53,356 bases of DNA from a virus: IMG/VR virus record IMGVR_UViG_3300044844_001309, positions 1-53,356 of that record. One strand, written 5' to 3'. The notes under the pieces are model-generated. The model was given only the letters and a program-made list of their open reading frames with translations. It searched no databases and was not told the origin of the DNA. Position 1 is the stretch's first letter; each line of letters begins with the position of its first letter. Shown here piece after piece: positions 1 to 53,356 of the stretch. The position numbers and the translations under genes were made by a program.

Positions 1-12
1 TCGGTGGTCATG

Positions 13-61
13 GTCTCTCTCGTTTCTGCCGGGTGCGCTGTCACGCCCCGACGAGAGAGAC
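13..61 (-). promoter_or_regulatory. Leader hairpin that could mask a ribosome binding site
   Basis: Perfect 11-bp inverted repeat: GTCTCTCTCGT at 13-23 and ACGAGAGAGAC at 51-61, with a 27-nt loop. On the minus-strand mRNA the arm next to the start codon (ATG at 11) contains the purine-rich GAGAGA that would serve as Shine-Dalgarno. Pairing would hide it. Inferred translational control or an operator; seen only as sequence. Confidence 0.5.
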
Positions 62-82
62 TCTACGCGTTCTCTGGTTCGT

Positions 83-111
83 GGTCTACCGTAATTCAAA
101 CAATCGTACAA
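83..111 (-). promoter_or_regulatory. Putative sigma70-type promoter for the 53240 operon
   Basis: On the minus strand TTGTAC (111-106) is followed after 17 nt by TAGACC (88-83). The repeat copy lies at 53312-53340. The nearest downstream gene starts at 53240 (position 11 in the left copy), so the transcript would have a leader of about 65 nt, unlike the other early promoters here. The hexamers match only moderately. Confidence 0.45.
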
Positions 112-130
112 CCGTAGCAACGGCGGCAAC

Positions 131-634
131 TTACGCGGGCGGGTCCGTCTTCGCACGCGAGGGCGTGAGCGACGCCGGCAGGTCCGGCGTGGGGTCCGGA
201 TCGTCGCGGAGGGGGACCGGGGGCGCGACCAGGCGGTGACCGTCGGGCGGGGTCTCGGCCAACGGATCGAGCGCGGTCGTGACCGTGCTGTGGCCCATGC
301 CTGGCGTCGGGCGCACGCCCACGCGGGCGAGCACGTCGCGCACCTCGCGCTGGCGTGTGGTGCGCTCGATCTGTAGCTCGCGGGCCAGCTGCTCGGCGCG
401 CTCGACACACGCGGCCTCGGCGGCTCGAGACTCGTGGGCGATCGCAGCCATGTCTGCGGCGAGCCGGCGCTGCGTATCGACGATCTGTAGCCATGCCGCA
501 CCCTGGGCCTGGCTCACGCTCGCCTCGACGCCCGCGACCTCGGCGCGAGCTCGGCGCCGGCCCGTGACCCAGCCGACCGCGCCGGTGCACGCACTGATGG
601 CTGCTGCTACGAGGTCGCTCGGGTCGAGGGGCAT
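131..634 (-). CDS. Hypothetical membrane-anchored coiled-coil protein
   Basis: 167 aa, last gene of the late region. Start at ATG 634 has GGGAGA a few bases upstream; a longer open frame upstream is Arg/His-rich and overlaps the neighbour, so it was rejected. Residues 6-22 form a short hydrophobic stretch followed by basic residues (inside-positive anchor). Residues 35-100 are Ala/Glu/Arg-rich and probably coiled coil, and the tail is Pro-rich. The topology recalls lysis-accessory or spanin-like proteins, but no family is recognised. It starts 2 nt after the stop of the preceding gene. Confidence 0.7.
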   Translation of the reverse strand: MPLDPSDLVAAAISACTGAVGWVTGRRRARAEVAGVEASVSQAQGAAWLQIVDTQRRLAADMAAIAHESRAAEAACVERAEQLARELQIERTTRQREVRDVLARVGVRPTPGMGHSTVTTALDPLAETPPDGHRLVAPPVPLRDDPDPTPDLPASLTPSRAKTDPPA

Positions 635-635
635 A

Positions 636-977
636 TCATGGTCTCCCGCGGCGATCGCTCGCTGGCCACCACGTCGCGAGCGGGCGCGGAGCCGCGAGCC
701 CGGACAGGCGTGGAGGGTCCGCGGCGCCGGCCGCGGGTGCGCAGGGTGGAGCCACGTCCGGCGCCGTGGGTGCGCCACCGTCGGGCGCAGAGAGTGATGC
801 GGCCGCCCGCGCGACCGCGGCTAGTGCCTGGCGTAGCTCGGAGCACTCCGCCCGCACCCGCTCCAGCTCATCGGTCCGCGCCTGTAGCGCCCGATGGAGC
901 GCAGCCTCAGGCGCGACGGTGATCCCGGCCGCTCGGCGCTCGGCCATGACGTCGTCCACGATCTCGGGGCGGCTCAT
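636..977 (-). CDS. Hypothetical protein with coiled-coil segment
   Basis: 113 aa. ATG 977 overlaps the preceding stop by 4 nt (ATGA) and has GGTGG upstream. The N-terminal half is acidic/helical with a heptad-like Leu pattern (residues 25-60). The C-terminal half is Ala/Pro-rich and probably disordered. No recognised family; its place at the distal end of the virion/lysis operon suggests an accessory role. Confidence 0.65.
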   Translation of the reverse strand: MSRPEIVDDVMAERRAAGITVAPEAALHRALQARTDELERVRAECSELRQALAAVARAAASLSAPDGGAPTAPDVAPPCAPAAGAADPPRLSGLAAPRPLATWWPASDRRGRP

Positions 978-1216
978 GCGTCCACCACCGGGGGCGTGCA
1001 CACGGGCCAGAGTAGCGCGCGCTCGCGCGGTGGCCCCATGTCGATCGTGCGCCCGTCGCCAAGGTCGACCGTTGGCGGGATGATCGTCACCGCGTGGTCG
1101 CCGCGGAACATGGCGGCTAGCACCTGCTGATCGCGGTTCTCCATCACCAAGTTGTAGATGTCGGATGCGATGCGGACGCTCCAGTTGCTGTCGAGCATGG
1201 TCTTGGGGTCACCCAT
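974..1216 (-). CDS. Hypothetical small protein
   Basis: 80 aa, ATG start at 1216, overlapping the upstream gene by 8 nt and the downstream gene by 4 nt. Contains a Thr/Val/Ile-rich central part and the segment DLGDGRTIDMGP. No signal peptide, membrane segment or known motif. Translational coupling to both neighbours supports it as a real gene. Confidence 0.65.
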   Translation of the reverse strand: MGDPKTMLDSNWSVRIASDIYNLVMENRDQQVLAAMFRGDHAVTIIPPTVDLGDGRTIDMGPPRERALLWPVCTPPVVDA

Positions 1217-1760
1217 TGCCTGACTCCTTCACCAGCCGGAACGCCCGCTGCTTCCACTCCGGCCACGTCGCGACCTCGGCCGCGTTGGCCTCCAAGAATG
1301 CGAGGAATCGCGCGCGGTCCTTTTCGCTGACCTGCGGCACCATGTCGGGCGCGAAGTCGCTCGCCACCATGAGGATAGGGCCGCGGACACCATCGCTCAT
1401 ACCCTCCACGTACGGCGCCACCGTCTGCCGTGCCATCACCGCCGGGAACGCGCGCGCCCCCTCGGCCAGCATCTCCGCGAGCGTGCACTCACGGTCGACG
1501 ATCAGCGCGCTGTTGCTGTTGCCACGCCTGTCGCCCGTGCGGTCCCACCACGCGAGGATGGTCACCGTCTCGCCCCCGCGGCGCAGCACCGACAGGCGTG
1601 CGAGGCCCTGCGTCTGCGGCTCCGGCGGCGTGTGCCTCATGTCGAGGGTCTCACCACGCAGCCCCATCGGTGCGGCGGCATCCCAGCTTCGTGAGCCCTC
1701 GCGGTAGACGTAGTGGCCAGCCGTTGGAGGCTCCAGCACGCCGAAGTACCAGCAGGTCAC
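1209..1760 (-). CDS. Hypothetical phage protein
   Basis: 183 aa from GTG 1760, which forms a GTGA overlap with the preceding stop; the frame upstream of that GTG is Arg/Gly-rich and is the shadow of the neighbour. N-terminal part has aromatic-rich beta-like sequence (WYFG, HYVYREG), the C-terminal third is helical and charged (KDRARFLAFLEANAAEVA). Looks like a soluble globular protein. Function unknown; lies in the tail/lysis end of the late operon. Confidence 0.7.
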   Translation of the reverse strand: MTCWYFGVLEPPTAGHYVYREGSRSWDAAAPMGLRGETLDMRHTPPEPQTQGLARLSVLRRGGETVTILAWWDRTGDRRGNSNSALIVDRECTLAEMLAEGARAFPAVMARQTVAPYVEGMSDGVRGPILMVASDFAPDMVPQVSEKDRARFLAFLEANAAEVATWPEWKQRAFRLVKESGNG

Positions 1761-2269
1761 CGCACACCCCCACAAGCCGCCCACGCTCCGAGCGCCACAC
1801 CCCCGCCGCAGAGCGCGCACGCGCCCCCGTGCGAGAGCAGATCGATCCACGTGGGCCGCTCTCCAGGGCAACTGTTCGAAGACGTCGAAGGGTTGGGCTG
1901 CTCGCACACCACCGGCGCCCGCGTCGCCGTCACCACGCGCACCTCCGCCGCCGCGCCCATCGCCCGAGACCACGCCTCCAGCGCGCACGCGTGCTCGGCC
2001 TGGGCACGGGCCACCAGCGCGGCCTCGGTGGCGCTCACGCCTGCGGACGCGGTGCGGGTGCGGTACTCGCGCTGGACGCACGCGACCTGTGCGGTGCGGG
2101 CCGCGGTGAGGGTGGCGGGCTCGGCGTGAGCAGAGAAGGCAAACATCAGGACTGCGGCGCTGAGGAAGATCACGGCCAGAGTGACCGGGCTCCGCTTCAA
2201 GAGCACGTCACCGAACAGCCACCCCAGTCCGAACGCGAGTAGCCACGGGCCCAACTCCGCCGCACTCAC
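1757..2269 (-). CDS. Hypothetical membrane protein, lysis-region
   Basis: 170 aa from GTG 2269 (GTGA overlap with the preceding gene). Two hydrophobic segments at about residues 6-20 and 26-45, the second ending in an Ala-X-Ala motif, then an Ala/Glu-rich helical region, a Cys-Pro-rich stretch and another hydrophobic Gly/Cys-rich segment near 145-165. Several cysteines suggest a periplasmic disulphide-bonded part. It directly follows the spanin-like gene, so an outer-membrane or lysis partner role is possible but unproven. Confidence 0.65.
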   Translation of the reverse strand: MSAAELGPWLLAFGLGWLFGDVLLKRSPVTLAVIFLSAAVLMFAFSAHAEPATLTAARTAQVACVQREYRTRTASAGVSATEAALVARAQAEHACALEAWSRAMGAAAEVRVVTATRAPVVCEQPNPSTSSNSCPGERPTWIDLLSHGGACALCGGGVALGAWAACGGVR

Positions 2270-2553
2270 GACGCCGGCCCCTTCGGCGGTCCCGCCCACG
2301 TCGACACCTCGTCTCGCGTCACCGGCCCCGCGGGCGCACTCCCCCGCGCGCCGTCGACCGCCGCCGCGGTGTCCTCGCGCACGCGCGCTACAGCCGCGGC
2401 ACGGTCGCGCTCGGCGGCCTCGGTGTCGCGGCGCACCTGTTCGATCGCATCGAGGCGTCCGCGCTGCTCGGCGGTGATGACCTCGCGGCCGTGCCACCAG
2501 CGCGCGAGGGCGATGAGCGCAGCGACGATGGCGCCGACGATGACCGCGATCAT
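2266..2553 (-). CDS. Spanin-like (Rz-type) membrane-anchored coiled coil
   Basis: 95 aa. An N-terminal transmembrane helix (residues 1-18, Ile/Val/Ala-rich) is followed by a charged helical region, residues 25-75, rich in Glu, Arg, Ala and Asp with few helix breakers, then a Pro-rich tail. This is the layout of an inner-membrane spanin, which joins the two membranes at the end of Gram-negative host lysis. Size suits the family. There is no obvious embedded lipoprotein partner (Rz1). Call rests on topology and lysis-region context, not on a conserved motif. Confidence 0.5.
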   Translation of the reverse strand: MIAVIVGAIVAALIALARWWHGREVITAEQRGRLDAIEQVRRDTEAAERDRAAAVARVREDTAAAVDGARGSAPAGPVTRDEVSTWAGPPKGPAS

Positions 2554-2765
2554 GGGCGCACGCTCGGGATGCGTGCGAGGAGCTGGGCCTCGACATCGTC
2601 GATGACGCCGCGCAGGCTATCCGTCAGCTTGCGCACCCCAGCGGGGTCGGGCTTCATCTCGCCACGCTCGGCGCCGTCCATGACCTTCGCCAGGATCTCG
2701 GCGGACATCAGCATATCGTTCTTCACGGCTTGCAGGTCCGCTCGGCTCTCGTCGGTCTCACGCAT
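2550..2765 (-). CDS. Hypothetical helical protein
   Basis: 71 aa from ATG 2765, chosen because GGGTGA lies 5 nt upstream; an alternative ATG at 2795 adds 10 residues but has a poorer ribosome binding site. Sequence is acidic and helical (ESRADLQAVKNDMLMSAEIL) with no membrane segment. It overlaps the spanin-like gene start by 4 nt. Function unknown. Confidence 0.6.
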   Translation of the reverse strand: MRETDESRADLQAVKNDMLMSAEILAKVMDGAERGEMKPDPAGVRKLTDSLRGVIDDVEAQLLARIPSVRP

Positions 2766-2808
2766 GGTCGTCACCCGATCAACCGCGAGGTGCATGGTCA
2801 AGCCCACG

Positions 2809-3084
2809 CTACACCCGAGGCCGTACGTCGAGCACCTGCGCAGGCAGCGCGAAGCTCGTGCCGCTGATGCCGAGCTGGAACTGCACCCGATACTGGCCCT
2901 CCAGAGTCCACACACCCGCGGGGACGATGGCCGTGCACTCGTCGCCGTCGGGCGAGCCCGCCACCGACGTCGTCGATGCGTCGGGGCGACGCACGCGGAG
3001 CGTGATCGTGTAGCCGGTGAGGTCGGCGATGTCCGTCACCTGCTGTCGCACAACGGTGCCGATGTCGTTGACGTGTACGGTCAC
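2809..3084 (-). CDS. Small beta-sandwich virion protein, BppU/Ig-like
   Basis: 91 aa from GTG 3084 (GTGA overlap). The order of predicted strands and the phrases DLTGYTITLRVRRPD and GVWTLEGQYRVQFQL resemble the immunoglobulin-like N-terminal domain of phage baseplate upper proteins, where a short single domain decorates the baseplate or fibre. It follows tail-fibre-type genes. Assignment is by overall pattern only. Confidence 0.5.
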   Translation of the reverse strand: MTVHVNDIGTVVRQQVTDIADLTGYTITLRVRRPDASTTSVAGSPDGDECTAIVPAGVWTLEGQYRVQFQLGISGTSFALPAQVLDVRPRV

Positions 3085-3707
3085 AGCCGAACCTCCACGC
3101 TCGCGCTGGCGCGCGTCAGCGTCTCCGTCGTTTGCAGGGCGGCCCTGCCCAGCACCAGCCGCTCGCCGCCGCCTACGCTGACGAGCGCGGGTGTGGCCGT
3201 GGCCTCCGCCGGCAGGCCCACGGCCGAGCTGGCGCGCGCGGGTAGTTGCTCCGTCTCGCTCGCCAGCGTCAGGGTCGGGCTGCCTACCTCGGCGGCCTGG
3301 GTGGCCAGCGCGGTGAACTCGAGCACGTGCGCCTGCACCAGCGTCGCCGAGGCCAGCGCGGCCGCCGGAGCTGCGAGCGAGGACGCCGCCATGCCGATGT
3401 TCTGCGCCATCGTCGGCGACGACAGCGCGGCCGCGGGCGCCTCGAGCGCGGTCGCCGTGAGCGCGTGGACCTGCGACAGCGCCGCGGACCCGACGCTAGC
3501 CTGAGGCGCCGACAGCGACGCGGGCGCGAGGGCGTGCGCCTGCGTGAGCGCGGACGTGCCCAGCACCGCCTGAGGCGCCGACAGCGACGCGGGCGTGAGG
3601 GCGTGCGTCTGCGTGAGCGCGGACGTGCCCAGCACCGCCTGAGGTGCCGCCAGCGGCGACGCGGTCAGTGCGAGACTGGCCGCGCCTCTGAGCAGGAGCA
3701 GCAGCAC
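3081..3707 (-). CDS. Repeat-containing virion protein (23-residue repeats)
   Basis: 208 aa, GTG start at 3707 with GGTGAT upstream; ATG is not available. After a short Leu-rich N-terminus the protein consists of about six degenerate 23-residue repeats of the form SLxAPQAVLGTSALTQxHAL, the first three nearly identical. Such Ala/Leu/Thr/Gly repeats (pattern x-L-G-T/S-x-x-L-T-Q-x-H-x-L) occur in phage tail-associated proteins. The C-terminal 60 residues are non-repetitive. Repeat copy number may vary by slippage. Likely virion-associated, between the propeller-like protein and the BppU-like protein. Confidence 0.65.
   Translation of the reverse strand: MLLLLLRGAASLALTASPLAAPQAVLGTSALTQTHALTPASLSAPQAVLGTSALTQAHALAPASLSAPQASVGSAALSQVHALTATALEAPAAALSSPTMAQNIGMAASSLAAPAAALASATLVQAHVLEFTALATQAAEVGSPTLTLASETEQLPARASSAVGLPAEATATPALVSVGGGERLVLGRAALQTTETLTRASASVEVRL
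3455..3663. repeat. 69-bp tandem repeats within a virion gene
   Basis: The sequence CTGAGGCGCCGACAGCGACG recurs at 3501 and 3570, and a variant at 3639, with an exact spacing of 69 bp (23 codons). These are the least diverged copies; older copies follow towards 3240. The in-frame period shows selection on the protein repeat and recent duplication. Confidence 0.85.
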
Positions 3708-3708
3708 G

Positions 3709-5142
3709 TCAGATCACCATGCACCGGAGCATGACGGTGGAGGTGTTCAGGACCATGTAGATGAACACCACGTCGGTCGCGCCATCGCGGTACGTCACAT
3801 CAAAGGCCGTGTCGCCGAGGACCGCGGTGCCCTGCGGTAGAAGCATCGTGCCCCACCCGTCCATGATCGCGCGCGCGAAATCATAGCGGAACCATCGGCC
3901 CGTCGCGTTCTGCTGGATGTAGAGCGCATCGCCCGCGTACGCGTACTTCGTGCCGGTCGTAAGCGTCTCGGTCGCAGGTGAGTACGTGACCGCGGACCAA
4001 GAGTTGGCCGCGATGTCGTAGCGGTCCAGCAGCGCGCCGCCCGCGCCGCGAAAGCTGTAGATGTAGCGCCCGTTCTGGATGGCCGCCGCCGAGGTCCAGT
4101 CGGCCGCCGTCACGCCCCACACCCAGTGCGCAGACATGCCCGTCGTCGGTGCGCCGCTGCGAGCGACGCCGGGCGAGAGCGTCGACCACGAGTTGCCGCT
4201 GATGCTGTAGCGGTACATCGTGACTGCGTTGTTGCCCAGGAAATATAGGTAATCGTCGTTGCCCTCGATGGAGTACGTCGAGGTCGCGTCCGGCGTCACC
4301 GTCCACGTCGCGACGGTCAGCGTCGTGCTGGTGTTCGCCGTGATGCTGCGGATCTGCCCAGCCCCAGTGCCGCCCGTGATGCGGACCTGAGCGTTGATCC
4401 ACTGGCTCGCGGTCCACCCACCGCCGGAGTCCACCAACGTCGTCGCGGTTGCTGACGTCGCGGTGCCGGTGTCGTGCGCGAGATATCCGTCATCCATCCA
4501 GCTCGGCGTCGACACAAGCCGCCCGTCGGTGCCGACCGTCGCAGGGAGCCCGGTGATCGTGAGGCTCGTCCACGTGTTCGTGGCGAGATCGTATTTTCTG
4601 AACGAGCCCGTTGCCAGCGTGCCAGCGCCGAGCACGTACCAAACCGGCGTGATGAGGCGATAGACCGTGGACGCCGAGAACGCCGAGCCGCTCGCCGCGG
4701 TGAACGTGATCACCGCGTTGGTGCCGATCGTGTTGCGCTCGATGACTTTAGTCTCGCCCGCGTTCGGCCCAGAGAGGATATGAACGCTGTACCCGCGCAG
4801 CTCGCACGCCAGCGTTTGGTTGGTCGTGATCGACGTCGTCGTGCCCGCGGTCGCGGTGAGGCTTGCAGCGGCGACCGTCGTACCGGTCGAGAATCCTCCA
4901 GCGACACCGCACGCGCCTGCGCCGAACGTGCCCGCGAGGGCCGGCGACGGGACCTGCACCCACCCGTTCGTCCCCGGCTTGAACAGGTAGGCAACGGTGT
5001 TCGACGTGACGTAGAGCTGACGCTGCTCGAAATGGCGCGACGACACGACGAACGTCGCCGCGCCCGTGGCGACCGGTGCGGGCGTCATGTACTCCCAGCG
5101 CGAGGCGTCGAGGATCTGTCGGAGGCCGATGGTCGTGGTCAT
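3709..5142 (-). CDS. Tail protein with kelch-like propeller repeats
   Basis: 477 aa, ATG 5142. Contains at least three motifs of kelch type: RKYDLATNTWTSL (about 195), YRYSISGNSWSTL (about 310) and DRYDIAANSWSAV (about 375), alternating with G-rich strands and the duplicated phrases GPNAGETKVIE and GGTGAGQIRSI. This suggests a beta-propeller with inserted small domains, as in receptor-binding or fibre proteins. It sits in the fibre region 2 nt upstream of the repeat protein gene. Likely exposed on the virion and host-contacting; the ligand is unknown. Confidence 0.7.
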   Translation of the reverse strand: MTTTIGLRQILDASRWEYMTPAPVATGAATFVVSSRHFEQRQLYVTSNTVAYLFKPGTNGWVQVPSPALAGTFGAGACGVAGGFSTGTTVAAASLTATAGTTTSITTNQTLACELRGYSVHILSGPNAGETKVIERNTIGTNAVITFTAASGSAFSASTVYRLITPVWYVLGAGTLATGSFRKYDLATNTWTSLTITGLPATVGTDGRLVSTPSWMDDGYLAHDTGTATSATATTLVDSGGGWTASQWINAQVRITGGTGAGQIRSITANTSTTLTVATWTVTPDATSTYSIEGNDDYLYFLGNNAVTMYRYSISGNSWSTLSPGVARSGAPTTGMSAHWVWGVTAADWTSAAAIQNGRYIYSFRGAGGALLDRYDIAANSWSAVTYSPATETLTTGTKYAYAGDALYIQQNATGRWFRYDFARAIMDGWGTMLLPQGTAVLGDTAFDVTYRDGATDVVFIYMVLNTSTVMLRCMVI

Positions 5143-5143
5143 G

Positions 5144-5554
5144 TTAGGTCACCGTGATCTTTCCGCGCAGGGCGTCCGCCGCGATGCGCATGAGCGCGGG
5201 CACCTGGTCGCTTGCCGCGACGCCGCCCACCTGGCTCACCGTCGTCACCGTGCCCAGCGTCAGCGAGCCCGTGATCGCGTCCAGCAACACGCGCTGCCGG
5301 CCCGCGGTGTCCGGCATGACTTGGCCGACCGTGCGCGCGAGGCTCTGCACCGTCATGCGCAGGGCCTCGATCGCCTCCATCAGCTCGCCGACGCCCTGCA
5401 CAGGGAGGCCGCTCGCGCTCGAGACCAGCGCGGCCGCGCCGTCCACGCCGTGCGCGAGCTTGACGAGCTGGAACTGCCGAAGCCCCGCGCCGTCGTCAAC
5501 TTCGTCCGTCGCGATCGATGCGCCCGTGCCGGGCAGCGTGACGTTGTCCGGCAT
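5144..5554 (-). CDS. Phage virion-associated protein, MPDNVTLPG-type
   Basis: 136 aa. The start at ATG 5554 gives an N-terminus (PDNVTLPGTG, ATDEVDDG, QLVKLAHGVDG) seen in many small proteins of phage tail regions that precede fibre genes. The middle has a helical segment (LMEAIEALRMTVQSLARTV) and the C-terminus LRIAADALRGKITV. Starts 2 nt after the upstream stop. Probably a tail accessory component; the exact role is not known. Confidence 0.65.
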   Translation of the reverse strand: MPDNVTLPGTGASIATDEVDDGAGLRQFQLVKLAHGVDGAAALVSSASGLPVQGVGELMEAIEALRMTVQSLARTVGQVMPDTAGRQRVLLDAITGSLTLGTVTTVSQVGGVAASDQVPALMRIAADALRGKITVT

Positions 5555-5556
5555 GG

Positions 5557-5928
5557 CTAGCTCACATCCGGGAAGCGCACGGTGAAGGACCCGAGCGCAA
5601 AGGTGTTGCCGGACGTCACCGCCTGCGAGGCCGTGAGCGTAGACGACGCCAGCAACCGCGAGTTGACCGAGTCCACGATCGCGTAGTGGGTGGCCGTGCC
5701 GCTCGCGGTGATGTTGCCGCCCGAGGCTGCGGCGACCGTCACCGCGCGGCCGTCCGGGGTGCCATCCGCGGGCGCGCCGACCGAGACACCGGTGACGTTG
5801 CCGAGCGCGTACGTGCTCGTCGCCTCGGCGTACGTGGCTGGCTGCTGGCTGCACAGGTAGATGCGGTCCGCCTCGGTGTCGAGGATCGCGAGCCCGCCGT
5901 CGAACACGCGGTCATTGAGATATGCCAT
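5557..5928 (-). CDS. Phage virion-associated protein, beta-rich
   Basis: 123 aa. Start at ATG 5928 overlaps the preceding membrane protein gene by 17 nt. N-terminus MAYLNDRVFDGGLAILD, then Thr/Ala/Ser/Val-rich beta sequence. This N-terminal phrase is recurrent in phage late regions, next to proteins such as its downstream neighbour. No catalytic motif. Likely a small structural protein. Confidence 0.65.
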   Translation of the reverse strand: MAYLNDRVFDGGLAILDTEADRIYLCSQQPATYAEATSTYALGNVTGVSVGAPADGTPDGRAVTVAAASGGNITASGTATHYAIVDSVNSRLLASSTLTASQAVTSGNTFALGSFTVRFPDVS

Positions 5929-6172
5929 CGCTTGGTCCCTCCTTTGATCCTGGCGCGCGCCACGCCTGCACGCCCGCGACGATGTGCCGCGCGCCGGCCT
6001 CGCCCAGCCCACCCACGATACCGAGCACAACGACGCCCACCGCGAGGGCCAGGCCGAGGGTGTCGGTCATGCGCTCGGCGTGGATGAGATGCGCACCGAA
6101 GCCCGCGAGCGAGAGCTGGCCGATCAACATCGACAGCACACGCCAGGTGAGCGAGCGGAGGAGCGCCTTCAC
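5912..6172 (-). CDS. Small membrane protein, holin candidate
   Basis: 86 aa from GTG 6172, preferred over ATG 6187 because it makes a GTGA overlap and has a strong GGAGAAGG 4 nt upstream. Two hydrophobic segments (about residues 10-28 and 40-62) separated by a short polar turn, with a basic N-terminus and a polar C-terminus. It is encoded directly after the endolysin and another two-helix protein, the usual place of a holin/antiholin pair that times lysis. Confidence 0.55.
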   Translation of the reverse strand: MKALLRSLTWRVLSMLIGQLSLAGFGAHLIHAERMTDTLGLALAVGVVVLGIVGGLGEAGARHIVAGVQAWRAPGSKEGPSDGISQ

Positions 6173-6357
6173 TGCGCCTTCTCCCACGCCCGATACAGGC
6201 CCCAGAAGATGCCGCCTGCCACGCCGATGCCGAGCATGGCCGACGTGATGCGCTGGCCCATCTCGCCCGGCTCGGTGATGAGCTGGTAGCCCATGACGGC
6301 GGAGCCAAAGCCCAGCATGACGCCCATGCCGATGATGATGCCCTTGGTGATGCTCAT
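6169..6357 (-). CDS. Small two-helix membrane protein, holin candidate
   Basis: 62 aa from ATG 6357 (ATGA overlap with the endolysin stop). Gly/Met/Ile-rich hydrophobic helix at residues 4-24, a polar loop with EPGEMGQR, and a second helix at 37-54, ending in charged residues. Length and topology fit a class II holin, which forms the inner-membrane lesion. Either this or the next gene, or both together, could do this; the sequence cannot decide. Confidence 0.55.
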   Translation of the reverse strand: MSITKGIIIGMGVMLGFGSAVMGYQLITEPGEMGQRITSAMLGIGVAGGIFWGLYRAWEKAQ

Positions 6358-6902
6358 GCCTTGGTCCTCCAACTGGACGGCACGTCTGCCGTGGTGTTGC
6401 GCTCGCGCAGCGTCGCGTAGACGTCAGCCACCTCGGGCAGCGTCCCGAGGGTCATCGCTTGCGCGACGGTCTCGCGGAACAGGTCCATCGGGTACGACGG
6501 GCACAGCTTGCCTTGCGCCTTGCCCGAGTCGGTCTCGTAGTGCCCGAGCACGTGGCGCGGGGCGAGCTGGTGCACGATCGCGATGGCCGCTACCAGGTGC
6601 GCCGTGCGGTGGAGTTGGAGCCCGGTGAACTCGGGCCCGATCATGCACACGCCCAGCGTGCCGGCGTTCAGGCCGGAGACGTGCGCCCCGGCGATTGTCT
6701 CGGGGCGACCGTCCTCAATCAGCCCGTCGGCGGCGACGTCGTATAGGCCCTTTCTGGTGCGCCGGCCGTTGCTCACGACCCAGTGGTAGCCGATCGCGCC
6801 GTGCTTCCACTTGAAGCCCCGCTCCGCATGCCAGCGGTCGATCTCCGCAGCCGAGCCCCAGGGCGAGGCGGAGCAGTGGAGGATGATGAACTTGGCGCTC
6901 AT
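6354..6902 (-). CDS. Endolysin, N-acetylmuramoyl-L-alanine amidase
   Basis: 182 aa, single catalytic domain of the Amidase_2/T7 lysozyme family, which cuts the bond between muramic acid and L-alanine in peptidoglycan. Expected zinc ligands are visible: His9 (FIILHCSAS), His121 (VLGHYE) and Cys134 (GKLCPSYP), with Lys132 before the cysteine; Tyr39-His40 lie where the family has its catalytic tyrosine. No signal peptide or wall-binding domain, so export depends on a holin. Followed by two small membrane genes, forming the lysis cassette within the tail-fibre region. Confidence 0.9.
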   Translation of the reverse strand: MSAKFIILHCSASPWGSAAEIDRWHAERGFKWKHGAIGYHWVVSNGRRTRKGLYDVAADGLIEDGRPETIAGAHVSGLNAGTLGVCMIGPEFTGLQLHRTAHLVAAIAIVHQLAPRHVLGHYETDSGKAQGKLCPSYPMDLFRETVAQAMTLGTLPEVADVYATLRERNTTADVPSSWRTKA

Positions 6903-7678
6903 GACGGCAGGCTCCGCACCAAGAGGCAGCCCTCGAGCAGATAGAACCGCAGCGTGACCGCGGTCTGGCCACTGGCCAGCGGGCCGGGGCTGGCGTTGAG
7001 CTCCAAGCCCTTGAGCGTGCCGGCCGTCCCGCTTGGCGTGAACGTGCGCGAGTCCGCGATCACCGGCGCGTCCGAGTCAGAGAGGTCGATCAGCACCGCG
7101 TAGGCCGTCGTCGACCCCGCCGCGCACGCCACGATCGCATCGTAGCGGCGGCCATCCGTAGGCGCAGAGCCCGTGCACGCGACCGTCGAGCCCGGCGTGC
7201 CGTTGTACCAGCGCAACACCCGCGCGTCGCCCGAGCCCTTGGTCCAGCCGTCGCCCGAGATCGTGCCGTCCGGCTCGAAGTCGCCCGCAAAATTCGCGGC
7301 CTGGAGCGCGCCGCCGCGGCCCGCGGTGGTGATGTCCAGCGCGAGGATCGCGCGCCACACGTAGCCCGCGCGCGTGGTCAGGAGCATCGACAACGACGGC
7401 AGGCCGAACCGACCCGCGGTCTCCGAGGCGCCGTCACCGCTGGTGATGAGCGTGTGCAGGTACTGTGCGGGCTCGGCGCCGGCGGGGTTGGGTGCCACCG
7501 TGGCCGTGCTGGCCGGCGTAGCCCCGCCCGCGTCCAGCGCCATCCCGCGCTCGTCGTAGGTGCCCGAGGCCGAGGGCCGAACAACGAACGGGATCTCACC
7601 CACGCGCTGCGGCCCGGCGCGCAGGATGCCCGCGATCGGCGCGGGCAGCGTCCCGAGGAAGGCCTCGGTGTACCTCAC
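6899..7678 (-). CDS. Putative virion beta-sandwich protein
   Basis: 259 aa, GTG 7678 (GTGA overlap). Sequence from about residue 60 resembles a concanavalin-like jelly roll: long Ser/Thr/Gly-rich strands (GYVWRAILALDI, RRYDAIVACAAG, VTLRFYLLEG) with surface loops. The neighbour at 7675-8448 has the same style, so the two may be a pair of fibre or baseplate lectin-like proteins. No catalytic residues identified. Confidence 0.6.
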   Translation of the reverse strand: MRYTEAFLGTLPAPIAGILRAGPQRVGEIPFVVRPSASGTYDERGMALDAGGATPASTATVAPNPAGAEPAQYLHTLITSGDGASETAGRFGLPSLSMLLTTRAGYVWRAILALDITTAGRGGALQAANFAGDFEPDGTISGDGWTKGSGDARVLRWYNGTPGSTVACTGSAPTDGRRYDAIVACAAGSTTAYAVLIDLSDSDAPVIADSRTFTPSGTAGTLKGLELNASPGPLASGQTAVTLRFYLLEGCLLVRSLPS

Positions 7679-8448
7679 GCGGGCTGCCCCACGGCGATGT
7701 ACGCGACGTCGAGGCCGCTGGTGCCAACGCCGCCGTTGTTCGCCAACACAGAGACGTGCAGCACCGCGCCGGCAGGGAGGTTGGTCGTGTGCGTGGCGTC
7801 AGGATAGTCCACGCCGGTCTCAAGGTTGCGGACCTTGAACGTGGCGACCCCGTCGACCACGCGCACCGAGCACATGATCCACTGATCCTCATCGCGCGCG
7901 CCGGTGATGGTCGTGCGCGTGCGAGTGCCGGCGGTGGTGCCGCTGGTCGAGATGGCCTCGAGGTCGCCGATCGCGGTGTCGGTGTCGACGGTCGTGTAGC
8001 CCACGCCGATCACGTCGGCCAGGCCGTAGAGGTCAGCGAACGGGAACGGGCCCGCGCTCGCGAACGCCACCACGCCGCCCCACTGCCCGACGCGCGTCTG
8101 CGTGTAGCGCAGCACGGCCAAGATCTCGAAGCCGGCCTCCACCGTGACGCTCGCGTTGCCGTCCGCGCCCGTGCCGTCGAGCGCCTCGCGGATGATGCAC
8201 GCGGTCGTGCCCGTGCTATTGTTGTCGGTCATCGCGCGGTGCCGGATCGACGCCGCGAGCGATGCGCCCGTGGGCGCTACCAACGTGTCCGTCGTGGCAA
8301 ATCGGATCAACGTTGCCGGGAATCCGGTCTGCGTGAGATCGGGCCGCCACTCGGCGACACGCGGCCACCGCGCGGAGATCGCCGCGATGTCGTCCACGTC
8401 GTAGGCTGCGCCCGAACCGCCGCCGAAGCCGCGCTCGTAGATGGCCAT
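7675..8448 (-). CDS. Putative virion beta-sandwich protein
   Basis: 257 aa from ATG 8448. Acidic N-terminal helix region (YDVDDIAAISARWPRVAEWRPD), then beta-rich sequence with the phrases DEDQWIMCSVRVVDGVATFKV (split by turns) and LHVSVLANNG, typical of lectin-like jelly-roll domains that report a size or shape in phage fibres. Precedes the similar 6899-7678 gene with a GTGA overlap. Function inferred from fold pattern and position only. Confidence 0.6.
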   Translation of the reverse strand: MAIYERGFGGGSGAAYDVDDIAAISARWPRVAEWRPDLTQTGFPATLIRFATTDTLVAPTGASLAASIRHRAMTDNNSTGTTACIIREALDGTGADGNASVTVEAGFEILAVLRYTQTRVGQWGGVVAFASAGPFPFADLYGLADVIGVGYTTVDTDTAIGDLEAISTSGTTAGTRTRTTITGARDEDQWIMCSVRVVDGVATFKVRNLETGVDYPDATHTTNLPAGAVLHVSVLANNGGVGTSGLDVAYIAVGQPA

Positions 8449-8450
8449 GG

Positions 8451-8762
8451 TCAGTTTGCCTTGAGGTAGACCTGGAAGGTCCAGGCCGAGCTCGAGCCCA
8501 CCGACGCCACCGGGCGGACGACGGAGTAGTTGCCGTTGTACGTGTACGCGTTGGTGCCGACGGCCGGGCTCTCGCTCTCGACCTCGCTCCACGCGCCCGC
8601 GTCATCCTGCACCTGGAGGGTGACCGTGCACGCGCGGTCGGTGATGACCGTCATCGTCAGGCTCTGGCTGTTGAGGGGCGCCGTGTGCGTGTCGCCCGTA
8701 ACGCTCGTCTCGGTCGTGGCAGTCTGGGAGATGCAACGGTAGCGCGAGAAAGGTCCGGCCAT
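8451..8762 (-). CDS. Hypothetical virion-region beta protein
   Basis: 103 aa from ATG 8762; in-frame starts at 8771 and 8777 are possible. Sequence is Thr/Ser/Val-rich with the phrase VTLQVQDDAGAWSEV, a typical single Ig-like or fibronectin-like beta domain. First gene of the segment downstream of the plus-strand lipoprotein gene, so its transcription must pass through an antisense gene or start anew between 8763 and 8857. Confidence 0.6.
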   Translation of the reverse strand: MAGPFSRYRCISQTATTETSVTGDTHTAPLNSQSLTMTVITDRACTVTLQVQDDAGAWSEVESESPAVGTNAYTYNGNYSVVRPVASVGSSSAWTFQVYLKAN

Positions 8763-8823
8763 GCCCGGCATCCTCACGCGCGCGCACGCGACCCGTCCCG
8801 CCTAGGCCGGGGGCCCACAGGGC

Positions 8824-8851
8824 TTGACGCGCCACCGCATCGACGTACCGT
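8824..8851 (+). promoter_or_regulatory. Promoter of the lipoprotein gene, leaderless type
   Basis: TTGACG (8824-8829), 16 nt, TACCGT (8846-8851), then exactly 6 nt to the ATG at 8858. With the usual distance from the -10 box the transcript would start at or next to the A of ATG. The run of six G before ATG is too close to act as a ribosome binding site. It matches the arrangement at 44436, 49928 and 51539. Confidence 0.55.
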
Positions 8852-8857
8852 GGGGGG

Positions 8858-9253
8858 ATGCGGTCTCCCCTGCCCCTGCTCCTGCTCTGTGTGGCCGCCT
8901 GCGGTGAGGGGCGTGAGCCGCCCGCCGGCGGGCGCCCGTCCTACGAGGTCGTCGACGTCAGCGACCCGGACGCGCTGGCCGACTGCTACGCGCCGAAGAT
9001 GATCCTCATCCCGAACGACCCGGACCGCTTCTCGCAGTATGCGGGGCAGCCCACCGAGAACTGCGCCACCGAGTGCACCCAGATAAGCCGGTGCCGCAGC
9101 GTGTGTGCCGACACACCGGACGCATGCCCGCCGGGTGATGGGGCCGAGGGCCAGGCTGGGACCTGCGAACCGCAGCTCGCGGACTCGGTGCGGATGTTGG
9201 GCTACGTGGTGCCGCGCTGGCCGCTGAAGCGCTGCGACGAGCCGCCGGGCTAG
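8858..9253 (+). CDS. Secreted cysteine-rich lipoprotein (moron candidate)
   Basis: 131 aa. Short basic N-terminus, hydrophobic core PLPLLLLCVAAC and lipobox-like V-A-A-C with Cys15 as lipidated residue; then eight further cysteines, mostly in ENCATECTQISRCRSVCADT and nearby, suggesting disulphides outside the membrane. One of only two plus-strand genes, set between two tail genes with its own promoter and ending 4 nt into the hub gene. Such insertions usually serve the lysogen, for example by altering the cell surface or blocking superinfection. No enzymatic motif. The N-terminal style suits a Gram-negative, possibly myxobacterial, host. Confidence 0.75.
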   Translation: MRSPLPLLLLCVAACGEGREPPAGGRPSYEVVDVSDPDALADCYAPKMILIPNDPDRFSQYAGQPTENCATECTQISRCRSVCADTPDACPPGDGAEGQAGTCEPQLADSVRMLGYVVPRWPLKRCDEPPG

Positions 9254-11178
9254 TCTTCGCGGACGAGCGCGAGGGTCCACTGGATCGACGCGGTATCGAC
9301 TTCTTTGCTAACCACCTCCCAGAACACCGTCGCATCCGCGCCGTCGACGCCCGTCCGGGCGTAGGCCTCGAGGTCGAGCGTGATGACGTCCCCGATCTGC
9401 ACGCCGAGCTCACCCAGCCCCGTCCGCACCGGCATCGTCGGCGCACCGTAGGCGAAGCGGTCGATCCAGCCCGAGGCGATGGCCCGCCCGATCGTGATGT
9501 CAAAGACCACCGGGAGCGCCGTCAGCGTGTTGAAGCTGAGCGCCGTCGTGCCGAACTGCTCGCGCACGATCGTGTAGCGGTACTGGCGGGGGTGGCTGTA
9601 CTGCCCCAGCGACGTCTCGCGCGGGTCCGAAAACGCCTGCGTGGAGGGCACCGCCACGCCGGCCGTGGCCCGCACGATCTCGATGCGCGCCGGGTCCTCG
9701 GCGTCGTCGCAGATCAAGAAGACCGCCTCGCGCCCGCTGGCCAGCGTGTCGAGCGGGTCCTGCTCGGGGTGGATGAAGCCGGTCTGGTCGGCCATCGCGC
9801 CGTCCGCGCCGACGAGCGGGATGGTGATGGTGCTGGCGTCGATGACCGTGCACGCCACGGGCGTGGCCGCGTTCACCGTGATGCCCGAGGTCGTGATGTA
9901 GGCGCCGGTCTCGAGCCAGTGGCCCGCGCACCCGAGGGTGGCCACGTTGCTGGTGATCGACGCGCTCGTGATCGCGATGCCGCCGCCTGCCGAGCCCCGG
10001 AATCCATAGCGGTAACGTGCGCCGCAGAAACCGATCTCCGAGGCGCGCTCGATGTCGAGCGTCAGGTCGGTGTCGGCGATGGCACCGAAGGCGATCGGCG
10101 CGTGGGACACCGCCCTCAGCCAGTCGTTGTCCAACTCCTCGGCCAGCACCCGGCCGATGGCCGACCCGGCCACCGCAAGGTCGCTCTGCGACGTCGTGTC
10201 CTCGACGACGTGGACCTGGTCGTTGGCCTGCGCGTAGTCGGACGTGCGGAAGGTGCTCCCGCTGGTGCCCGCCCGGACCGCGGCCGTGAGGTTCACGCGG
10301 TTGACGATGTTGCCGACGTAGTCGACCTCTCCGATCTCGACCCACGTCCCACGGTCCCAGTGCGCCACCGCCGTCGCGGCCGCGTCGTAGGCCGCGAACT
10401 CCAGGCGGCCCGCGCTGTCGAGTCGGAGGGTGCCGCCGGCCAACTCGGCCAGCTCGAGCATCAGCTCCCAGGCGTTCCGGGGCGTCTCCAGGAGCGAGTC
10501 GCTGACCAGCTCGCGGCGCGGCGTCACGATGAGGCGCGACTCGCGGTCCTTGGCACGGGCGTAGGCGTCGAGCGCGCTGCTGATGGTCGACGTCAGGCGC
10601 GCGTCGTAGCGGCTGACGCTCCAGTGTGAGCGCGTCGTGTCGGCCTCGAAGTTGAAGCCCGCCGCGGCCCATAGGTCCGAGGCCACGTGCGTCGCCAGGA
10701 TCTGGCGCATCACCTCCAGCGGGTGCTGGCTGATGATGCCGAGCGTGATCTCCAGGTTCTGGAGGTAGCCGATGGCGTCGATCCCCTGGAATACGACCTC
10801 GCCGTCCGTCGTCGTCGTGTACGACGCGATGACCCCGCGCCACTCGTGGACGAAGTCCGTCACGAGGACGTCGGCCGTCCCGAAGCGCACGCGCATCACC
10901 TTCCCCACCACGTAGTTGCCGGTGATGAGTTGGCGCGCCACGCCGTCCGCCCGGAACGTCACGGCGCACTCGCCGGCCTCGACCTCGCGCGTCCGCGGGT
11001 CGATGCTCAGGGACGTCGGACTGACCTTCTCCACCGACGGGAGGTAGCCGAATAGCGGCCCCTCGCCGTCGACGAAGTGGTGCTCCACGCCGCTGCGCAG
11101 GGTCAGGCTCACGATGCGGCGCACCGGGGGCGCGGCGGAGCGCAGCGAGGCCAGGAGCGCGTCCGAGAGGGTCAGCAT
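9250..11178 (-). CDS. Tail hub / baseplate protein
   Basis: 642 aa from ATG 11178, sharing one base with the preceding stop. Start residues MLTLSDALLASL and the segment VRRIVSLTLRSGVEHHF open a beta-rich domain; the middle (about 200-400) reads like the hub domains of siphovirus tail proteins (EVMRQILATHVASDLW, ISSALDAYARAKDRESR, NIVNRVNLTAAV), and the C-terminus returns to beta sandwiches with GDVITLDLEAY. It follows tape measure and distal tail genes, the usual position of the hub that closes the tail tube. The hub call is from order and pattern, not from a specific motif. Confidence 0.65.
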   Translation of the reverse strand: MLTLSDALLASLRSAAPPVRRIVSLTLRSGVEHHFVDGEGPLFGYLPSVEKVSPTSLSIDPRTREVEAGECAVTFRADGVARQLITGNYVVGKVMRVRFGTADVLVTDFVHEWRGVIASYTTTTDGEVVFQGIDAIGYLQNLEITLGIISQHPLEVMRQILATHVASDLWAAAGFNFEADTTRSHWSVSRYDARLTSTISSALDAYARAKDRESRLIVTPRRELVSDSLLETPRNAWELMLELAELAGGTLRLDSAGRLEFAAYDAAATAVAHWDRGTWVEIGEVDYVGNIVNRVNLTAAVRAGTSGSTFRTSDYAQANDQVHVVEDTTSQSDLAVAGSAIGRVLAEELDNDWLRAVSHAPIAFGAIADTDLTLDIERASEIGFCGARYRYGFRGSAGGGIAITSASITSNVATLGCAGHWLETGAYITTSGITVNAATPVACTVIDASTITIPLVGADGAMADQTGFIHPEQDPLDTLASGREAVFLICDDAEDPARIEIVRATAGVAVPSTQAFSDPRETSLGQYSHPRQYRYTIVREQFGTTALSFNTLTALPVVFDITIGRAIASGWIDRFAYGAPTMPVRTGLGELGVQIGDVITLDLEAYARTGVDGADATVFWEVVSKEVDTASIQWTLALVRED

Positions 11179-12203
11179 CAGCTCTGCTCCTTGCTCACGT
11201 AGGGCGCGAGCTCGTCGAGCGCGACCTCCACCGTGTGCGTGCCGCCCTCGACGTTGGACACGCTGACGTCGCCGGTCACCCGCACGAAGTAGCAGATCCG
11301 CTCGTCGGTGTCCGGCTCGGGGATGTACAGCGCGGGTGCGTGACCCCACTGCGTCCCGGCGAAGAAGTCGCGGAACAGGTCCACGTAGTCGTCATCGTCC
11401 GGCATCCACAACAGCGATGTCTGGAGCCGACCCGTCCACCGCGGCACGCGCTGCCGGGCGCCGTCGTCGGCCACCGTCTCCTCGTAGCTCGAGGCCAGGC
11501 GCTGCTCGTCGGTGTCCACGTCCTGGCGGTGGTCGGGGCTGTAGCGTGTGCCTAGGTACACCTCGCCGATCTCCGGGATGCCGGTGGCGCCCTCGATCAC
11601 GAGGCGAAGGTACGTGACCGCGCTGTAGCGCGCCCCGTCGGTGTTGCCGACCTCGAACCCCGCGCCGAGCTGCGTCTCCACCAGCCGCCGCCCGAAGTCG
11701 CCGGACCACTCGGCCAGCGTTTGCAAGCGCGTCGTGAAGGCCTCGTCGTCCGCGATCTCGAGCCGCGCGACGAGCGTGGACGTGCCGTCGATGTCGGCGA
11801 AGTTGTGGCCGAGGATGGCCACGACGTCGAAGGCCACCGAGTCCAGGTGGCAGATCAGGTGCTGCGGGTCGTCGAACGCGCCCGCCGAGGGCACGTCGGC
11901 CAGGCCATCGTACAGGCGCGGCGTGCGCCAGGCGATGACCGTGTCCGTCAGCGTCTCATCCGTGCCGGTCGCCCACGAGCCACCGTTCCGCCACTGCGGC
12001 GCGCCCTCGGCGCCGAGCTCGGCCATGACGTTGTTCGCCACCAGCATCGGCAGATCCGCGGCCGCGTTGGCGACCTGCGCCGCGGTCAGCGCGGTGGAGA
12101 CCCAGACGGGCGGCGCGACGTCGACGTCTCCGCCGACAGCCACCACACCCACCGCCACAACGACGGCGGAAACCGCCGTGCCGATGTCCTGAATGACGGC
12201 CAT
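11178..12203 (-). CDS. Distal tail-type protein, paralogue A
   Basis: 341 aa, ATG 12203. Hydrophobic N-terminus (VSAVVVAVGVVAVGG) then a galactose-binding-like domain: VVAILGHNFADID, VARLEIADDEAF, YLRLVIEGATGIPEIGEVYLG. The same pattern and order occur in 13175-14065 (LALINTNLASLAIAG, EVQVADNAAF, YARLHLTAASAFVPRLGEAWIG), so the two are paralogues separated by one gene. C-terminal part has DYVDLFRDFFAGTQWGHAPALYI. Likely a tail-tip ring or fibre attachment protein. Confidence 0.65.
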   Translation of the reverse strand: MAVIQDIGTAVSAVVVAVGVVAVGGDVDVAPPVWVSTALTAAQVANAAADLPMLVANNVMAELGAEGAPQWRNGGSWATGTDETLTDTVIAWRTPRLYDGLADVPSAGAFDDPQHLICHLDSVAFDVVAILGHNFADIDGTSTLVARLEIADDEAFTTRLQTLAEWSGDFGRRLVETQLGAGFEVGNTDGARYSAVTYLRLVIEGATGIPEIGEVYLGTRYSPDHRQDVDTDEQRLASSYEETVADDGARQRVPRWTGRLQTSLLWMPDDDDYVDLFRDFFAGTQWGHAPALYIPEPDTDERICYFVRVTGDVSVSNVEGGTHTVEVALDELAPYVSKEQS

Positions 12204-12211
12204 GGGTCACC

Positions 12212-13171
12212 TCACGCGAAAGGCAGGCTAGCGGTGGGCGCATAAAGCGCGATGTCGCCGACCACGACGCGCCGCTGCGTCTGCGCGGTCTCGGAGTCGT
12301 CGAGCGTACCGAACGCGAGATCCAGCGGCACCGCGTAGGTGTCAATCCACTGGCCGAGTTGGCGGCCCGTAGACACGCCGTTGGCGCCCAGCTCGATGAT
12401 CCCCATGACCGTCTCGCCGCTGTAGTCGAGGCCACTTAGCCAGCTGCTCATGCCCCACGCGAGACCCGAAAACGCCGACGTCGTCACCGCGGAGGCGCCG
12501 CCGCTGGACAGTGACGACGAGTAGCTCGCGTTAGTCAGGAAGCTCGATGTGATCGCACCCGCCGCAGAGGTGATCTGCGTGATCCACCATCGGTTGTCTC
12601 CACGCCCGCCACCATTGCCGACCGCGTTGCTGCAAATCACAATGAACGACGTGAAGAAGCTCGTGCCGAGCGTCTTGACCGCGAACATGATGTCGCCGCG
12701 CGAACTGCGCCACGTCGCGTAACGCGCATCCACCGCCGTCGTGTGGCCAAGGATGTTGGCCGAGGTAGAGACGGCCGTGGCCGTGCTGCTCGCAGTGGGA
12801 AGCGCCGACACGGACCCGCCGGAGTACGTGCCGGTGATGCCTCGGATCGCGAACCCCTGCGGGGTCGTGTCGGCGGAGGCGTTGTCCATGTAGAGGATGA
12901 CCGACGCTACACCCGAGGCCCAGCCCACGGGGCTCGTGAGCACGATCCACGCGCCGGATCCGCTGGTGTTGATTTCCAGGGCTGCGGCGCTGGTCCAGTA
13001 GTCGGCCGCGCCGGCGGTCGTGCCGTCACTAGACAGCGAGACCGACCAGCCTGCGGCGACCATCAGGACCTTGAGCGCGAAGGCCGCCTCTCGGTATTGC
13101 ACCTGCTGATCGCTGGTGCTGCTGAAGGTCTGATTGATCGCGATCGTCCACGTGCGGTTCGGATTCGGCAT
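12212..13171 (-). CDS. Virion protein, beta-rich tail-tip component
   Basis: 319 aa, ATG 13171, starting 3 nt after the preceding stop. N-terminus MPNPNRTWTIAINQTFSS then Ser/Thr/Ala/Gly-rich sequence with strands such as WIVLTSPVGWASGVASVILY and a C-terminal VGDIALYAPTASLPFA. Proteins with this opening are common in siphovirus tail-tip regions. No catalytic motif. Between the two distal-tail paralogues, so probably part of the same sub-assembly. Confidence 0.65.
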   Translation of the reverse strand: MPNPNRTWTIAINQTFSSTSDQQVQYREAAFALKVLMVAAGWSVSLSSDGTTAGAADYWTSAAALEINTSGSGAWIVLTSPVGWASGVASVILYMDNASADTTPQGFAIRGITGTYSGGSVSALPTASSTATAVSTSANILGHTTAVDARYATWRSSRGDIMFAVKTLGTSFFTSFIVICSNAVGNGGGRGDNRWWITQITSAAGAITSSFLTNASYSSSLSSGGASAVTTSAFSGLAWGMSSWLSGLDYSGETVMGIIELGANGVSTGRQLGQWIDTYAVPLDLAFGTLDDSETAQTQRRVVVGDIALYAPTASLPFA

Positions 13172-13174
13172 AGG

Positions 13175-14065
13175 TCACTCCGCCGCCTGGAAGGGCGGGG
13201 TCTCGGTCCACGTCTGCTCCAGGACCTGCTCGTAGGGTCCGCTCGCGCGGGGCAGGTCCAACTCGGTGGCCTCGGTGGTCATGATGTGGACGCGGTGGGG
13301 GCTGGCGACGCTGGCGCGATACAGGAAGGGCCGGACGCCGTAGTCGGTCTCGGCCCACCACGCGCGCACCGACGCGCTGTCCAGCAGCGTGGGCGCGGTG
13401 TCGAGGACGCGAATGGACGCCGGCCAGCGATGCGCCCCCAGGGCGCGCGCGCGGCTGATGACCGACGGGCCCTCGGCCGACGTGAGCCCCAGCCTGGAGC
13501 TCAGGCCGTAGACGTCGCGGCCGGTCCGGATGCCGCCCCGCAGCTGACGTGAGTGCCCGATCCACGCCTCGCCCAGCCGAGGCACGAAGGCCGACGCGGC
13601 GGTGAGGTGGAGGCGCGCGTAGCCGAAGCCTGTCCAACGCTCGTCCATGCGGTCAAGCCAGCGGTCTTGCGTGGGCGTCGCGCTGTAGACCGTCTCCAGG
13701 TTGGTGCTAAAAGCCGCGTTGTCGGCCACCTGCACCTCGCACACGATGCCGCCCGCGATGGCGAGGGATGCGAGGTTGGTGTTGATGAGCGCGAGATGAT
13801 CGAACGTGCCGCTCACGGCGCCCAGGACGAGCCACCACTCTGTGGCGGCGGTCGTGCCGGGGTAGCTCTGGCGCGAGCCCCTGCGGTCGACGGCGTAGTA
13901 GCCCTCCGCGCCGGTGGCGGCCTCGTCGGTGTCGGTCGCGGCTCCGGTGTCGCTGGTCCAGATCGGGAGCGTGCCGTCGCCGAGGTGCGAGCCGATGAGC
14001 AGGGGGCGGCCCGCGGTCCGCGCCGCCGTCTCCGCCGCCAAGAACGCCGCCGACGTCCAGGTCAC
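13175..14065 (-). CDS. Distal tail-type protein, paralogue B
   Basis: 296 aa from GTG 14065 (GTGA with the tape-measure stop). N-terminal residues 20-60 report a small beta unit; residues 75-180 match paralogue A (11178-12203) in the order LALINTNLA, EVQVADNAAF, YARLHLTAAS and LGEAWIGHS. C-terminal half has WWAETDYGVRPFLYRA and ends TETPPFQAAE. First gene after the tape measure, the classical position of the distal tail protein. Confidence 0.65.
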   Translation of the reverse strand: MTWTSAAFLAAETAARTAGRPLLIGSHLGDGTLPIWTSDTGAATDTDEAATGAEGYYAVDRRGSRQSYPGTTAATEWWLVLGAVSGTFDHLALINTNLASLAIAGGIVCEVQVADNAAFSTNLETVYSATPTQDRWLDRMDERWTGFGYARLHLTAASAFVPRLGEAWIGHSRQLRGGIRTGRDVYGLSSRLGLTSAEGPSVISRARALGAHRWPASIRVLDTAPTLLDSASVRAWWAETDYGVRPFLYRASVASPHRVHIMTTEATELDLPRASGPYEQVLEQTWTETPPFQAAE

Positions 14066-15876
14066 GTGCGGAGCCGACCCTTCCGTGACAGGCGCTCAAG
14101 CGCGGGGACGAGTTGGCGGTGGATGGCCCGGTCCAGGTCCGCGGCCGAGGGCGCCACCATCGACTGCACCACCACGGTCCCGCTCACGGACGAGCCGCCC
14201 CCTCCCCCGCCAGCAGCGCGCGCCTGGCCGGAGTCGTCGGGTGCCCGGCCGCTGCGGACGTTCTCCCGCACCTGCGCGGCGGGGATGACGTACTCGCCGG
14301 GCATGAGCATCGCGGGGACGCTGTCCTGGCCGGACATGCCGCCGACGATCAGACCACCGCTGGCCAGCGCCAGCGCCTGAAACGCCATGGTCTCGGCGAA
14401 AGCCTTGGCGGCGGCTGCTGGCGCGAGGATGGGGCCGAAGATGGGGATGGCCGCCGTCGACGCGTACGCCGCGGCTGCGGCCTCGGCCGCGTAGCCCGCG
14501 ATCCCCGCCTTGCGCAGCGCGGAGCCGAGCACCGCGTTGATGAGCGCCGTGATGCCGGTCTGCACCGCGATGCTGATGAGCGTGTCGATGATGGCCCGGC
14601 CGACGTTGCCGAAGAAGCCGAGGATGATCTCCGACGCCGTCTGCGTCTGCTCGATCGCGGCCGAGATCATCCCGGTAAACGCCGAGCCGATGCCGTTGGC
14701 GATGCCGGTGACAACGTCGCGCAGCCCCTGCGTCTTGGTGGTGGCCTCCGACAGCGCGGCCTGTGCGCCCGCGAGCGACCCCGTCATCCGCAGCGCGGCA
14801 TCGGCGGCGCCGCCGTACTCCTCGCGGAGCGCGGCCAGGCCGGTGCGGAGTTGGTCGGTGGCCTCGGCATTCTGCGCGACGCGCTCGTACTCGGTGGCGA
14901 CCGTGCGCAGCTTGGACGCCAGCTGGTCGGCGCCGAGCGCGATGTTGGCCTGGGCGAGCGCGAGCGTACGCGTGCGCCACTCCGCGATGAGCGTGTTGAT
15001 CCCGGCGATCTTGGGATTCCACTCCTCGATCTCTTTGCCGGTGAGACGGATGGCCGACCGCAGGTTGCCCGCGATCTTGGCGCCCGCGTCGCCGAGGCCC
15101 GACTGGACCGCGAACGCGACGTCCGCGATCTTCTTCTCCAGCGCCGACAACTCCGCACCCTGCGCGGCGAGCGCGGCGCTGCTCTTGTCGGCCGCCTGCG
15201 CGCCGGCTTCACCCAGCAGGCCCGTCAGCCGGGACAGCGCCTGGAGCTTCTGTGCCTCCTCAGGGCTGGCGATGGCCGCGACCGACTTCTGGAGGCGGCT
15301 CGCCCACGTCGCGCCGGCGCTGGCCATGCCGAGGAACGACGTCTTGGCCGCCTCGATGGCCATCCCCCAGCCGTACCAAGCACGCGTGACCAGCAGGACC
15401 GCGACCGCGATGCCCGACGTGAGCCCCTGCGCGACCTGTACGATCCAGCCGGTGAGGTTGGTGGCGATGATGTCCCGGTTCGCGTTGACCCAGGTCGTCA
15501 TGCTCTGGAGCACGGGCGCGAGCGCCTGAGCTAAGGTGCGGATGACGGGCAAGAGCGCGTTGCCGATCGAGACCTGGAGCCCCTCGGCCGCCTTGGCCAG
15601 CGCCTCCATGTCCCGGCGCGTGGGGTCGTTGGCCGCCCGCAGCGCGAGCGCCCGGCCCACCGTCGCCTCGTAGCCCGCCGACACCAGCGCGAGCGCCTTC
15701 TTCACGAGCTCGAGCCCCTGGTTCAGACTCACCGCCGCGCCGCCCGCGATACTGAAGGCGCGCTTGATGCCCGCGGCGAGCTGGCCCACGCGATCGCCGG
15801 TGGCCTTGACCACGGCCGAGGCCGTGTCACGGGCGCGGATGACGAGGGAGACCGTCTTCTCTGTCGTCGCCATCAT
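14062..15876 (-). CDS. Tail tape measure protein
   Basis: 604 aa, starts ATGATG at 15876. Sequence is helical and Ala-rich, with hydrophobic segments (about 145-170 and 390-490) and coiled-coil stretches between; residues 40-60 carry GGAAVSLNQGLELVKKAL and the C-terminus a Gly run before the end. Tape measure proteins fix tail length and pass into the host membrane. At roughly 0.15 nm per residue this would predict a tail near 90 nm. Longest coding region after the chaperone genes, as usual. Confidence 0.85.
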   Translation of the reverse strand: MMATTEKTVSLVIRARDTASAVVKATGDRVGQLAAGIKRAFSIAGGAAVSLNQGLELVKKALALVSAGYEATVGRALALRAANDPTRRDMEALAKAAEGLQVSIGNALLPVIRTLAQALAPVLQSMTTWVNANRDIIATNLTGWIVQVAQGLTSGIAVAVLLVTRAWYGWGMAIEAAKTSFLGMASAGATWASRLQKSVAAIASPEEAQKLQALSRLTGLLGEAGAQAADKSSAALAAQGAELSALEKKIADVAFAVQSGLGDAGAKIAGNLRSAIRLTGKEIEEWNPKIAGINTLIAEWRTRTLALAQANIALGADQLASKLRTVATEYERVAQNAEATDQLRTGLAALREEYGGAADAALRMTGSLAGAQAALSEATTKTQGLRDVVTGIANGIGSAFTGMISAAIEQTQTASEIILGFFGNVGRAIIDTLISIAVQTGITALINAVLGSALRKAGIAGYAAEAAAAAYASTAAIPIFGPILAPAAAAKAFAETMAFQALALASGGLIVGGMSGQDSVPAMLMPGEYVIPAAQVRENVRSGRAPDDSGQARAAGGGGGGSSVSGTVVVQSMVAPSAADLDRAIHRQLVPALERLSRKGRLRT

Positions 15877-16295
15877 CGACCTCCGCGGCCCTTGGGGGCC
15901 TTCTTCTTACCGTCAGGGGGTGGCTCGACCTTGGACCACTCGTCCGCCATCTCTCGGGCCGTCGCCTCGCAGATCGAGATCTCCGCCACGACCGGCGCCG
16001 GCTGGTCCGCCCCCGCGCCCGGGTACGGCCAGAGCTGAAGCGTCCGCCACAGCGACCACCGGCTCACCGCCACCTCGTCCTCGGCCTGCACCTGCGACCA
16101 CGGGCACCGCTTCAGCTTTGGGTGCTCCGCCAGGTAGAAGCCGCCGTTGCTCTCCTCGTCGCAGTTCCGGACGCTGCGCCGCAGCGCCTCGTCCGTCTCC
16201 GCCTGCGGCGACGTGTCCTGGCGACCGCAGCGGCTGCACCCCCATGTCAGCGCCGGCGACGGCGTGCGCGCTTGGAGCACGCGCATCGCCGTCAC
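15873..16295 (-). CDS. Tail assembly chaperone-position protein with zinc-knuckle cysteines
   Basis: 140 aa from GTG 16295 (GTGA). Lies between the first chaperone-like gene and the tape measure, where many siphoviruses encode the longer chaperone by frameshift. Here the two are separate frames joined by a start/stop overlap, and no slippery heptamer is visible at the end of the first. Residues 19-22 form CSRC, with further Cys45 and Cys64, suggesting metal binding. C-terminus is basic (GKKKAPKGRGGR). Confidence 0.55.
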   Translation of the reverse strand: MTAMRVLQARTPSPALTWGCSRCGRQDTSPQAETDEALRRSVRNCDEESNGGFYLAEHPKLKRCPWSQVQAEDEVAVSRWSLWRTLQLWPYPGAGADQPAPVVAEISICEATAREMADEWSKVEPPPDGKKKAPKGRGGR

Positions 16296-16693
16296 GAGTT
16301 TGGGCGGCGGCCCTCCTCAAGCGCGCTCATGTCGACGATCGCGCCGTAGAGCTCCTCCAGCAGGCCGGCCAGCGCGGGGTCCGCGCTCTTGAGCACGGCG
16401 GCCACGAGCGCCTTGCCGTCCTCGATGGCCACACCGTCCTCCATGGCGACGCCGTGCACGACGGAGACGCGTGCCGCAACGACGCTGTGCAAGTGCTTCC
16501 GCGCAGCGGCCATGGCCTGGTTCGCCTTGGTGATGGCGAGGTCACGCGAGCGAGCGGCCTCGTACTCGGCGTGGGTCATCGGCAGCAGCTCGACCCAGAA
16601 CGGGTCGGCGGCCAGGCGGTTGCCCCGGAACTCGGGCACGTAGGCCGCGCTGGTGGCCGGCGAAGCTGCGGCGGTGGCGATCTTGAGTCCCAT
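16292..16693 (-). CDS. Tail assembly chaperone
   Basis: 133 aa from ATG 16693. Globular alpha-rich protein with NRLAADPFWVELLPMTHAEYEAARS near residue 30, a pattern typical of chaperones encoded between tail tube and tape measure, which keep the tape measure soluble during tail assembly. Start chosen by length and reading-frame quality; 11 nt after the tail-tube stop. Confidence 0.65.
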   Translation of the reverse strand: MGLKIATAAASPATSAAYVPEFRGNRLAADPFWVELLPMTHAEYEAARSRDLAITKANQAMAAARKHLHSVVAARVSVVHGVAMEDGVAIEDGKALVAAVLKSADPALAGLLEELYGAIVDMSALEEGRRPNS

Positions 16694-16704
16694 GTCTGCC
16701 CTCC

Positions 16705-17889
16705 TCAGGTGAACGTGATCGTGATGGCGTTGGCGCTGGTCGTGTTCTGCTCCAGGCACGTGAACGGGACCTGGACGGTCGCCTCCTCGTCCTCGGGGAA
16801 GTCCACGGCGCTGAACTCGAGCTCGCAGCGGTCCATATCGATCGTGCAGATCGAGCCCGCGACCGAGCCGAGCACCAGCTGGCAGTCGATGGCGGTAAAG
16901 TTGCTGTTCTTCCGGATGCCCAGCGCGGCGAGCTGGTCCGCACGCACGCGCATCGTGAAGCTGCCCGTCACGCTACGGCGGCCCCGGATGATGTCGGGCA
17001 CGTGGACGGCGAAGGCGAAGTCGTCGAGCGGCTTTACGCCGTTGTCGATCGTGACCTCGCCGCTCACCACCTGGAGTGCGCCGCCGTCGAAGGTGAACGC
17101 GCCCAGGATGCCCGCGATCGGGTTGCCCGCCAGCGTGGGCGTCGGCATGTACGGCACCACCGCAGCGTCGTCGGCCGCGGACTGCGTCGTCTCCAACGTG
17201 AAGCTCGGGCGCGCGGTGTCGACCGTGACCCGGTAGCCCGTGCCGGTGTTGGTGTTCGCGCCGACCTGGATGATCGAGTCCTGCTCGACCAGCAGCGCCG
17301 TGCGGTCGTTGTCGAGGACCATTGTCGCCGACGTGACCATCGCGCCGTTGAGCTGCGACCGGCCGGTGTGCACCATGCGCGAGGCGCCGCCGCTGAACGC
17401 CACCCGCGGCTCGTCGGCGCCGGAGAAGCTGAACTTCGTGGTGTTGACCCACGCGCCGATCAGCGTCTCCATGTACACGGGGAAGGTGCCTGCGCCGCCC
17501 GGGTAGGCTGCGCGCGTCAGCGTGTTGACCTGCATCGCCTGGGTGTTGCTCAGGCCGTAGACCACCGACGTGCCCGCGTTGACCGTCTCCGAGCCGAGGC
17601 CGCTCTGGAAGAACTCCTGCATGTCGGGCGCCGTGCCGGCCGTGCCGCTCGGGATGAGGTAGCCCTCGACCTCGTAGCTGATGGTCCGCTTGCCTGACGT
17701 GCGCGAGACGAGGCCCGCGGTGTCGCGGTTGTCGTTGCGGTCCATCCGCGCCTGCGCGTAGTCGATCGAGACCTTGAGCGCGTTGAAGCCGCCCGCGGCC
17801 GTCGCACGGACCATGGTGTCCATGGCCGACTGCGCCTCGATCGCGAAGCGCTGTGATCGCCCGAGGGCGTGCTCCTGTGTGATACCCAT
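16705..17889 (-). CDS. Major tail tube protein
   Basis: 394 aa, ATG 17889, with GGAGG about 10 nt upstream. Beta-rich throughout, with paired Ig-like halves: SYEVEGYLIPSG and VTGSFTMRVRADQLAAL-type strands, typical of siphovirus tube subunits that stack as rings. Long for a tube protein, so an extra surface domain is likely. Position (connectors, tube, chaperones, tape measure) is canonical, and absence of a sheath gene supports a non-contractile tail. Confidence 0.8.
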   Translation of the reverse strand: MGITQEHALGRSQRFAIEAQSAMDTMVRATAAGGFNALKVSIDYAQARMDRNDNRDTAGLVSRTSGKRTISYEVEGYLIPSGTAGTAPDMQEFFQSGLGSETVNAGTSVVYGLSNTQAMQVNTLTRAAYPGGAGTFPVYMETLIGAWVNTTKFSFSGADEPRVAFSGGASRMVHTGRSQLNGAMVTSATMVLDNDRTALLVEQDSIIQVGANTNTGTGYRVTVDTARPSFTLETTQSAADDAAVVPYMPTPTLAGNPIAGILGAFTFDGGALQVVSGEVTIDNGVKPLDDFAFAVHVPDIIRGRRSVTGSFTMRVRADQLAALGIRKNSNFTAIDCQLVLGSVAGSICTIDMDRCELEFSAVDFPEDEEATVQVPFTCLEQNTTSANAITITFT

Positions 17890-17895
17890 AGCGGA

Positions 17896-18165
17896 TCAGC
17901 CTCCATCGCCGGCCGGCGGGGCGGGCGGGTCCAAGGTGAGGGTGCGCAGCCCATCGCGGACGCGCTTGGCCAGGACGTAGCCGCGGGCCTCGCCGGCCTC
18001 GACCACCGCGGCCGCAGCGACGTAGACCGTCGAGCCGACGACGGCCGTGACGATGCCGGAGCCCTGCTCGACGGACGCGCCCGCGGCGGGGCTCTCGCCC
18101 TCGTCGGCGGCGGCGGTGATGATGGGCGGCTGTCCGGCCTCCGTGCGCATGCGTGTGATCTGCAT
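17896..18165 (-). CDS. Hypothetical small virion-region protein
   Basis: 89 aa from ATG 18165 with GAGGAG upstream. Beta-like middle (SGIVTAVVGSTVYVAAAAVV) and a Pro-rich acidic C-terminus. Encoded between the tail terminator-like gene and the tail tube. No recognised family. Confidence 0.6.
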   Translation of the reverse strand: MQITRMRTEAGQPPIITAAADEGESPAAGASVEQGSGIVTAVVGSTVYVAAAAVVEAGEARGYVLAKRVRDGLRTLTLDPPAPPAGDGG

Positions 18166-18176
18166 CGGTCGTCTCC

Positions 18177-18692
18177 TCAGGATGTCGGGGGCGTCAGGGT
18201 GAAGGGCTCGTAGTAGACGACGTCCACCAGCATGCGCAGCGTCCCCTGGGCGCCGCGCGAGTCGCGCTCCGCGGGCGCCCCGGTCGTGTCCATGTACTCG
18301 CGGGCGCGCACCATCGTCGCGACACCGCCTTGGCCATGGAGCGCGGCCGAGCCGTACAGCGCAGCCTTGAAGTCGTCGCGGAGGCGCGCGTTGTTCGTGC
18401 GTCGCTCGAGCGCGGCGGCCGCGTCGGACGTCGCCGTCACGGCCGTGTAGCCGGTGAGCAGCCACGTCGCGACGCACCGGCGGTGGCCGACGCTGTCCAC
18501 GGCCTCCTCGCCCTGGAAGACAAGGTCGACCGCGGGCAGCGCCGTGCGGGGGATGGCGGTGATCTCGCGCTGGACGCGGCTGATCGACGTGGTCGCCACC
18601 GTGTAGTTGTAGGAGCCCACGCCCGCAGCGATGGAGCCCACGGCCGTGACGAGCGCCGACTCGATGTCGATCAGGTTCGGGGACGAGCTCAT
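18177..18692 (-). CDS. Tail terminator/completion-like protein
   Basis: 171 aa from ATG 18692 (ATGA). N-terminal helix DIESALVTAVGSIAAGVG followed by alternating strands (YNYTVATTSISRVQREI, LPAVDLVFQGEEAV, RRCVATWLLTGYTAV). Alpha/beta layout and place between the HK97 gp10-like gene and the tail tube match proteins that cap the tail tube and join it to the head. Call is by synteny plus fold pattern. Confidence 0.6.
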   Translation of the reverse strand: MSSSPNLIDIESALVTAVGSIAAGVGSYNYTVATTSISRVQREITAIPRTALPAVDLVFQGEEAVDSVGHRRCVATWLLTGYTAVTATSDAAAALERRTNNARLRDDFKAALYGSAALHGQGGVATMVRAREYMDTTGAPAERDSRGAQGTLRMLVDVVYYEPFTLTPPTS

Positions 18693-19288
18693 GCGTCGCC
18701 CTCCAGCGCCTCGTCGACGCCCTCGCGGACGATGGCCTGGACCTCGTCGCCGATGCGGCGCGCGGTCTCGGCGATGTACCCCTGCGGCTTGAGCGTGACC
18801 TTGGGGACGAGCACGAAGATCGGCTTCACGCTCAGCGTCTCGCCCTTCTTGTTCTTCTTCACCTGCGCCAACAGCGGCGGCTTGCCGGGCCGCGGAATGA
18901 AGTGGAGCGCCTGCGGCCCCTCCTTCGGGAAGTGGCGCGGCCACTTGCCTGGCGCGACCTTGGCGAAGCTGAGCGGGACGGCCAGCGTCTTGCGCGTGCG
19001 CGGGAGGATCGTGCCGCCCTCCTCCTGGATGCGCGCGTAGACGAGGTCGGAGTAGCTCTCGGCGCCGACGACGTCTGCACCCTCGGCCACCAGGCGCTCG
19101 CGGAAACTGCGGGCCAGGCCGCCGCGGGCGCTGATGTTGCGGCTGTAGAGCGTGCGTCGGATCTCGCCGGTGGCGAACTGCGCCGCGCGGAGCACCGCCT
19201 TGACCAGCGCGGGGCGCAGGCGCTGGCTCGCGCGGGCCATGAACGAGCGCGCCTCGCCCACGTCGACCTCGACCGCGAGGCTCACCAC
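18689..19288 (-). CDS. Head-tail connector, HK97 gp10-like
   Basis: 199 aa; GTG GTG at 19288/19285, the second giving a GTGA overlap. Basic, helical N-terminal half (ASQRLRPALVKAVLRAAQF, RNISARGGLARSFRERL) and the motif VYARIQEEGGTILPRTRKTL, similar to the YARYVEFGT..-type segment of gp10-like neck proteins (Mu gpG family). C-terminus KPIFVLVPKVTLKPQGY IAETARRI. Role: completes the neck and lets the tail attach. Confidence 0.7.
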   Translation of the reverse strand: MVSLAVEVDVGEARSFMARASQRLRPALVKAVLRAAQFATGEIRRTLYSRNISARGGLARSFRERLVAEGADVVGAESYSDLVYARIQEEGGTILPRTRKTLAVPLSFAKVAPGKWPRHFPKEGPQALHFIPRPGKPPLLAQVKKNKKGETLSVKPIFVLVPKVTLKPQGYIAETARRIGDEVQAIVREGVDEALEGDA

Positions 19289-19722
19289 AGCTTGTCCATC
19301 CCCACGCTGAAGGCGCGCGGCGTGATGTCGGTGCGCGCCGCGGTCGCGCGGGCCTCGGCGGCGGAGAGCCCGCCGACGTAGGCGCCCGTGTCTGCGGTCT
19401 GCATCTCGCGCTCGAGCTGGCCGAGGAGGTCCTTGAACTGCTGGAAGACCTGCGTCCGGGACGTGCTGATGCTGCCAGCGGTGAAGTCGGTGTCCCGGGC
19501 GATGTCGGCCAGGATGGCCCGCACCGCCTCGACCGAGGCGCGCAGGACGCTGGGGTGCAGCGTGTAGATCGCGGTGATACGCTCGTCGGTGAGGTACACG
19601 CGGGCCGTGCCGTCGAGCCCGCCCACGTCACCGATACGCGACCGGATCTGGGAGAGCGCGGTCGTGTAGTCGGTCGTCGTGTCCGTCGCGGTGACGGCCG
19701 GCTGTGGGAGGGTGACGGTCAT
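19282..19722 (-). CDS. Head-tail adaptor (head completion) protein
   Basis: 146 aa, ATG 19722. All-helical, with YTTALSQIRSRIGDVG, LTDERITAIYTLH and VRAILADIARDTDF, the pattern of adaptor proteins that bind under the portal in siphoviruses (gp6/gp15-like). Overlaps the gp10-like gene by 7 nt, as expected for cotranslated neck genes. Confidence 0.65.
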   Translation of the reverse strand: MTVTLPQPAVTATDTTTDYTTALSQIRSRIGDVGGLDGTARVYLTDERITAIYTLHPSVLRASVEAVRAILADIARDTDFTAGSISTSRTQVFQQFKDLLGQLEREMQTADTGAYVGGLSAAEARATAARTDITPRAFSVGMDKLW

Positions 19723-19775
19723 ATGGGGCGCTCACCTCTCTGGCGCTCGGCGCCACGGTCACTCGATCCTTGGAC

Positions 19776-20216
19776 TCAGCGCCCGCCCTTGGACGCGGAG
19801 GGCACCGCCATCGGGGCGGGCGCTGAGCCCTCGGCCTTGGACTCGAGCGCGGCCACTCGAGCGAGAAGAGACGCGTGCTCCGCCGCCTGCGCCTGGAGCT
19901 TGGCGGCCAGGTCGGCGCTGCGGGCGCGCTCGGCGGACAGCGCGTCCGAGAGCTGCTCCGAGTCCTTCGGCTCGACGGGCTCGGTCTTCTGGATCTTGGC
20001 AAGACGCGCCTCTAGGCGCTTCTTCTTCTCGCCTTCCAGCTTGAGCGCCGCGGTCGTGAAGGGGCCGAACTCTCCGCCCGGCCCCTCCCACTTCACGTAG
20101 CCGCTGCGGACGAGCGCCAGCGCGGCCTCGACGTCGCCCTTGAGCATGTCGGGCAGGTGGTCGCCGGGGCGCTTCTCGCCCTCGACGTGCTTGTGAGCAT
20201 TGACGGTGATGAACAT
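19776..20216 (-). CDS. Hypothetical coiled-coil protein between capsid and neck genes
   Basis: 146 aa, ATG 20216 with GGAGGG upstream. N-terminal 45 residues (VNAHKHVEGEKRPGD, AALALVRSGYVKW) form a compact unit; residues 55-130 are a Lys/Glu/Ala-rich coiled coil. A 53-bp gap follows. Position between major capsid and head-tail adaptor suggests a minor head protein. Confidence 0.6.
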   Translation of the reverse strand: MFITVNAHKHVEGEKRPGDHLPDMLKGDVEAALALVRSGYVKWEGPGGEFGPFTTAALKLEGEKKKRLEARLAKIQKTEPVEPKDSEQLSDALSAERARSADLAAKLQAQAAEHASLLARVAALESKAEGSAPAPMAVPSASKGGR

Positions 20217-20244
20217 AGTTGTGCCCTCCGGATGCGAAACAGGA

Positions 20245-21240
20245 TCAGGTCAGGATCGAGGTGAAGAGGTAGCCGGCGTCAGCCGACACGAGCTGCACAT
20301 CGTGGAACAGCTCGGCCTCCCAGTAGTCGGTCTTCAGCTCGTCCTTGCGGAACGAGTCGATTCGCACTGCGCCGTTCGCGGCGAGCCCGTCGATCTCGTT
20401 GTGCACGAACGTGTACGCCGCCGACTCCGAGAACGCGTTGGGGTTCTGCTCGACGTACCCGATGAACATCGTCTGCGCGACGAGGTAGCTCATCGACGCC
20501 GTCTGGCCCGGCGCCGCTGAGTTGTAGACGCCGCCCAGCTCGACCACCGACCCGGCCGCGAGGCCGAGGATGTCCTCCATGCCGGTGAACGACACCACGC
20601 CGTTGCGGGCGTCAGAGGCCGCGCCGCGGCTGGTGAAGTTCGTGAAGTCGCTGTGGCGCCGAATCACCTTGAGCACGTCCGGCGACCCGCCCACGAAGTT
20701 CGGCATCTTGCCGGTCCGCTGCCGGACCGCGTCGATCGCGTCGGTGATGTCGACCAGCGGCGTGCTGTTGGGCAGCGACCAGCCGATCACCGAGGTGTTG
20801 GCCACGGCCGAGGCCGCGCCCACGAGCTCGGTGCCCCAGCCCACGCCCGCGGTGAGCAGGTTGGTGGCCGCGAGGCTGCTCGCGCTCAGGATCGCCTGGT
20901 ACTGGAGGAACTCGGCGACGAACTTGTCCAGGCCCTGGCGCAGGGGCCAGAGCTTCTGGTCGTCGTCGCTGAGGCCGACCTTGGCCGCGAACTTGTCGAG
21001 ACGCGTGGTCGCGTTGGCCAGGCCGAAGTCGAGCTCGGCGCTCTCCTTCTTGTTGCCGCGGCGCTGCATGCCGTTGCGGAACCAGTCGGCCTTGCTGAAC
21101 ACCTTGTAGGTGGCGTCCTTGGAGGCCTGCGGCACGGGCGGCGCGAGGAGGCGCGCCCAGTTGGCGCTCGGGTCGGGCTTGTAGGCGACGGCGTAGTCCG
21201 TCGCCGGCTGATTGAAGGTGGACTGGTTGAGCGTAGGCAT
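20245..21240 (-). CDS. Major capsid protein
   Basis: 331 aa, ATG 21240 with CAGGAG upstream. Downstream of protease/scaffold and decoration genes, a length normal for HK97-fold shells. Helical SADWFRNGMQRRGNKKESAEL, long spine-helix-like LDKFVAEFLQYQAILSAS and a beta-rich C-terminal half with the P-domain-like KLWPLRQG and IDAVRQRTGKMPNF, ending ELFHDVQLVSADAGYLF. No N-terminal delta domain is evident, consistent with a separate scaffold. Forms the icosahedral shell. Confidence 0.8.
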   Translation of the reverse strand: MPTLNQSTFNQPATDYAVAYKPDPSANWARLLAPPVPQASKDATYKVFSKADWFRNGMQRRGNKKESAELDFGLANATTRLDKFAAKVGLSDDDQKLWPLRQGLDKFVAEFLQYQAILSASSLAATNLLTAGVGWGTELVGAASAVANTSVIGWSLPNSTPLVDITDAIDAVRQRTGKMPNFVGGSPDVLKVIRRHSDFTNFTSRGAASDARNGVVSFTGMEDILGLAAGSVVELGGVYNSAAPGQTASMSYLVAQTMFIGYVEQNPNAFSESAAYTFVHNEIDGLAANGAVRIDSFRKDELKTDYWEAELFHDVQLVSADAGYLFTSILT

Positions 21241-21261
21241 GGTGTCTCCTGTGGTCCTGGC

Positions 21262-22023
21262 TCAGGCGCGCACGTAGCCGACGGTCAGGAAGCCCGACCC
21301 GGCGGTGAAGGCGGTGGTCACCGCGACCTCGAGCGAGATCGCATCGGTGGCGGTGAAGGCGTTGGCGGCGGTCACCGCGGTCCCGGCGATCCGGGTGCCA
21401 GCGGGCGTGCTGGTCGCCAGGGTCACGGTCACGACGCCGCCGGTGACGTTGGTCGTCCCGATCTCGGCGTTGAGCGCGATCGACGCGCCCGCGCCCGTGC
21501 CCACGATCTGCGTGGTCCACGAGAGCGAGACGATGCGGCCGGCGAACCCGGGGACCCAGTCCGTCATCAGGTCGCCGGACGCGGCGATGACGAGCGAGAG
21601 CGGGAAATTCCAGTACTCGACGCCGCTCGACGGCGTCGCCGGCTGGAGCACCATCACGGCACGGCGGTCGCCCGAGACGCCCGCGTAGATCGCGCGCGCG
21701 ATCGGGAATCCCGCCTGCGTGGGCCCGGCGCCGACGAGGCCGGCGCTGATGAGCGCGCCGTTCGCGTCGGGCACCAGCGCATCGCCCACGGCGACGGTGC
21801 CGCCGTAGATCGCGGGGAAGATCTCGCCCGCGGTGGCGAGCTCGGCGATCTCGCCACTGTATGGGTTGTTCTTCAGGATGCCGATGGCACGCTGACCCAG
21901 CGCGGAGCAGAGCACCGCGGTCTGGTTGGTCTGGATCACCGCGCGGTACTGCCCGGTGACCGAGTAGTCCGCGGCGGCGGTGAGGATGGGGCCCTGGCCG
22001 GGCGGAAGGCGAAGGTCGGACAT
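21262..22023 (-). CDS. Capsid decoration protein, two-domain
   Basis: 253 aa, ATG 22023 with GAGGAG. Residues 15-115 resemble small decoration proteins (DUF2190-like): TGQYRAVIQTNQTAVLCSA, GQRAIGILKNNP, VAVGDALVPDANGALI. Residues 130-253 form a second Thr/Ala/Gly beta domain with TNVTGGVVTVTLATSTPAG. Decoration proteins stabilise expanded capsids; the extra domain may be displayed outward. The gene lies between scaffold/protease and major capsid. Confidence 0.7.
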   Translation of the reverse strand: MSDLRLPPGQGPILTAAADYSVTGQYRAVIQTNQTAVLCSALGQRAIGILKNNPYSGEIAELATAGEIFPAIYGGTVAVGDALVPDANGALISAGLVGAGPTQAGFPIARAIYAGVSGDRRAVMVLQPATPSSGVEYWNFPLSLVIAASGDLMTDWVPGFAGRIVSLSWTTQIVGTGAGASIALNAEIGTTNVTGGVVTVTLATSTPAGTRIAGTAVTAANAFTATDAISLEVAVTTAFTAGSGFLTVGYVRA

Positions 22024-22035
22024 GGTGTTGGCTCC

Positions 22036-22728
22036 TCAGTTCCCGCGGGTCTGCTGGTACAGCTCGGGGTGGGCGTCGTAGACGCGGGTGCGCGCGATGG
22101 GCATGGACTTGGCGACCGGCATGGCGCGGAGGGTCTCGTCGGCGGCGATGATGGCCTTCGCCTTCGCCTCGATCTGCGCCTGGGCACTGCCCTCCTCCGG
22201 CGTCTTGCTCGAGCCCACGGTGACCAGCGTCTTAGCGACCGCCTCCGAGGACCTGAGCAGCGCCTCGGTGAGGATCTCGCCCGCGCTCTTGCCGTCCGCC
22301 GACTTCGCGGTGAGCGAGTCCGCCGCGCGCAGGGCGAAGATCAGGTCGTCCGTGGACGCACCGATGACCCCCCGCATCTTGGCGACCTTCTCGCCGTACA
22401 CGCGCTTGGTCTCGATCTCGCGCATCGCGAGGAGGTCAGCCTCGAGCTTGTCGCTGCGGGCCTTCTCATCCACCAGGCGCTTGCGCACCGGCTCCGGGAG
22501 GGCGGCCATCGCGGCGGCGTCGCGCTGCTCGGGCGTGAGCTTGGCCTCGGCCTCGATCTCGGCGAGGCGGCGCTTGGCCGCGGCCTCGCCGGCCTTGGCC
22601 TGCTCGGCCTGGGCCTTCATGGCCTCCATGTCCATGTCGTCGCTGGGCTTCGACGCGCTCTTGATCTGCTCCAGGACGTAGGCCTGCTCCTCGGGCGAGA
22701 GCTTCGCCAGGATCTGCTCCATGTTCAT
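22036..22728 (-). CDS. Scaffold protein from an internal start within the protease gene
   Basis: Same frame as the protease, beginning at Met250 (ATG 22728), 230 aa. AGGAG lies 9 nt upstream of this ATG inside the protease coding sequence (rc of CTCCT at 22738-22742). The product starts MNMEQILAKLSPEEQAYVLE and is almost all helix, like lambda Nu3, which is made from such an internal start. Inferred; only the reading frame and binding site are seen. Confidence 0.45.
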   Translation of the reverse strand: MNMEQILAKLSPEEQAYVLEQIKSASKPSDDMDMEAMKAQAEQAKAGEAAAKRRLAEIEAEAKLTPEQRDAAAMAALPEPVRKRLVDEKARSDKLEADLLAMREIETKRVYGEKVAKMRGVIGASTDDLIFALRAADSLTAKSADGKSAGEILTEALLRSSEAVAKTLVTVGSSKTPEEGSAQAQIEAKAKAIIAADETLRAMPVAKSMPIARTRVYDAHPELYQQTRGN

Positions 22729-23475
22729 CGCGTTGGACTCCTGCCGTGCCTTGACGGCTTCGATGCGGACGCCGATGCCGGCTCCGGCGTCGACGAGGGT
22801 GACGCGATCCACGTGCAGATCGCGGAAGATGGTGGTGCCGTCCGGCTGCGGCTCCTTGAGGGCCGTGGCCTCGATCGAGAACTCGCGCAGCTCGCCCGCG
22901 CGCACGCGCTTGGCGGCCGGGCCGAGGATGCGGGCCGAGACCCACCAGCCCGTCGGGCCGGTGCCGTCGAGGCCCATCGCGATACGCGTCGCGGGCGTCA
23001 TCACCACGGACTCGGTGAGGTAGCCGCAGGGTTCGTCGTAGTGCGTGACCGCGTTGAACTCGCGGCTCGCGATGAGGAACCGCTTGGCGGCGGCCTCGAG
23101 CACGGGGACGGGGATGATGTCGCTCTGGTGGTCGACAACGACACGGCCCTGCGCGTCGAGGGCGACGCTGGCCCAACCGCTCACCTCGACCGAGTCGTCC
23201 GCGCCGTCGATCTTCGTAACGGGCAGGCGCATCGTGACCGCGTTGCCGTCGCGGCGCTTGGTGACCTGGAGCCCCGCGGGCGGGCGCCACGTGCCGTCCG
23301 CGTCCTTGGACCACCCCGCGTTCGTGAGCCCGCGCCACGCGAGCGCCGATGCCTTGGCGTCGTCCTCGCCTGCGTTGGCCGCGGCGGTGAAGACGCGCAG
23401 CCAGTGTGCCTGGGCGAGCTCGGGGAGCACGCCACGCACATCCGGCGGCAGATCGGTGATCGAGGCGTACGGCAC
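22036..23475 (-). CDS. ChaB-XkdF prohead protease-scaffold fusion
   Basis: 479 aa, GTG 23475. Three parts: residues 1-58 match a ChaB-like domain (LPPDVRGVLPELAQAHWLRVF, DDAKASALAWRGL); 75-240 an XkdF-type serine protease (VEVSGWASV, VVVDHQSDIIPV, VTHYDEPCGYLTESV, GELREFSIEATAL, with His145 and Ser200 as likely catalytic residues); 250-479 a Lys/Glu/Ala-rich scaffold. Cuts the scaffold and itself during head maturation. An internal start (see 22036-22728) could give free scaffold. ChaB attached to a phage protease is uncommon; its role is not known. Confidence 0.8.
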   Translation of the reverse strand: MPYASITDLPPDVRGVLPELAQAHWLRVFTAAANAGEDDAKASALAWRGLTNAGWSKDADGTWRPPAGLQVTKRRDGNAVTMRLPVTKIDGADDSVEVSGWASVALDAQGRVVVDHQSDIIPVPVLEAAAKRFLIASREFNAVTHYDEPCGYLTESVVMTPATRIAMGLDGTGPTGWWVSARILGPAAKRVRAGELREFSIEATALKEPQPDGTTIFRDLHVDRVTLVDAGAGIGVRIEAVKARQESNAMNMEQILAKLSPEEQAYVLEQIKSASKPSDDMDMEAMKAQAEQAKAGEAAAKRRLAEIEAEAKLTPEQRDAAAMAALPEPVRKRLVDEKARSDKLEADLLAMREIETKRVYGEKVAKMRGVIGASTDDLIFALRAADSLTAKSADGKSAGEILTEALLRSSEAVAKTLVTVGSSKTPEEGSAQAQIEAKAKAIIAADETLRAMPVAKSMPIARTRVYDAHPELYQQTRGN

Positions 23476-23510
23476 GCGCGCCCACCGTGCAGCCCTAGGC
23501 CGATGGCCTG

Positions 23511-23516
23511 TACGAT
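23511..23516 (+). promoter_or_regulatory. -10-like element of the XRE regulator gene
   Basis: TACGAT, followed by 6 nt and then GTG 23523, the same spacing as at 8846-8858. No TTGACG at the expected -35 position (tgcagc is there), so it is weaker than the others. Would give a leaderless transcript. Confidence 0.3.
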
Positions 23517-23522
23517 TCGCGT

Positions 23523-23909
23523 GTGACCTACAGGCCCACGAGGCTAGAGTGGGTCATGCAGCCGTACGGTCGTGGTCATCTCGCCAAGGCGCTCCGCGAA
23601 GCGCGCGCGCATCTCGACGTGTCGCAGTACTCGGTGGCGCACCACATCGGTGTCCACCTCACGAGCTACGGCCAGGCCGAGCTCGGGCGGAAGCTCTTGC
23701 GGGATGACCGCCTCCTGCTGGCGGAGCAGTTCCTCGAGTGCCCGGCCGGCACGCTGGTGCGCGCGGCCGCGCAGGACCGTCAGGAGGTCAAGCTTCCGGT
23801 GGGCCAGGAGGACCGCGACGACGTGGTGGTGATGTTGGCGGTGCGCTGGCGCGACCTGTCGCGCGCGCAGATCGACGGCATCCGCGACGTGCTACGGGCC
23901 GCTGGGTGA
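23523..23909 (+). CDS. XRE-type helix-turn-helix regulator (moron candidate)
   Basis: 128 aa from GTG 23523; ATG 23556 (12th codon) is an alternative. Residues 20-60 read as a Cro/C1-type helix-turn-helix: LAKALREARAHLDVSQYSVA, HIGVHLTSYGQAELG. The C-terminal half is helical with basic residues. On the plus strand within the head genes, divergent from the protease gene and overlapping the portal stop by 18 nt. May act as a repressor in the lysogen or regulate late genes; target unknown. Confidence 0.65.
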   Translation: MTYRPTRLEWVMQPYGRGHLAKALREARAHLDVSQYSVAHHIGVHLTSYGQAELGRKLLRDDRLLLAEQFLECPAGTLVRAAAQDRQEVKLPVGQEDRDDVVVMLAVRWRDLSRAQIDGIRDVLRAAG

Positions 23910-25550
23910 CGCGTCGTCGGCCGGGACGAAGCCCCGGCCCACCTCGCCCATGATGCGCTCGGCGCGCGCGGGGTCGAGGTTGAAGAATTCCTGCAACATC
24001 GCCACGCCCGTGCTGCGCGGCAGTCGGCCGGCGGCCACCTCGCCCACGATCTCGACAGCGGACGTGACCTGCGCACCGTTGAGCGCGGTCTCTGCGGCGG
24101 GCACCGGCTCGGCGCTGGGGTCGACCACCGGGGCCGCGGCCGGAGCCTGAGCCTGCTCATCCACCAGGCGGAGGGGGGGGTATGCGTCGTCCCGGACTTC
24201 CTTCGCCGGCAGTTCGCCGCGGCGGCGGATCTCGGCCTCCAGCGCTTCGTCGTAGGTCAGCCCACCGGCGGTCATCAGGCTGCTCACGTACGCGCCCCAC
24301 TCCTGGAGCGACGCCTTGTCGATGTCGCCGAAGCGGTGCGTCGGCCAGAGCGCGCGCGGCACGCCGTTGAGGCGCAGCATGCGGGCGGCCTCGACGTTGA
24401 TCGTCTCCGACAGCGCGCCCAGCAGCGAGTCACCCTGGAGGCGGAACGCGTCGGTCTTCGACTCGTCGAGGCTCTTGGCGCCCACGCCGTCCATGCCGGC
24501 GTACATGAACGCGGCGCCCAGGCCCACGCTCATCTCGCCGCGGATGCGCCGAATGACGTCGGATGTGTTGACCTGGCGTGAGCCACCCGAGGCCATCAGA
24601 CGGAAGCGGAACTGGGTGGGGTTGCCGTCCGGGTCGAGCTCGGCGGGGATGACCACGCCCTCGAGCCCGTCGCGCTCCACCAGCGTGACCAGCTCCTTCA
24701 TCTGGCGCAGCGTCTCCTGCTCGTCCGCGCTGGCGCCGGCGCCGAACAGCTTGGGCGGCACCTCCATCACGGGCATGCCGGTGAGGTCGCGCTTGATACC
24801 GATCGCTTCGAGCTCCTCGAAGATGCGCTTGAAATAGTAGGCTCTCTCGGCGAGCGAGAGCATCGACAACCCCTCCGGGTTGTTCTTCGTGTGGCGGAAC
24901 CGGAAGTGGACGACCTTGGACATCGGGATCCACACCAGGGACCGCGTCTCCTGCGGCGATTGCCAGAAGCCCAGAAGCTCCCGCTTGTCGTCCGACCACT
25001 CCCAGCGATCGACGGACTCGAGCGGCCGGATGTCCCACGACCGCCACGCGAGCCAGCCGTCGTTGTAGTCGCTGGCGAACATAGGGTCGTCGACGTCGCC
25101 GCGACAGACCTTGTAGGTGACTTCCATCGGCGCCGCGCCGTCGCGGGCGGTGTGCTCGATGACCGTCGACATGCGCGCTCGGGGCGTCTCGTCCATGTCC
25201 TCCCAGGCGCCCGCCATCCGGTCCGCGATGCGCTGCGCCTCGGGGGAGGGAGAGGCGTCGCTCTCCCCGATCGGCTTGGCTGGCTCCCACAGCGAGGGCG
25301 CGCGGTTGAGGAAGTTCACCAGGTTGTTGATGAAGCCACCGGCCGTCGTGTCGCTCTCGCCCATCTCGCGGAAGACCTTGAACCGCTGGCCGCCGACGAG
25401 CCGCGGGCGCCACTCCTCGTAGACGTGGCCCGAGGTCTGGCGGAGGGAGGGGAGGCCGAGCTTGAGGAGGGGGGAGGCGGGCGGGCGCGCGCGGGACGAA
25501 CGGGAGCGGGCCACGCCGCAGTCTGGGCCGGCTGTCCACCGCTGCGCCAC
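23892..25550 (-). CDS. Portal protein
   Basis: 552 aa from GTG 25550; a GTG at 25514 is equally possible because neither has a clear binding site. Matches the Mu gp29-like/DUF935 portal class in order: N-terminal wing (YEEWRPRLVGGQRFKVFREM, FINNLVNFLNRAP), central VVHFRFRHTKNNPEGLSML with EELEAIGIKRDLTGMPVMEV, and C-terminal helix bundle with ISVRIRGEMSVGLGAAFMYA-type segment and LNGVPRALWPTHRFGDIDK. Forms the ring for DNA entry and tail docking. Pro/Ala-rich linker at about 430-465. Confidence 0.8.
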   Translation of the reverse strand: MAQRWTAGPDCGVARSRSSRARPPASPLLKLGLPSLRQTSGHVYEEWRPRLVGGQRFKVFREMGESDTTAGGFINNLVNFLNRAPSLWEPAKPIGESDASPSPEAQRIADRMAGAWEDMDETPRARMSTVIEHTARDGAAPMEVTYKVCRGDVDDPMFASDYNDGWLAWRSWDIRPLESVDRWEWSDDKRELLGFWQSPQETRSLVWIPMSKVVHFRFRHTKNNPEGLSMLSLAERAYYFKRIFEELEAIGIKRDLTGMPVMEVPPKLFGAGASADEQETLRQMKELVTLVERDGLEGVVIPAELDPDGNPTQFRFRLMASGGSRQVNTSDVIRRIRGEMSVGLGAAFMYAGMDGVGAKSLDESKTDAFRLQGDSLLGALSETINVEAARMLRLNGVPRALWPTHRFGDIDKASLQEWGAYVSSLMTAGGLTYDEALEAEIRRRGELPAKEVRDDAYPPLRLVDEQAQAPAAAPVVDPSAEPVPAAETALNGAQVTSAVEIVGEVAAGRLPRSTGVAMLQEFFNLDPARAERIMGEVGRGFVPADDASPSGP

Positions 25551-25571
25551 CGCGCGAGGTAGACCGCTGGC

Positions 25572-25883
25572 CTACCCCCGGAAGACCATGCGCTGCACCG
25601 CCAGCGAGAACTCGCCGCTCACGTGGCCCCAGGAAGACGTCCGCGTCGGTGGCGCCTCGACCCACGCGCACGCGTAGCCGATGCCGTTCATGAGGCCGTA
25701 CACCTGCCACATGAGGTCGAGCTGTGGCCCCAGCGACATGCGGTCGATGCGCGTTCGGATGGACTGCGGCCCTAGCCCTGGACGCACGCTCGGTGTCTCT
25801 GCGATGAGGTCTCCACCCTCCTCCCGCAGCGTCCACACCACGTCGCCATCTTGCACCGTGAGGGCTTCGCTCGTCGTCATCAT
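25572..25883 (-). CDS. Hypothetical protein between portal and head morphogenesis genes
   Basis: 103 aa; tandem ATGATG at 25883/25880 overlapping the upstream stop, with GGGAGGGG just before. Contains QDGDVVWTLREEGGDLI and FSLAVQRMVFRG. No motif recognised; position suggests a minor head component or packaging factor. Confidence 0.6.
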   Translation of the reverse strand: MMTTSEALTVQDGDVVWTLREEGGDLIAETPSVRPGLGPQSIRTRIDRMSLGPQLDLMWQVYGLMNGIGYACAWVEAPPTRTSSWGHVSGEFSLAVQRMVFRG

Positions 25884-27166
25884 CCCCTCCCGTGTCGTAG
25901 CTTCAGCGTCGCCACCTCGCCGCGCGTCAGCGTGACGGCGTCGGGCAGCTCCGCGGTGATGGCCTTCGCCGTACGCCGACGGATGACCGGGGCAGTCGTG
26001 CACTGGCAGTTGATGGTCTCGCCAATGGGCGCGCTCGGGTCGCCAGGGTAGCGCAGCCGGTTCCCGCGCTCGGTCACGAAATACTCGCCGAGCTTCACGC
26101 GCTTGCCGTTCATGTGGCCGTGCCGCTCGGAGCCCAGCCGCGCCAGCCACTCAATCTCCTCGACGCCCGTCGCCTTGTAGCCCTCGACGATGCCGGTGTT
26201 CTCGGCCTGCGCCAGCTCCGTCTGCGCGATGATGGCGGCCCGCTCCGGCGAGAAGACGCGGATGCGGCCGTCGACCTCGCGCCCGTGAAACTGCGTATGG
26301 ATGCGCCGCGCGATCTCGCCCATGCTCGGGACCTTCGCCTCGCTCTGCGCCTCCGCCACGATCTGGCGCACGCTCGCGCGCACCTCGTCCTTCGTCGTGG
26401 CCAGGAGGTCGTCGACCCGCTCCACCACGCCGTTGCGGTACTCCCAGAACCACTTGATCTTGGTCGGCTTGCCCTCGACCGCGTCGCGCATCAGCGTGCC
26501 GCGGAACGCGAGGTCGTCCATCACGGGCGCCTTCGGCTTGCCTCCTGCGGGCGGCTCGACACCGACACGCCGCCGGACCACGGTCTCGTCCTCGGGGTCG
26601 ACGGTCACCGGCACACGCGTCACGCCGAGGTCGCGGAGAGCGGCCAGGCGGTGTCGACCGTCGCGGACCGAGATGTCGCCGCCCGACCGCACTACGATCT
26701 CTGGCATGTTCACTGGGGTGCCGTTGCGGATGGCGGCTCGCAGGAACTCGATCGCCTGCCGATAGCGGTCACCGATGCCACCCGCGCCACCCGAGCCCAC
26801 GTAGAACGAAGGCGATCGGCGGAGCTCGCCGTCCAGGGCTTCGATGTCCACCCAGACCACGCGCCGCCCCTCCTCCTCGGCGATCGGCGACCGCCCGAAG
26901 ACCGGCCCACCCCCCGTCTGCGCCGCCGCCCGTGAGGCTGCGCTGGCCGCCTGGCGGATGCCGAAGCGCGACAGCAGCGCGATGAGCTCGTCGCGGAGCT
27001 CGGCCTCGGTGGCCTCGCGCGCCTTCGCCGACGCGCCCATCTCCGCGAGCACGCGCCGCGCCTCCAGCTCACCGAGCCGCCCCAGCAGGCGCGCCACCTG
27101 GACCGCGAGCGGCTTCGCGCGGGCCACGACCTCCGCCCGCGTCTGGGCCTGTCGGCGGGACGTCAC
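25880..27166 (-). CDS. Head morphogenesis protein (MuF/SPP1 gp7-like) with ParB-like domain
   Basis: 428 aa, GTG 27166. C-terminal domain (about 260-400) is the classical MuF fold: SMGEIARRIHTQFHGREVDG, RAAIIAQTELAQAENTGIVEG, GSERHGHMNGKRV, PGDPSAPIGETINCQC. Residues 100-200 are an unusual insertion resembling a ParB-type nucleotide domain, with ISVRDGRHRLAALRDLGVTR (DGRHR at 169-173) followed by VPVTVDPED. MuF-linked domains are often ejected effectors. Injected with DNA in related phages; here the partner domain could act on host targets. Functional claim for the insertion is inference. Confidence 0.8.
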   Translation of the reverse strand: MTSRRQAQTRAEVVARAKPLAVQVARLLGRLGELEARRVLAEMGASAKAREATEAELRDELIALLSRFGIRQAASAASRAAAQTGGGPVFGRSPIAEEEGRRVVWVDIEALDGELRRSPSFYVGSGGAGGIGDRYRQAIEFLRAAIRNGTPVNMPEIVVRSGGDISVRDGRHRLAALRDLGVTRVPVTVDPEDETVVRRRVGVEPPAGGKPKAPVMDDLAFRGTLMRDAVEGKPTKIKWFWEYRNGVVERVDDLLATTKDEVRASVRQIVAEAQSEAKVPSMGEIARRIHTQFHGREVDGRIRVFSPERAAIIAQTELAQAENTGIVEGYKATGVEEIEWLARLGSERHGHMNGKRVKLGEYFVTERGNRLRYPGDPSAPIGETINCQCTTAPVIRRRTAKAITAELPDAVTLTRGEVATLKLRHGRG

Positions 27167-27197
27167 CCCGCCACCGTCCCCGCCAGAGCGCGCACGG

Positions 27198-28634
27198 TCA
27201 AGCGCCTCGGATGGTCGAGGGCCGCGCGTTCAAGCCCAGCCGCGGCGCGACCACCGACGGCGTGCGCAGCACCAGGTTTGTCGCCGCCCACACGAGCGCG
27301 TCGAGTCGATCGGGCGAGTCGTTCCCGGGCTCCCACCCGCAGAGCTGGTCCTCAAGGTCCGAGAACGCCCCCGCGTGGAAGACGCGCCCCTGCTCGTACA
27401 GCGCGGCCACCGGCTCGGCGCGCGTGCGCTTGCCGTCGCTGGCGTGCTCGCGCTTGATCGGGAGGTCGATGTCCGCGGCGCGCAGGATGCTCTCGACCAT
27501 GTCGCCGCCTTGGTTGTCCTCGGCCACCACGCGGTCCGCCTTCCAGCGCGCGAAGGCCTTGGCCGTCGCACGCGCCCAGCCTTCGGGGCTGTAGATGTCC
27601 GAGAGGTCCTCCAGCACCCACAGCTTGCGGCTCGACGTCACGCCCGCCACCACGATGCCGGTCTCGTTGCTCTCCTCGTCCTTGTTCGCGCTGCGCTTCT
27701 GCGAGATCGCGGGGTCCACCGCGACCACGATGCGATCGAGCTGGCCCACCAAGGCCTCGCGCACGCGGAGCGCCCGCTCGTCGCGCATCTCGTCGGTAAT
27801 GACCGGCGCCACCGCCCAGCGGCGGCGGACGTTGTCGGGCACCACGTCCATGCGGCGCGCCTGCTCGACCATCGCCCGCTTCCACAGCGCCCCGGGCGCC
27901 TCGTCGAACATCTCACCGTCGAGCTCCTGCCGCCCCAGCGTCGTCCCGTCGTACCGCTCCAGCACCTCGCGCAAGTACTCCGGGTCGAGGTTGCCCGCGT
28001 TGTCCGCGGTGCGGCCGCGCGTCAACGTCGTGCTCCTGCGCTGGATAATCTGTCGCAGCCACTCCTTGGGGCGCGGGGTCGTCGTCAGGATCGCGCGGGG
28101 GCCGTCCGGGTGCGGCAGGCGCAGACCGAACGAGAGCTGATCCCACGCGTCCCGTGTCCGCCAGGCCGCGGCCTCGTCGCCCCAGGCGAAATCGTGCTGG
28201 GGCCCGCGGAGCTGGTCCGGCTTCTCCGCGCTGTACGTGTAGCCGACCGCACCGTTGGGCCACTTCAGCAGCGTCTGCGATGGGATCCACTTCGGCCGGA
28301 AGTCGTCCGGGCTCAGCGTCAGCAGGCCCGAGGGGCCCTCCAACATCACGCGGATGTCGCCCGCCGTCCGCCCCAGCAGCGCGACCCGCCGGTAGCCACG
28401 CTCGCGCACGGCCTCGATCACCGTCCCCGAGCCCGTGTGCGACTTCCCGACGCCGCGGCCGCCCATGTACAGCCACGTGCGCCAGCGCCCCTTGGGCCAC
28501 GACTGCTCGGGCCGCCGCCAGAACTTCCACGACTTGCGGAGCTGGCCCGCCTGCGTCTCCGTCAGGCCGCCCAGCAGCGCGCGCCGATCTTCGTCGGGCA
28601 GCAGCGCCAGCGTCTCAGCGAGGCTCCGCCCCAC
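27198..28634 (-). CDS. terL: Terminase large subunit
   Basis: 478 aa, GTG 28634 (20-nt overlap with terS). ATPase: Walker A GGRGVGKSH at 58-66, Walker B FAWGDE at 149-154. RNase H-like nuclease: Asp307 in VVAVDPAI, Glu372-Asp373 in VVAEDNQGG, Asp442/Asp445 in DRLDALVWA. Cuts concatemeric DNA and packs it through the portal using ATP. All expected motifs are present and the gene appears intact; C-terminus is rich in basic residues for DNA contact. The subtype (headful or cos) cannot be told from sequence alone. Confidence 0.93.
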   Translation of the reverse strand: MGRSLAETLALLPDEDRRALLGGLTETQAGQLRKSWKFWRRPEQSWPKGRWRTWLYMGGRGVGKSHTGSGTVIEAVRERGYRRVALLGRTAGDIRVMLEGPSGLLTLSPDDFRPKWIPSQTLLKWPNGAVGYTYSAEKPDQLRGPQHDFAWGDEAAAWRTRDAWDQLSFGLRLPHPDGPRAILTTTPRPKEWLRQIIQRRSTTLTRGRTADNAGNLDPEYLREVLERYDGTTLGRQELDGEMFDEAPGALWKRAMVEQARRMDVVPDNVRRRWAVAPVITDEMRDERALRVREALVGQLDRIVVAVDPAISQKRSANKDEESNETGIVVAGVTSSRKLWVLEDLSDIYSPEGWARATAKAFARWKADRVVAEDNQGGDMVESILRAADIDLPIKREHASDGKRTRAEPVAALYEQGRVFHAGAFSDLEDQLCGWEPGNDSPDRLDALVWAATNLVLRTPSVVAPRLGLNARPSTIRGA

Positions 28635-29109
28635 CCTCGTCCTCGTCGCGCGCCTGGCCCGTGAGGCGCCCGCGCAGGTCCGTGATCATCGCGTCCAGCG
28701 CCAGCAGGTTGTCGGTCTTCTGCGTCACGCTGAATGCCTCGGCCGCGTCCAGACCCATCAGCTTCGCGCGGCGCTGCTGCACGCGGATGATCGACAGCGT
28801 CGCCGCGGCCAGGCCCTCACCGTCGCCGGCGGCGTGCGCGGCCTCGGCCTGCGCGAGGCCCATGCGCTCGAGCTCGTCCAGGGTCGCGAGGTCGAGCTGG
28901 CGCAGCTCCTCCGCGCTCTCGGCCGTCGCCTCCCGGAGCGCCGTGAGCGCGCGCTCCACCGCCTTGCGCGCGCCGCTCTCCTCGGCGTACCCGCACTCCG
29001 CCGCGATCACGCGGTAGGGCAGCCGCTTCTTGCGCAGGTCCACCGCCTTGGCGACACGCTCGGCCTCGGTGAGCACGGCCGCGCCGGTCTTGCTTCTGCT
29101 ACGCGCCAT
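28615..29109 (-). CDS. terS: Terminase small subunit
   Basis: 164 aa, ATG 29109, 11-nt overlap with the cysH-like gene. N-terminal helix-turn-helix (PYRVIAAECGYAEESGARKAVERAL, residues 31-55) for DNA recognition, then a long helical coiled section (ATLDELERMGLAQAEAAHAAG) for oligomerisation, and an acidic C-terminus for contact with TerL. Length is typical. Confidence 0.8.
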   Translation of the reverse strand: MARSRSKTGAAVLTEAERVAKAVDLRKKRLPYRVIAAECGYAEESGARKAVERALTALREATAESAEELRQLDLATLDELERMGLAQAEAAHAAGDGEGLAAATLSIIRVQQRRAKLMGLDAAEAFSVTQKTDNLLALDAMITDLRGRLTGQARDEDEGGAEPR

Positions 29110-29926
29110 CGGAACCCCTCAGGTCGGATTGTAGCACGGTCTCTCGTGGCGGCTCGACACGACCAACGCCCAGCCGCGTCCGCTCCGCTTCATCTCGGGC
29201 CCGGATGGCCCGTATCTCGTCGCGGTAGTAGGTCCACTCGTGCTCCACGCGGCCGCGCTCGGCGCCGCGCTCCTCGGCCAGCATGTCCACGCGCAGGTGC
29301 TCGCGGTCGAACAGCCCGCCCATGGTCATCGCGTAGATCGGGTGGACCGGCAGGTCGTGGGCTTCCAGGTAGGCAAACACGTCCTTCGTCGTCCACCAGC
29401 CGAGGGGCATCGAGCCACTGGCCGAGTTCTCGCCGAACTTGCACATGCTGATGCGGCGCACCCGGGACTCTTGCGCGCGCACGCCGGTGATGTGGCCCGG
29501 TCCGTGACGGCGCACCGCCTCGGCCAACCCGTGGCGGAAGTACAGCGACGACGCGGCGGTCAGCTCCCGCGTGTAGTCGTACTCCACCACGATCTCCTCG
29601 TAGCGGAGGCCGGGGTGCTGCTGGAGAAACGCGTCCCGCACGCGCTCGCAGTCGGGGTTGAACCACCACGAGCCCTTCACCCAGACGAGCGGGAGATCGA
29701 TCTCGTGGCGAAGCAGCCAGGCCAGGTGCGCGACCACGGTGGAGTCTTTGCCCCACGAGACGGAGACGTAGGCGCGCGTCGTCGCGACGAAGTCACGGAT
29801 GGCCTGAAGGGCACGCGCGGGCTTCTTCCCGCGCGCGAGCATGCGCCCCAGGATGGCGTCCGTCCGCGCGTGCGTCGCCCACACCTCCAGGTCACGCGCC
29901 GTGTGCCGGGGGCTGGCGATCAGCAT
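29099..29926 (-). CDS. cysH: CysH-like PP-loop (PAPS reductase family) protein
   Basis: 275 aa, ATG 29926. Adenine nucleotide alpha-hydrolase/PAPS reductase fold: PP-loop SVSWGKDSTV with SWGKDS at 57-62, and GVRAQESRVR at 148-157. Such proteins bind ATP or an adenylated sulphur donor; members act in sulphate reduction, tRNA thiolation and DNA phosphorothioation. A cysH-like gene is the characteristic neighbour of type IV-B CRISPR-Cas loci. The C-terminal cysteine motif of a true PAPS reductase is not visible, so sulphite production is unlikely. Encoded between the CRISPR-like genes and terminase; overlaps both neighbours. Confidence 0.85.
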   Translation of the reverse strand: MLIASPRHTARDLEVWATHARTDAILGRMLARGKKPARALQAIRDFVATTRAYVSVSWGKDSTVVAHLAWLLRHEIDLPLVWVKGSWWFNPDCERVRDAFLQQHPGLRYEEIVVEYDYTRELTAASSLYFRHGLAEAVRRHGPGHITGVRAQESRVRRISMCKFGENSASGSMPLGWWTTKDVFAYLEAHDLPVHPIYAMTMGGLFDREHLRVDMLAEERGAERGRVEHEWTYYRDEIRAIRARDEAERTRLGVGRVEPPRETVLQSDLRGSDGA

Positions 29927-30198
29927 GCCGCCCCCGCCGCTTCCACCCGTCGTGCTCGGGCAGCACCGTCACCAGGTCGGGGCGCTCGCCCGGCCCATGC
30001 GGCACCACAACAAATCGCAGCCGGTGCGGCCGGCCCGTGCGCCAGACCTCCCCGGTGCGCCCGTCCTCGAGCGTCTTGACCTTGGTCCGATGCGCCACCA
30101 GCGACAAGCGGATGAGTCGGCCCAAGGCCTGGCTCGGTGTGAGCTCGGGCGCGACCCGCTCCCGGTAGCGGTCGACGGCGTGGCTCGTGATGCGCCAT
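29892..30198 (-). pseudogene. Frameshifted or non-canonical-start phage protein
   Basis: The frame that ends at 29892 encodes ITSHAVDRYRERVAPELTPS, LRFVVVPHG and VTVLPEHDGWK, a clearly conserved-looking phage protein. It has no ATG, GTG or TTG in frame near its start. The only good start, ATG 30198 with AGGACC upstream, is out of frame by one; dropping one base (around 30192) would give MAITSHAVDRY. It is a frameshift, a sequencing or assembly error, or start at CTG. The alternative frame from 30198 is Arg/Ala-rich and not convincing. Confidence 0.55.
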
Positions 30199-30202
30199 GG
30201 TC

Positions 30203-30754
30203 CTACGAGCCCCCGACCTTCGTGAGCCGCCAGTGCCCCCGGGATGGGCGCGTCACCACCCGCTCGCCCATCGCCACCAGCGTGTGCGTCACCGTCGACG
30301 TCGATTTGCCCACGTCGTCCGCCAGCTCGCGCGTCGTCGCCTCTCCACCACGCGCCTTCAGCGCCTGACGTAGCGTCTCCGCCGCCACACCCGACCCCGA
30401 GGCGTGCACCATCCGGCCCGGCGTCGGTGCTCGGGGCGCCAACACCGGCCGCGTAGGGCGCGGCCGCGCATCCACCGCAGGCAGCACGGTGCCCAGAGTC
30501 CGGACCTCGGCCGGCCGCAGGCGCGCGAGTACGATCTCCAGCGCCTGCCGCGCCTCGTCCTCCGGCACGCCCTCGATCGCCTCGCCCAGGCGCACGATGA
30601 GCGCGCCGAACTTCTGGACCTTGAGGGTGCGGCTCGTGAGCTCCACCGTCTTGGCCGGGGGCGCCGCCACCGCCAGGCCCTGCCCCGCCACGTAGCGCCG
30701 CCCGCGCGCAGTCTCCTCGCCGATCACGTCCTGGATGTCGCTGTCGGTCGTCAT
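30203..30754 (-). CDS. Winged-helix/HTH regulator-like protein in the CRISPR operon
   Basis: 183 aa, ATG 30754 (ATGA overlap with the cas6-like gene). N-terminal 75 residues are helical with a heptad-like region; middle is Pro-rich (GTVLPAVDARPRPTRP). C-terminal 60 residues look like a winged helix: AAETLRQALKARGGEATTRELAD, STSTVTHTLVAMGERVV, RGHWRLTKV. Possibly a regulator of the operon or a DNA-binding partner. No cas signature. Confidence 0.6.
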   Translation of the reverse strand: MTTDSDIQDVIGEETARGRRYVAGQGLAVAAPPAKTVELTSRTLKVQKFGALIVRLGEAIEGVPEDEARQALEIVLARLRPAEVRTLGTVLPAVDARPRPTRPVLAPRAPTPGRMVHASGSGVAAETLRQALKARGGEATTRELADDVGKSTSTVTHTLVAMGERVVTRPSRGHWRLTKVGGS

Positions 30755-31494
30755 GCCGTCTTCTCCTGTGCCGCGTGTGCGGCGGTCTCATGCACCCGAA
30801 CCATGCCGAAGCCGAAGCCTCGGTGCCGGCCGATGCCGCGCAGCATGGCGGTCTGCCGCTGCTCGTAGGTCGACCACTGCGCGTAGCCGGTGACCTCGAC
30901 CGCCGTGGTACTCCACGACAGCGCCCGGCGTCCCCGCGCAGGGCCTCGCTGCGTCTGGCGCACCAGCGTCACGTCCCAGCTGCGGGCGTGGTCCACCAGC
31001 ACGAGCGGCGCGCCCGCGGACTCCAGGCGCTGCGTCACCCACGCTACCCGTGCGTCCAGCGCCTCGGCCGGGGTGAGCGTCCGCCCGTGCAACTGGGCCT
31101 GTGTCACCACGTCGACTTCGGCCCCCGCGGCGTAGCCCCCGAGCGGCTTCGACAGCCGCACGACGGGCAGCGCCACCACGGCGATCGGTGTCCGCAGATC
31201 GTGCACCAGCTCGCCGAGCCCGACGCACTCGATCTTGAGCGTCGACGTCGCGGCCCGCACCTCCGCTGAGGCGTGCAGGTTGCGCCAGCCGAGCCACTCC
31301 GCGGGCTGGTACATCTCGGCCTCGACCGTCGGGCCCACCCGCGTGAGGTGGAACGTCTGCGGCGGGACGTCGAACGCCTCCGCCAGCAGCACGTGCATCA
31401 GGTAGCCGATGTCCGAGAGCGGGTAGCCGCGCGCCCGAGCCAGCGTCTCCAGCCCACCGCGCGCGACCGACAGGCGGATGAGGTACAGGCTCAC
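30751..31494 (-). CDS. cas6e: Cas6e-like CRISPR RNA endoribonuclease
   Basis: 247 aa from GTG 31494 (GTGA with csf3). Two ferredoxin-like halves of a RAMP protein. N-terminal helix SDIGYLMHVLLAEAF carries Tyr31-x-x-His34, the spacing of the catalytic Tyr23/His26 pair of Thermus Cas6e; C-terminal glycine-rich loop LRGIGRHRGFGFGM at 218-231 is the family hallmark. Cas6e cuts precursor CRISPR RNA within a repeat stem-loop and stays on its product. It is the fifth cas gene here, while classical type IV-B loci lack cas6. No repeats for it to cut are visible in the window. Confidence 0.75.
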   Translation of the reverse strand: MSLYLIRLSVARGGLETLARARGYPLSDIGYLMHVLLAEAFDVPPQTFHLTRVGPTVEAEMYQPAEWLGWRNLHASAEVRAATSTLKIECVGLGELVHDLRTPIAVVALPVVRLSKPLGGYAAGAEVDVVTQAQLHGRTLTPAEALDARVAWVTQRLESAGAPLVLVDHARSWDVTLVRQTQRGPARGRRALSWSTTAVEVTGYAQWSTYEQRQTAMLRGIGRHRGFGFGMVRVHETAAHAAQEKTA

Positions 31495-32186
31495 GCGGCC
31501 TCCGGGATCACGCATACCTCCTCGGCGGCGCGATTCCAGTACGGGTAGCTCAGCACCGCGTAGGCACGCGTGGCCTCGGGCCGCACGTCGGGCCACCCAT
31601 CGGGCAGCGGGCGCATCGGCCAGCCGTCGCGCACAAGCGGGAACGTCTCACTCCACGGCGCGCACCCCTCGACCGTCCAGCGCAGCACCGCACCACGGCC
31701 CACCGCCCGGCGCTTGCCGAGGTAGCCCACGTACTGAAGCAGATCCGCTACAGCCGCGCCGTCGCCCACGGCCCACCACGTAAGCCGGTCGTCCTCCATG
31801 TGCCGTGTCTCCAGCGGCAGGCGGTAGGTTTTCTGGGCGCCGGCCGCGATGTTGATGCGCGTGAACTTCTCCACCGCCATCTCCTGCGCCTCGGCCAACG
31901 GGAAGCGGCGGTTGATCCACACGTGCTCTCGCTCGTCGACGTTGCCCACTGACGTCGTGCACAGGTGGAATCGTCCGCCCTCAGCGCGCGCAAGCGGGAT
32001 CTCGATCGGCCGCAGCTCGGACACGCGCAGCGCGGGCGGCAGGTCCTGGACCTGGGCGACCGCCCACGCGAGGAGACCGTCCAGGCGCACCTCGGCCGAG
32101 GCCAGGCCGGCCCGCAGGGTGGCCGTGATGCGGAGCGGCTGGCGCGCGTCGCCCGCGGCCAGCCCTGCCGTGACCACCTCGGTCAC
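31491..32186 (-). CDS. csf3: Cas5-like protein Csf3 (type IV effector)
   Basis: 231 aa from GTG 32186 (GTGA with csf2). RAMP layout: first strand and helix LRITATLRAGLASAEVRLDGLLAWAV, basic middle (RRFPLAEAQEMAVEKFTRINI), YRLPLETRHM, LTWWAVGDG and the glycine-rich GKRRAVGRGAV at 157-167 followed by LRWTVEG. This order and length fit Csf3, which binds the 5' handle of the guide RNA and caps the backbone. Catalytic residues are not expected. Confidence 0.72.
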   Translation of the reverse strand: MTEVVTAGLAAGDARQPLRITATLRAGLASAEVRLDGLLAWAVAQVQDLPPALRVSELRPIEIPLARAEGGRFHLCTTSVGNVDEREHVWINRRFPLAEAQEMAVEKFTRINIAAGAQKTYRLPLETRHMEDDRLTWWAVGDGAAVADLLQYVGYLGKRRAVGRGAVLRWTVEGCAPWSETFPLVRDGWPMRPLPDGWPDVRPEATRAYAVLSYPYWNRAAEEVCVIPEAA

Positions 32187-33208
32187 GCGTCCACCCCGCG
32201 CAGCAGCGCTACGATCGCCTCGCGCCGGTCGGCCACGTGCGCGCGGAAGATCTCACCGACCCCCACATCACCGAACGTCATCGCCGTGGCGCTCTCGGAC
32301 GGGCGCGCGATCGCGCACGACCAGCCCTGCACCGGCTTGATGTAGCCGTGGCCCGTGCCTGACTTCCCGCCGACGCGGGCGTGGGCGAGGAAGGCCGAGA
32401 GCATCAGGCGGAAGGTGTCGCGCTCGAGCTCCGAGTGAGTGCGCGCCTCGACACCCCAATAGAACAGCGACCCGGTGGCAATCGTCTCGAAGCTCCGGGG
32501 CATCATGGACGACTTGCTGTGCTCCTTGCCCACGGCGTCGTCCTCGGCGGACGCCGTCTCGCTGGCCAGGAGCCGCCCCTCGACCGCGGCGCGCGAGGCC
32601 GGCAACAGCAGCTCCCGCTTCTCGGGTACCAGGGTCGGGTCCATGCGGACGCGGACGACCTCGTCGATGTGGGCGCGGCAGGTGTCCTCGGGCCCGGCGT
32701 ACGTCTCGGCCCAGGCGCGCACGCGGTCGGGCACCACGCGGGCCGACTCGCGGCAGATGAGCACCGCGCGCTCGACAGCCATCTTGCCCGGGATGACGCG
32801 GTTCTCCGCGCACCCGCCCAGCAACTCCATGCTGGGGATGAGCTCGCAGAGGCGCCGGTAGTGGTCGAGCTTGACCACACTGCCGTCGCCGTTACCCGTG
32901 ACCATGCCGCCCGCAAACAGCAGCCGGAGGGCCGCCTCGGTGAGCCGGGACTCCAGCAGCCCCGCTGCGTCAAGAAACACGTAGCTGGCCGCCTCGCGCA
33001 GCTTGTGACGCATGGTGTCCCCGGTGATGATCGGCACGCGCGCAAAGCCGCCATCCACCTGGCGGACCTTCTCTGTCATCGCCAGCGCGGCGTTGCCGAT
33101 GGTCTCGCCATGGTGCGCGATCGGGCTGGCTGCCTCCAGCGCGACCTCGTAGCGGAGCACCTCGAAGCGGCGCGCGGGGGTGGGGTTCGTGGTTTCGGTG
33201 GTCTGCAT
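32183..33208 (-). CDS. csf2: Cas7-like backbone protein Csf2 (type IV effector)
   Basis: 341 aa, ATG 33208 with GAGGAG 7 nt upstream. RAMP of the Cas7/Csm3 class: VALEAASPIAHHG, then ITGDTMRHKLREA at 62-72 (the conserved turn before the first helix) and GGKSGTGHGYI at 280-290. Cas7 subunits polymerise along guide RNA and, in related complexes, carry the target contact surface. Length agrees with Csf2. Preceded by the small-subunit gene and coupled to csf3. Confidence 0.75.
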   Translation of the reverse strand: MQTTETTNPTPARRFEVLRYEVALEAASPIAHHGETIGNAALAMTEKVRQVDGGFARVPIITGDTMRHKLREAASYVFLDAAGLLESRLTEAALRLLFAGGMVTGNGDGSVVKLDHYRRLCELIPSMELLGGCAENRVIPGKMAVERAVLICRESARVVPDRVRAWAETYAGPEDTCRAHIDEVVRVRMDPTLVPEKRELLLPASRAAVEGRLLASETASAEDDAVGKEHSKSSMMPRSFETIATGSLFYWGVEARTHSELERDTFRLMLSAFLAHARVGGKSGTGHGYIKPVQGWSCAIARPSESATAMTFGDVGVGEIFRAHVADRREAIVALLRGVDA

Positions 33209-33218
33209 GGTGCTCTCC

Positions 33219-33710
33219 TCAGGCCTTCGGCAGGGTCATGGTGATGGACTCGAAGTGCTCGCGGTCGACGGCGTCACGCGCCTCCCGGCGCTTCTCGACG
33301 GCCTCCCGCGCGAGGGCCACGAGCAGTCCGCGCTCCGCCTCGATCAGGCCCAGGAACCGGTCCGGTGTCAGGACGCCCACGCTGCACAGCCCGTCGACGT
33401 GACGCACCAGCGCCAGCATGGCCGAAGAGGTCGCCTTGCTCGGCCCCGGCAGCCGGAGCCCCCGCGCCACCAGCGTCGGCCACTCCATCGGCCCGGACGA
33501 CCGCTTCGCCGCACTGACCATCCGCGTCTCGATCTGCTCCCACTGCTTCAGCGCGCTTCCGCCGCCCGCGAGAAACTGCTGGCGCCACGCCAGCATCAGG
33601 TCCACCACCAGCAGGCGCACCGTCTCCAGTTCCACCGCCGAGATCGTCGGGGGCCGCGCCTTGAACATGCCCGCCGGCGCGGGGCTTCCGTTGCTGCTTT
33701 CGCTCACGCT
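33219..33710 (-). CDS. cas11: Cas11-like small subunit
   Basis: 163 aa from GTG 33710 with AGGAG 7 nt upstream; ATG 33668 is the alternative. All-helical: VELETVRLLVVDLMLAWRQQF, KQWEQIETRMVSAAK, SSAMLALVRHVDGL, FLGLIEAERGLLVALAREAV. Located between csf1 and csf2, the place of cas11 in type IV-B loci, where the small subunit lines the Cas7 backbone. Sequence alone cannot prove Cas11; the helical bundle, size and position support it. Its frame overlaps the 3' third of csf1. Confidence 0.55.
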   Translation of the reverse strand, partial: SVSESSNGSPAPAGMFKARPPTISAVELETVRLLVVDLMLAWRQQFLAGGGSALKQWEQIETRMVSAAKRSSGPMEWPTLVARGLRLPGPSKATSSAMLALVRHVDGLCSVGVLTPDRFLGLIEAERGLLVALAREAVEKRREARDAVDREHFESITMTLPKA

Positions 33711-34485
33711 TCTGCTCCTCTTTCTTCGCCGCGGTCGCGGCCTTCTCGCGCGCCATGCGCGCCTGCACCTCGACTTCGTCACGCTGGGCCAGCCATAGCG
33801 CGAGCGCGAACCACGTCCCGCCCCGCAACGCCCGGCCGTATCGCGCCTCGAAGGCCTCGATGAGCGGCCGACACAGCCCGTACGCGCGCGCCGTGTACGT
33901 GCCCAAGCCGACCTCCTCCTTAGTCGCGCCCGACGTCAGCATCACCACGAGGTCGTCGATGATCGCCCAGCCCTCGGGCCCCGGGAGCACCACCTCGGTC
34001 TCCTCGAACAGCACGCGGCCGCGCGTCGTGCCCGGCAGGTTCAGCGGGGTCCATTGCAGGACGTGCTTCTGGCCGCTGTCGGCGATGGCCGCGAACCACG
34101 CCCCGCGCTTCGGCCGCCGGAGGAACGCGAGGATCGCAGGCTTCTCGCCCTTGCTCGCGTTGATGTACCGCGGCTCGGCGCCACCGTCGTAAAGGTGTGA
34201 GTAGTTGCGGTACGACCCGCCAAAGATCTTGCCCTCTTTCGGGGGCCGGCCCGGCACTGGGACCGTGCGCTGGGCGAAGTAGACGCAGCTCTCGCACACG
34301 TGCGTCCCGTCGACGTAGCGGACGCGGTTCTGGCCAACAAAGCCCGAGCCCATCCAGTCCTCGCGCACCATGCCGCGGGTGAGCGGCCCGGCGCACACCC
34401 AACACAGCCCCGCAACCGGCGCGCAGTCAGCCACCGCTGGAGAGCCGAGTTCGGCGTGGAGCACCTGCGCCGCTGTGAGAGCCAC
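33274..34485 (-). CDS. csf1: Type IV large subunit Csf1 (Cas8-like)
   Basis: 403 aa from GTG 34485, GGTGAGG about 10 nt upstream. Zinc finger of Csf1 type: CWVC at 28-31 (Cys28, Cys31) and CESC at 64-67 (Cys64, Cys67), with DWMGSGFVGQNRVRYVDG between. Residues 75-250 form the globular part, ending in a Lys/Arg/Glu-rich helix (AREKAATAAKKEEQKRERKQ). From about residue 258 the frame is Gly/Ala/Arg-rich and lies opposite the cas11 frame, so the tail may be only an open shadow. Csf1 recognises target and backbone start in type IV complexes. Confidence 0.75.
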   Translation of the reverse strand: MALTAAQVLHAELGSPAVADCAPVAGLCWVCAGPLTRGMVREDWMGSGFVGQNRVRYVDGTHVCESCVYFAQRTVPVPGRPPKEGKIFGGSYRNYSHLYDGGAEPRYINASKGEKPAILAFLRRPKRGAWFAAIADSGQKHVLQWTPLNLPGTTRGRVLFEETEVVLPGPEGWAIIDDLVVMLTSGATKEEVGLGTYTARAYGLCRPLIEAFEARYGRALRGGTWFALALWLAQRDEVEVQARMAREKAATAAKKEEQKRERKQQRKPRAGGHVQGAAPDDLGGGTGDGAPAGGGPDAGVAPAVSRGRRKRAEAVGADRDADGQCGEAVVRADGVADAGGAGAPAAGAEQGDLFGHAGAGASRRRAVQRGRPDTGPVPGPDRGGARTARGPRAGGRREAPGGA

Positions 34486-34516
34486 GAGTGCAGCGCCTCA
34501 CCCGGATGACGCGCGG

Positions 34517-34708
34517 TCAAGAGGCCTGTGGGTCTGAGGCCTCGACGCGTCGCGCTCGCCACGCCGCGAGGTCGACGACCTCCGCCACCTGCGGCCGCGC
34601 ACGGCGCTCGGGCTGGAGGCGCTCCAGCAGCGCGCGCCAGAGCTCGGGCGGGACGTCGGCCAGGTGGCGCACGGGGCGCCGGCGCGGGAACGGCAGCACG
34701 CGGCCCAT
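34517..34708 (-). CDS. Small basic hypothetical protein
   Basis: 63 aa, ATG 34708 (ATGA overlap). Sequence opens MGRVLPFPRRRPVRHLAD and is basic, with an LWRALLERLQPERRARPQV helix. Typical small phage protein between replication genes and csf1; 31 nt before the csf1 start. Confidence 0.6.
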   Translation of the reverse strand: MGRVLPFPRRRPVRHLADVPPELWRALLERLQPERRARPQVAEVVDLAAWRARRVEASDPQAS

Positions 34709-35178
34709 CACCCTGCCCTCCGCGCAGCTCGAGCCTCGGCCCGGAACGCGTCGATCTCGCCCTCGCTCACCTTGTGCCCCGCCGCGATGCGCGACAGGAG
34801 CCACCGCGTCGTGACGTGGTTGACCTCGACCTCCAGCGGGGAGAGCGAGGCGCACGCGGCGAGCTGGCGGTCCTGCTCGCGCTGGGCCTGCGCCCGCCGG
34901 CGCTCGGCGCGGACCTCGTCCATCGCCTCGACCAGGTCCCCGAGCGTGACCCAGCGGTCTGTCAGTCGCTCCGCGACCCGGCCGACGCCCTCTTGCGCTG
35001 TGGCCACGTCCCACGGCCCGGCCATGAGGCGCCGAAGCCAGAGCTTCGACGCGCTCGACGGGCCGGCCTTTGTGCCCGCGGCCTTGTCGCCCTCGATCAC
35101 CAGCAGCGCCCGAGCCCCCGGGACCGCGGCACCGATCAGCAGCGAGAGCACGCCTCGCGCTTCCGCTTCGGACATCAT
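34708..35178 (-). CDS. Hypothetical replication-region protein
   Basis: 156 aa, tandem ATGATG at 35178/35175 overlapping the upstream stop. Helical: EAEARGVLSLLIGAAVPGARA, DRWVTLGDLVEAMDEVRAERR, with a charged middle and C-terminal EGEIDAFRAEARAARRAG. Directly downstream of the replisome-organiser-like gene, so possibly a helicase-loader-type partner, but no motif of one is seen. Confidence 0.6.
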   Translation of the reverse strand: MMSEAEARGVLSLLIGAAVPGARALLVIEGDKAAGTKAGPSSASKLWLRRLMAGPWDVATAQEGVGRVAERLTDRWVTLGDLVEAMDEVRAERRRAQAQREQDRQLAACASLSPLEVEVNHVTTRWLLSRIAAGHKVSEGEIDAFRAEARAARRAG

Positions 35179-36362
35179 CGCGACACCTCCGTCGGGTCCA
35201 GCGGGGCCAGCGTCTCGCTCGGCCGCATGGACCACTCGCCTTCGAGAAACATCTCCACCGAGTCACCCGGCGTAGGTACCGCACGGGCGTAGCCGGCCGA
35301 CGTCGGGCGGAGCACGAGCGCGCCCTGCGGCGGCGGGTCCGGGTCGTCCGGCATCGGCGGCACCGGCCGGGCCTCGAGCGTCCACGCGACCATGGCCTCC
35401 ACGGCGTCCTGCTGGGCGTTGCGGCGGGGGGCCGCCGTCGCCGTGCGGGCGGGGGCGCGCATCGCCTCCTTGTCCTGCTCACGCGTCAGCCAGCGCACGG
35501 CGAAGCGGTGGCCGTTGGAGCGCGGCCGCTCGGCGGGGTTGGCTTTGAGCCACGCGACCATCCGCGCGAGCTGGGCCCGCACGTCGACGGCCGGGTAGGC
35601 CTCGGACCACTCGCCCACGTCCGCCTCGGTCACCGTCTCGGTCCGCGTGCCGATGAGCGGAAGGACCACGACCACGGGCGAGGTCGTTCCCCGAACGGCG
35701 GGCGGCGTGCCCGCCGCTTCGGCGGGTCGCGCCGCGTCCTGCGCCGGCACCTCTGCTTGAGAAAGAACTACTGTTCCTCTCTGCTCCTCTCCTCTCCTCT
35801 CCTCTCTAGAGCACGGTGGGGCCACGGTGGCCCCACCGTGGTCCACGCGTGCGCCACCGTGGTCCACGCGTGCGCCACGCACCGGCACGCGTGCGCCACC
35901 GTGGTCCACGCGTGCGCCACCGTGGTCCACGCGTGCCGCACTCTGGCTCACGCGTGACGCACGCGGCTCTGTTTTGGCGGCTTTCTCGTCTTCCACGGAA
36001 GCCACCCGCGTGGCCTTTGCCGCGGCGCGTCGTTCGCGCTCCGAGGCGGCTCGTCGGTAGGAAGCAGCTCGCTCGCTCCACCCGTGGACCTCCAACGACC
36101 CGTCATCGGTGGTGCGGTCAAGCCAGCGGGAGGTCACGAGGGCGGCCACGAGCCGGCCGTCCTCGCCGGTCCACTCGAGCACGGCCTCGAGTTCCGCGTC
36201 GGAGATGCCGTCGAGCATGCCGCTGGGGCGTGTCTGGAGGACCCACGCCCAGAGGTCGGAGATCACGCCGATCGCCTCGCGTCGCGAGACCCCGAGCTCG
36301 CGGGCGAGCCGAAGCGTTTTGTGGTGTCGGGGGAGGCTGGCCTCCCACTGTAGGTAGCTCAT
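35175..36362 (-). CDS. Replisome organiser-like protein carrying iterons
   Basis: 395 aa, ATG 36362 (ATGA overlap). Residues 1-95 resemble DnaD/replisome-organiser N-termini: YLQWEASLPRHHKTLRLARE, EAIGVISDLWAWVLQ, EAVLEWTGEDGRLVAALV. Residues about 140-182 are seven-residue repeats ARVDHGG encoded by the 21-bp iterons; then a charged linker, and C-terminus LEARPVPPMPDDPDPP-type. As with lambda O the gene appears to contain the origin to which its product would bind. The N-terminal family call is by pattern; DNA repeats are seen. Confidence 0.65.
   Translation of the reverse strand: MSYLQWEASLPRHHKTLRLARELGVSRREAIGVISDLWAWVLQTRPSGMLDGISDAELEAVLEWTGEDGRLVAALVTSRWLDRTTDDGSLEVHGWSERAASYRRAASERERRAAAKATRVASVEDEKAAKTEPRASRVSQSAARVDHGGARVDHGGARVPVRGARVDHGGARVDHGGATVAPPCSREERRGEEQRGTVVLSQAEVPAQDAARPAEAAGTPPAVRGTTSPVVVVLPLIGTRTETVTEADVGEWSEAYPAVDVRAQLARMVAWLKANPAERPRSNGHRFAVRWLTREQDKEAMRAPARTATAAPRRNAQQDAVEAMVAWTLEARPVPPMPDDPDPPPQGALVLRPTSAGYARAVPTPGDSVEMFLEGEWSMRPSETLAPLDPTEVSR
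35772..35809. other. Polypyrimidine tract beside the palindrome
   Basis: About 38 bp of almost pure C/T on the plus strand (CTCTCCTCTCCTCTCCTCTC core), giving a purine-only minus strand. It sits between the 3' end of the acidic linker coding and the palindrome. Such tracts unwind easily or form triplexes and could be the melting zone of an origin. Confidence 0.6.
35812..35840. repeat. 29-bp perfect palindrome
   Basis: CACGGTGGGGCCAC at 35812-35825, one central G at 35826, and its exact reverse complement at 35827-35840. Perfect 14+1+14. Abuts the iteron array and the polypyrimidine tract. A probable binding site or cruciform within the replication gene. Confidence 0.85.
35836..35939. repeat. 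21-bp iterons, candidate replication origin
   Basis: Five tandem copies of a 21-bp unit (GCCACCGTGGTCCACGCGTG plus C); copy three is diverged. Each contains the short palindrome CCACCGTGG or a variant. They encode the ARVDHGG repeats of the surrounding gene. Iterons inside an initiator gene are the layout of lambda ori; no experimental support here. Confidence 0.6.
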
Positions 36363-36472
36363 CGCCACGTCCCCCAGCGCCGCAGCGCCCACGCGAGCAC
36401 GGCCACCAGCTGGCCAGCGAACAGCAGCAAGGCCCCGAGGACCATGAAAAGCAGAGCTTCCAGCGGGGTCAC
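36359..36472 (-). CDS. Short single-pass membrane protein
   Basis: 37 aa, GTG 36472 (GTGA with the preceding stop); its stop TGA forms ATGA with the next start. Sequence starts VTPLEALLFMVLGALLLFAG and continues as one hydrophobic helix ending in WALRRWGTWR. Both start and stop interlock with neighbours, which strongly argues for a real gene. Function unknown; may be a small membrane toxin or regulator. Confidence 0.65.
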   Translation of the reverse strand: MTPLEALLFMVLGALLLFAGQLVAVLAWALRRWGTWR

Positions 36473-36744
36473 GCCATCCTCCGTCTCTTGCCGCTCTTGG
36501 TCGGGAACCACAGCACGGACCGCTCGCCCGGGACCTTCGCCGCCTTCCGCGCGTCGACTCGCGTGGGGACGGGCGGCAGGGGCTGCTCCATCGTGCGGGC
36601 GATCTTCCGCGCCCCGCTCAGCGTGAGGTTGAAGCGGGCCTTGAAGTCGGGCCCCGACACGCCGTCGAGGATCGCGTCCGCCCAGCGGCGCACGTCCTCC
36701 GGGGTGTGCACCCGGCGTCGGCCGGGCATGGTGGTGCGGCTCAT
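36469..36744 (-). CDS. Hypothetical DNA-binding-like protein
   Basis: 91 aa, ATG 36744 (ATGA). Helix-turn-helix-like TPEDVRRWADAILDG and GPDFKARFNLTLSGARKIAR, then a basic C-terminus (PTKSGKRRRMA). Looks like a small nucleic-acid binder in the replication region. The similar-sized protein at 38339-38581 has a comparable layout. Confidence 0.55.
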   Translation of the reverse strand: MSRTTMPGRRRVHTPEDVRRWADAILDGVSGPDFKARFNLTLSGARKIARTMEQPLPPVPTRVDARKAAKVPGERSVLWFPTKSGKRRRMA

Positions 36745-37085
36745 GACTGGGGCTCCTTCGGCGCCGGCCGTGGTCCTGCGCTCAGCGCCAGCGCCGTGTA
36801 CGCAATCCCATCCACGAGCCGGGCGAGCTGGTCGAAATCCTCGAGCGCGCCACGCGCCACCTCCTCGCGCCGCTGCGCCTCCTCCAGGGCGATCGCGGCC
36901 AAGTCCCGCTCCCACGGGTTCAGCGCCAGGTACGCGCGCGCGGCGTCCTCTGTCGCTCGAGCCGCGGCACCGGCAGCGCGAGCGAACGCGTCCCGCTCCG
37001 TCCTCAGGGCCGGCGCCCACTGGAGATCGCGCGTCAGCCGGTCGACATCCAGAAGCCACTCGGTCTCAGCTCTGGTCATGCTCAT
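36741..37085 (-). CDS. Hypothetical alpha-helical protein
   Basis: 114 aa, ATG 37085 (ATGA), with a second ATG at 37079. Sequence is Ala/Glu/Arg-rich and helical (RAETEWLLDVDRLTRDLQW, LEEAQRREEVARGALEDFDQL). No membrane or metal motif. Coupled to both neighbours. Confidence 0.6.
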   Translation of the reverse strand: MSMTRAETEWLLDVDRLTRDLQWAPALRTERDAFARAAGAAARATEDAARAYLALNPWERDLAAIALEEAQRREEVARGALEDFDQLARLVDGIAYTALALSAGPRPAPKEPQS

Positions 37086-37528
37086 CCCTTGGTCCCCTTC
37101 AGCGACTGCTGTGTACCGGGCGCCATCTCCCGCAGCGCCGCCGCCAGCGCGTTCAGCGTCAGCCACATGGCGTCAATTTCGGGTTCTCGGTCCCGCAGCC
37201 GCTCGATCTGCCGGGTGACGTACGGGAGCGCCAGACGCACACTCGGCAGATCCGCGCCCACCGCGTGCGCGAGCCAGCGCAGCCCACGGTCCGCGTCAGC
37301 CGCGGCCAGGTCGGCGCGGAGCTGGCGCACGTCGTCGCCCACGTGTTCCGCGTCGCCGGTGCCCCAGCACGTCGAGCACGTGTCCCAGGGCATGCCGACC
37401 TGCATCCCGCCGCGCCAGCCGTCGACGGCCCGGCCCAAGCCTCGGCACCGCGGGCACGGAGTGTGGACGCGACGCGCACGGCACGCCGCGGCTAGGTCCT
37501 CGGGAGTGATATGGTGGCGGTGGCTCAC
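37082..37528 (-). CDS. DnaJ-type zinc-finger protein
   Basis: 148 aa, GTG 37528 (GTGA). Two CxxCxGxG-like motifs, CPRCRGLG and CSTCWGTG, separated by about 30 residues, which together bind zinc as in the DnaJ central domain. C-terminal half is helical (LRADLAAADADRGLRWLAH, LTLNALAAALREMAPG). No J-domain. Probably a small zinc protein for protein or nucleic-acid contact. Confidence 0.65.
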   Translation of the reverse strand: MSHRHHITPEDLAAACRARRVHTPCPRCRGLGRAVDGWRGGMQVGMPWDTCSTCWGTGDAEHVGDDVRQLRADLAAADADRGLRWLAHAVGADLPSVRLALPYVTRQIERLRDREPEIDAMWLTLNALAAALREMAPGTQQSLKGTKG

Positions 37529-37728
37529 CGCCCACCTCGCGGGTGCGCGGCGAGCAGGTCCGCCACAGCGTCGTCAGCAATCTTCACCGCCCCGCGCGTG
37601 TTCAGCTCCTCGCGCACGTACGCCGCCGCATACGCCGCCGCCCACACCGCTTCGAGGCTCACGGCCTCGGCCAGCGGTCGGCCCAGCGGCGCGCAGCCGG
37701 TCTCGGGCGTCTTGGTCTCGCTCATCAC
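37525..37728 (-). CDS. Small hypothetical protein
   Basis: 67 aa; GTG 37728 directly followed by ATG 37725, both preceded by AAGGAGA. Ala-rich helix EAVWAAAYAAAYVREEL in the middle. Overlaps the methyltransferase stop. Function unknown. Confidence 0.6.
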   Translation of the reverse strand: MMSETKTPETGCAPLGRPLAEAVSLEAVWAAAYAAAYVREELNTRGAVKIADDAVADLLAAHPRGGR

Positions 37729-38342
37729 TCGGTCTCCTTGACGGCCGCGCCGTCGTCACGTCGTACAGAGGGTGCCCGCCGCCGCTCGCCGAAGATCTCG
37801 CGCACGGTCAGCGACCGGCGCAGCACCCAGGCGGTCACGCCCTCGGCGGGGCGGCTGCGGTTCTCGGGGGTCGGGTCGACGAAGGCCACGCGGCCGGGGC
37901 CCTCGATCGGGTCACGGTGCGCGACCAGCCCCGGCGGTACGTGCTCGAGATGGCGCCACCACGGGGTGTCGAACCGCGACGGAGCCAGCAGCACCACCAG
38001 CCGCCAGCGCCCCGCCCGCACCTCACGCATCGCCAGCTCCGCGAACGGCGCGACGCGCGCGAACGGCGGGTTGAGCCACACGTCGAGCCCCCCGCGCTCG
38101 GCCATGTGCGGGTGGCAGAAGTCGAGGTAGGGGAGCGACGCCTCCAGGTCGCCGAGCGCGTCTTCCACCAGCGACGACCCCGGCCCGAGCCAGTGCTCCG
38201 CGATGGCGTTGTCGGCCGTGGCCGCCGCATCCAAGTCGAACCCGTCGGGCACGTAGCGCGCCTCCAGCGCACGCCACAGGGGCTCGGGCGTGGCCCAGGT
38301 CTGCGGCGCCTTGCCGCTCGTCTGCCGCTTGTGGCCGCTCAT
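37725..38342 (-). CDS. Phage DNA adenine N6-methyltransferase (Dam-like)
   Basis: 205 aa, ATG 38342 (ATGA). Opens with a segment typical of the phage Dam family (WATPEPLWRALEARYVPDGF, LDAAATADNAIAEHWLGPG), then the catalytic NPPF motif (DVWLNPPFARVAPF, 87-94), and the AdoMet-contact WRLVVLLAPSRFDTPWW. Transfers methyl from AdoMet to adenine N6. No paired endonuclease nearby, so it is an orphan protecting phage DNA. C-terminus is highly charged. Confidence 0.82.
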   Translation of the reverse strand: MSGHKRQTSGKAPQTWATPEPLWRALEARYVPDGFDLDAAATADNAIAEHWLGPGSSLVEDALGDLEASLPYLDFCHPHMAERGGLDVWLNPPFARVAPFAELAMREVRAGRWRLVVLLAPSRFDTPWWRHLEHVPPGLVAHRDPIEGPGRVAFVDPTPENRSRPAEGVTAWVLRRSLTVREIFGERRRAPSVRRDDGAAVKETE

Positions 38343-38581
38343 GCTGACCTCCGGCGCAGACGGAACGGCGCCACGGGCGGGGCCTTGGCGTCCCTGAAGC
38401 GGTGGACGGTCGCGCCCGAGCTCGGCGGCTCGGGCCACGCCACCCCCAGGCGCTCGCAGGCCCGGCGGGCGTCGCCGGTGCGGATGCCGTGGCGGTCGAC
38501 GAAGTCGGCGCCGCGGGTGCCTGCGGCGTAGGTGGCGACGAAGGCCTCGGCCTCGGCGCGGGTGTAGTGGTGGCGGCTCAC
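38339..38581 (-). CDS. Small HTH-like protein
   Basis: 80 aa from GTG 38581 (GTGA). Residues 6-50 (YTRAEAEAFVATYAAGTRGAD, RHGIRTGDARRACERLG) form a helix-turn-helix-like stretch; C-terminus is basic (PFRLRRRSA). Lies between the adenine methyltransferase and a small basic gene. Function unknown, DNA binding likely. Confidence 0.55.
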   Translation of the reverse strand: MSRHHYTRAEAEAFVATYAAGTRGADFVDRHGIRTGDARRACERLGVAWPEPPSSGATVHRFRDAKAPPVAPFRLRRRSA

Positions 38582-38796
38582 CGGGCACCTCCCGGCGACG
38601 GCCGCGAGGCTACGGCGCGCGCACCGCGAAGCGTCGTGTGCTCCTGGCCGGCCCAGCGCACGCCGTCGACGATGCGCACGACACGGTAATGATGCTTCCC
38701 GCACCGGCTGCCGTCAAAACGCAGCACCGGCGCGGACTCGATCGAGACCGTGTCCGAGAGCTTCTCTCTCACTGTCCATGGACCTAGGTTCATCAT
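38578..38796 (-). CDS. Small hypothetical protein with basic C-terminus
   Basis: 72 aa, ATGATG at 38796/38793 overlapping the cytosine methyltransferase stop. Contains VLRFDGSRCGKHHYRVVRIVD and GVRWAGQEHTT. No family recognised. Confidence 0.55.
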   Translation of the reverse strand: MMNLGPWTVREKLSDTVSIESAPVLRFDGSRCGKHHYRVVRIVDGVRWAGQEHTTLRGARAVASRPSPGGAR

Positions 38797-40307
38797 CCGA
38801 CCCTCAGGGTGAGTTGCTTGGTGGCGCGCACCGTGCGCGCGAAGTTGGCCTTGACCAGCGCCTCCGCCATCACCGGCGACACGCTGTTGCCGACCATGCG
38901 GACCTGCTCCGTCTTGGTCAGCGGCGCGCCGTCCGCGCCCTCGTCGATCACGTAGCTGTCCGGGAAGCCTTGGCAGCGGAAGAGCTCGCGGGGGCTCAGC
39001 ATCCGCATGCCGATGTCGACCACCACGTAGGTCTCACCGTCGATCGTCACCGTCGCCAGCTCGGCCGCGGCGTCGTAGCCCTCGAACCGCTGGAGGAGCG
39101 AGTACACCGCCGCGATATGCGTCCCGCCCGCGGTGATCGTCGGCGCGGGCGCCTCGACCGACCGGCCGCCACGGTCCGAGCCGCGGAGGTGCACCAGGTG
39201 GGCCGCCACGAGCGCGTGGTGGTCGACGGTGGTGATGGTGCCCGCGGGCTTGTCGAGCGGGACACCGGCGACCTTGTCGTTGCGCTTGCCGCCGTAGTGC
39301 TTCGCGAGGAACGCGACCGAGAGCGCGTGCTTCACGCCCTCGGCCATCACCGTGCCGAGGGGCTGCTGGATGTCGTAGACGCGCGGCGCCTGGCCCGGCC
39401 GCTCCCCGTTGCCCGAGTGGTAGAGCACCGGGGCCACGAGGGCGAAGCGGTCGCGCGTGACGATGGTGTCGAGCGGTGCGTCCAGGTCACGCGGGCCGCC
39501 CGTGCCGTAGTACTTCACGATGAACGGCCGCGCCGACTTGAGTACGAAGCGCCGGACACCTCGGGCGATGCGGGCCAGCGTCTTGTCCGCCAGCGGGCGC
39601 GGGCGCTCGAAGATCGACGGACACGGGATGCTCCAGTCGATGCACTCGGCCGCGGTGCGGTACGGGTGCGCGCGGCCAGGTCCGTGCGTCGGCTCGGGCC
39701 AGACGATCGGCTGGCCCGTGGACGTGGCGATGATGAACAGCCGCCGGCGCGTGGTCGGCGCGCCGTAGTCGCACGCGCGGAGCTGGCGCCACTCGACGGT
39801 GTACCCGAGCGCACGGAGCTTCCCGACCCACACGCGGAACGACCGGCCCGCCTTCGCAGGGTCGGGCTTGCCGTCGTGGCCCAGCGGCCCCCAGGCCTGG
39901 AACTCCTCGACGTTCTCGACGAACAGCCAGTCCGGCCGCGCCGTCTTCGCCCAGCGCAGCAGCACGCCGGCCAGCGCCCGGCGCTTGTTCGCGCCGCGCG
40001 GGTCGCGGAACGGCGCCGAGCCTCGAGCCTTGCTATGGAAGGTGCAGTCCGGCGAGCCCCACAGCAGCGTGAGCGGGCGGCCGCGGACCACGTCCTCGGG
40101 GCGCGTGTGCCAGATGTCGCCCACCCGGTGCTCGGTCAGGGGGTGGTTGCGGGCGTGCATCGCCAGCGCCTGGCGGTCGTGGTTGATCGCGACGTCGGGC
40201 CCGCGACCCAAGGCCCACTCGATCCCCAGGCTCGCCCCGCCGCCGCCGGCGAAGGCGTCGACGATGAGCCCGTCCGGGTGGATGCGCAGAAGCTTCACCG
40301 CCTTCAC
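38793..40307 (-). CDS. DNA (cytosine-5) methyltransferase
   Basis: 504 aa from GTG 40307, AGGAGG 7 nt upstream. Motif I FAGGGGASLGIE (19-30), motif IV GSPDCTFHS with Cys88 as catalytic nucleophile (phage-style SPDC), motif VI ENVEEF (131-136), motif VIII QLRACDYGAPTTRRR, motif X GNSVSP. A complete enzyme with AdoMet site and target domain between 200 and 450. Orphan; probably protects against host restriction. Follows the ATPase gene with a GTGA overlap. Confidence 0.9.
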   Translation of the reverse strand: MKAVKLLRIHPDGLIVDAFAGGGGASLGIEWALGRGPDVAINHDRQALAMHARNHPLTEHRVGDIWHTRPEDVVRGRPLTLLWGSPDCTFHSKARGSAPFRDPRGANKRRALAGVLLRWAKTARPDWLFVENVEEFQAWGPLGHDGKPDPAKAGRSFRVWVGKLRALGYTVEWRQLRACDYGAPTTRRRLFIIATSTGQPIVWPEPTHGPGRAHPYRTAAECIDWSIPCPSIFERPRPLADKTLARIARGVRRFVLKSARPFIVKYYGTGGPRDLDAPLDTIVTRDRFALVAPVLYHSGNGERPGQAPRVYDIQQPLGTVMAEGVKHALSVAFLAKHYGGKRNDKVAGVPLDKPAGTITTVDHHALVAAHLVHLRGSDRGGRSVEAPAPTITAGGTHIAAVYSLLQRFEGYDAAAELATVTIDGETYVVVDIGMRMLSPRELFRCQGFPDSYVIDEGADGAPLTKTEQVRMVGNSVSPVMAEALVKANFARTVRATKQLTLRVG

Positions 40308-42355
40308 GCCGCCACCTCCTGCGCACGCGCGGCCAAGCGCACCACGTGGACGCCTTCGACCTCGGGTACCGTGTCCGGGCATCCTGCCACCAGCACCTGG
40401 TCCACACGCCCCGCGCGGTACGCCGCCACCAGCGCGGCCAGCAGCGCCTCGCGGTACTCGAGCGAGACGGTCTCGATGCCGTCCAGCAGCACCACCCGCC
40501 ACCCGGGCGTATGCTCCGCCAGCAGCACCAGCAGCGCGCCGAGGAAGCGGGTCCGCTCTCCCGTCGACAGCCCGGCCACGTCGACCCCGCCGACGGTCAG
40601 CCGGCAGGCCTCCCCGCCGCGGGCGTCGACCAGCTCGATCGCGACGGGCGCGCCCATCGACGCCGAGAGCGGCGCCTCCAGCTGCGCGCGGGTCGCCGTC
40701 AGGGCCTCGACCTCCCACGTGCGGACCGCGGCGAGCGCATCCACCCAGCCCTCCACGTCGTGGGCCGCGTCGGCCGCCTCGCCCTCGGTGGAGATGGCGC
40801 GGGCCTTCAGCTCGGCGACGGCGCCGGCCGTGGCCAAGAGCTGCTCCACGGTGCGGATCTCGGTCTCGATCGCGTCGGGGTCCCGAGCCGGCGGCATCGC
40901 GTCGATGCGAGAGCGCAGGTCCACGGCCAGGGCCGCCTCGCGCATCGTGCGGAGGGCGTCGGTGAGCGCGTCCACCGCGGCCTGGTGGGTGGCCTGTGCC
41001 GCGCGGCGCGCGCGCGCCAGCGTCCGGCCACGCTCCACCCGCTCGACCACGGGCCACACCTCGGCCAGCAGCATCCGAGCGGCGTTGCCCCACTCGGCGC
41101 GCCGCAGGGCCTCGCGGGCCGTGCGCAGGCGGACGCCGGTGGCGGCGGCCTGCGCCTCCGCCTCAGCGGCCATGAGCTCCAGGTCCGCCACCGCGCCCTC
41201 GGCCGCTTCGGCCAGGCCGGCGAACGCCGCCGCCAGGTCGCAGTCGCAGTCGGGGCAGTGGGAGATCGCCGAGTCGAATGGCTGGCGCAGCATCGTCGCT
41301 CGAGCCCGGCCCTCGGCCAGCGCGGCGTGGATGTTCTGGACCGGGGCGCGGGCGCCCTCGTCGGCGCTCCGCGCCAGCGCCACGTCCGCCTCGGCCAGGT
41401 CCACGTCCGCCTCGTCGGCGGTGCCGTCGGTGTCCCGTCGGGCGTCGGCCAGCGTCCGGGCCGCCGCGTCGAGCCGGGTCCAGTCCTCGTCCGTGGAGGG
41501 GTCCTCGGCCTCGGCATCTTCGGCCGCGGTGAGCGCCGTCGCCGCCTGGTCCACCGCCGCGCGCAGGGCCTCGACGTCGACGTTCGGCCCCTCGGCCGGG
41601 AGCGAGGCCAGCTGGCGCCGCAGGTCGGCCAGGGCCTGAGCGTCGGCCAGCTCGGCGCGGAGGGTCGCGAGGCTCTGCTGCAGCGAGGCGATCGACGCCA
41701 TGGCCGGGGTGTCGTCGGCCGCCTCGACCGCCGCCACGTGGGCGGCGTGGGCCTGCCTCGCCGCGGCGCGGGCCTTCGCCAGCCGGTCGGCCAGGTAGGC
41801 CAGCGCCCGGCCGCGCCAGGCGTCGGGCGTCTCGCCGGCCTCGCCCGCGGGCACCAGCCCCCGGAGCTCGGCGCCGGGCTCGGGCAGCCCGCCGACCAGC
41901 GCCAGCAGCCGCGCCCGAAGGCGGGCCTCGGGCATCGTCAGCAGCGCGTCGGGCGTCCACACGTCGCTCGAGCCGCCGAGCGCCAGCCCGATCGCCCCGA
42001 GGGCCTGGGCGAGCGACGCCCCCGACGGGAGCGCCGAGCGGCCGTCGGGCCCGCACAGCGTCCCGGAGCGGCGGATCGAGCCCCTGTCGTCGCGGGCCCA
42101 GCCGCGCGACATCACCGTGCCGTCGTCGAACGTGCCGCGCACCAGCACGGCGTCCCCCGAGGCCAGGCGCATCACGCCGTCATCGGTGGCCTCGACGCCC
42201 GGGGCGCGCCCGCGGGCCAGCAGGTGGAGGCTGATCAGGGCCTCGCTCTTGCCGGCCCCGTTGGCGCCCACCAGCAGCGTCACCGGGGCCAGCGTCAGCA
42301 CGCGGTCGTGCGCCTTGAGTCCGTCCGTGTACAGGGAGGTGAGGCGGCGGGTCAT
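40304..42355 (-). CDS. Rad50/SMC-like ATPase with zinc hook
   Basis: 683 aa, ATG 42355 (ATGA). Walker A GANGAGKS at 30-37; long coiled-coil arms (about 180-570); a CPDCDC zinc-hook near 366; ABC signature LSTGERTR near 592 and Walker B VVLLDGIE near 620. Architecture is Rad50/SbcC, which hydrolyses ATP to tether and process DNA ends. No SbcD/Mre11-like nuclease gene is near; RuvC-like and ERF proteins could be partners. Might aid recombination-dependent replication. Confidence 0.85.
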   Translation of the reverse strand: MTRRLTSLYTDGLKAHDRVLTLAPVTLLVGANGAGKSEALISLHLLARGRAPGVEATDDGVMRLASGDAVLVRGTFDDGTVMSRGWARDDRGSIRRSGTLCGPDGRSALPSGASLAQALGAIGLALGGSSDVWTPDALLTMPEARLRARLLALVGGLPEPGAELRGLVPAGEAGETPDAWRGRALAYLADRLAKARAAARQAHAAHVAAVEAADDTPAMASIASLQQSLATLRAELADAQALADLRRQLASLPAEGPNVDVEALRAAVDQAATALTAAEDAEAEDPSTDEDWTRLDAAARTLADARRDTDGTADEADVDLAEADVALARSADEGARAPVQNIHAALAEGRARATMLRQPFDSAISHCPDCDCDLAAAFAGLAEAAEGAVADLELMAAEAEAQAAATGVRLRTAREALRRAEWGNAARMLLAEVWPVVERVERGRTLARARRAAQATHQAAVDALTDALRTMREAALAVDLRSRIDAMPPARDPDAIETEIRTVEQLLATAGAVAELKARAISTEGEAADAAHDVEGWVDALAAVRTWEVEALTATRAQLEAPLSASMGAPVAIELVDARGGEACRLTVGGVDVAGLSTGERTRFLGALLVLLAEHTPGWRVVLLDGIETVSLEYREALLAALVAAYRAGRVDQVLVAGCPDTVPEVEGVHVVRLAARAQEVAA

Positions 42356-43236
42356 CGCGCACCTCGCGCGGCGCGCTGCTGGCGTCGGACGTCCTGCTGC
42401 TCGGCCGCGGCCTCGGCCGCCTCGCGGGCCACCTCCCGCGCCTCGTCGAGCACGGGCCGGGCGCCGCTCATGTCGCGCTCGGGGGCGCCGGCGCGCCGGG
42501 CCTCGGTCAGCACGGCGGCGCGCTGGTCGGGCGTGAGCTTGCGCGGCGAGTCGACGGAGAACATCCGCGCGGCCAGCGCCTTGGTGGCGTCGGCCGTGTA
42601 GCCCGCCTCCTGCATACCGGCCCACCACGCCGCGAACGCCTCGTCCCTGACGGGAGCCGCCGGCGGGGGCGTCTTGGCCGTGGCCTCGGCGGGCCGCTCG
42701 GGCTCGCGCGGCGGCGCCTTCGCGGGCGCGCGGTCCCCTCCCCCGCCCTGACGGCGCTTGTCCCAGCCGCGGTCGTCGCGGTTGTCGACGTCGGCGCTCG
42801 CCTCGTCCTCGCCGCGAGGCAGCAGCAGCAGCGACCGGAGCATGTAGCTCAGGTCATAGGTCTTGGCCGCGGCCAGCGCCTTGTCCCACGGCCGGCCTTT
42901 CTCCGGCATGATGGGCGTCTCGCTGGTGATCTCGCGGCTCTCGCCCGCGGCGTGGATGAGCGCGTAGCGGATGCGCACCGAGAGCGTGGGCTCGACCTCG
43001 GGCCCGCCCGGGATCATCGTCGCGATCTCGTGGCTCATGGCCAGGATGGCCAGGTCGCCCTCGCTCAGCGCGTCGCGGGCCGCGCGGATGACGTCCTCGG
43101 CCGACGCGTAGTTGTAGCCGTGGAACTTGTTGCGGCCGCCCTTGGCGACGGCATGCGCCTCGCGCTGGGCGCGCACGAGCCCGGCGGCCAGGGTCGCGGT
43201 GGGGGTGTGAGCGGTGACGGTCTCGGTGTCGTTCAT
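42352..43236 (-). CDS. erf: ERF-type single-strand annealing protein
   Basis: 294 aa, ATG 43236 (ATGA overlap). ERF core: KGGRNKFHGYNYASAEDVI at 32-50, helices AARDALSEGDLAI, strands VRIRYALIHAAG and SREITSETP, YDLSYMLRSLLL. Pro/Ala-rich linker then a helical tail with PDQRAAVLTEARRAG. Anneals complementary ssDNA in phage recombination and circularisation. Neighbour Rad50-like gene supports a recombination module. Confidence 0.85.
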   Translation of the reverse strand: MNDTETVTAHTPTATLAAGLVRAQREAHAVAKGGRNKFHGYNYASAEDVIRAARDALSEGDLAILAMSHEIATMIPGGPEVEPTLSVRIRYALIHAAGESREITSETPIMPEKGRPWDKALAAAKTYDLSYMLRSLLLLPRGEDEASADVDNRDDRGWDKRRQGGGGDRAPAKAPPREPERPAEATAKTPPPAAPVRDEAFAAWWAGMQEAGYTADATKALAARMFSVDSPRKLTPDQRAAVLTEARRAGAPERDMSGARPVLDEAREVAREAAEAAAEQQDVRRQQRAARGAR

Positions 43237-43814
43237 CGGCAGGTCTCCTCGGTGCGCACCAGGCGCAGGGTCCAGCGGTGGGGGTGCAGCGACAGGCGCT
43301 CGGCGCCGTCGCAGGTTGGGCAGGGCTCGCCGCGGGCGGTCTCGCCGGGGCGGGGGTCGCAGGCGCAGGCCGGGCACTCGACCGACGTGGCGCGCTGGGC
43401 GGCCAGCTCGGCGGCGAGGGTCAGGACCGACGACACGTCGTCCTCCGTCGCGACCGTGCGCTCCCACGCAAGCACGCTGGAGATCGCATCGGCGCCCGTG
43501 CGCGGGTGCTCCCAGACGCCGGTGTGCCGAGCAAGCGCCAGCGTGATGGCGTCCCACAGGGGGCGCCACTCGGCACGCGACAGGTCGGGCACGGCCAGGA
43601 CCTCGAGCCCCGTCACGCGGTGGAGCGCGCCGCACAGGGTCAGGCTCTCGACCGGGAGATCGTCGCCGACCCCACGCCAGGGCTCGCGCTCGTCGATGAG
43701 CCCCAACATCAGGTCCGCGCCCGAGGGCCGGCACCACATGTGCTCGACCTCCAGCGCGGCCAGGTGGAGCACGTGCGCCACGTCGCCGGGCGCATCGAAC
43801 ACCGCGCCGCTCAC
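43233..43814 (-). CDS. Hypothetical protein with C-terminal zinc ribbon
   Basis: 193 aa from GTG 43814 (GTGA). Globular first 140 residues (APGDVAHVLHLAALEVEH, WRPLWDAITLALARHTGV), then CPACACDPRPGETARGEPC and CPTC: paired CxxC motifs of a zinc ribbon. Basic last 20 residues. Nucleic-acid or protein contact likely; no catalytic motif. Confidence 0.6.
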   Translation of the reverse strand: MSGAVFDAPGDVAHVLHLAALEVEHMWCRPSGADLMLGLIDEREPWRGVGDDLPVESLTLCGALHRVTGLEVLAVPDLSRAEWRPLWDAITLALARHTGVWEHPRTGADAISSVLAWERTVATEDDVSSVLTLAAELAAQRATSVECPACACDPRPGETARGEPCPTCDGAERLSLHPHRWTLRLVRTEETCR

Positions 43815-44053
43815 CGCACACCTCCGACCTGACGGATCTCCAGCCAGTGGAGACGGCGCTCCCAACGGTCACGCTCCAGGTGCAGCGTGGTGTGAGCCTC
43901 GTCCAGCGTGCTGCGCAGGTCATGCGGGAGCGAGAGCCGCGCGAGGCTCAGGTGCTGGAGGGCCTCGGTGAGGGCCTCGATCTGCGCCCGGGCCTCGGCC
44001 CGCGCCTCCCCCGCCTCCTCGGCCAGGGTCGCCAACCCCTCGCGGACGCTCAC
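43811..44053 (-). CDS. Small coiled-coil protein
   Basis: 80 aa from GTG 44053 (GTGA). Ala/Glu/Arg/Leu-rich helix over nearly its full length (REGLATLAEEAGEARAEAR, LDEAHTTLHLERDRWERRL). No motif. Second gene of the operon started at 44436. Confidence 0.6.
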   Translation of the reverse strand: MSVREGLATLAEEAGEARAEARAQIEALTEALQHLSLARLSLPHDLRSTLDEAHTTLHLERDRWERRLHWLEIRQVGGVR

Positions 44054-44436
44054 TGGGCACGCTCCCACGAGGCGCGCTCGGCCTGGGCCTCACGCAGCGC
44101 CGCCGACAGCGTGGCGCGGAGCGTGGTCACGCGGTGGCTCTCGGTGTCGGACACCGGCAGGCCCGCGAGGGCGTCGGCGATGGCGCCCACCACGCCGTCG
44201 AGGTCCGCCACCGCCGCCTGCGCGCGGCACGACGGGCAGAGGGTGCAGCTGTCGGGGCGACCCGTGAGGAAGTTGGGGCGCGCGATCGTGGCCACGTTGG
44301 CCTCGGTGCCCTGGTCGCAGTGGTCGACGGCGTAGCCCTCGCACCACTCGCCACCCTCGGCGGGCATGCGGTTGTCGTAGGCGGACTGGAAGGCGCGGCG
44401 AGTGGTGGGGTCGGAGAGGAGAGCGGCGCGAGTCAT
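44050..44436 (-). CDS. Small zinc-finger protein, first gene of replication/recombination operon
   Basis: 128 aa from ATG 44436. Contains CTLCPSC (CxxCPxC) and earlier cysteines WCEGYAVDHCDQG, suggesting zinc; the C-terminal half is helical with DTESHRVTTLRATLSAALRE. Lies 7 nt after a promoter -10 box and has no Shine-Dalgarno, so it should be translated from a leaderless mRNA. May regulate the operon it heads. Confidence 0.65.
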   Translation of the reverse strand: MTRAALLSDPTTRRAFQSAYDNRMPAEGGEWCEGYAVDHCDQGTEANVATIARPNFLTGRPDSCTLCPSCRAQAAVADLDGVVGAIADALAGLPVSDTESHRVTTLRATLSAALREAQAERASWERAQ

Positions 44437-44443
44437 CGTGTTA

Positions 44444-44472
44444 TTTGTATATACACGCTGATACGACGTCAA
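44444..44472 (-). promoter_or_regulatory. Early promoter, leaderless type (P44436)
   Basis: TTGACG (44472-44467), 17 nt, TACAAA (44449-44444), 7 nt, ATG 44436. AT-rich in an otherwise GC-rich genome. Spacing puts the start of transcription at the start codon. Probably drives the recombination, replication and CRISPR genes downstream. Confidence 0.65.
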
Positions 44473-44509
44473 TCCTCTTTTTAGAAGATAGCGGCATAGC
44501 CCGCAAGTG

Positions 44510-44534
44510 CCCGGTTTCGTTGACCGTTACCGGG
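44510..44534 (-). terminator. Weak hairpin after the metallopeptidase gene
   Basis: CCCGGT (44510-44515) pairs with ACCGGG (44529-44534), 13-nt loop, one base beyond the stop codon. No T-run follows, so a rho-independent terminator is doubtful; a minor stem-loop or decay signal is possible. Confidence 0.3.
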
Positions 44535-44535
44535 G

Positions 44536-45216
44536 TTAGGCGTGGACGCGACCCTTGCGGGGTGAGCCCTTCGGCGCGAGCTGGATGTCGGCCAGCGTGA
44601 GCTTGCGCTTGCCCCGCGCGGCGGGCGCTGGCGTGGCGCGGCCGTCGGTGCCGGTCGCGGCCAGCACCTGCTCGGGGCGCAGCGCCGCGAGCCAGTAGAC
44701 CTGGCCGGTGTCGCCGGTGGCGAGCTGCTGGGCCTGCTGGACCTCGATCGCAGCGGCGCCGTGGCGCTGGGCCACCTCGTCGAACCAGCCGAACTCGCGA
44801 TCGTGCGGGCGCATCTTCAGCTTCGGCCGGTCGTACTGGTCGCGCGCGGCCTCCGTCTCGGGCTCGCCGTCGGGGCCCATGACCACCTTGCCCGCGTCGT
44901 CGCGCTTCGGCTGGCGCTTGACCGTGAGGTGGGTCAGCTCGTGGTCGTAGATCGCGGTGCGGGTCTCGTCGCTGTGGTCGTCCCAGCTCAGGCCGTCGAT
45001 CGTGATGACCGCGTCCGGCGAGCCGAGGGCACGCTCTCGCGGTGGGGTGATGCGGATGGCGGCGTAGGCGCGCGTCCCACGCAGCTTCAGCTCCTTGCGC
45101 GAGCGCAGCACCGTGATGGTCACGCCCGCGGCATGGAGCTCGGGATGATGCTCGGCGATGATGGCGCGGACGCGGTCGTGCTCGGTGTGGTCGGTGACGT
45201 AGAGATCGGCGGTCAT
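44536..45216 (-). CDS. Phage metallopeptidase-family protein
   Basis: 226 aa, ATG 45216. Zinc-metallopeptidase motif HELTH in IYDHELTHLTVKRQPK at residue about 93, with SDAVITIDGLSWDDHSDETR upstream; matches the pattern of the putative phage metallopeptidase family. C-terminal part is basic and ends GSPRKGRVHA. Substrate unknown; may remove host proteins or act in anti-defence. Single gene bounded by P44436 and the small-protein cluster. Confidence 0.75.
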   Translation of the reverse strand: MTADLYVTDHTEHDRVRAIIAEHHPELHAAGVTITVLRSRKELKLRGTRAYAAIRITPPRERALGSPDAVITIDGLSWDDHSDETRTAIYDHELTHLTVKRQPKRDDAGKVVMGPDGEPETEAARDQYDRPKLKMRPHDREFGWFDEVAQRHGAAAIEVQQAQQLATGDTGQVYWLAALRPEQVLAATGTDGRATPAPAARGKRKLTLADIQLAPKGSPRKGRVHA

Positions 45217-45226
45217 AGGTCCTCGG

Positions 45227-45430
45227 CTACGCCGCGGGGCGGCGGGTGATGGGCGGGAGCGGGCGGGTTCGCTCGGCGCCGGTGGAGATGCGGGCACGGC
45301 ACAGGCCGCACGTGACCTCGGTGGGGTCGGCGGTGACGTGCACCTGAGGGCGTGTCGAGCACGCGGCGAAGCTACGCCCGGACGGACGGAGGTGGATGCG
45401 GTGGGGTGAGGGCGGGCGGGCGCGGGTCAT
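45227..45430 (-). CDS. Small CxxC protein
   Basis: 67 aa, ATG 45430 (ATGA with the preceding short gene). Basic, with CGLCRARI and an isolated cysteine at 24. Zinc binding is possible. Function unknown. Confidence 0.5.
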   Translation of the reverse strand: MTRARPPSPHRIHLRPSGRSFAACSTRPQVHVTADPTEVTCGLCRARISTGAERTRPLPPITRRPAA

Positions 45431-45540
45431 CGCCTGACTCCGGTGCCGGTCTGTTGGATGCGCTGAAGCCGCGCGCGCGCCGCCCGGTACGACGCTTTCT
45501 TCTGCAGCCACAGACGGCAGCGCGAGCACGTCGCGCTCAT
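45427..45540 (-). CDS. Short CxxC protein
   Basis: 37 aa, ATG 45540, with ATGA overlaps at both ends, which supports reality despite its size. Sequence begins MSATCSRCRLWLQKKASYRA, basic, with a single CxxC. Likely nucleic-acid binding or zinc-bound. Confidence 0.6.
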   Translation of the reverse strand: MSATCSRCRLWLQKKASYRAARARLQRIQQTGTGVRR

Positions 45541-45791
45541 CGCCCACACCGCACCGCCGCGCGGATGGCCGCCAGCGCCTCATCGCAGCCCGAGAGGTCC
45601 GTGGGCGTCACGTCCTCGTCGGCCGCCAGCAGGCCCCGCCGCACGCGACGCGGGGGCATCGGCGCGCGGGGCTCGTCCTCGGTCACGGCCACCCGGCCGT
45701 TGCTCAGCAGCCGGATGGCCCGGCCGTCGCTCCGCGTCTCGCGCGGCTCGACCGCCTCGGGCGCGTTGTCCTTGGTCTGGATCCGTCGCAT
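45537..45791 (-). CDS. Small hypothetical protein
   Basis: 84 aa from ATG 45791 (GAGGTG 6 nt upstream; GTG 45800 possible). N-terminal acidic/basic mixture, middle RAIRLLSNGRVAVTEDE and a helical C-terminus with one cysteine pair. Unknown. Confidence 0.55.
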   Translation of the reverse strand: MRRIQTKDNAPEAVEPRETRSDGRAIRLLSNGRVAVTEDEPRAPMPPRRVRRGLLAADEDVTPTDLSGCDEALAAIRAAVRCGR

Positions 45792-45801
45792 GGCTGACAC
45801 C

Positions 45802-46110
45802 TCACCAGTCCATCGAGCCGAGGTACGGCTCCAGTCGCCCGGACGTGACGGCCTCGACCCACCGGGCGCACGGAGCCCTTTGCTTGCGCATCTCTACGTC
45901 GAGCACCTGCTCCCAGGGCTCGCTGGGCAGCATGAGCGGTTCGTCATCGCTCATGACGAAGGACAGCTCATCGTCGGGAGACAGCGCCTCCCACGACGCA
46001 AGAGGGCTGTCGTCCTCACACATGCCAGTGATCGTCCGCGCAACCTCTGCGCTCGACGCTACGACCCAACTGTTACCGTCCGTCCAAACGCTCATCATCT
46101 CTGTGCTCAC
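45802..46110 (-). CDS. Small acidic protein
   Basis: 102 aa from GTG 46110 (GTGA; GAGGCTG before it). Rich in Asp, Glu and Ser (SPDDELSFVMSDDEPLMLP). No basic stretch. Acidic small phage proteins often mimic DNA or bind host polymerase; nothing more can be said here. Confidence 0.55.
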   Translation of the reverse strand: MSTEMMSVWTDGNSWVVASSAEVARTITGMCEDDSPLASWEALSPDDELSFVMSDDEPLMLPSEPWEQVLDVEMRKQRAPCARWVEAVTSGRLEPYLGSMDW

Positions 46111-46346
46111 ATCAGCCTCCGCATCTCGGTCTCGACGCGAGCGCGGGCCGCGCGCATCAGCGCCGGCACCTCGCTCGCCCACAGGGCCACGCGCTCCCCG
46201 GTCCACACCGGATCCACGCGGTCGTGCCGCCACACCGTCGCCCGCACGGTGTGACCCTCGGCGCGGACCTCGCCCTCGCACTCGGCGTGGTGCGTCGTCG
46301 GCCGGGCGCACCAGCGCCGCGTCTCGGGCTCGGTCCACGTGATCAC
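46107..46346 (-). CDS. Small hypothetical protein
   Basis: 79 aa from GTG 46346 (GTGA). Contains CARPTTHHAECEGEVRAEGH and TVWRHDRVDPVWTGERVAL, with two cysteines and two histidines that could form a metal site. Coupled to the resolvase stop. Confidence 0.55.
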   Translation of the reverse strand: MITWTEPETRRWCARPTTHHAECEGEVRAEGHTVRATVWRHDRVDPVWTGERVALWASEVPALMRAARARVETEMRRLM

Positions 46347-47023
46347 GCCACGAGCCTCAGCGGCTCGGGCGCCGCGCCCTTGCGCCGGACGTAGGCGCCC
46401 AGGCTCCCCGGCTCCCGGAGCGCCCAGCAGCCCAGACACACGGCCTCGGCGGCGTCGTGGTCGAGCGCCGTCGCGGGGCCGGTGTAGCGGTCCCGGAGCT
46501 CGAGCTCCGCCAACCGCACCGCCTGGGCCTTGAGGAACGCCGACCGCTCCGCCTTCGGCCGGCGCGCGAGGTGCGGCGCCTTCGTGGCCAGCCCCAGCGG
46601 CGCGCGCCAGCGGTCGGGGGTGGGCGCGAGGATGAGCGGCCGGCGGTACGCCTGACGGAGCGCCTTGGCACGCTCGCGCGCGAAGCTCTCGACCCACGTG
46701 ATGGCCTCGGCGCGGGCGACGATGGGCGCCGAGCCCTCGCCCCGACGCATCGGCGGGAACATCTCCACGCACGCCACCCACGGACGGTCGATCGGGACGT
46801 GGCTCGCGAGGTCGAGCCACACGTGGCGGAGCGACCCCTCGGCGCGCGCGGCGCCCGAGCCGTAGGCCAGCACCCGGCGCGACCCACCGATGAGCCGGAG
46901 CCGATCGGCGGTCGGGTCGATCGGCGCGGCCAGCACCGCCCAGCCCGTGCGCGTGAGGGAGGGGTCGATCGCGATGATGGTGGCCCATGTCTCGGGGGCG
47001 GCGAGCGGTACCGCGGCGCTCAC
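46343..47023 (-). CDS. RuvC-like Holliday junction resolvase
   Basis: 226 aa from GTG 47023 (GTGA). RNase H fold: first strand IIAIDPSLTRTGWAV with Asp20, Glu87 in ACVEMFPP, and the C-terminal DHDAAEAVCLGCWAL with Asp188 and Asp190. These acidic residues bind the metal ions in RuvC. Resolves branched phage DNA before packaging. Cotranscribed with small early genes. Confidence 0.78.
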   Translation of the reverse strand: MSAAVPLAAPETWATIIAIDPSLTRTGWAVLAAPIDPTADRLRLIGGSRRVLAYGSGAARAEGSLRHVWLDLASHVPIDRPWVACVEMFPPMRRGEGSAPIVARAEAITWVESFARERAKALRQAYRRPLILAPTPDRWRAPLGLATKAPHLARRPKAERSAFLKAQAVRLAELELRDRYTGPATALDHDAAEAVCLGCWALREPGSLGAYVRRKGAAPEPLRLVA

Positions 47024-47205
47024 CGCGCCACCCCGTCGATCGTCGTGAGCAGTCGGGCCACGCGCTCTACCAGCGTGCCCTCGGTGTAGCCGGCCTCGCT
47101 CAGCAGCGACTCCAGCGCGGCGCGCTCGGTCTCCAACTCCAACACGTCGACGACGCACGCGGTCTCGTGCTCGGCGGTCGTGCGGTCGATCTCTCGGGTC
47201 GTCAT
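47020..47205 (-). CDS. Small helical protein
   Basis: 61 aa, ATG 47205 (ATGA). Acidic heptad-like helix (DVLELETERAALESLLSEAG), no other motif. Confidence 0.55.
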   Translation of the reverse strand: MTTREIDRTTAEHETACVVDVLELETERAALESLLSEAGYTEGTLVERVARLLTTIDGVAR

Positions 47206-47717
47206 GCAGCCTCCCGCGCCCGCAGGCGCTCTCGGTCGTGGAGGAGCTGGCGCCCCTCGTCGGTGATGGACCACCCCTGCGCGGGCCGGCCCCAGGCCGG
47301 TGCGAGGCGGGTCGCGGTGACAAGCGCCGGGTCGCGGCGTGCGTGGGTGAGGAGCCGTCGGGCCACGGCGATCGTCAGCCCGAGCGCGGCGCGCAGCTCG
47401 GCGAGGCTGACCGGCGCGGGCGCGCGGTCCAGCAGCACCAGCATCGTGCGCAGGCCGGGGCCGAGCCGGGTCATGCCGTGCCGGACGCGGGCCTCGTACA
47501 TGGGTGTGAGCGCCCACGTCGCCGGCTCAGCGGTCGACCAGCGGTGGCCGGTCGTCGTGATGCGCCCATGCCCCGCGAGGATGCGCAGGGACCCGCGCAC
47601 GCTCTCCGCGCCGGACGTGGGGAGGAGCGCCCGGATCTGGCGGGTCGTCGCGGGCCCGTCGAGGAGCCGGGTGATGATGGTGCGCTGCACCGCCGTGAGC
47701 GCGCGGTCGGTGATCAT
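47202..47717 (-). CDS. Winged-helix DNA-binding protein
   Basis: 171 aa, ATG 47717 (ATGA). Two winged-helix-like units: AVQRTIITRLLDGPATTRQI with RILAGHGRITTTGHRW, and LVLLDRAPAPVSLAEL with LTIAVARRLLTHARRD; basic C-terminus. Similar in style to the 47714-48571 product. Probably a phage early regulator. Confidence 0.6.
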   Translation of the reverse strand: MITDRALTAVQRTIITRLLDGPATTRQIRALLPTSGAESVRGSLRILAGHGRITTTGHRWSTAEPATWALTPMYEARVRHGMTRLGPGLRTMLVLLDRAPAPVSLAELRAALGLTIAVARRLLTHARRDPALVTATRLAPAWGRPAQGWSITDEGRQLLHDRERLRAREAA

Positions 47718-48571
47718 GCCGCCCCCTGTGCGTCGACGAGGGCCCGGCCTCGCGCCGTGACGGTCCAGGTGGCGGGCGCCCGCGGGTGCGCGCCGAGCTG
47801 GCGCTCCACGTAGCCTCCGCCGGTAACGACGGCGCCCAGCCGCCGGGAGACCATGCGCGACGACAGGCCGACCACCTCGGCCAGCGCGGCGACGGTCCAG
47901 CCGCCGTCGCCCATCGCGGCGAGGAGGCGCACGAGGTCCGGGTGGACGCGCTGCGGGGTGACCTGGTCGCGCTGCGCCAGAATCCAGCGCCGCCGACCCA
48001 CAGCGTCGAGCTCCACGGCGCGGGCCCCCTCCCCGTCCGCCGTCACCGCCCAGAGCAGGGCGCGAGCGCCGGGGCGCACGAGCCCCGCGGAGGCGATGTA
48101 GCCCGACCGCGACAGCTCGCGGATCGAGGCGTGGATGTTCTGGACCGGTGCGCTCGTCCAGTCGGCCAGGTCCGCGGCGCCGCACGTCCCGGCCTCGGCG
48201 ATCAGATCGAGCACGTGGCGGGTCTGCGGCGGCAGGTAAGCCGGGGGTGTGCGGGCCAGGGACAGCGGCTCGGCGCGCCCGTCGCGGACGTGGCGCACCA
48301 GCTTGTCCGTGACGCCGAGCTGGCGCCGGATCGTGCGCTGGGAGGTGCCCATCGCCAGCATGGCCTCGACCTCGTCGTAGAGCGCCGCGTCGATGCGGTG
48401 CGGGCCGCGGGGTGCGCCGCGGGCGGCGGCGTCTCGGCGGAGGCCAGCGGCGTGCGCGAGACCCCAGACGCGCTGGCGGCTCACGCCCGCGTCGGCGGCG
48501 ATGGCGCGGACGCAGTCCCCGGCGCGGTAGCGGTCGAGGATGGTGGCGTTGCGGGCGGCGAGATCGGTCAT
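47714..48571 (-). CDS. Multi-HTH DNA-binding protein
   Basis: 285 aa, ATG 48571. Several helix-turn-helix-like segments: ILDRYRAGDCVRAIAADAGVS at the N-terminus, MGTSQRTIRRQLGVTDKLV near 75, CGAADLADWTSAPVQNIHASI near 130, and WTVAALAEVVGLSSRMVSRRL near 235. Homing-endonuclease motifs are absent. Probably an early transcriptional regulator with two DNA-contact halves. Confidence 0.65.
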   Translation of the reverse strand: MTDLAARNATILDRYRAGDCVRAIAADAGVSRQRVWGLAHAAGLRRDAAARGAPRGPHRIDAALYDEVEAMLAMGTSQRTIRRQLGVTDKLVRHVRDGRAEPLSLARTPPAYLPPQTRHVLDLIAEAGTCGAADLADWTSAPVQNIHASIRELSRSGYIASAGLVRPGARALLWAVTADGEGARAVELDAVGRRRWILAQRDQVTPQRVHPDLVRLLAAMGDGGWTVAALAEVVGLSSRMVSRRLGAVVTGGGYVERQLGAHPRAPATWTVTARGRALVDAQGAA

Positions 48572-48954
48572 GACCCGACCTCCTCGTCCACGGGCGCGGA
48601 CAGCCAGGCGTTGCCGTCGGTCAGCGGCGCCGCGGGCGGGCGTCCACGGCGGGCCGCCAACGCCACGCCGAGCTGCGCGAGCACCTGGGCGCGCGCGTGG
48701 TTGGTGTTCGTCGCCTCACCCGGGACGCGGGTCGGCGCGGCACCCGACTCGACGGCGGCGATCTCGCGCTCGAGCGCGGCGAGGTAGGTGCCCGTGCGGC
48801 GGATGTCCTCGGCGATGTCCAGCCGCGTGCGGATCTCCAGCGGCCGGCGCTGCTGTGTCGTGGCCAGCGTCTCGCGCAGGCGGGCCAGGGTGGCCGTGGT
48901 GGTGTCGCGGTCGTGCCGCAGCACGTCCAGGCGGGTGATGCCGGGGGCGTTCAC
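48568..48954 (-). CDS. Hypothetical helical protein
   Basis: 128 aa from GTG 48954 (GTGA). Helical N-terminal two thirds (RDTTTATLARLRETLATTQQ, TYLAALEREIAAVESG) and a Pro/Ala tail. No recognised motif. Confidence 0.55.
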   Translation of the reverse strand: MNAPGITRLDVLRHDRDTTTATLARLRETLATTQQRRPLEIRTRLDIAEDIRRTGTYLAALEREIAAVESGAAPTRVPGEATNTNHARAQVLAQLGVALAARRGRPPAAPLTDGNAWLSAPVDEEVGS

Positions 48955-49130
48955 AGGACACCGCCCAGCACGCCACCCAGCGCCCAGGCGAGGCGGAGCG
49001 CGGTCCAGACGAAGGCCACGAGCACAAGCCCCAGCGTGAGCGTGCGCAGGCTGCGCCGCGGGCGGGGGACGGGGATCGATTCCAGGCGGGGGAGGTCAGC
49101 GGCCGAGCGGCCGGCGCGGCGGGCGATCAC
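48951..49130 (-). CDS. Small single-pass membrane protein
   Basis: 59 aa from GTG 49130 (GTGA). Basic N-terminal 30 residues, then one transmembrane helix (LGLVLVAFVWTALRLAWALGG). The positive-inside rule places the N-terminus in the cytoplasm. Early expression suggests membrane-directed take-over or exclusion. Function unknown. Confidence 0.6.
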   Translation of the reverse strand: MIARRAGRSAADLPRLESIPVPRPRRSLRTLTLGLVLVAFVWTALRLAWALGGVLGGVL

Positions 49131-49336
49131 AAGGCACCTCGCCCGCACCCACGGCGCGACCGGTCGCACTGCCCGATGCGTCGACCGCAGGCGCACCAGG
49201 GCTCGGCGCTGGCCAAGACGCGGTCATCGACATGGGCGCCCTCTGCGGGGTCGGATGCCTCAGGCGCAGCCCCCGCCGCCCCCACCACCCGCGCGCGGAG
49301 AGACTCGGACTCGGTGAGCGTGATCGCGCCGCTCAC
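49127..49336 (-). CDS. Small cysteine-containing protein
   Basis: 69 aa from GTG 49336 (GTGA). N-terminal VSGAITLTESESLRARV and C-terminal cluster WCACGRRIGQCDRSRRGCGR with four cysteines, likely zinc-binding. Confidence 0.5.
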   Translation of the reverse strand: MSGAITLTESESLRARVVGAAGAAPEASDPAEGAHVDDRVLASAEPWCACGRRIGQCDRSRRGCGRGAL

Positions 49337-49683
49337 CCCCCACCCCCCACAACGCCCACGCCCCACTCCGCCAGCGCCAACTCGCGCGCCTTCTTCGCCG
49401 TGTCGCAGCCGTGCTCCAGGTGCCAGGCCACGCGCTGCGCTAGGAACGCGGTCTCGCCGCTGAGGTCGGCGATGCGCTGGCGCAGCGTCGCGTCTGCCGC
49501 CCGGTCGCGCATCATCATCGCGTTGGCGACACGCTCGCTCACGCTGGCATTCGCCGCGGCCACGCTGGCCTTCATCGTGTCGCGCTCCGACTCCAGGTCG
49601 GCGATGCGCTGGCGCGCGTGCCTCAGGTCGCGGCGCATGGTGTCGACCACGTCGGCGCTGTAGACCTTCTCCCCGCCGCTCAC
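49333..49683 (-). CDS. Coiled-coil protein
   Basis: 116 aa from GTG 49683 (GTGA). Helical with heptad pattern (VDTMRRDLRHARQRIADLES, TLRQRIADLSGETAFLAQRV), Gly-rich end. Second gene of the early operon. Unknown. Confidence 0.55.
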   Translation of the reverse strand: MSGGEKVYSADVVDTMRRDLRHARQRIADLESERDTMKASVAAANASVSERVANAMMMRDRAADATLRQRIADLSGETAFLAQRVAWHLEHGCDTAKKARELALAEWGVGVVGGGG

Positions 49684-49928
49684 GCCCGCACCTCCACACC
49701 CTCGGCCAGCGCCGGCAGCACGCGCTCGGTCGGGCGCTCGTGGCGGTCGGCAAGGAGGTCCTCTCGGCCGTAGTCGTGGAGCTGCGCGCGGAGCGAGGCC
49801 AACGCCGCCGCCGCCGCACGCGAGCGGTCGAGGTCGGCGAGCGAGCACGCGGGGCGCGTCACAGCGGCCGAGAGCTCGCGGGTGATGGCCAGGATCTTGG
49901 GGTCGGTCAGGACGAGTCGAAGGCTCAT
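49680..49928 (-). CDS. Small early protein, first of operon
   Basis: 82 aa, ATG 49928, 6 nt after the -10 box of its promoter, so leaderless. Sequence MSLRLVLTDPKILAITREL then RSRAAAAALASLRAQLHDYG, helical. No family recognised. Heads the operon 49928-44536. Confidence 0.65.
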   Translation of the reverse strand: MSLRLVLTDPKILAITRELSAAVTRPACSLADLDRSRAAAAALASLRAQLHDYGREDLLADRHERPTERVLPALAEGVEVRA

Positions 49929-49934
49929 GTCCTG

Positions 49935-49963
49935 TATCTAGTATTTAGATGATAGAGCGTCAA
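49935..49963 (-). promoter_or_regulatory. Early promoter, leaderless type (P49928)
   Basis: TTGACG (49963-49958), 17 nt, TAGATA (49940-49935), 6 nt (CAGGAC), ATG 49928. AT-rich against the GC-rich background. The -35 box lies 2 bp beyond the integrase stop, so it is in the int-early junction. Same layout as P44436. Confidence 0.7.
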
Positions 49964-49964
49964 G

Positions 49965-51047
49965 CTACTCGCTAAAAGATATTCCGCCACCGAAGCGCAG
50001 CCGCAGCTGCTCGGGCTCGGTGACGGGCGCCGGTGCGATCTCGCCCGCGAACGGGATCCGCTCGACTTCCGCGGCGATCTGGCTCCACTCCGTCCGCGAG
50101 TAGCCCTCGACCACGTCCCGGCTCCGGGCGTGGGTCACTTGCCGGATGAGCCCCGGCTCACACCGTGCGGCGCGGGCGGCTGTGAGGAACGTGTGCCGGA
50201 GCGCGTGGGGTGACCGACCCTTGCGCAGCCCCAGCACGGCCAGGTCCTGCCGCATCCGCGCCGCGGCATTGTCGCCGCGCACAGGGGTGCCGTTGCCTGT
50301 GGGCACCAGCAGGTCCTCCCCGCGCGGGATGCGGCCGTGCCGACCGGCCCAGCCGAGGGCGTGCCACCAGGTCAGGCCGCGGGCGAGGGTCGAGTGGACC
50401 GGGACCCGGCGCACCGTCGCGGTCTTCGTCGCGCCCATCCGCCGCTCGCGGCAGTCGAACGACCGGGCCACGAACAGCTCGAGCCCGCCCACCGAGCTCC
50501 GCCGCAGGTCCGACCAGCGCAGCGCGGCGACCTCCCCGATCCGCATCCCCGCCATGCCGCACAGTCCCCACAGCACCCGCCGCTGGGCAGGCACCCGAGG
50601 GTCCGAGACCAGCTGAGCCAGCTCGTCCAGCGCGAACCAGAACCCCGCCCGCCACTCCGGGTCGGCGTCCGCATCCGCCGGGAGGTCGGCCGGCCCCAGG
50701 ATGCACGGCGTTGAGGGGATGATGCCGTCCACCACCGCGTCCCGCAGCACCCAGCTCAGCGTCGCGTAGGCGTGCCGCACCGTGCGCGGCGCCAGGTCCT
50801 CGGCCAGCCGCGCCACCCAGACCCGCACCCACGCGGCCGTGATGTCGGCCAGCGGGACGCCCGCGAAGGCCGGCCGCGCGTAGCTCTCCAGCCGCTGCCG
50901 GTCCGTCCGTAGCGAGCGCGGACGCACCTGAGCCCGCCTCGCCAGCCACCGATCCACGTACACGCCGAAGGTGCAGTCGGGGGCCGCCGTCGGCGCCGAA
51001 AGGCGCGCCAGCTCGGCAGCGGGCACACGAGGAGAGCGAGAACGCAT
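49965..51047 (-). CDS. int: Tyrosine recombinase (integrase)
   Basis: 360 aa from ATG 51047 with GGAGG 9 nt upstream; an alternative frame start further up was rejected. SAM-like DNA-binding N-terminal domain (residues 25-110, RSLRTDRQRLESYARPAFAG), catalytic domain with Arg169 (GMRIGEVAALRW), Lys208, His281/Arg284 (SPHALRHTF), His306 (THARSRD) and Tyr316 (EGYSRTEW). Inserts phage DNA at a tRNA-Thr gene: attP lies 138 bp upstream. Complete set of catalytic residues, so likely active. Confidence 0.92.
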   Translation of the reverse strand: MRSRSPRVPAAELARLSAPTAAPDCTFGVYVDRWLARRAQVRPRSLRTDRQRLESYARPAFAGVPLADITAAWVRVWVARLAEDLAPRTVRHAYATLSWVLRDAVVDGIIPSTPCILGPADLPADADADPEWRAGFWFALDELAQLVSDPRVPAQRRVLWGLCGMAGMRIGEVAALRWSDLRRSSVGGLELFVARSFDCRERRMGATKTATVRRVPVHSTLARGLTWWHALGWAGRHGRIPRGEDLLVPTGNGTPVRGDNAAARMRQDLAVLGLRKGRSPHALRHTFLTAARAARCEPGLIRQVTHARSRDVVEGYSRTEWSQIAAEVERIPFAGEIAPAPVTEPEQLRLRFGGGISFSE

Positions 51048-51107
51048 GAGCGATCTTCCTCCGAGGGCGCACGTCTGGTGCGTCAAAGTAGCGTGGAAAT
51101 CATTGCG

Positions 51108-51137
51108 TTCGCGCGCGTGAGCAAGGCGGCGCGCGAA
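51108..51137 (-). terminator. Hairpin between repressor candidate and integrase
   Basis: Perfect 9-bp inverted repeat TTCGCGCGC (51108-51116) and GCGCGCGAA (51129-51137), 12-nt loop, in the gap between the two genes. No T-run follows on the minus strand, so termination is uncertain; could also be a binding site for the integration machinery. Confidence 0.4.
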
Positions 51138-51143
51138 TGAAAA

Positions 51144-51539
51144 TCAGGCGGCTTTCGCCGAGGGATTCTGATCGTGGCGAGCGCGCGGTTTCGTAAACCG
51201 CAGGTCACCGGTTCGATCCCGGTCGTTGGCTTCCCCACCCACGCGCCGCTTCCCCTTCCCGCCCCCACCCGGGGACGGTGCCGGCCCGCCGCTCAGCGCG
51301 ACCGCCATTGCCCGCGTCGACTCCAGCCGCTCCCGCGCCCGATCGAGGTCCGACGCAAAGCGCCAGACCACCGCGACCGACACACCATACTGCTCGGCCA
51401 GGGCCTGCGCCTCGGCGGCACGGTCGGCCTGCTCGGTGTGGGGGACATTGCGGTACAGGAGGCCCGAGTCCTTGGGACGCGGGCCGCGCTTCTTCGGCGA
51501 AGTTTTCGGGTCGGGGGCCGGCGGGATCTTCTTGCTCAT
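51144..51539 (-). CDS. HTH protein whose frame spans attP; immunity repressor candidate
   Basis: 131 aa from ATG 51539. Basic N-terminus (KTSPKKRGPRPK), then a helix-turn-helix-like segment AAEAQALAEQYGVSVAVVWRF (about 42-62), a Gly/Pro/Lys linker and a tail of about 29 residues. Residues about 103-119 are the antisense of the tRNA-Thr segment, and the last 12 (ending NPSAKAA) come from phage DNA beyond it. Integration would replace those 12. The -AA end resembles an ssrA-type degradation tag. Repressor role is inferred; see findings. Confidence 0.65.
   Translation of the reverse strand: MSKKIPPAPDPKTSPKKRGPRPKDSGLLYRNVPHTEQADRAAEAQALAEQYGVSVAVVWRFASDLDRARERLESTRAMAVALSGGPAPSPGGGGKGKRRVGGEANDRDRTGDLRFTKPRARHDQNPSAKAA
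51185..51231 (+). other. attP: attP core: 3' half of tRNA-Thr(CGT)
   Basis: Anticodon stem GCGGT (51185-51189), loop TTCGTAA with anticodon CGT (51192-51194), ACCGC (51197-51201), variable loop, T-arm ACCGG-TTCGATC-CCGGT (51107+80 to 51203) and acceptor CGTTGGC ending at 51230, discriminator T. The 5' half is absent (no GCCAACG upstream), so this is not a working tRNA but the piece that restores the host gene after integration. It sits 138 bp upstream of the integrase start. Confidence 0.85.
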
Positions 51540-51546
51540 ATCTACT

Positions 51547-51575
51547 CGTATGCAGACGTTTCGGTGCACCGTCAA
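51547..51575 (-). promoter_or_regulatory. Promoter of the HTH/repressor-candidate gene, leaderless type
   Basis: TTGACG (51575-51570), 17 nt, CATACG (51552-51547), 7 nt, ATG 51539. The -10 box is weaker than at P44436 and P49928, but the geometry is identical. A possible lysogeny promoter. Confidence 0.5.
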
Positions 51576-51642
51576 CGGCTGAACACCTGCTCCGGCCGGG
51601 GCGCGCGGCCGCCCTCACATCGCATCACGCTGATGTCCGGAT

Positions 51643-52020
51643 CTACGTCGCGAGCGCTGCCTCATACGCCTCACGGATCGTCGGGCCGTGACTGGTGCGG
51701 ATCATGTAGCCGCGCTGCACAACGACCGCCCACCCCTCGCCTCCCACGGCCTGAGCTCGCGCGACCTCGCGCCCGTCGTCGTAGATCACCGCGTGACCCC
51801 GACCGCGCAGTATGGGCCACGGCCCGGGCTCAAGCCCGAGCGCTCGCCGGGTGAGGGTGGCGACGGGCCAGCCGCACGCCGCGACCCACTCGGCGAGCTG
51901 CTCGGCCTGAGCCGCCGTCAGGCGGGGCGCGGCGAGCCGCTCGCCCGCCGCCCGGCCCGAGGGGCGGCGGCCCGCACCCGCTCGAGCGCCGCCCCGGCCG
52001 GGCTTCGCTGGGCGGGTCAT
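51643..52020 (-). CDS. Hypothetical protein with GARAGAGR-type N-terminus
   Basis: 125 aa, ATG 52020 (ATGA with the preceding stop). N-terminus KPGRGGARAGAGRRPSGRAA, a basic Gly/Arg motif typical of small phage DNA- or RNA-binding proteins. Then a compact alpha/beta part with LTRRALGLEPGPWPILRGRG and HAVIYDDGREVARAQAVGG. Last of the four leftmost early genes. Confidence 0.6.
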   Translation of the reverse strand: MTRPAKPGRGGARAGAGRRPSGRAAGERLAAPRLTAAQAEQLAEWVAACGWPVATLTRRALGLEPGPWPILRGRGHAVIYDDGREVARAQAVGGEGWAVVVQRGYMIRTSHGPTIREAYEAALAT

Positions 52021-52412
52021 CGGCCGACCTGGGCTTGGGCCGCCGCTCCGACGATCGCCGCTGCGATCATGTTGAGGGGCCCCGCCGCACGCGCCCAAGC
52101 CTCTCTCACCTCGTCTGGAGACTCCACGCTGGGCCACCTCGACGACTCCCACCACTCACGGCGATAGGCGATGGTCTCATCTCTGCCTCTGGGGACCGAA
52201 GCGTCATCGACCTCGGCACGCGCGCGCTCGATGAGCGGCGCCAGCTCGGGGACCGCCACGGTCGCACGCCAGCGATCCAACGGGGTGGTCCAGGTCGCAC
52301 GCCACAACGCGACTAGAGACGTGGCGACCTCCACGCCGATGCTCTCTCGCGCGGCCTCGCCCACGCCGAGCGCCAGGTGGGCCAGGGCTAGGCGGCTCTC
52401 GTCGCGGCTCAC
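52017..52412 (-). CDS. Hypothetical helical protein
   Basis: 131 aa from GTG 52412 (GTGA). Mostly helical (LALAHLALGVGEAARESIGV, ATSLVALWRATWTTPLDRWRA). Ends with an Ala/Val hydrophobic segment MIAAAIVGAAAQAQVGR that could associate with membrane. Confidence 0.55.
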   Translation of the reverse strand: MSRDESRLALAHLALGVGEAARESIGVEVATSLVALWRATWTTPLDRWRATVAVPELAPLIERARAEVDDASVPRGRDETIAYRREWWESSRWPSVESPDEVREAWARAAGPLNMIAAAIVGAAAQAQVGR

Positions 52413-52663
52413 GACGCCACCTCGACACTCTCGACGCTGCCCATGTCCTCGCCGCTCTGGCGAGTCCAGTAGGCGACCGCGAGCTCGGCCGCGCGCAGCG
52501 GGCGGTGCCGCGCGTCGGCAGTCTGGTACGGGAGCGTCTCGACGCTCTCACCGTCGCGGTCGACGGTGACGCTCTGGATAGGGGCCGAGGCCTGCGCCAG
52601 ATCGGCACGCATAATCCACTCGGTGCCGTCGCTCATGGTCACGATGTAGTCGGTGGTCTTCAT
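52409..52663 (-). CDS. Small hypothetical early protein
   Basis: 84 aa, ATG 52663 with AGGAGA 5 nt upstream. N-terminus KTTDYIVTMSDGTEWIMRAD is beta-like; then a helix (HRPLRAAELAVAYWTRQ). Downstream of the alternative-hairpin region 52704-52760. Confidence 0.6.
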   Translation of the reverse strand: MKTTDYIVTMSDGTEWIMRADLAQASAPIQSVTVDRDGESVETLPYQTADARHRPLRAAELAVAYWTRQSGEDMGSVESVEVAS

Positions 52664-52703
52664 GGTCTCTCCTGTGGCGCGGGTTGTCCGCGCCGTGCAT
52701 GCT

Positions 52704-52760
52704 GGGCGCCCGCACACCGCTGTCACGGTGCGGGGCGCCCGGTGGTCTCTCCGGGCGCCC
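52704..52760 (-). promoter_or_regulatory. Mutually exclusive GC hairpins before the 52663 gene
   Basis: Three GGGCGCC-containing arms: A 52704-52719, B 52726-52742, C 52751-52760. A pairs with B over about 12 bp with a one-base bulge; B pairs with C over a perfect 10 bp (GGGCGCCCGG/CCGGGCGCCC) with an 8-nt loop. B cannot do both. The array lies between the stop of the 53240 gene and the start of the 52663 gene. Looks like an attenuator or a processing/terminator switch. Confidence 0.5.
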
Positions 52761-52769
52761 CGGGCGGGG

Positions 52770-53240
52770 CTAGGCGTTGGCCATCGCCCGAGTCCGCGTC
52801 TCGATGATCATTGCCTCGGCCTGGCTCCGGGCCACCGAGTCACGGGCGAGGGCCCGCCGCGCGAGCTGCGCGGTCGCGTCGTCGCCCGCCGCCTCCGCCT
52901 CGGCGCCGAGGGCGCGCACGTCGTCGTCGGTCGCGCTGATCTGGCACGCGGCGACCCAGGCGCGGCCGAGCAGGTCGGTGAGCTGCGCCTCGGTCACACG
53001 GCCGTCCGAGGCGTCTTCGATGTACGAGCCGCGGCGGACGTCGGGGCCCTCGCCCCGGATGCGGCACCCCTCGACCTCGCCCTGCCGAGTCGGCCGAACG
53101 GTGATCGACAGGTCGTCGCCCTCGTGAGCCGAGAGCCACTCGGTCATGTACGCGCAGCGTGCGGCGTGCTCCTCGGTGGTGACGGGGGCGCCCCAGGCAT
53201 CGGCGCTCAGTACGTGGGTCAGGCGGATCTCGGTGGTCAT
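52770..53240 (-). CDS. Hypothetical early protein with masked ribosome site
   Basis: 156 aa, ATG 53240 (position 11 in the left repeat copy). Sequence MTTEIRLTHVLSADAWGAP, a charged middle and a C-terminal helix (RRALARDSVARSQAEAMI). The ribosome site is in the 13-61 hairpin. Likely first gene of the leftmost early operon. No family recognised. Confidence 0.65.
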   Translation of the reverse strand: MTTEIRLTHVLSADAWGAPVTTEEHAARCAYMTEWLSAHEGDDLSITVRPTRQGEVEGCRIRGEGPDVRRGSYIEDASDGRVTEAQLTDLLGRAWVAACQISATDDDVRALGAEAEAAGDDATAQLARRALARDSVARSQAEAMIIETRTRAMANA

Positions 53241-53356
53241 GGTCTCTCTCGTTTCTGCCGGGTGCGCTGTCACGCCCCGACGAGAGAGACTCTACGCGTT
53301 CTCTGGTTCGTGGTCTACCGTAATTCAAACAATCGTACAACCGTAGCAACGGCGGC
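53230..53356. repeat. Terminal direct repeat, right copy
   Basis: Second copy of the 127-bp sequence at positions 1-127. Joining the two copies gives a circle of about 53,229 bp in which the gene starting at 53240 gets its full upstream leader. Confidence 0.93.

Follow-up and report, generated by a model that had tools for sequence, protein, structure and literature searches.

Does integration of this phage into a host tRNA gene alter the C-terminus of a small regulator, and could such an alteration act as an immunity switch? The question was raised by a reading frame (hereafter the regulator) that overlaps an attP-like site beside an integrase gene in IMG/VR record IMGVR_UViG_3300044844_001309, for which a first-pass annotation, made from the sequence alone, had proposed integration-dependent immunity of the kind described in phage BPs. 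All coordinates refer to the window, which is the whole stretch of DNA analyzed (53,356 nucleotides).

Genome and sister contigs

The window is the genome of an uncultured bacterial virus, a siphovirus-like temperate phage. It has genes for a tyrosine integrase, an annealing protein of the Erf type, and terminase, portal, major head and tape-measure proteins, and nearly all genes were carried on the minus strand. The two ends of the record share a 127-bp terminal repeat (1–127 = 53230–53356), which closes it into a phage genome of ~53,229 bp (53.2 kb) with a GC content of 72%; because the contig is circularly closed, attP is present in its un-integrated form. The regulator region was identical in a sister contig from a metagenome (IMGVR_UViG_3300042344_000822), which had 4 differences over 49348–53356, all within 53079–53097. 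An 8.4 kb contig from a second sample (L048, IMGVR_UViG_3300044655_003415) showed ~100% protein identity with the terminase region of the window, so the phage was present in at least 2 samples.

Two further features were recorded. A C-5 cytosine methylase is phage-encoded (38793–40307, minus strand), and a strong 12-bp inverted repeat (CGGGGCGCCCGG, 8-nt loop) lies at 52731–52762 between two early genes, where it could be a terminator or a regulatory hairpin.

Table 1. Positions of the regulator, attP, integrase and associated features in the window.
Feature	Coordinates	Strand	Remarks
Regulator reading frame overlapping attP (candidate repressor)	51144..51539	-	131 aa viral form, ATG start, ends ...NPSAKAA, stop
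Regulator residues 1-84, coding part	51288..51539	-	coding score +20.5
Regulator residues 85-101, Gly/Pro/Lys/Arg-rich linker	51237..51287	-	coding score negative, low pLDDT
attP common core, 47 nt, tRNA-Thr(CGT) 3' half	51185..51231	+	read antisense as regulator residues 103-118
13 codons (RARHDQNPSAKAA) and stop after the core, replaced on integration	51144..51184	-	tag-like -AKAA end
Promoter-like TTGACG-N17-CATACG	51547..51575	-	7 nt before regulator ATG; -10 match weak
Inverted repeat, 9 bp, TTCGCGCGC-N12-GCGCGCGAA	51108..51137	.	between regulator and integrase
Tyrosine integrase, 360 aa	49965..51047	-	core-binding domain from residue ~26; C-terminus ..ISFSE, no -AA
HTH_3 gene (rival repressor), 117 aa	23556..23909	+	only convincing plus-strand gene, inside structural operon

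Coding evidence and expression of the regulator

Coding scores were calculated with a codon model trained on the window's own phage genes. The score of residues 1–84 was reached by 0.6% of wrong-frame windows, and 11% of true-gene windows scored no higher; the other five frames were all negative over the same residues. The N-terminal domain of the regulator is a real gene. Residues 85–131 had a negative score, and such a lack of coding evidence of its own is expected of the C-terminal third if it is partly tRNA-derived. The whole frame scored low (7.4 across 131 codons). At the window's composition, the probability of an open frame was 0.10 for 131 codons, 0.58 for 31 codons and 0.75–0.80 for 13 codons.

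No Shine-Dalgarno sequence was found ahead of the regulator, and a strict sigma-70 consensus and terminator scan gave no match. The hexamer TTGACG was present 34–40 nt upstream of 4 of the 77 predicted starts, compared with 3 of 3775 other NTG codons (p = 5e-6, somewhat generous since the distance window was fixed after the distances were known; the enrichment is large). The four starts, with TTGACG 35–39 nt upstream, were 44436, 49928, 51047 (integrase) and 51539 (regulator), and all except that of the integrase are spaced as would suit leaderless transcripts. For the regulator, the spacing TTGACG-N17-CATACG-N7-ATG, together with the missing Shine-Dalgarno sequence, suggests a leaderless transcript, although the match at -10 is poor.

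DNA binding and relatives of the regulator

The regulator had been described as a helix-turn-helix protein of 131 aa. Its length was as given, and its helix-turn-helix is suggestive only: profile matches to HTH_11 (E = 0.0054) and LPD22 (E = 0.0009) both fell below the curated Pfam cut-offs, and there was no NCBIfam match. The sequences of mycobacteriophage Brujita and of the Gordonia phages Obliviate and Guacamole were used as yardsticks, and features of mycobacteriophage BPs were taken from the literature (PMC4557955, PMC9262239). Under a helix-turn-helix cut-off, 2 of the 3 yardstick repressors passed and that of Brujita gave a sub-threshold match only, so the failure of the regulator is not disqualifying. 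A single-sequence AlphaFold2 model predicted helices at residues 34–51 and 55–83 with a GVS turn (pLDDT ~90 in the central part of the pair), a two-helix unit that surrounds the helix-turn-helix-like motif ALAEQYGVSVAVVWRF. The N-terminus (residues 1–33) is basic, with a net charge of +7. A Foldseek search of the model returned no significant PDB match, and the repressor of Gordonia phage Catfish gave a weak local match in its helix-turn-helix (E = 0.2; 43% across 21 residues), which is consistent with this assignment. A helix-turn-helix, and DNA binding, are plausible. No relatives of the regulator were found in phages, plasmids or 388 Verrucomicrobiota genomes, and viral contigs yielded only the sister contig.

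The attP core and its candidate hosts

The core (GCGGTTTCGTAAACCGC...CGTTGGCT) is translated in the regulator as ..NDRDRTGDLRFTKP. It matched two Verrucomicrobiota tRNA genes (L027 and L017), both called tRNA-Thr(cgt) by ARAGORN, at 46 of 47 positions; the proposal that an attP-like core formed by the antisense 3' half of tRNA-Thr(CGT) lies inside the regulator frame was thus upheld. The codon counts were corrected. The 29 codons reported as tRNA-antisense comprise 16 tRNA-derived codons (47 nt) and the 13 codons after them, and the tail said to have 12 codons has 13, with the ending NPSAKAA as reported.

An exact copy of the 47-nt core was found in none of the GTDB genomes, and no integrated copy of the phage was found. 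Integrase relatives in viral contigs were restricted to the sister contig, and in the Verrucomicrobiota, Eremiobacterota, Chloroflexota and Armatimonadota samples there were none at E ≤ 1e-15, except for a 30% match in one Chloroflexota genome. The TerL relatives were distant phages without a comparable integrase, plus further contigs of the window's own phage. As no host with the exact core was found, and neither integrase nor regulator turned up in the sampled candidate phyla, the host is unproven.

During these searches, 3' halves of tRNA-Thr(CGT) without a 5' half were observed in contigs of Chloroflexota (L005, L006) and of Methylomirabilota (L038). They resemble displaced att remnants, which suggests that tRNA-Thr(CGT) serves as an integration target there. 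The antisense reading beyond the Methylacidiphilum tRNA-Thr (L017, upstream side) gave an integrase-like peptide, and another element may already occupy that site.

Reconstruction of the prophage form

Host tRNA 5' halves were joined to the phage side to reconstruct attL at 40 sites, from geometry only and with the host unproven. Every junction replaced RARHDQNPSAKAA, and the prophage form never kept the viral C-terminus, as the proposed switch would require. On this geometry integration must replace everything beyond residue ~118; the regulator would lose its -AKAA end and its C-terminus must change. What takes its place depended on the tRNA: at least 15 short-D-loop tRNAs gave an immediate stop after KPLLYH or KPLLCH (122 aa), and in every Verrucomicrobiota tRNA examined the frame stayed open through the tRNA (KPLL YQLSYVG or KPLL YRLSYVG) into host DNA, with fusions of 134 to at least 257 aa. 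The BPs prophage repressor is reported to end at a clean stop (PMC9262239); from the reconstructed junctions, such a stop is not guaranteed here.

Comparison with known systems

In the yardstick repressors, a helix-turn-helix domain is followed by a short linker, a tRNA-antisense stretch and then ~24–30 codons ending xAA, with the integrase downstream (Brujita ..SRLGESNPRPIHYQ..NEHAA; Obliviate and Guacamole ..SSPLTGSNRRPLAYK..DAA). Obliviate targets tRNA-Thr and its repressor carries a -DAA tag (PMC4929511), and integrases of the integration-dependent immunity class have no arm-binding domain (PMC9262239). The window has several features in common with BPs, Brujita, Obliviate and Guacamole: regulator and integrase on one strand, with the regulator immediately upstream; a tRNA 3'-half core that the regulator frame reads antisense near its 3' end; an integrase without a recognizable arm-binding domain (judged from the absence of profile matches only); and a viral regulator ending xAA, this end being removed by integration. 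The integrase had been placed directly downstream of the regulator, and its start (ATG 51047, assigned by inspection, Shine-Dalgarno GGAGGA) does lie 96 nt past the regulator stop. Within this gap the hairpin region folded no better than shuffled sequences, and no convincing arm-type or Xis repeats were found flanking the core.

The proposed integration-dependent immunity is thus partly supported: the likeness to Brujita, Obliviate and Guacamole held for layout, tRNA target, an integrase with no recognizable arm-binding domain and the -xAA end, but failed for an integrase tag, a divergent cro-like gene and a Cro/CI helix-turn-helix. The window's integrase is untagged (-ISFSE), whereas those of Brujita (-SAA) and of Obliviate and Guacamole (-LAA) all end in -AA. 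In contrast to the BPs/Brujita type, there is no divergent cro-like gene or PR, the genes upstream being co-oriented, and no recurrent operator was found in the window. The regulator is not recognizably Cro/CI-type, unlike the yardstick repressors, and had no BLAST similarity to them. In the tRNAs that match best, which are non-actinobacterial, the prophage form also does not stop at once, unlike that of BPs.

The -SAKAA end of the viral regulator is a candidate ssrA-like tag, but 5 of the 79 predicted phage proteins end in AA, the regulator included. Candidate-host tmRNA tags end in -ALAA, and Lys at position -3 is not the usual residue. Given this frequency and the probability of 0.58 for 31 open codons, read-through and -AA end are each of limited strength by themselves; the weight rests on the coincidence of read-through, -AA end and position beside the integrase.

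The nearest named relative of the integrase was Mx8 Int (32%). In Mx8, attP sits in int and integration changes the C-terminus of Int (PMC6070905), so that an attP within coding sequence and a C-terminus altered by integration are again found together. The overlapped gene in Mx8 is, however, int itself, whereas the attP of the window lies outside int, in the gene upstream.

A second repressor-like gene

The gene at 23556–23909 matched Pfam HTH_3 above the cut-off and phrog_4583 (transcriptional repressor, 2e-6); its match to the RstR-family model (2.8e-4) was below the cut-off. By these profile matches it is better supported as repressor-like than the regulator, and it could be the immunity repressor of the phage. 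RstR/HTH_3-type phage repressors resemble this gene, which is unlinked to attP and lies among structural genes. Upstream of it, an 8-bp inverted repeat (GGCCTGTA-N16-TACAGGCC) was observed at 23505–23536. The 9-mer TGTACGATT, at 23509 in the promoter region of the gene, recurs once in the genome, in the early promoter region (102–110); as a shared operator it is only a lead, because ~2 shared 9-mers would be expected by chance (our estimate).

Interpretation of the overlap

The gene in the window is real and probably DNA-binding, and integration must alter its C-terminus. The explanation ranked first, at rather less than an even chance, is that the overlap is passive: an ordinary accessory DNA-binding gene beside int, such as one for an excisionase or for a regulator of integrase, whose frame runs on through a captured tRNA fragment because stops are few in 72% GC DNA, with immunity provided by the HTH_3 gene or another regulator. 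The open-frame probabilities for 31 and 13 codons, the end of the coding signal at about residue 84 and the frequency of -AA ends all agree with this, as do the matches of the HTH_3 gene to its Pfam family, above cut-off, and to a PHROG of phage repressors. Excisionases are, moreover, common as the small DNA-binding gene beside int, and in Mx8 uoi is directly upstream of int. Against a passive overlap, -AA end, read-through, position and regulator-like N-terminus all coincide, and the inside of a structural operon is an odd site for a master repressor.

Integration-dependent immunity at 51144–51539 was placed marginally behind, as a possible but tentative reading. The gene would then encode a small DNA-binding regulator, with the attP of this temperate phage lying in the 3' part of the same frame. 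From the circular viral genome, a 131-aa protein ending -SAKAA would be made. Recombination by the integrase between the 47-bp core and a host tRNA-Thr(CGT) would detach the last 13 codons and fuse the gene to the antisense 5' half of the host tRNA. The most likely use of this exchange would be that of BPs and Brujita, in which the viral form would be kept low through C-terminal proteolysis, and the prophage form would be stable and repress the lytic genes. We infer that the regulator binds DNA and represses, that it is subject to proteolysis and that the change of C-terminus matters.

Were the exchange functional, it might instead govern integration and excision rather than immunity, through a directionality factor whose activity differs between the virus and the prophage. 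This was considered improbable. The regulator is small, basic and adjoins int, and both the nearest named integrase and the precedent of an altered C-terminus come from Mx8; yet the regulator has no similarity to uoi, convincing arm or Xis repeats are missing around the core, and integration-dependent systems with a core-only attP have been described without an evident directionality factor (PMC9262239). Least probable of all is that the frame is an artefact from which no protein is made, as its low whole-frame score, missing Shine-Dalgarno sequence and open-frame probability for 131 codons might indicate, since residues 1–84 score within the true-gene range with the other five frames negative and TTGACG stands at the distance shared with three other starts.

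Implications for lysogeny

In the literature that uses the term, as far as the parts consulted extend, integration-dependent immunity is confined to actinobacterial phages and prophages. Should the immunity reading hold, the window would supply the first example that we found outside Actinobacteria. A more far-reaching version was judged unlikely: a lysogeny switch that arose independently outside Actinobacteria on a non-Cro/CI regulator, with the host tRNA providing the replacement C-terminus, as a clean stop (..KPLLYH) in hosts whose tRNA-Thr has a short D-loop and as read-through into host DNA where the D-loop is long. Whether a working prophage repressor arises would then depend on the host tRNA sequence. 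A case in a phage with a core that fits tRNA-Thr of Verrucomicrobiota best would suggest that the coupling of immunity to integration arose more than once, and would make the host-dependence of the fused C-terminus testable.
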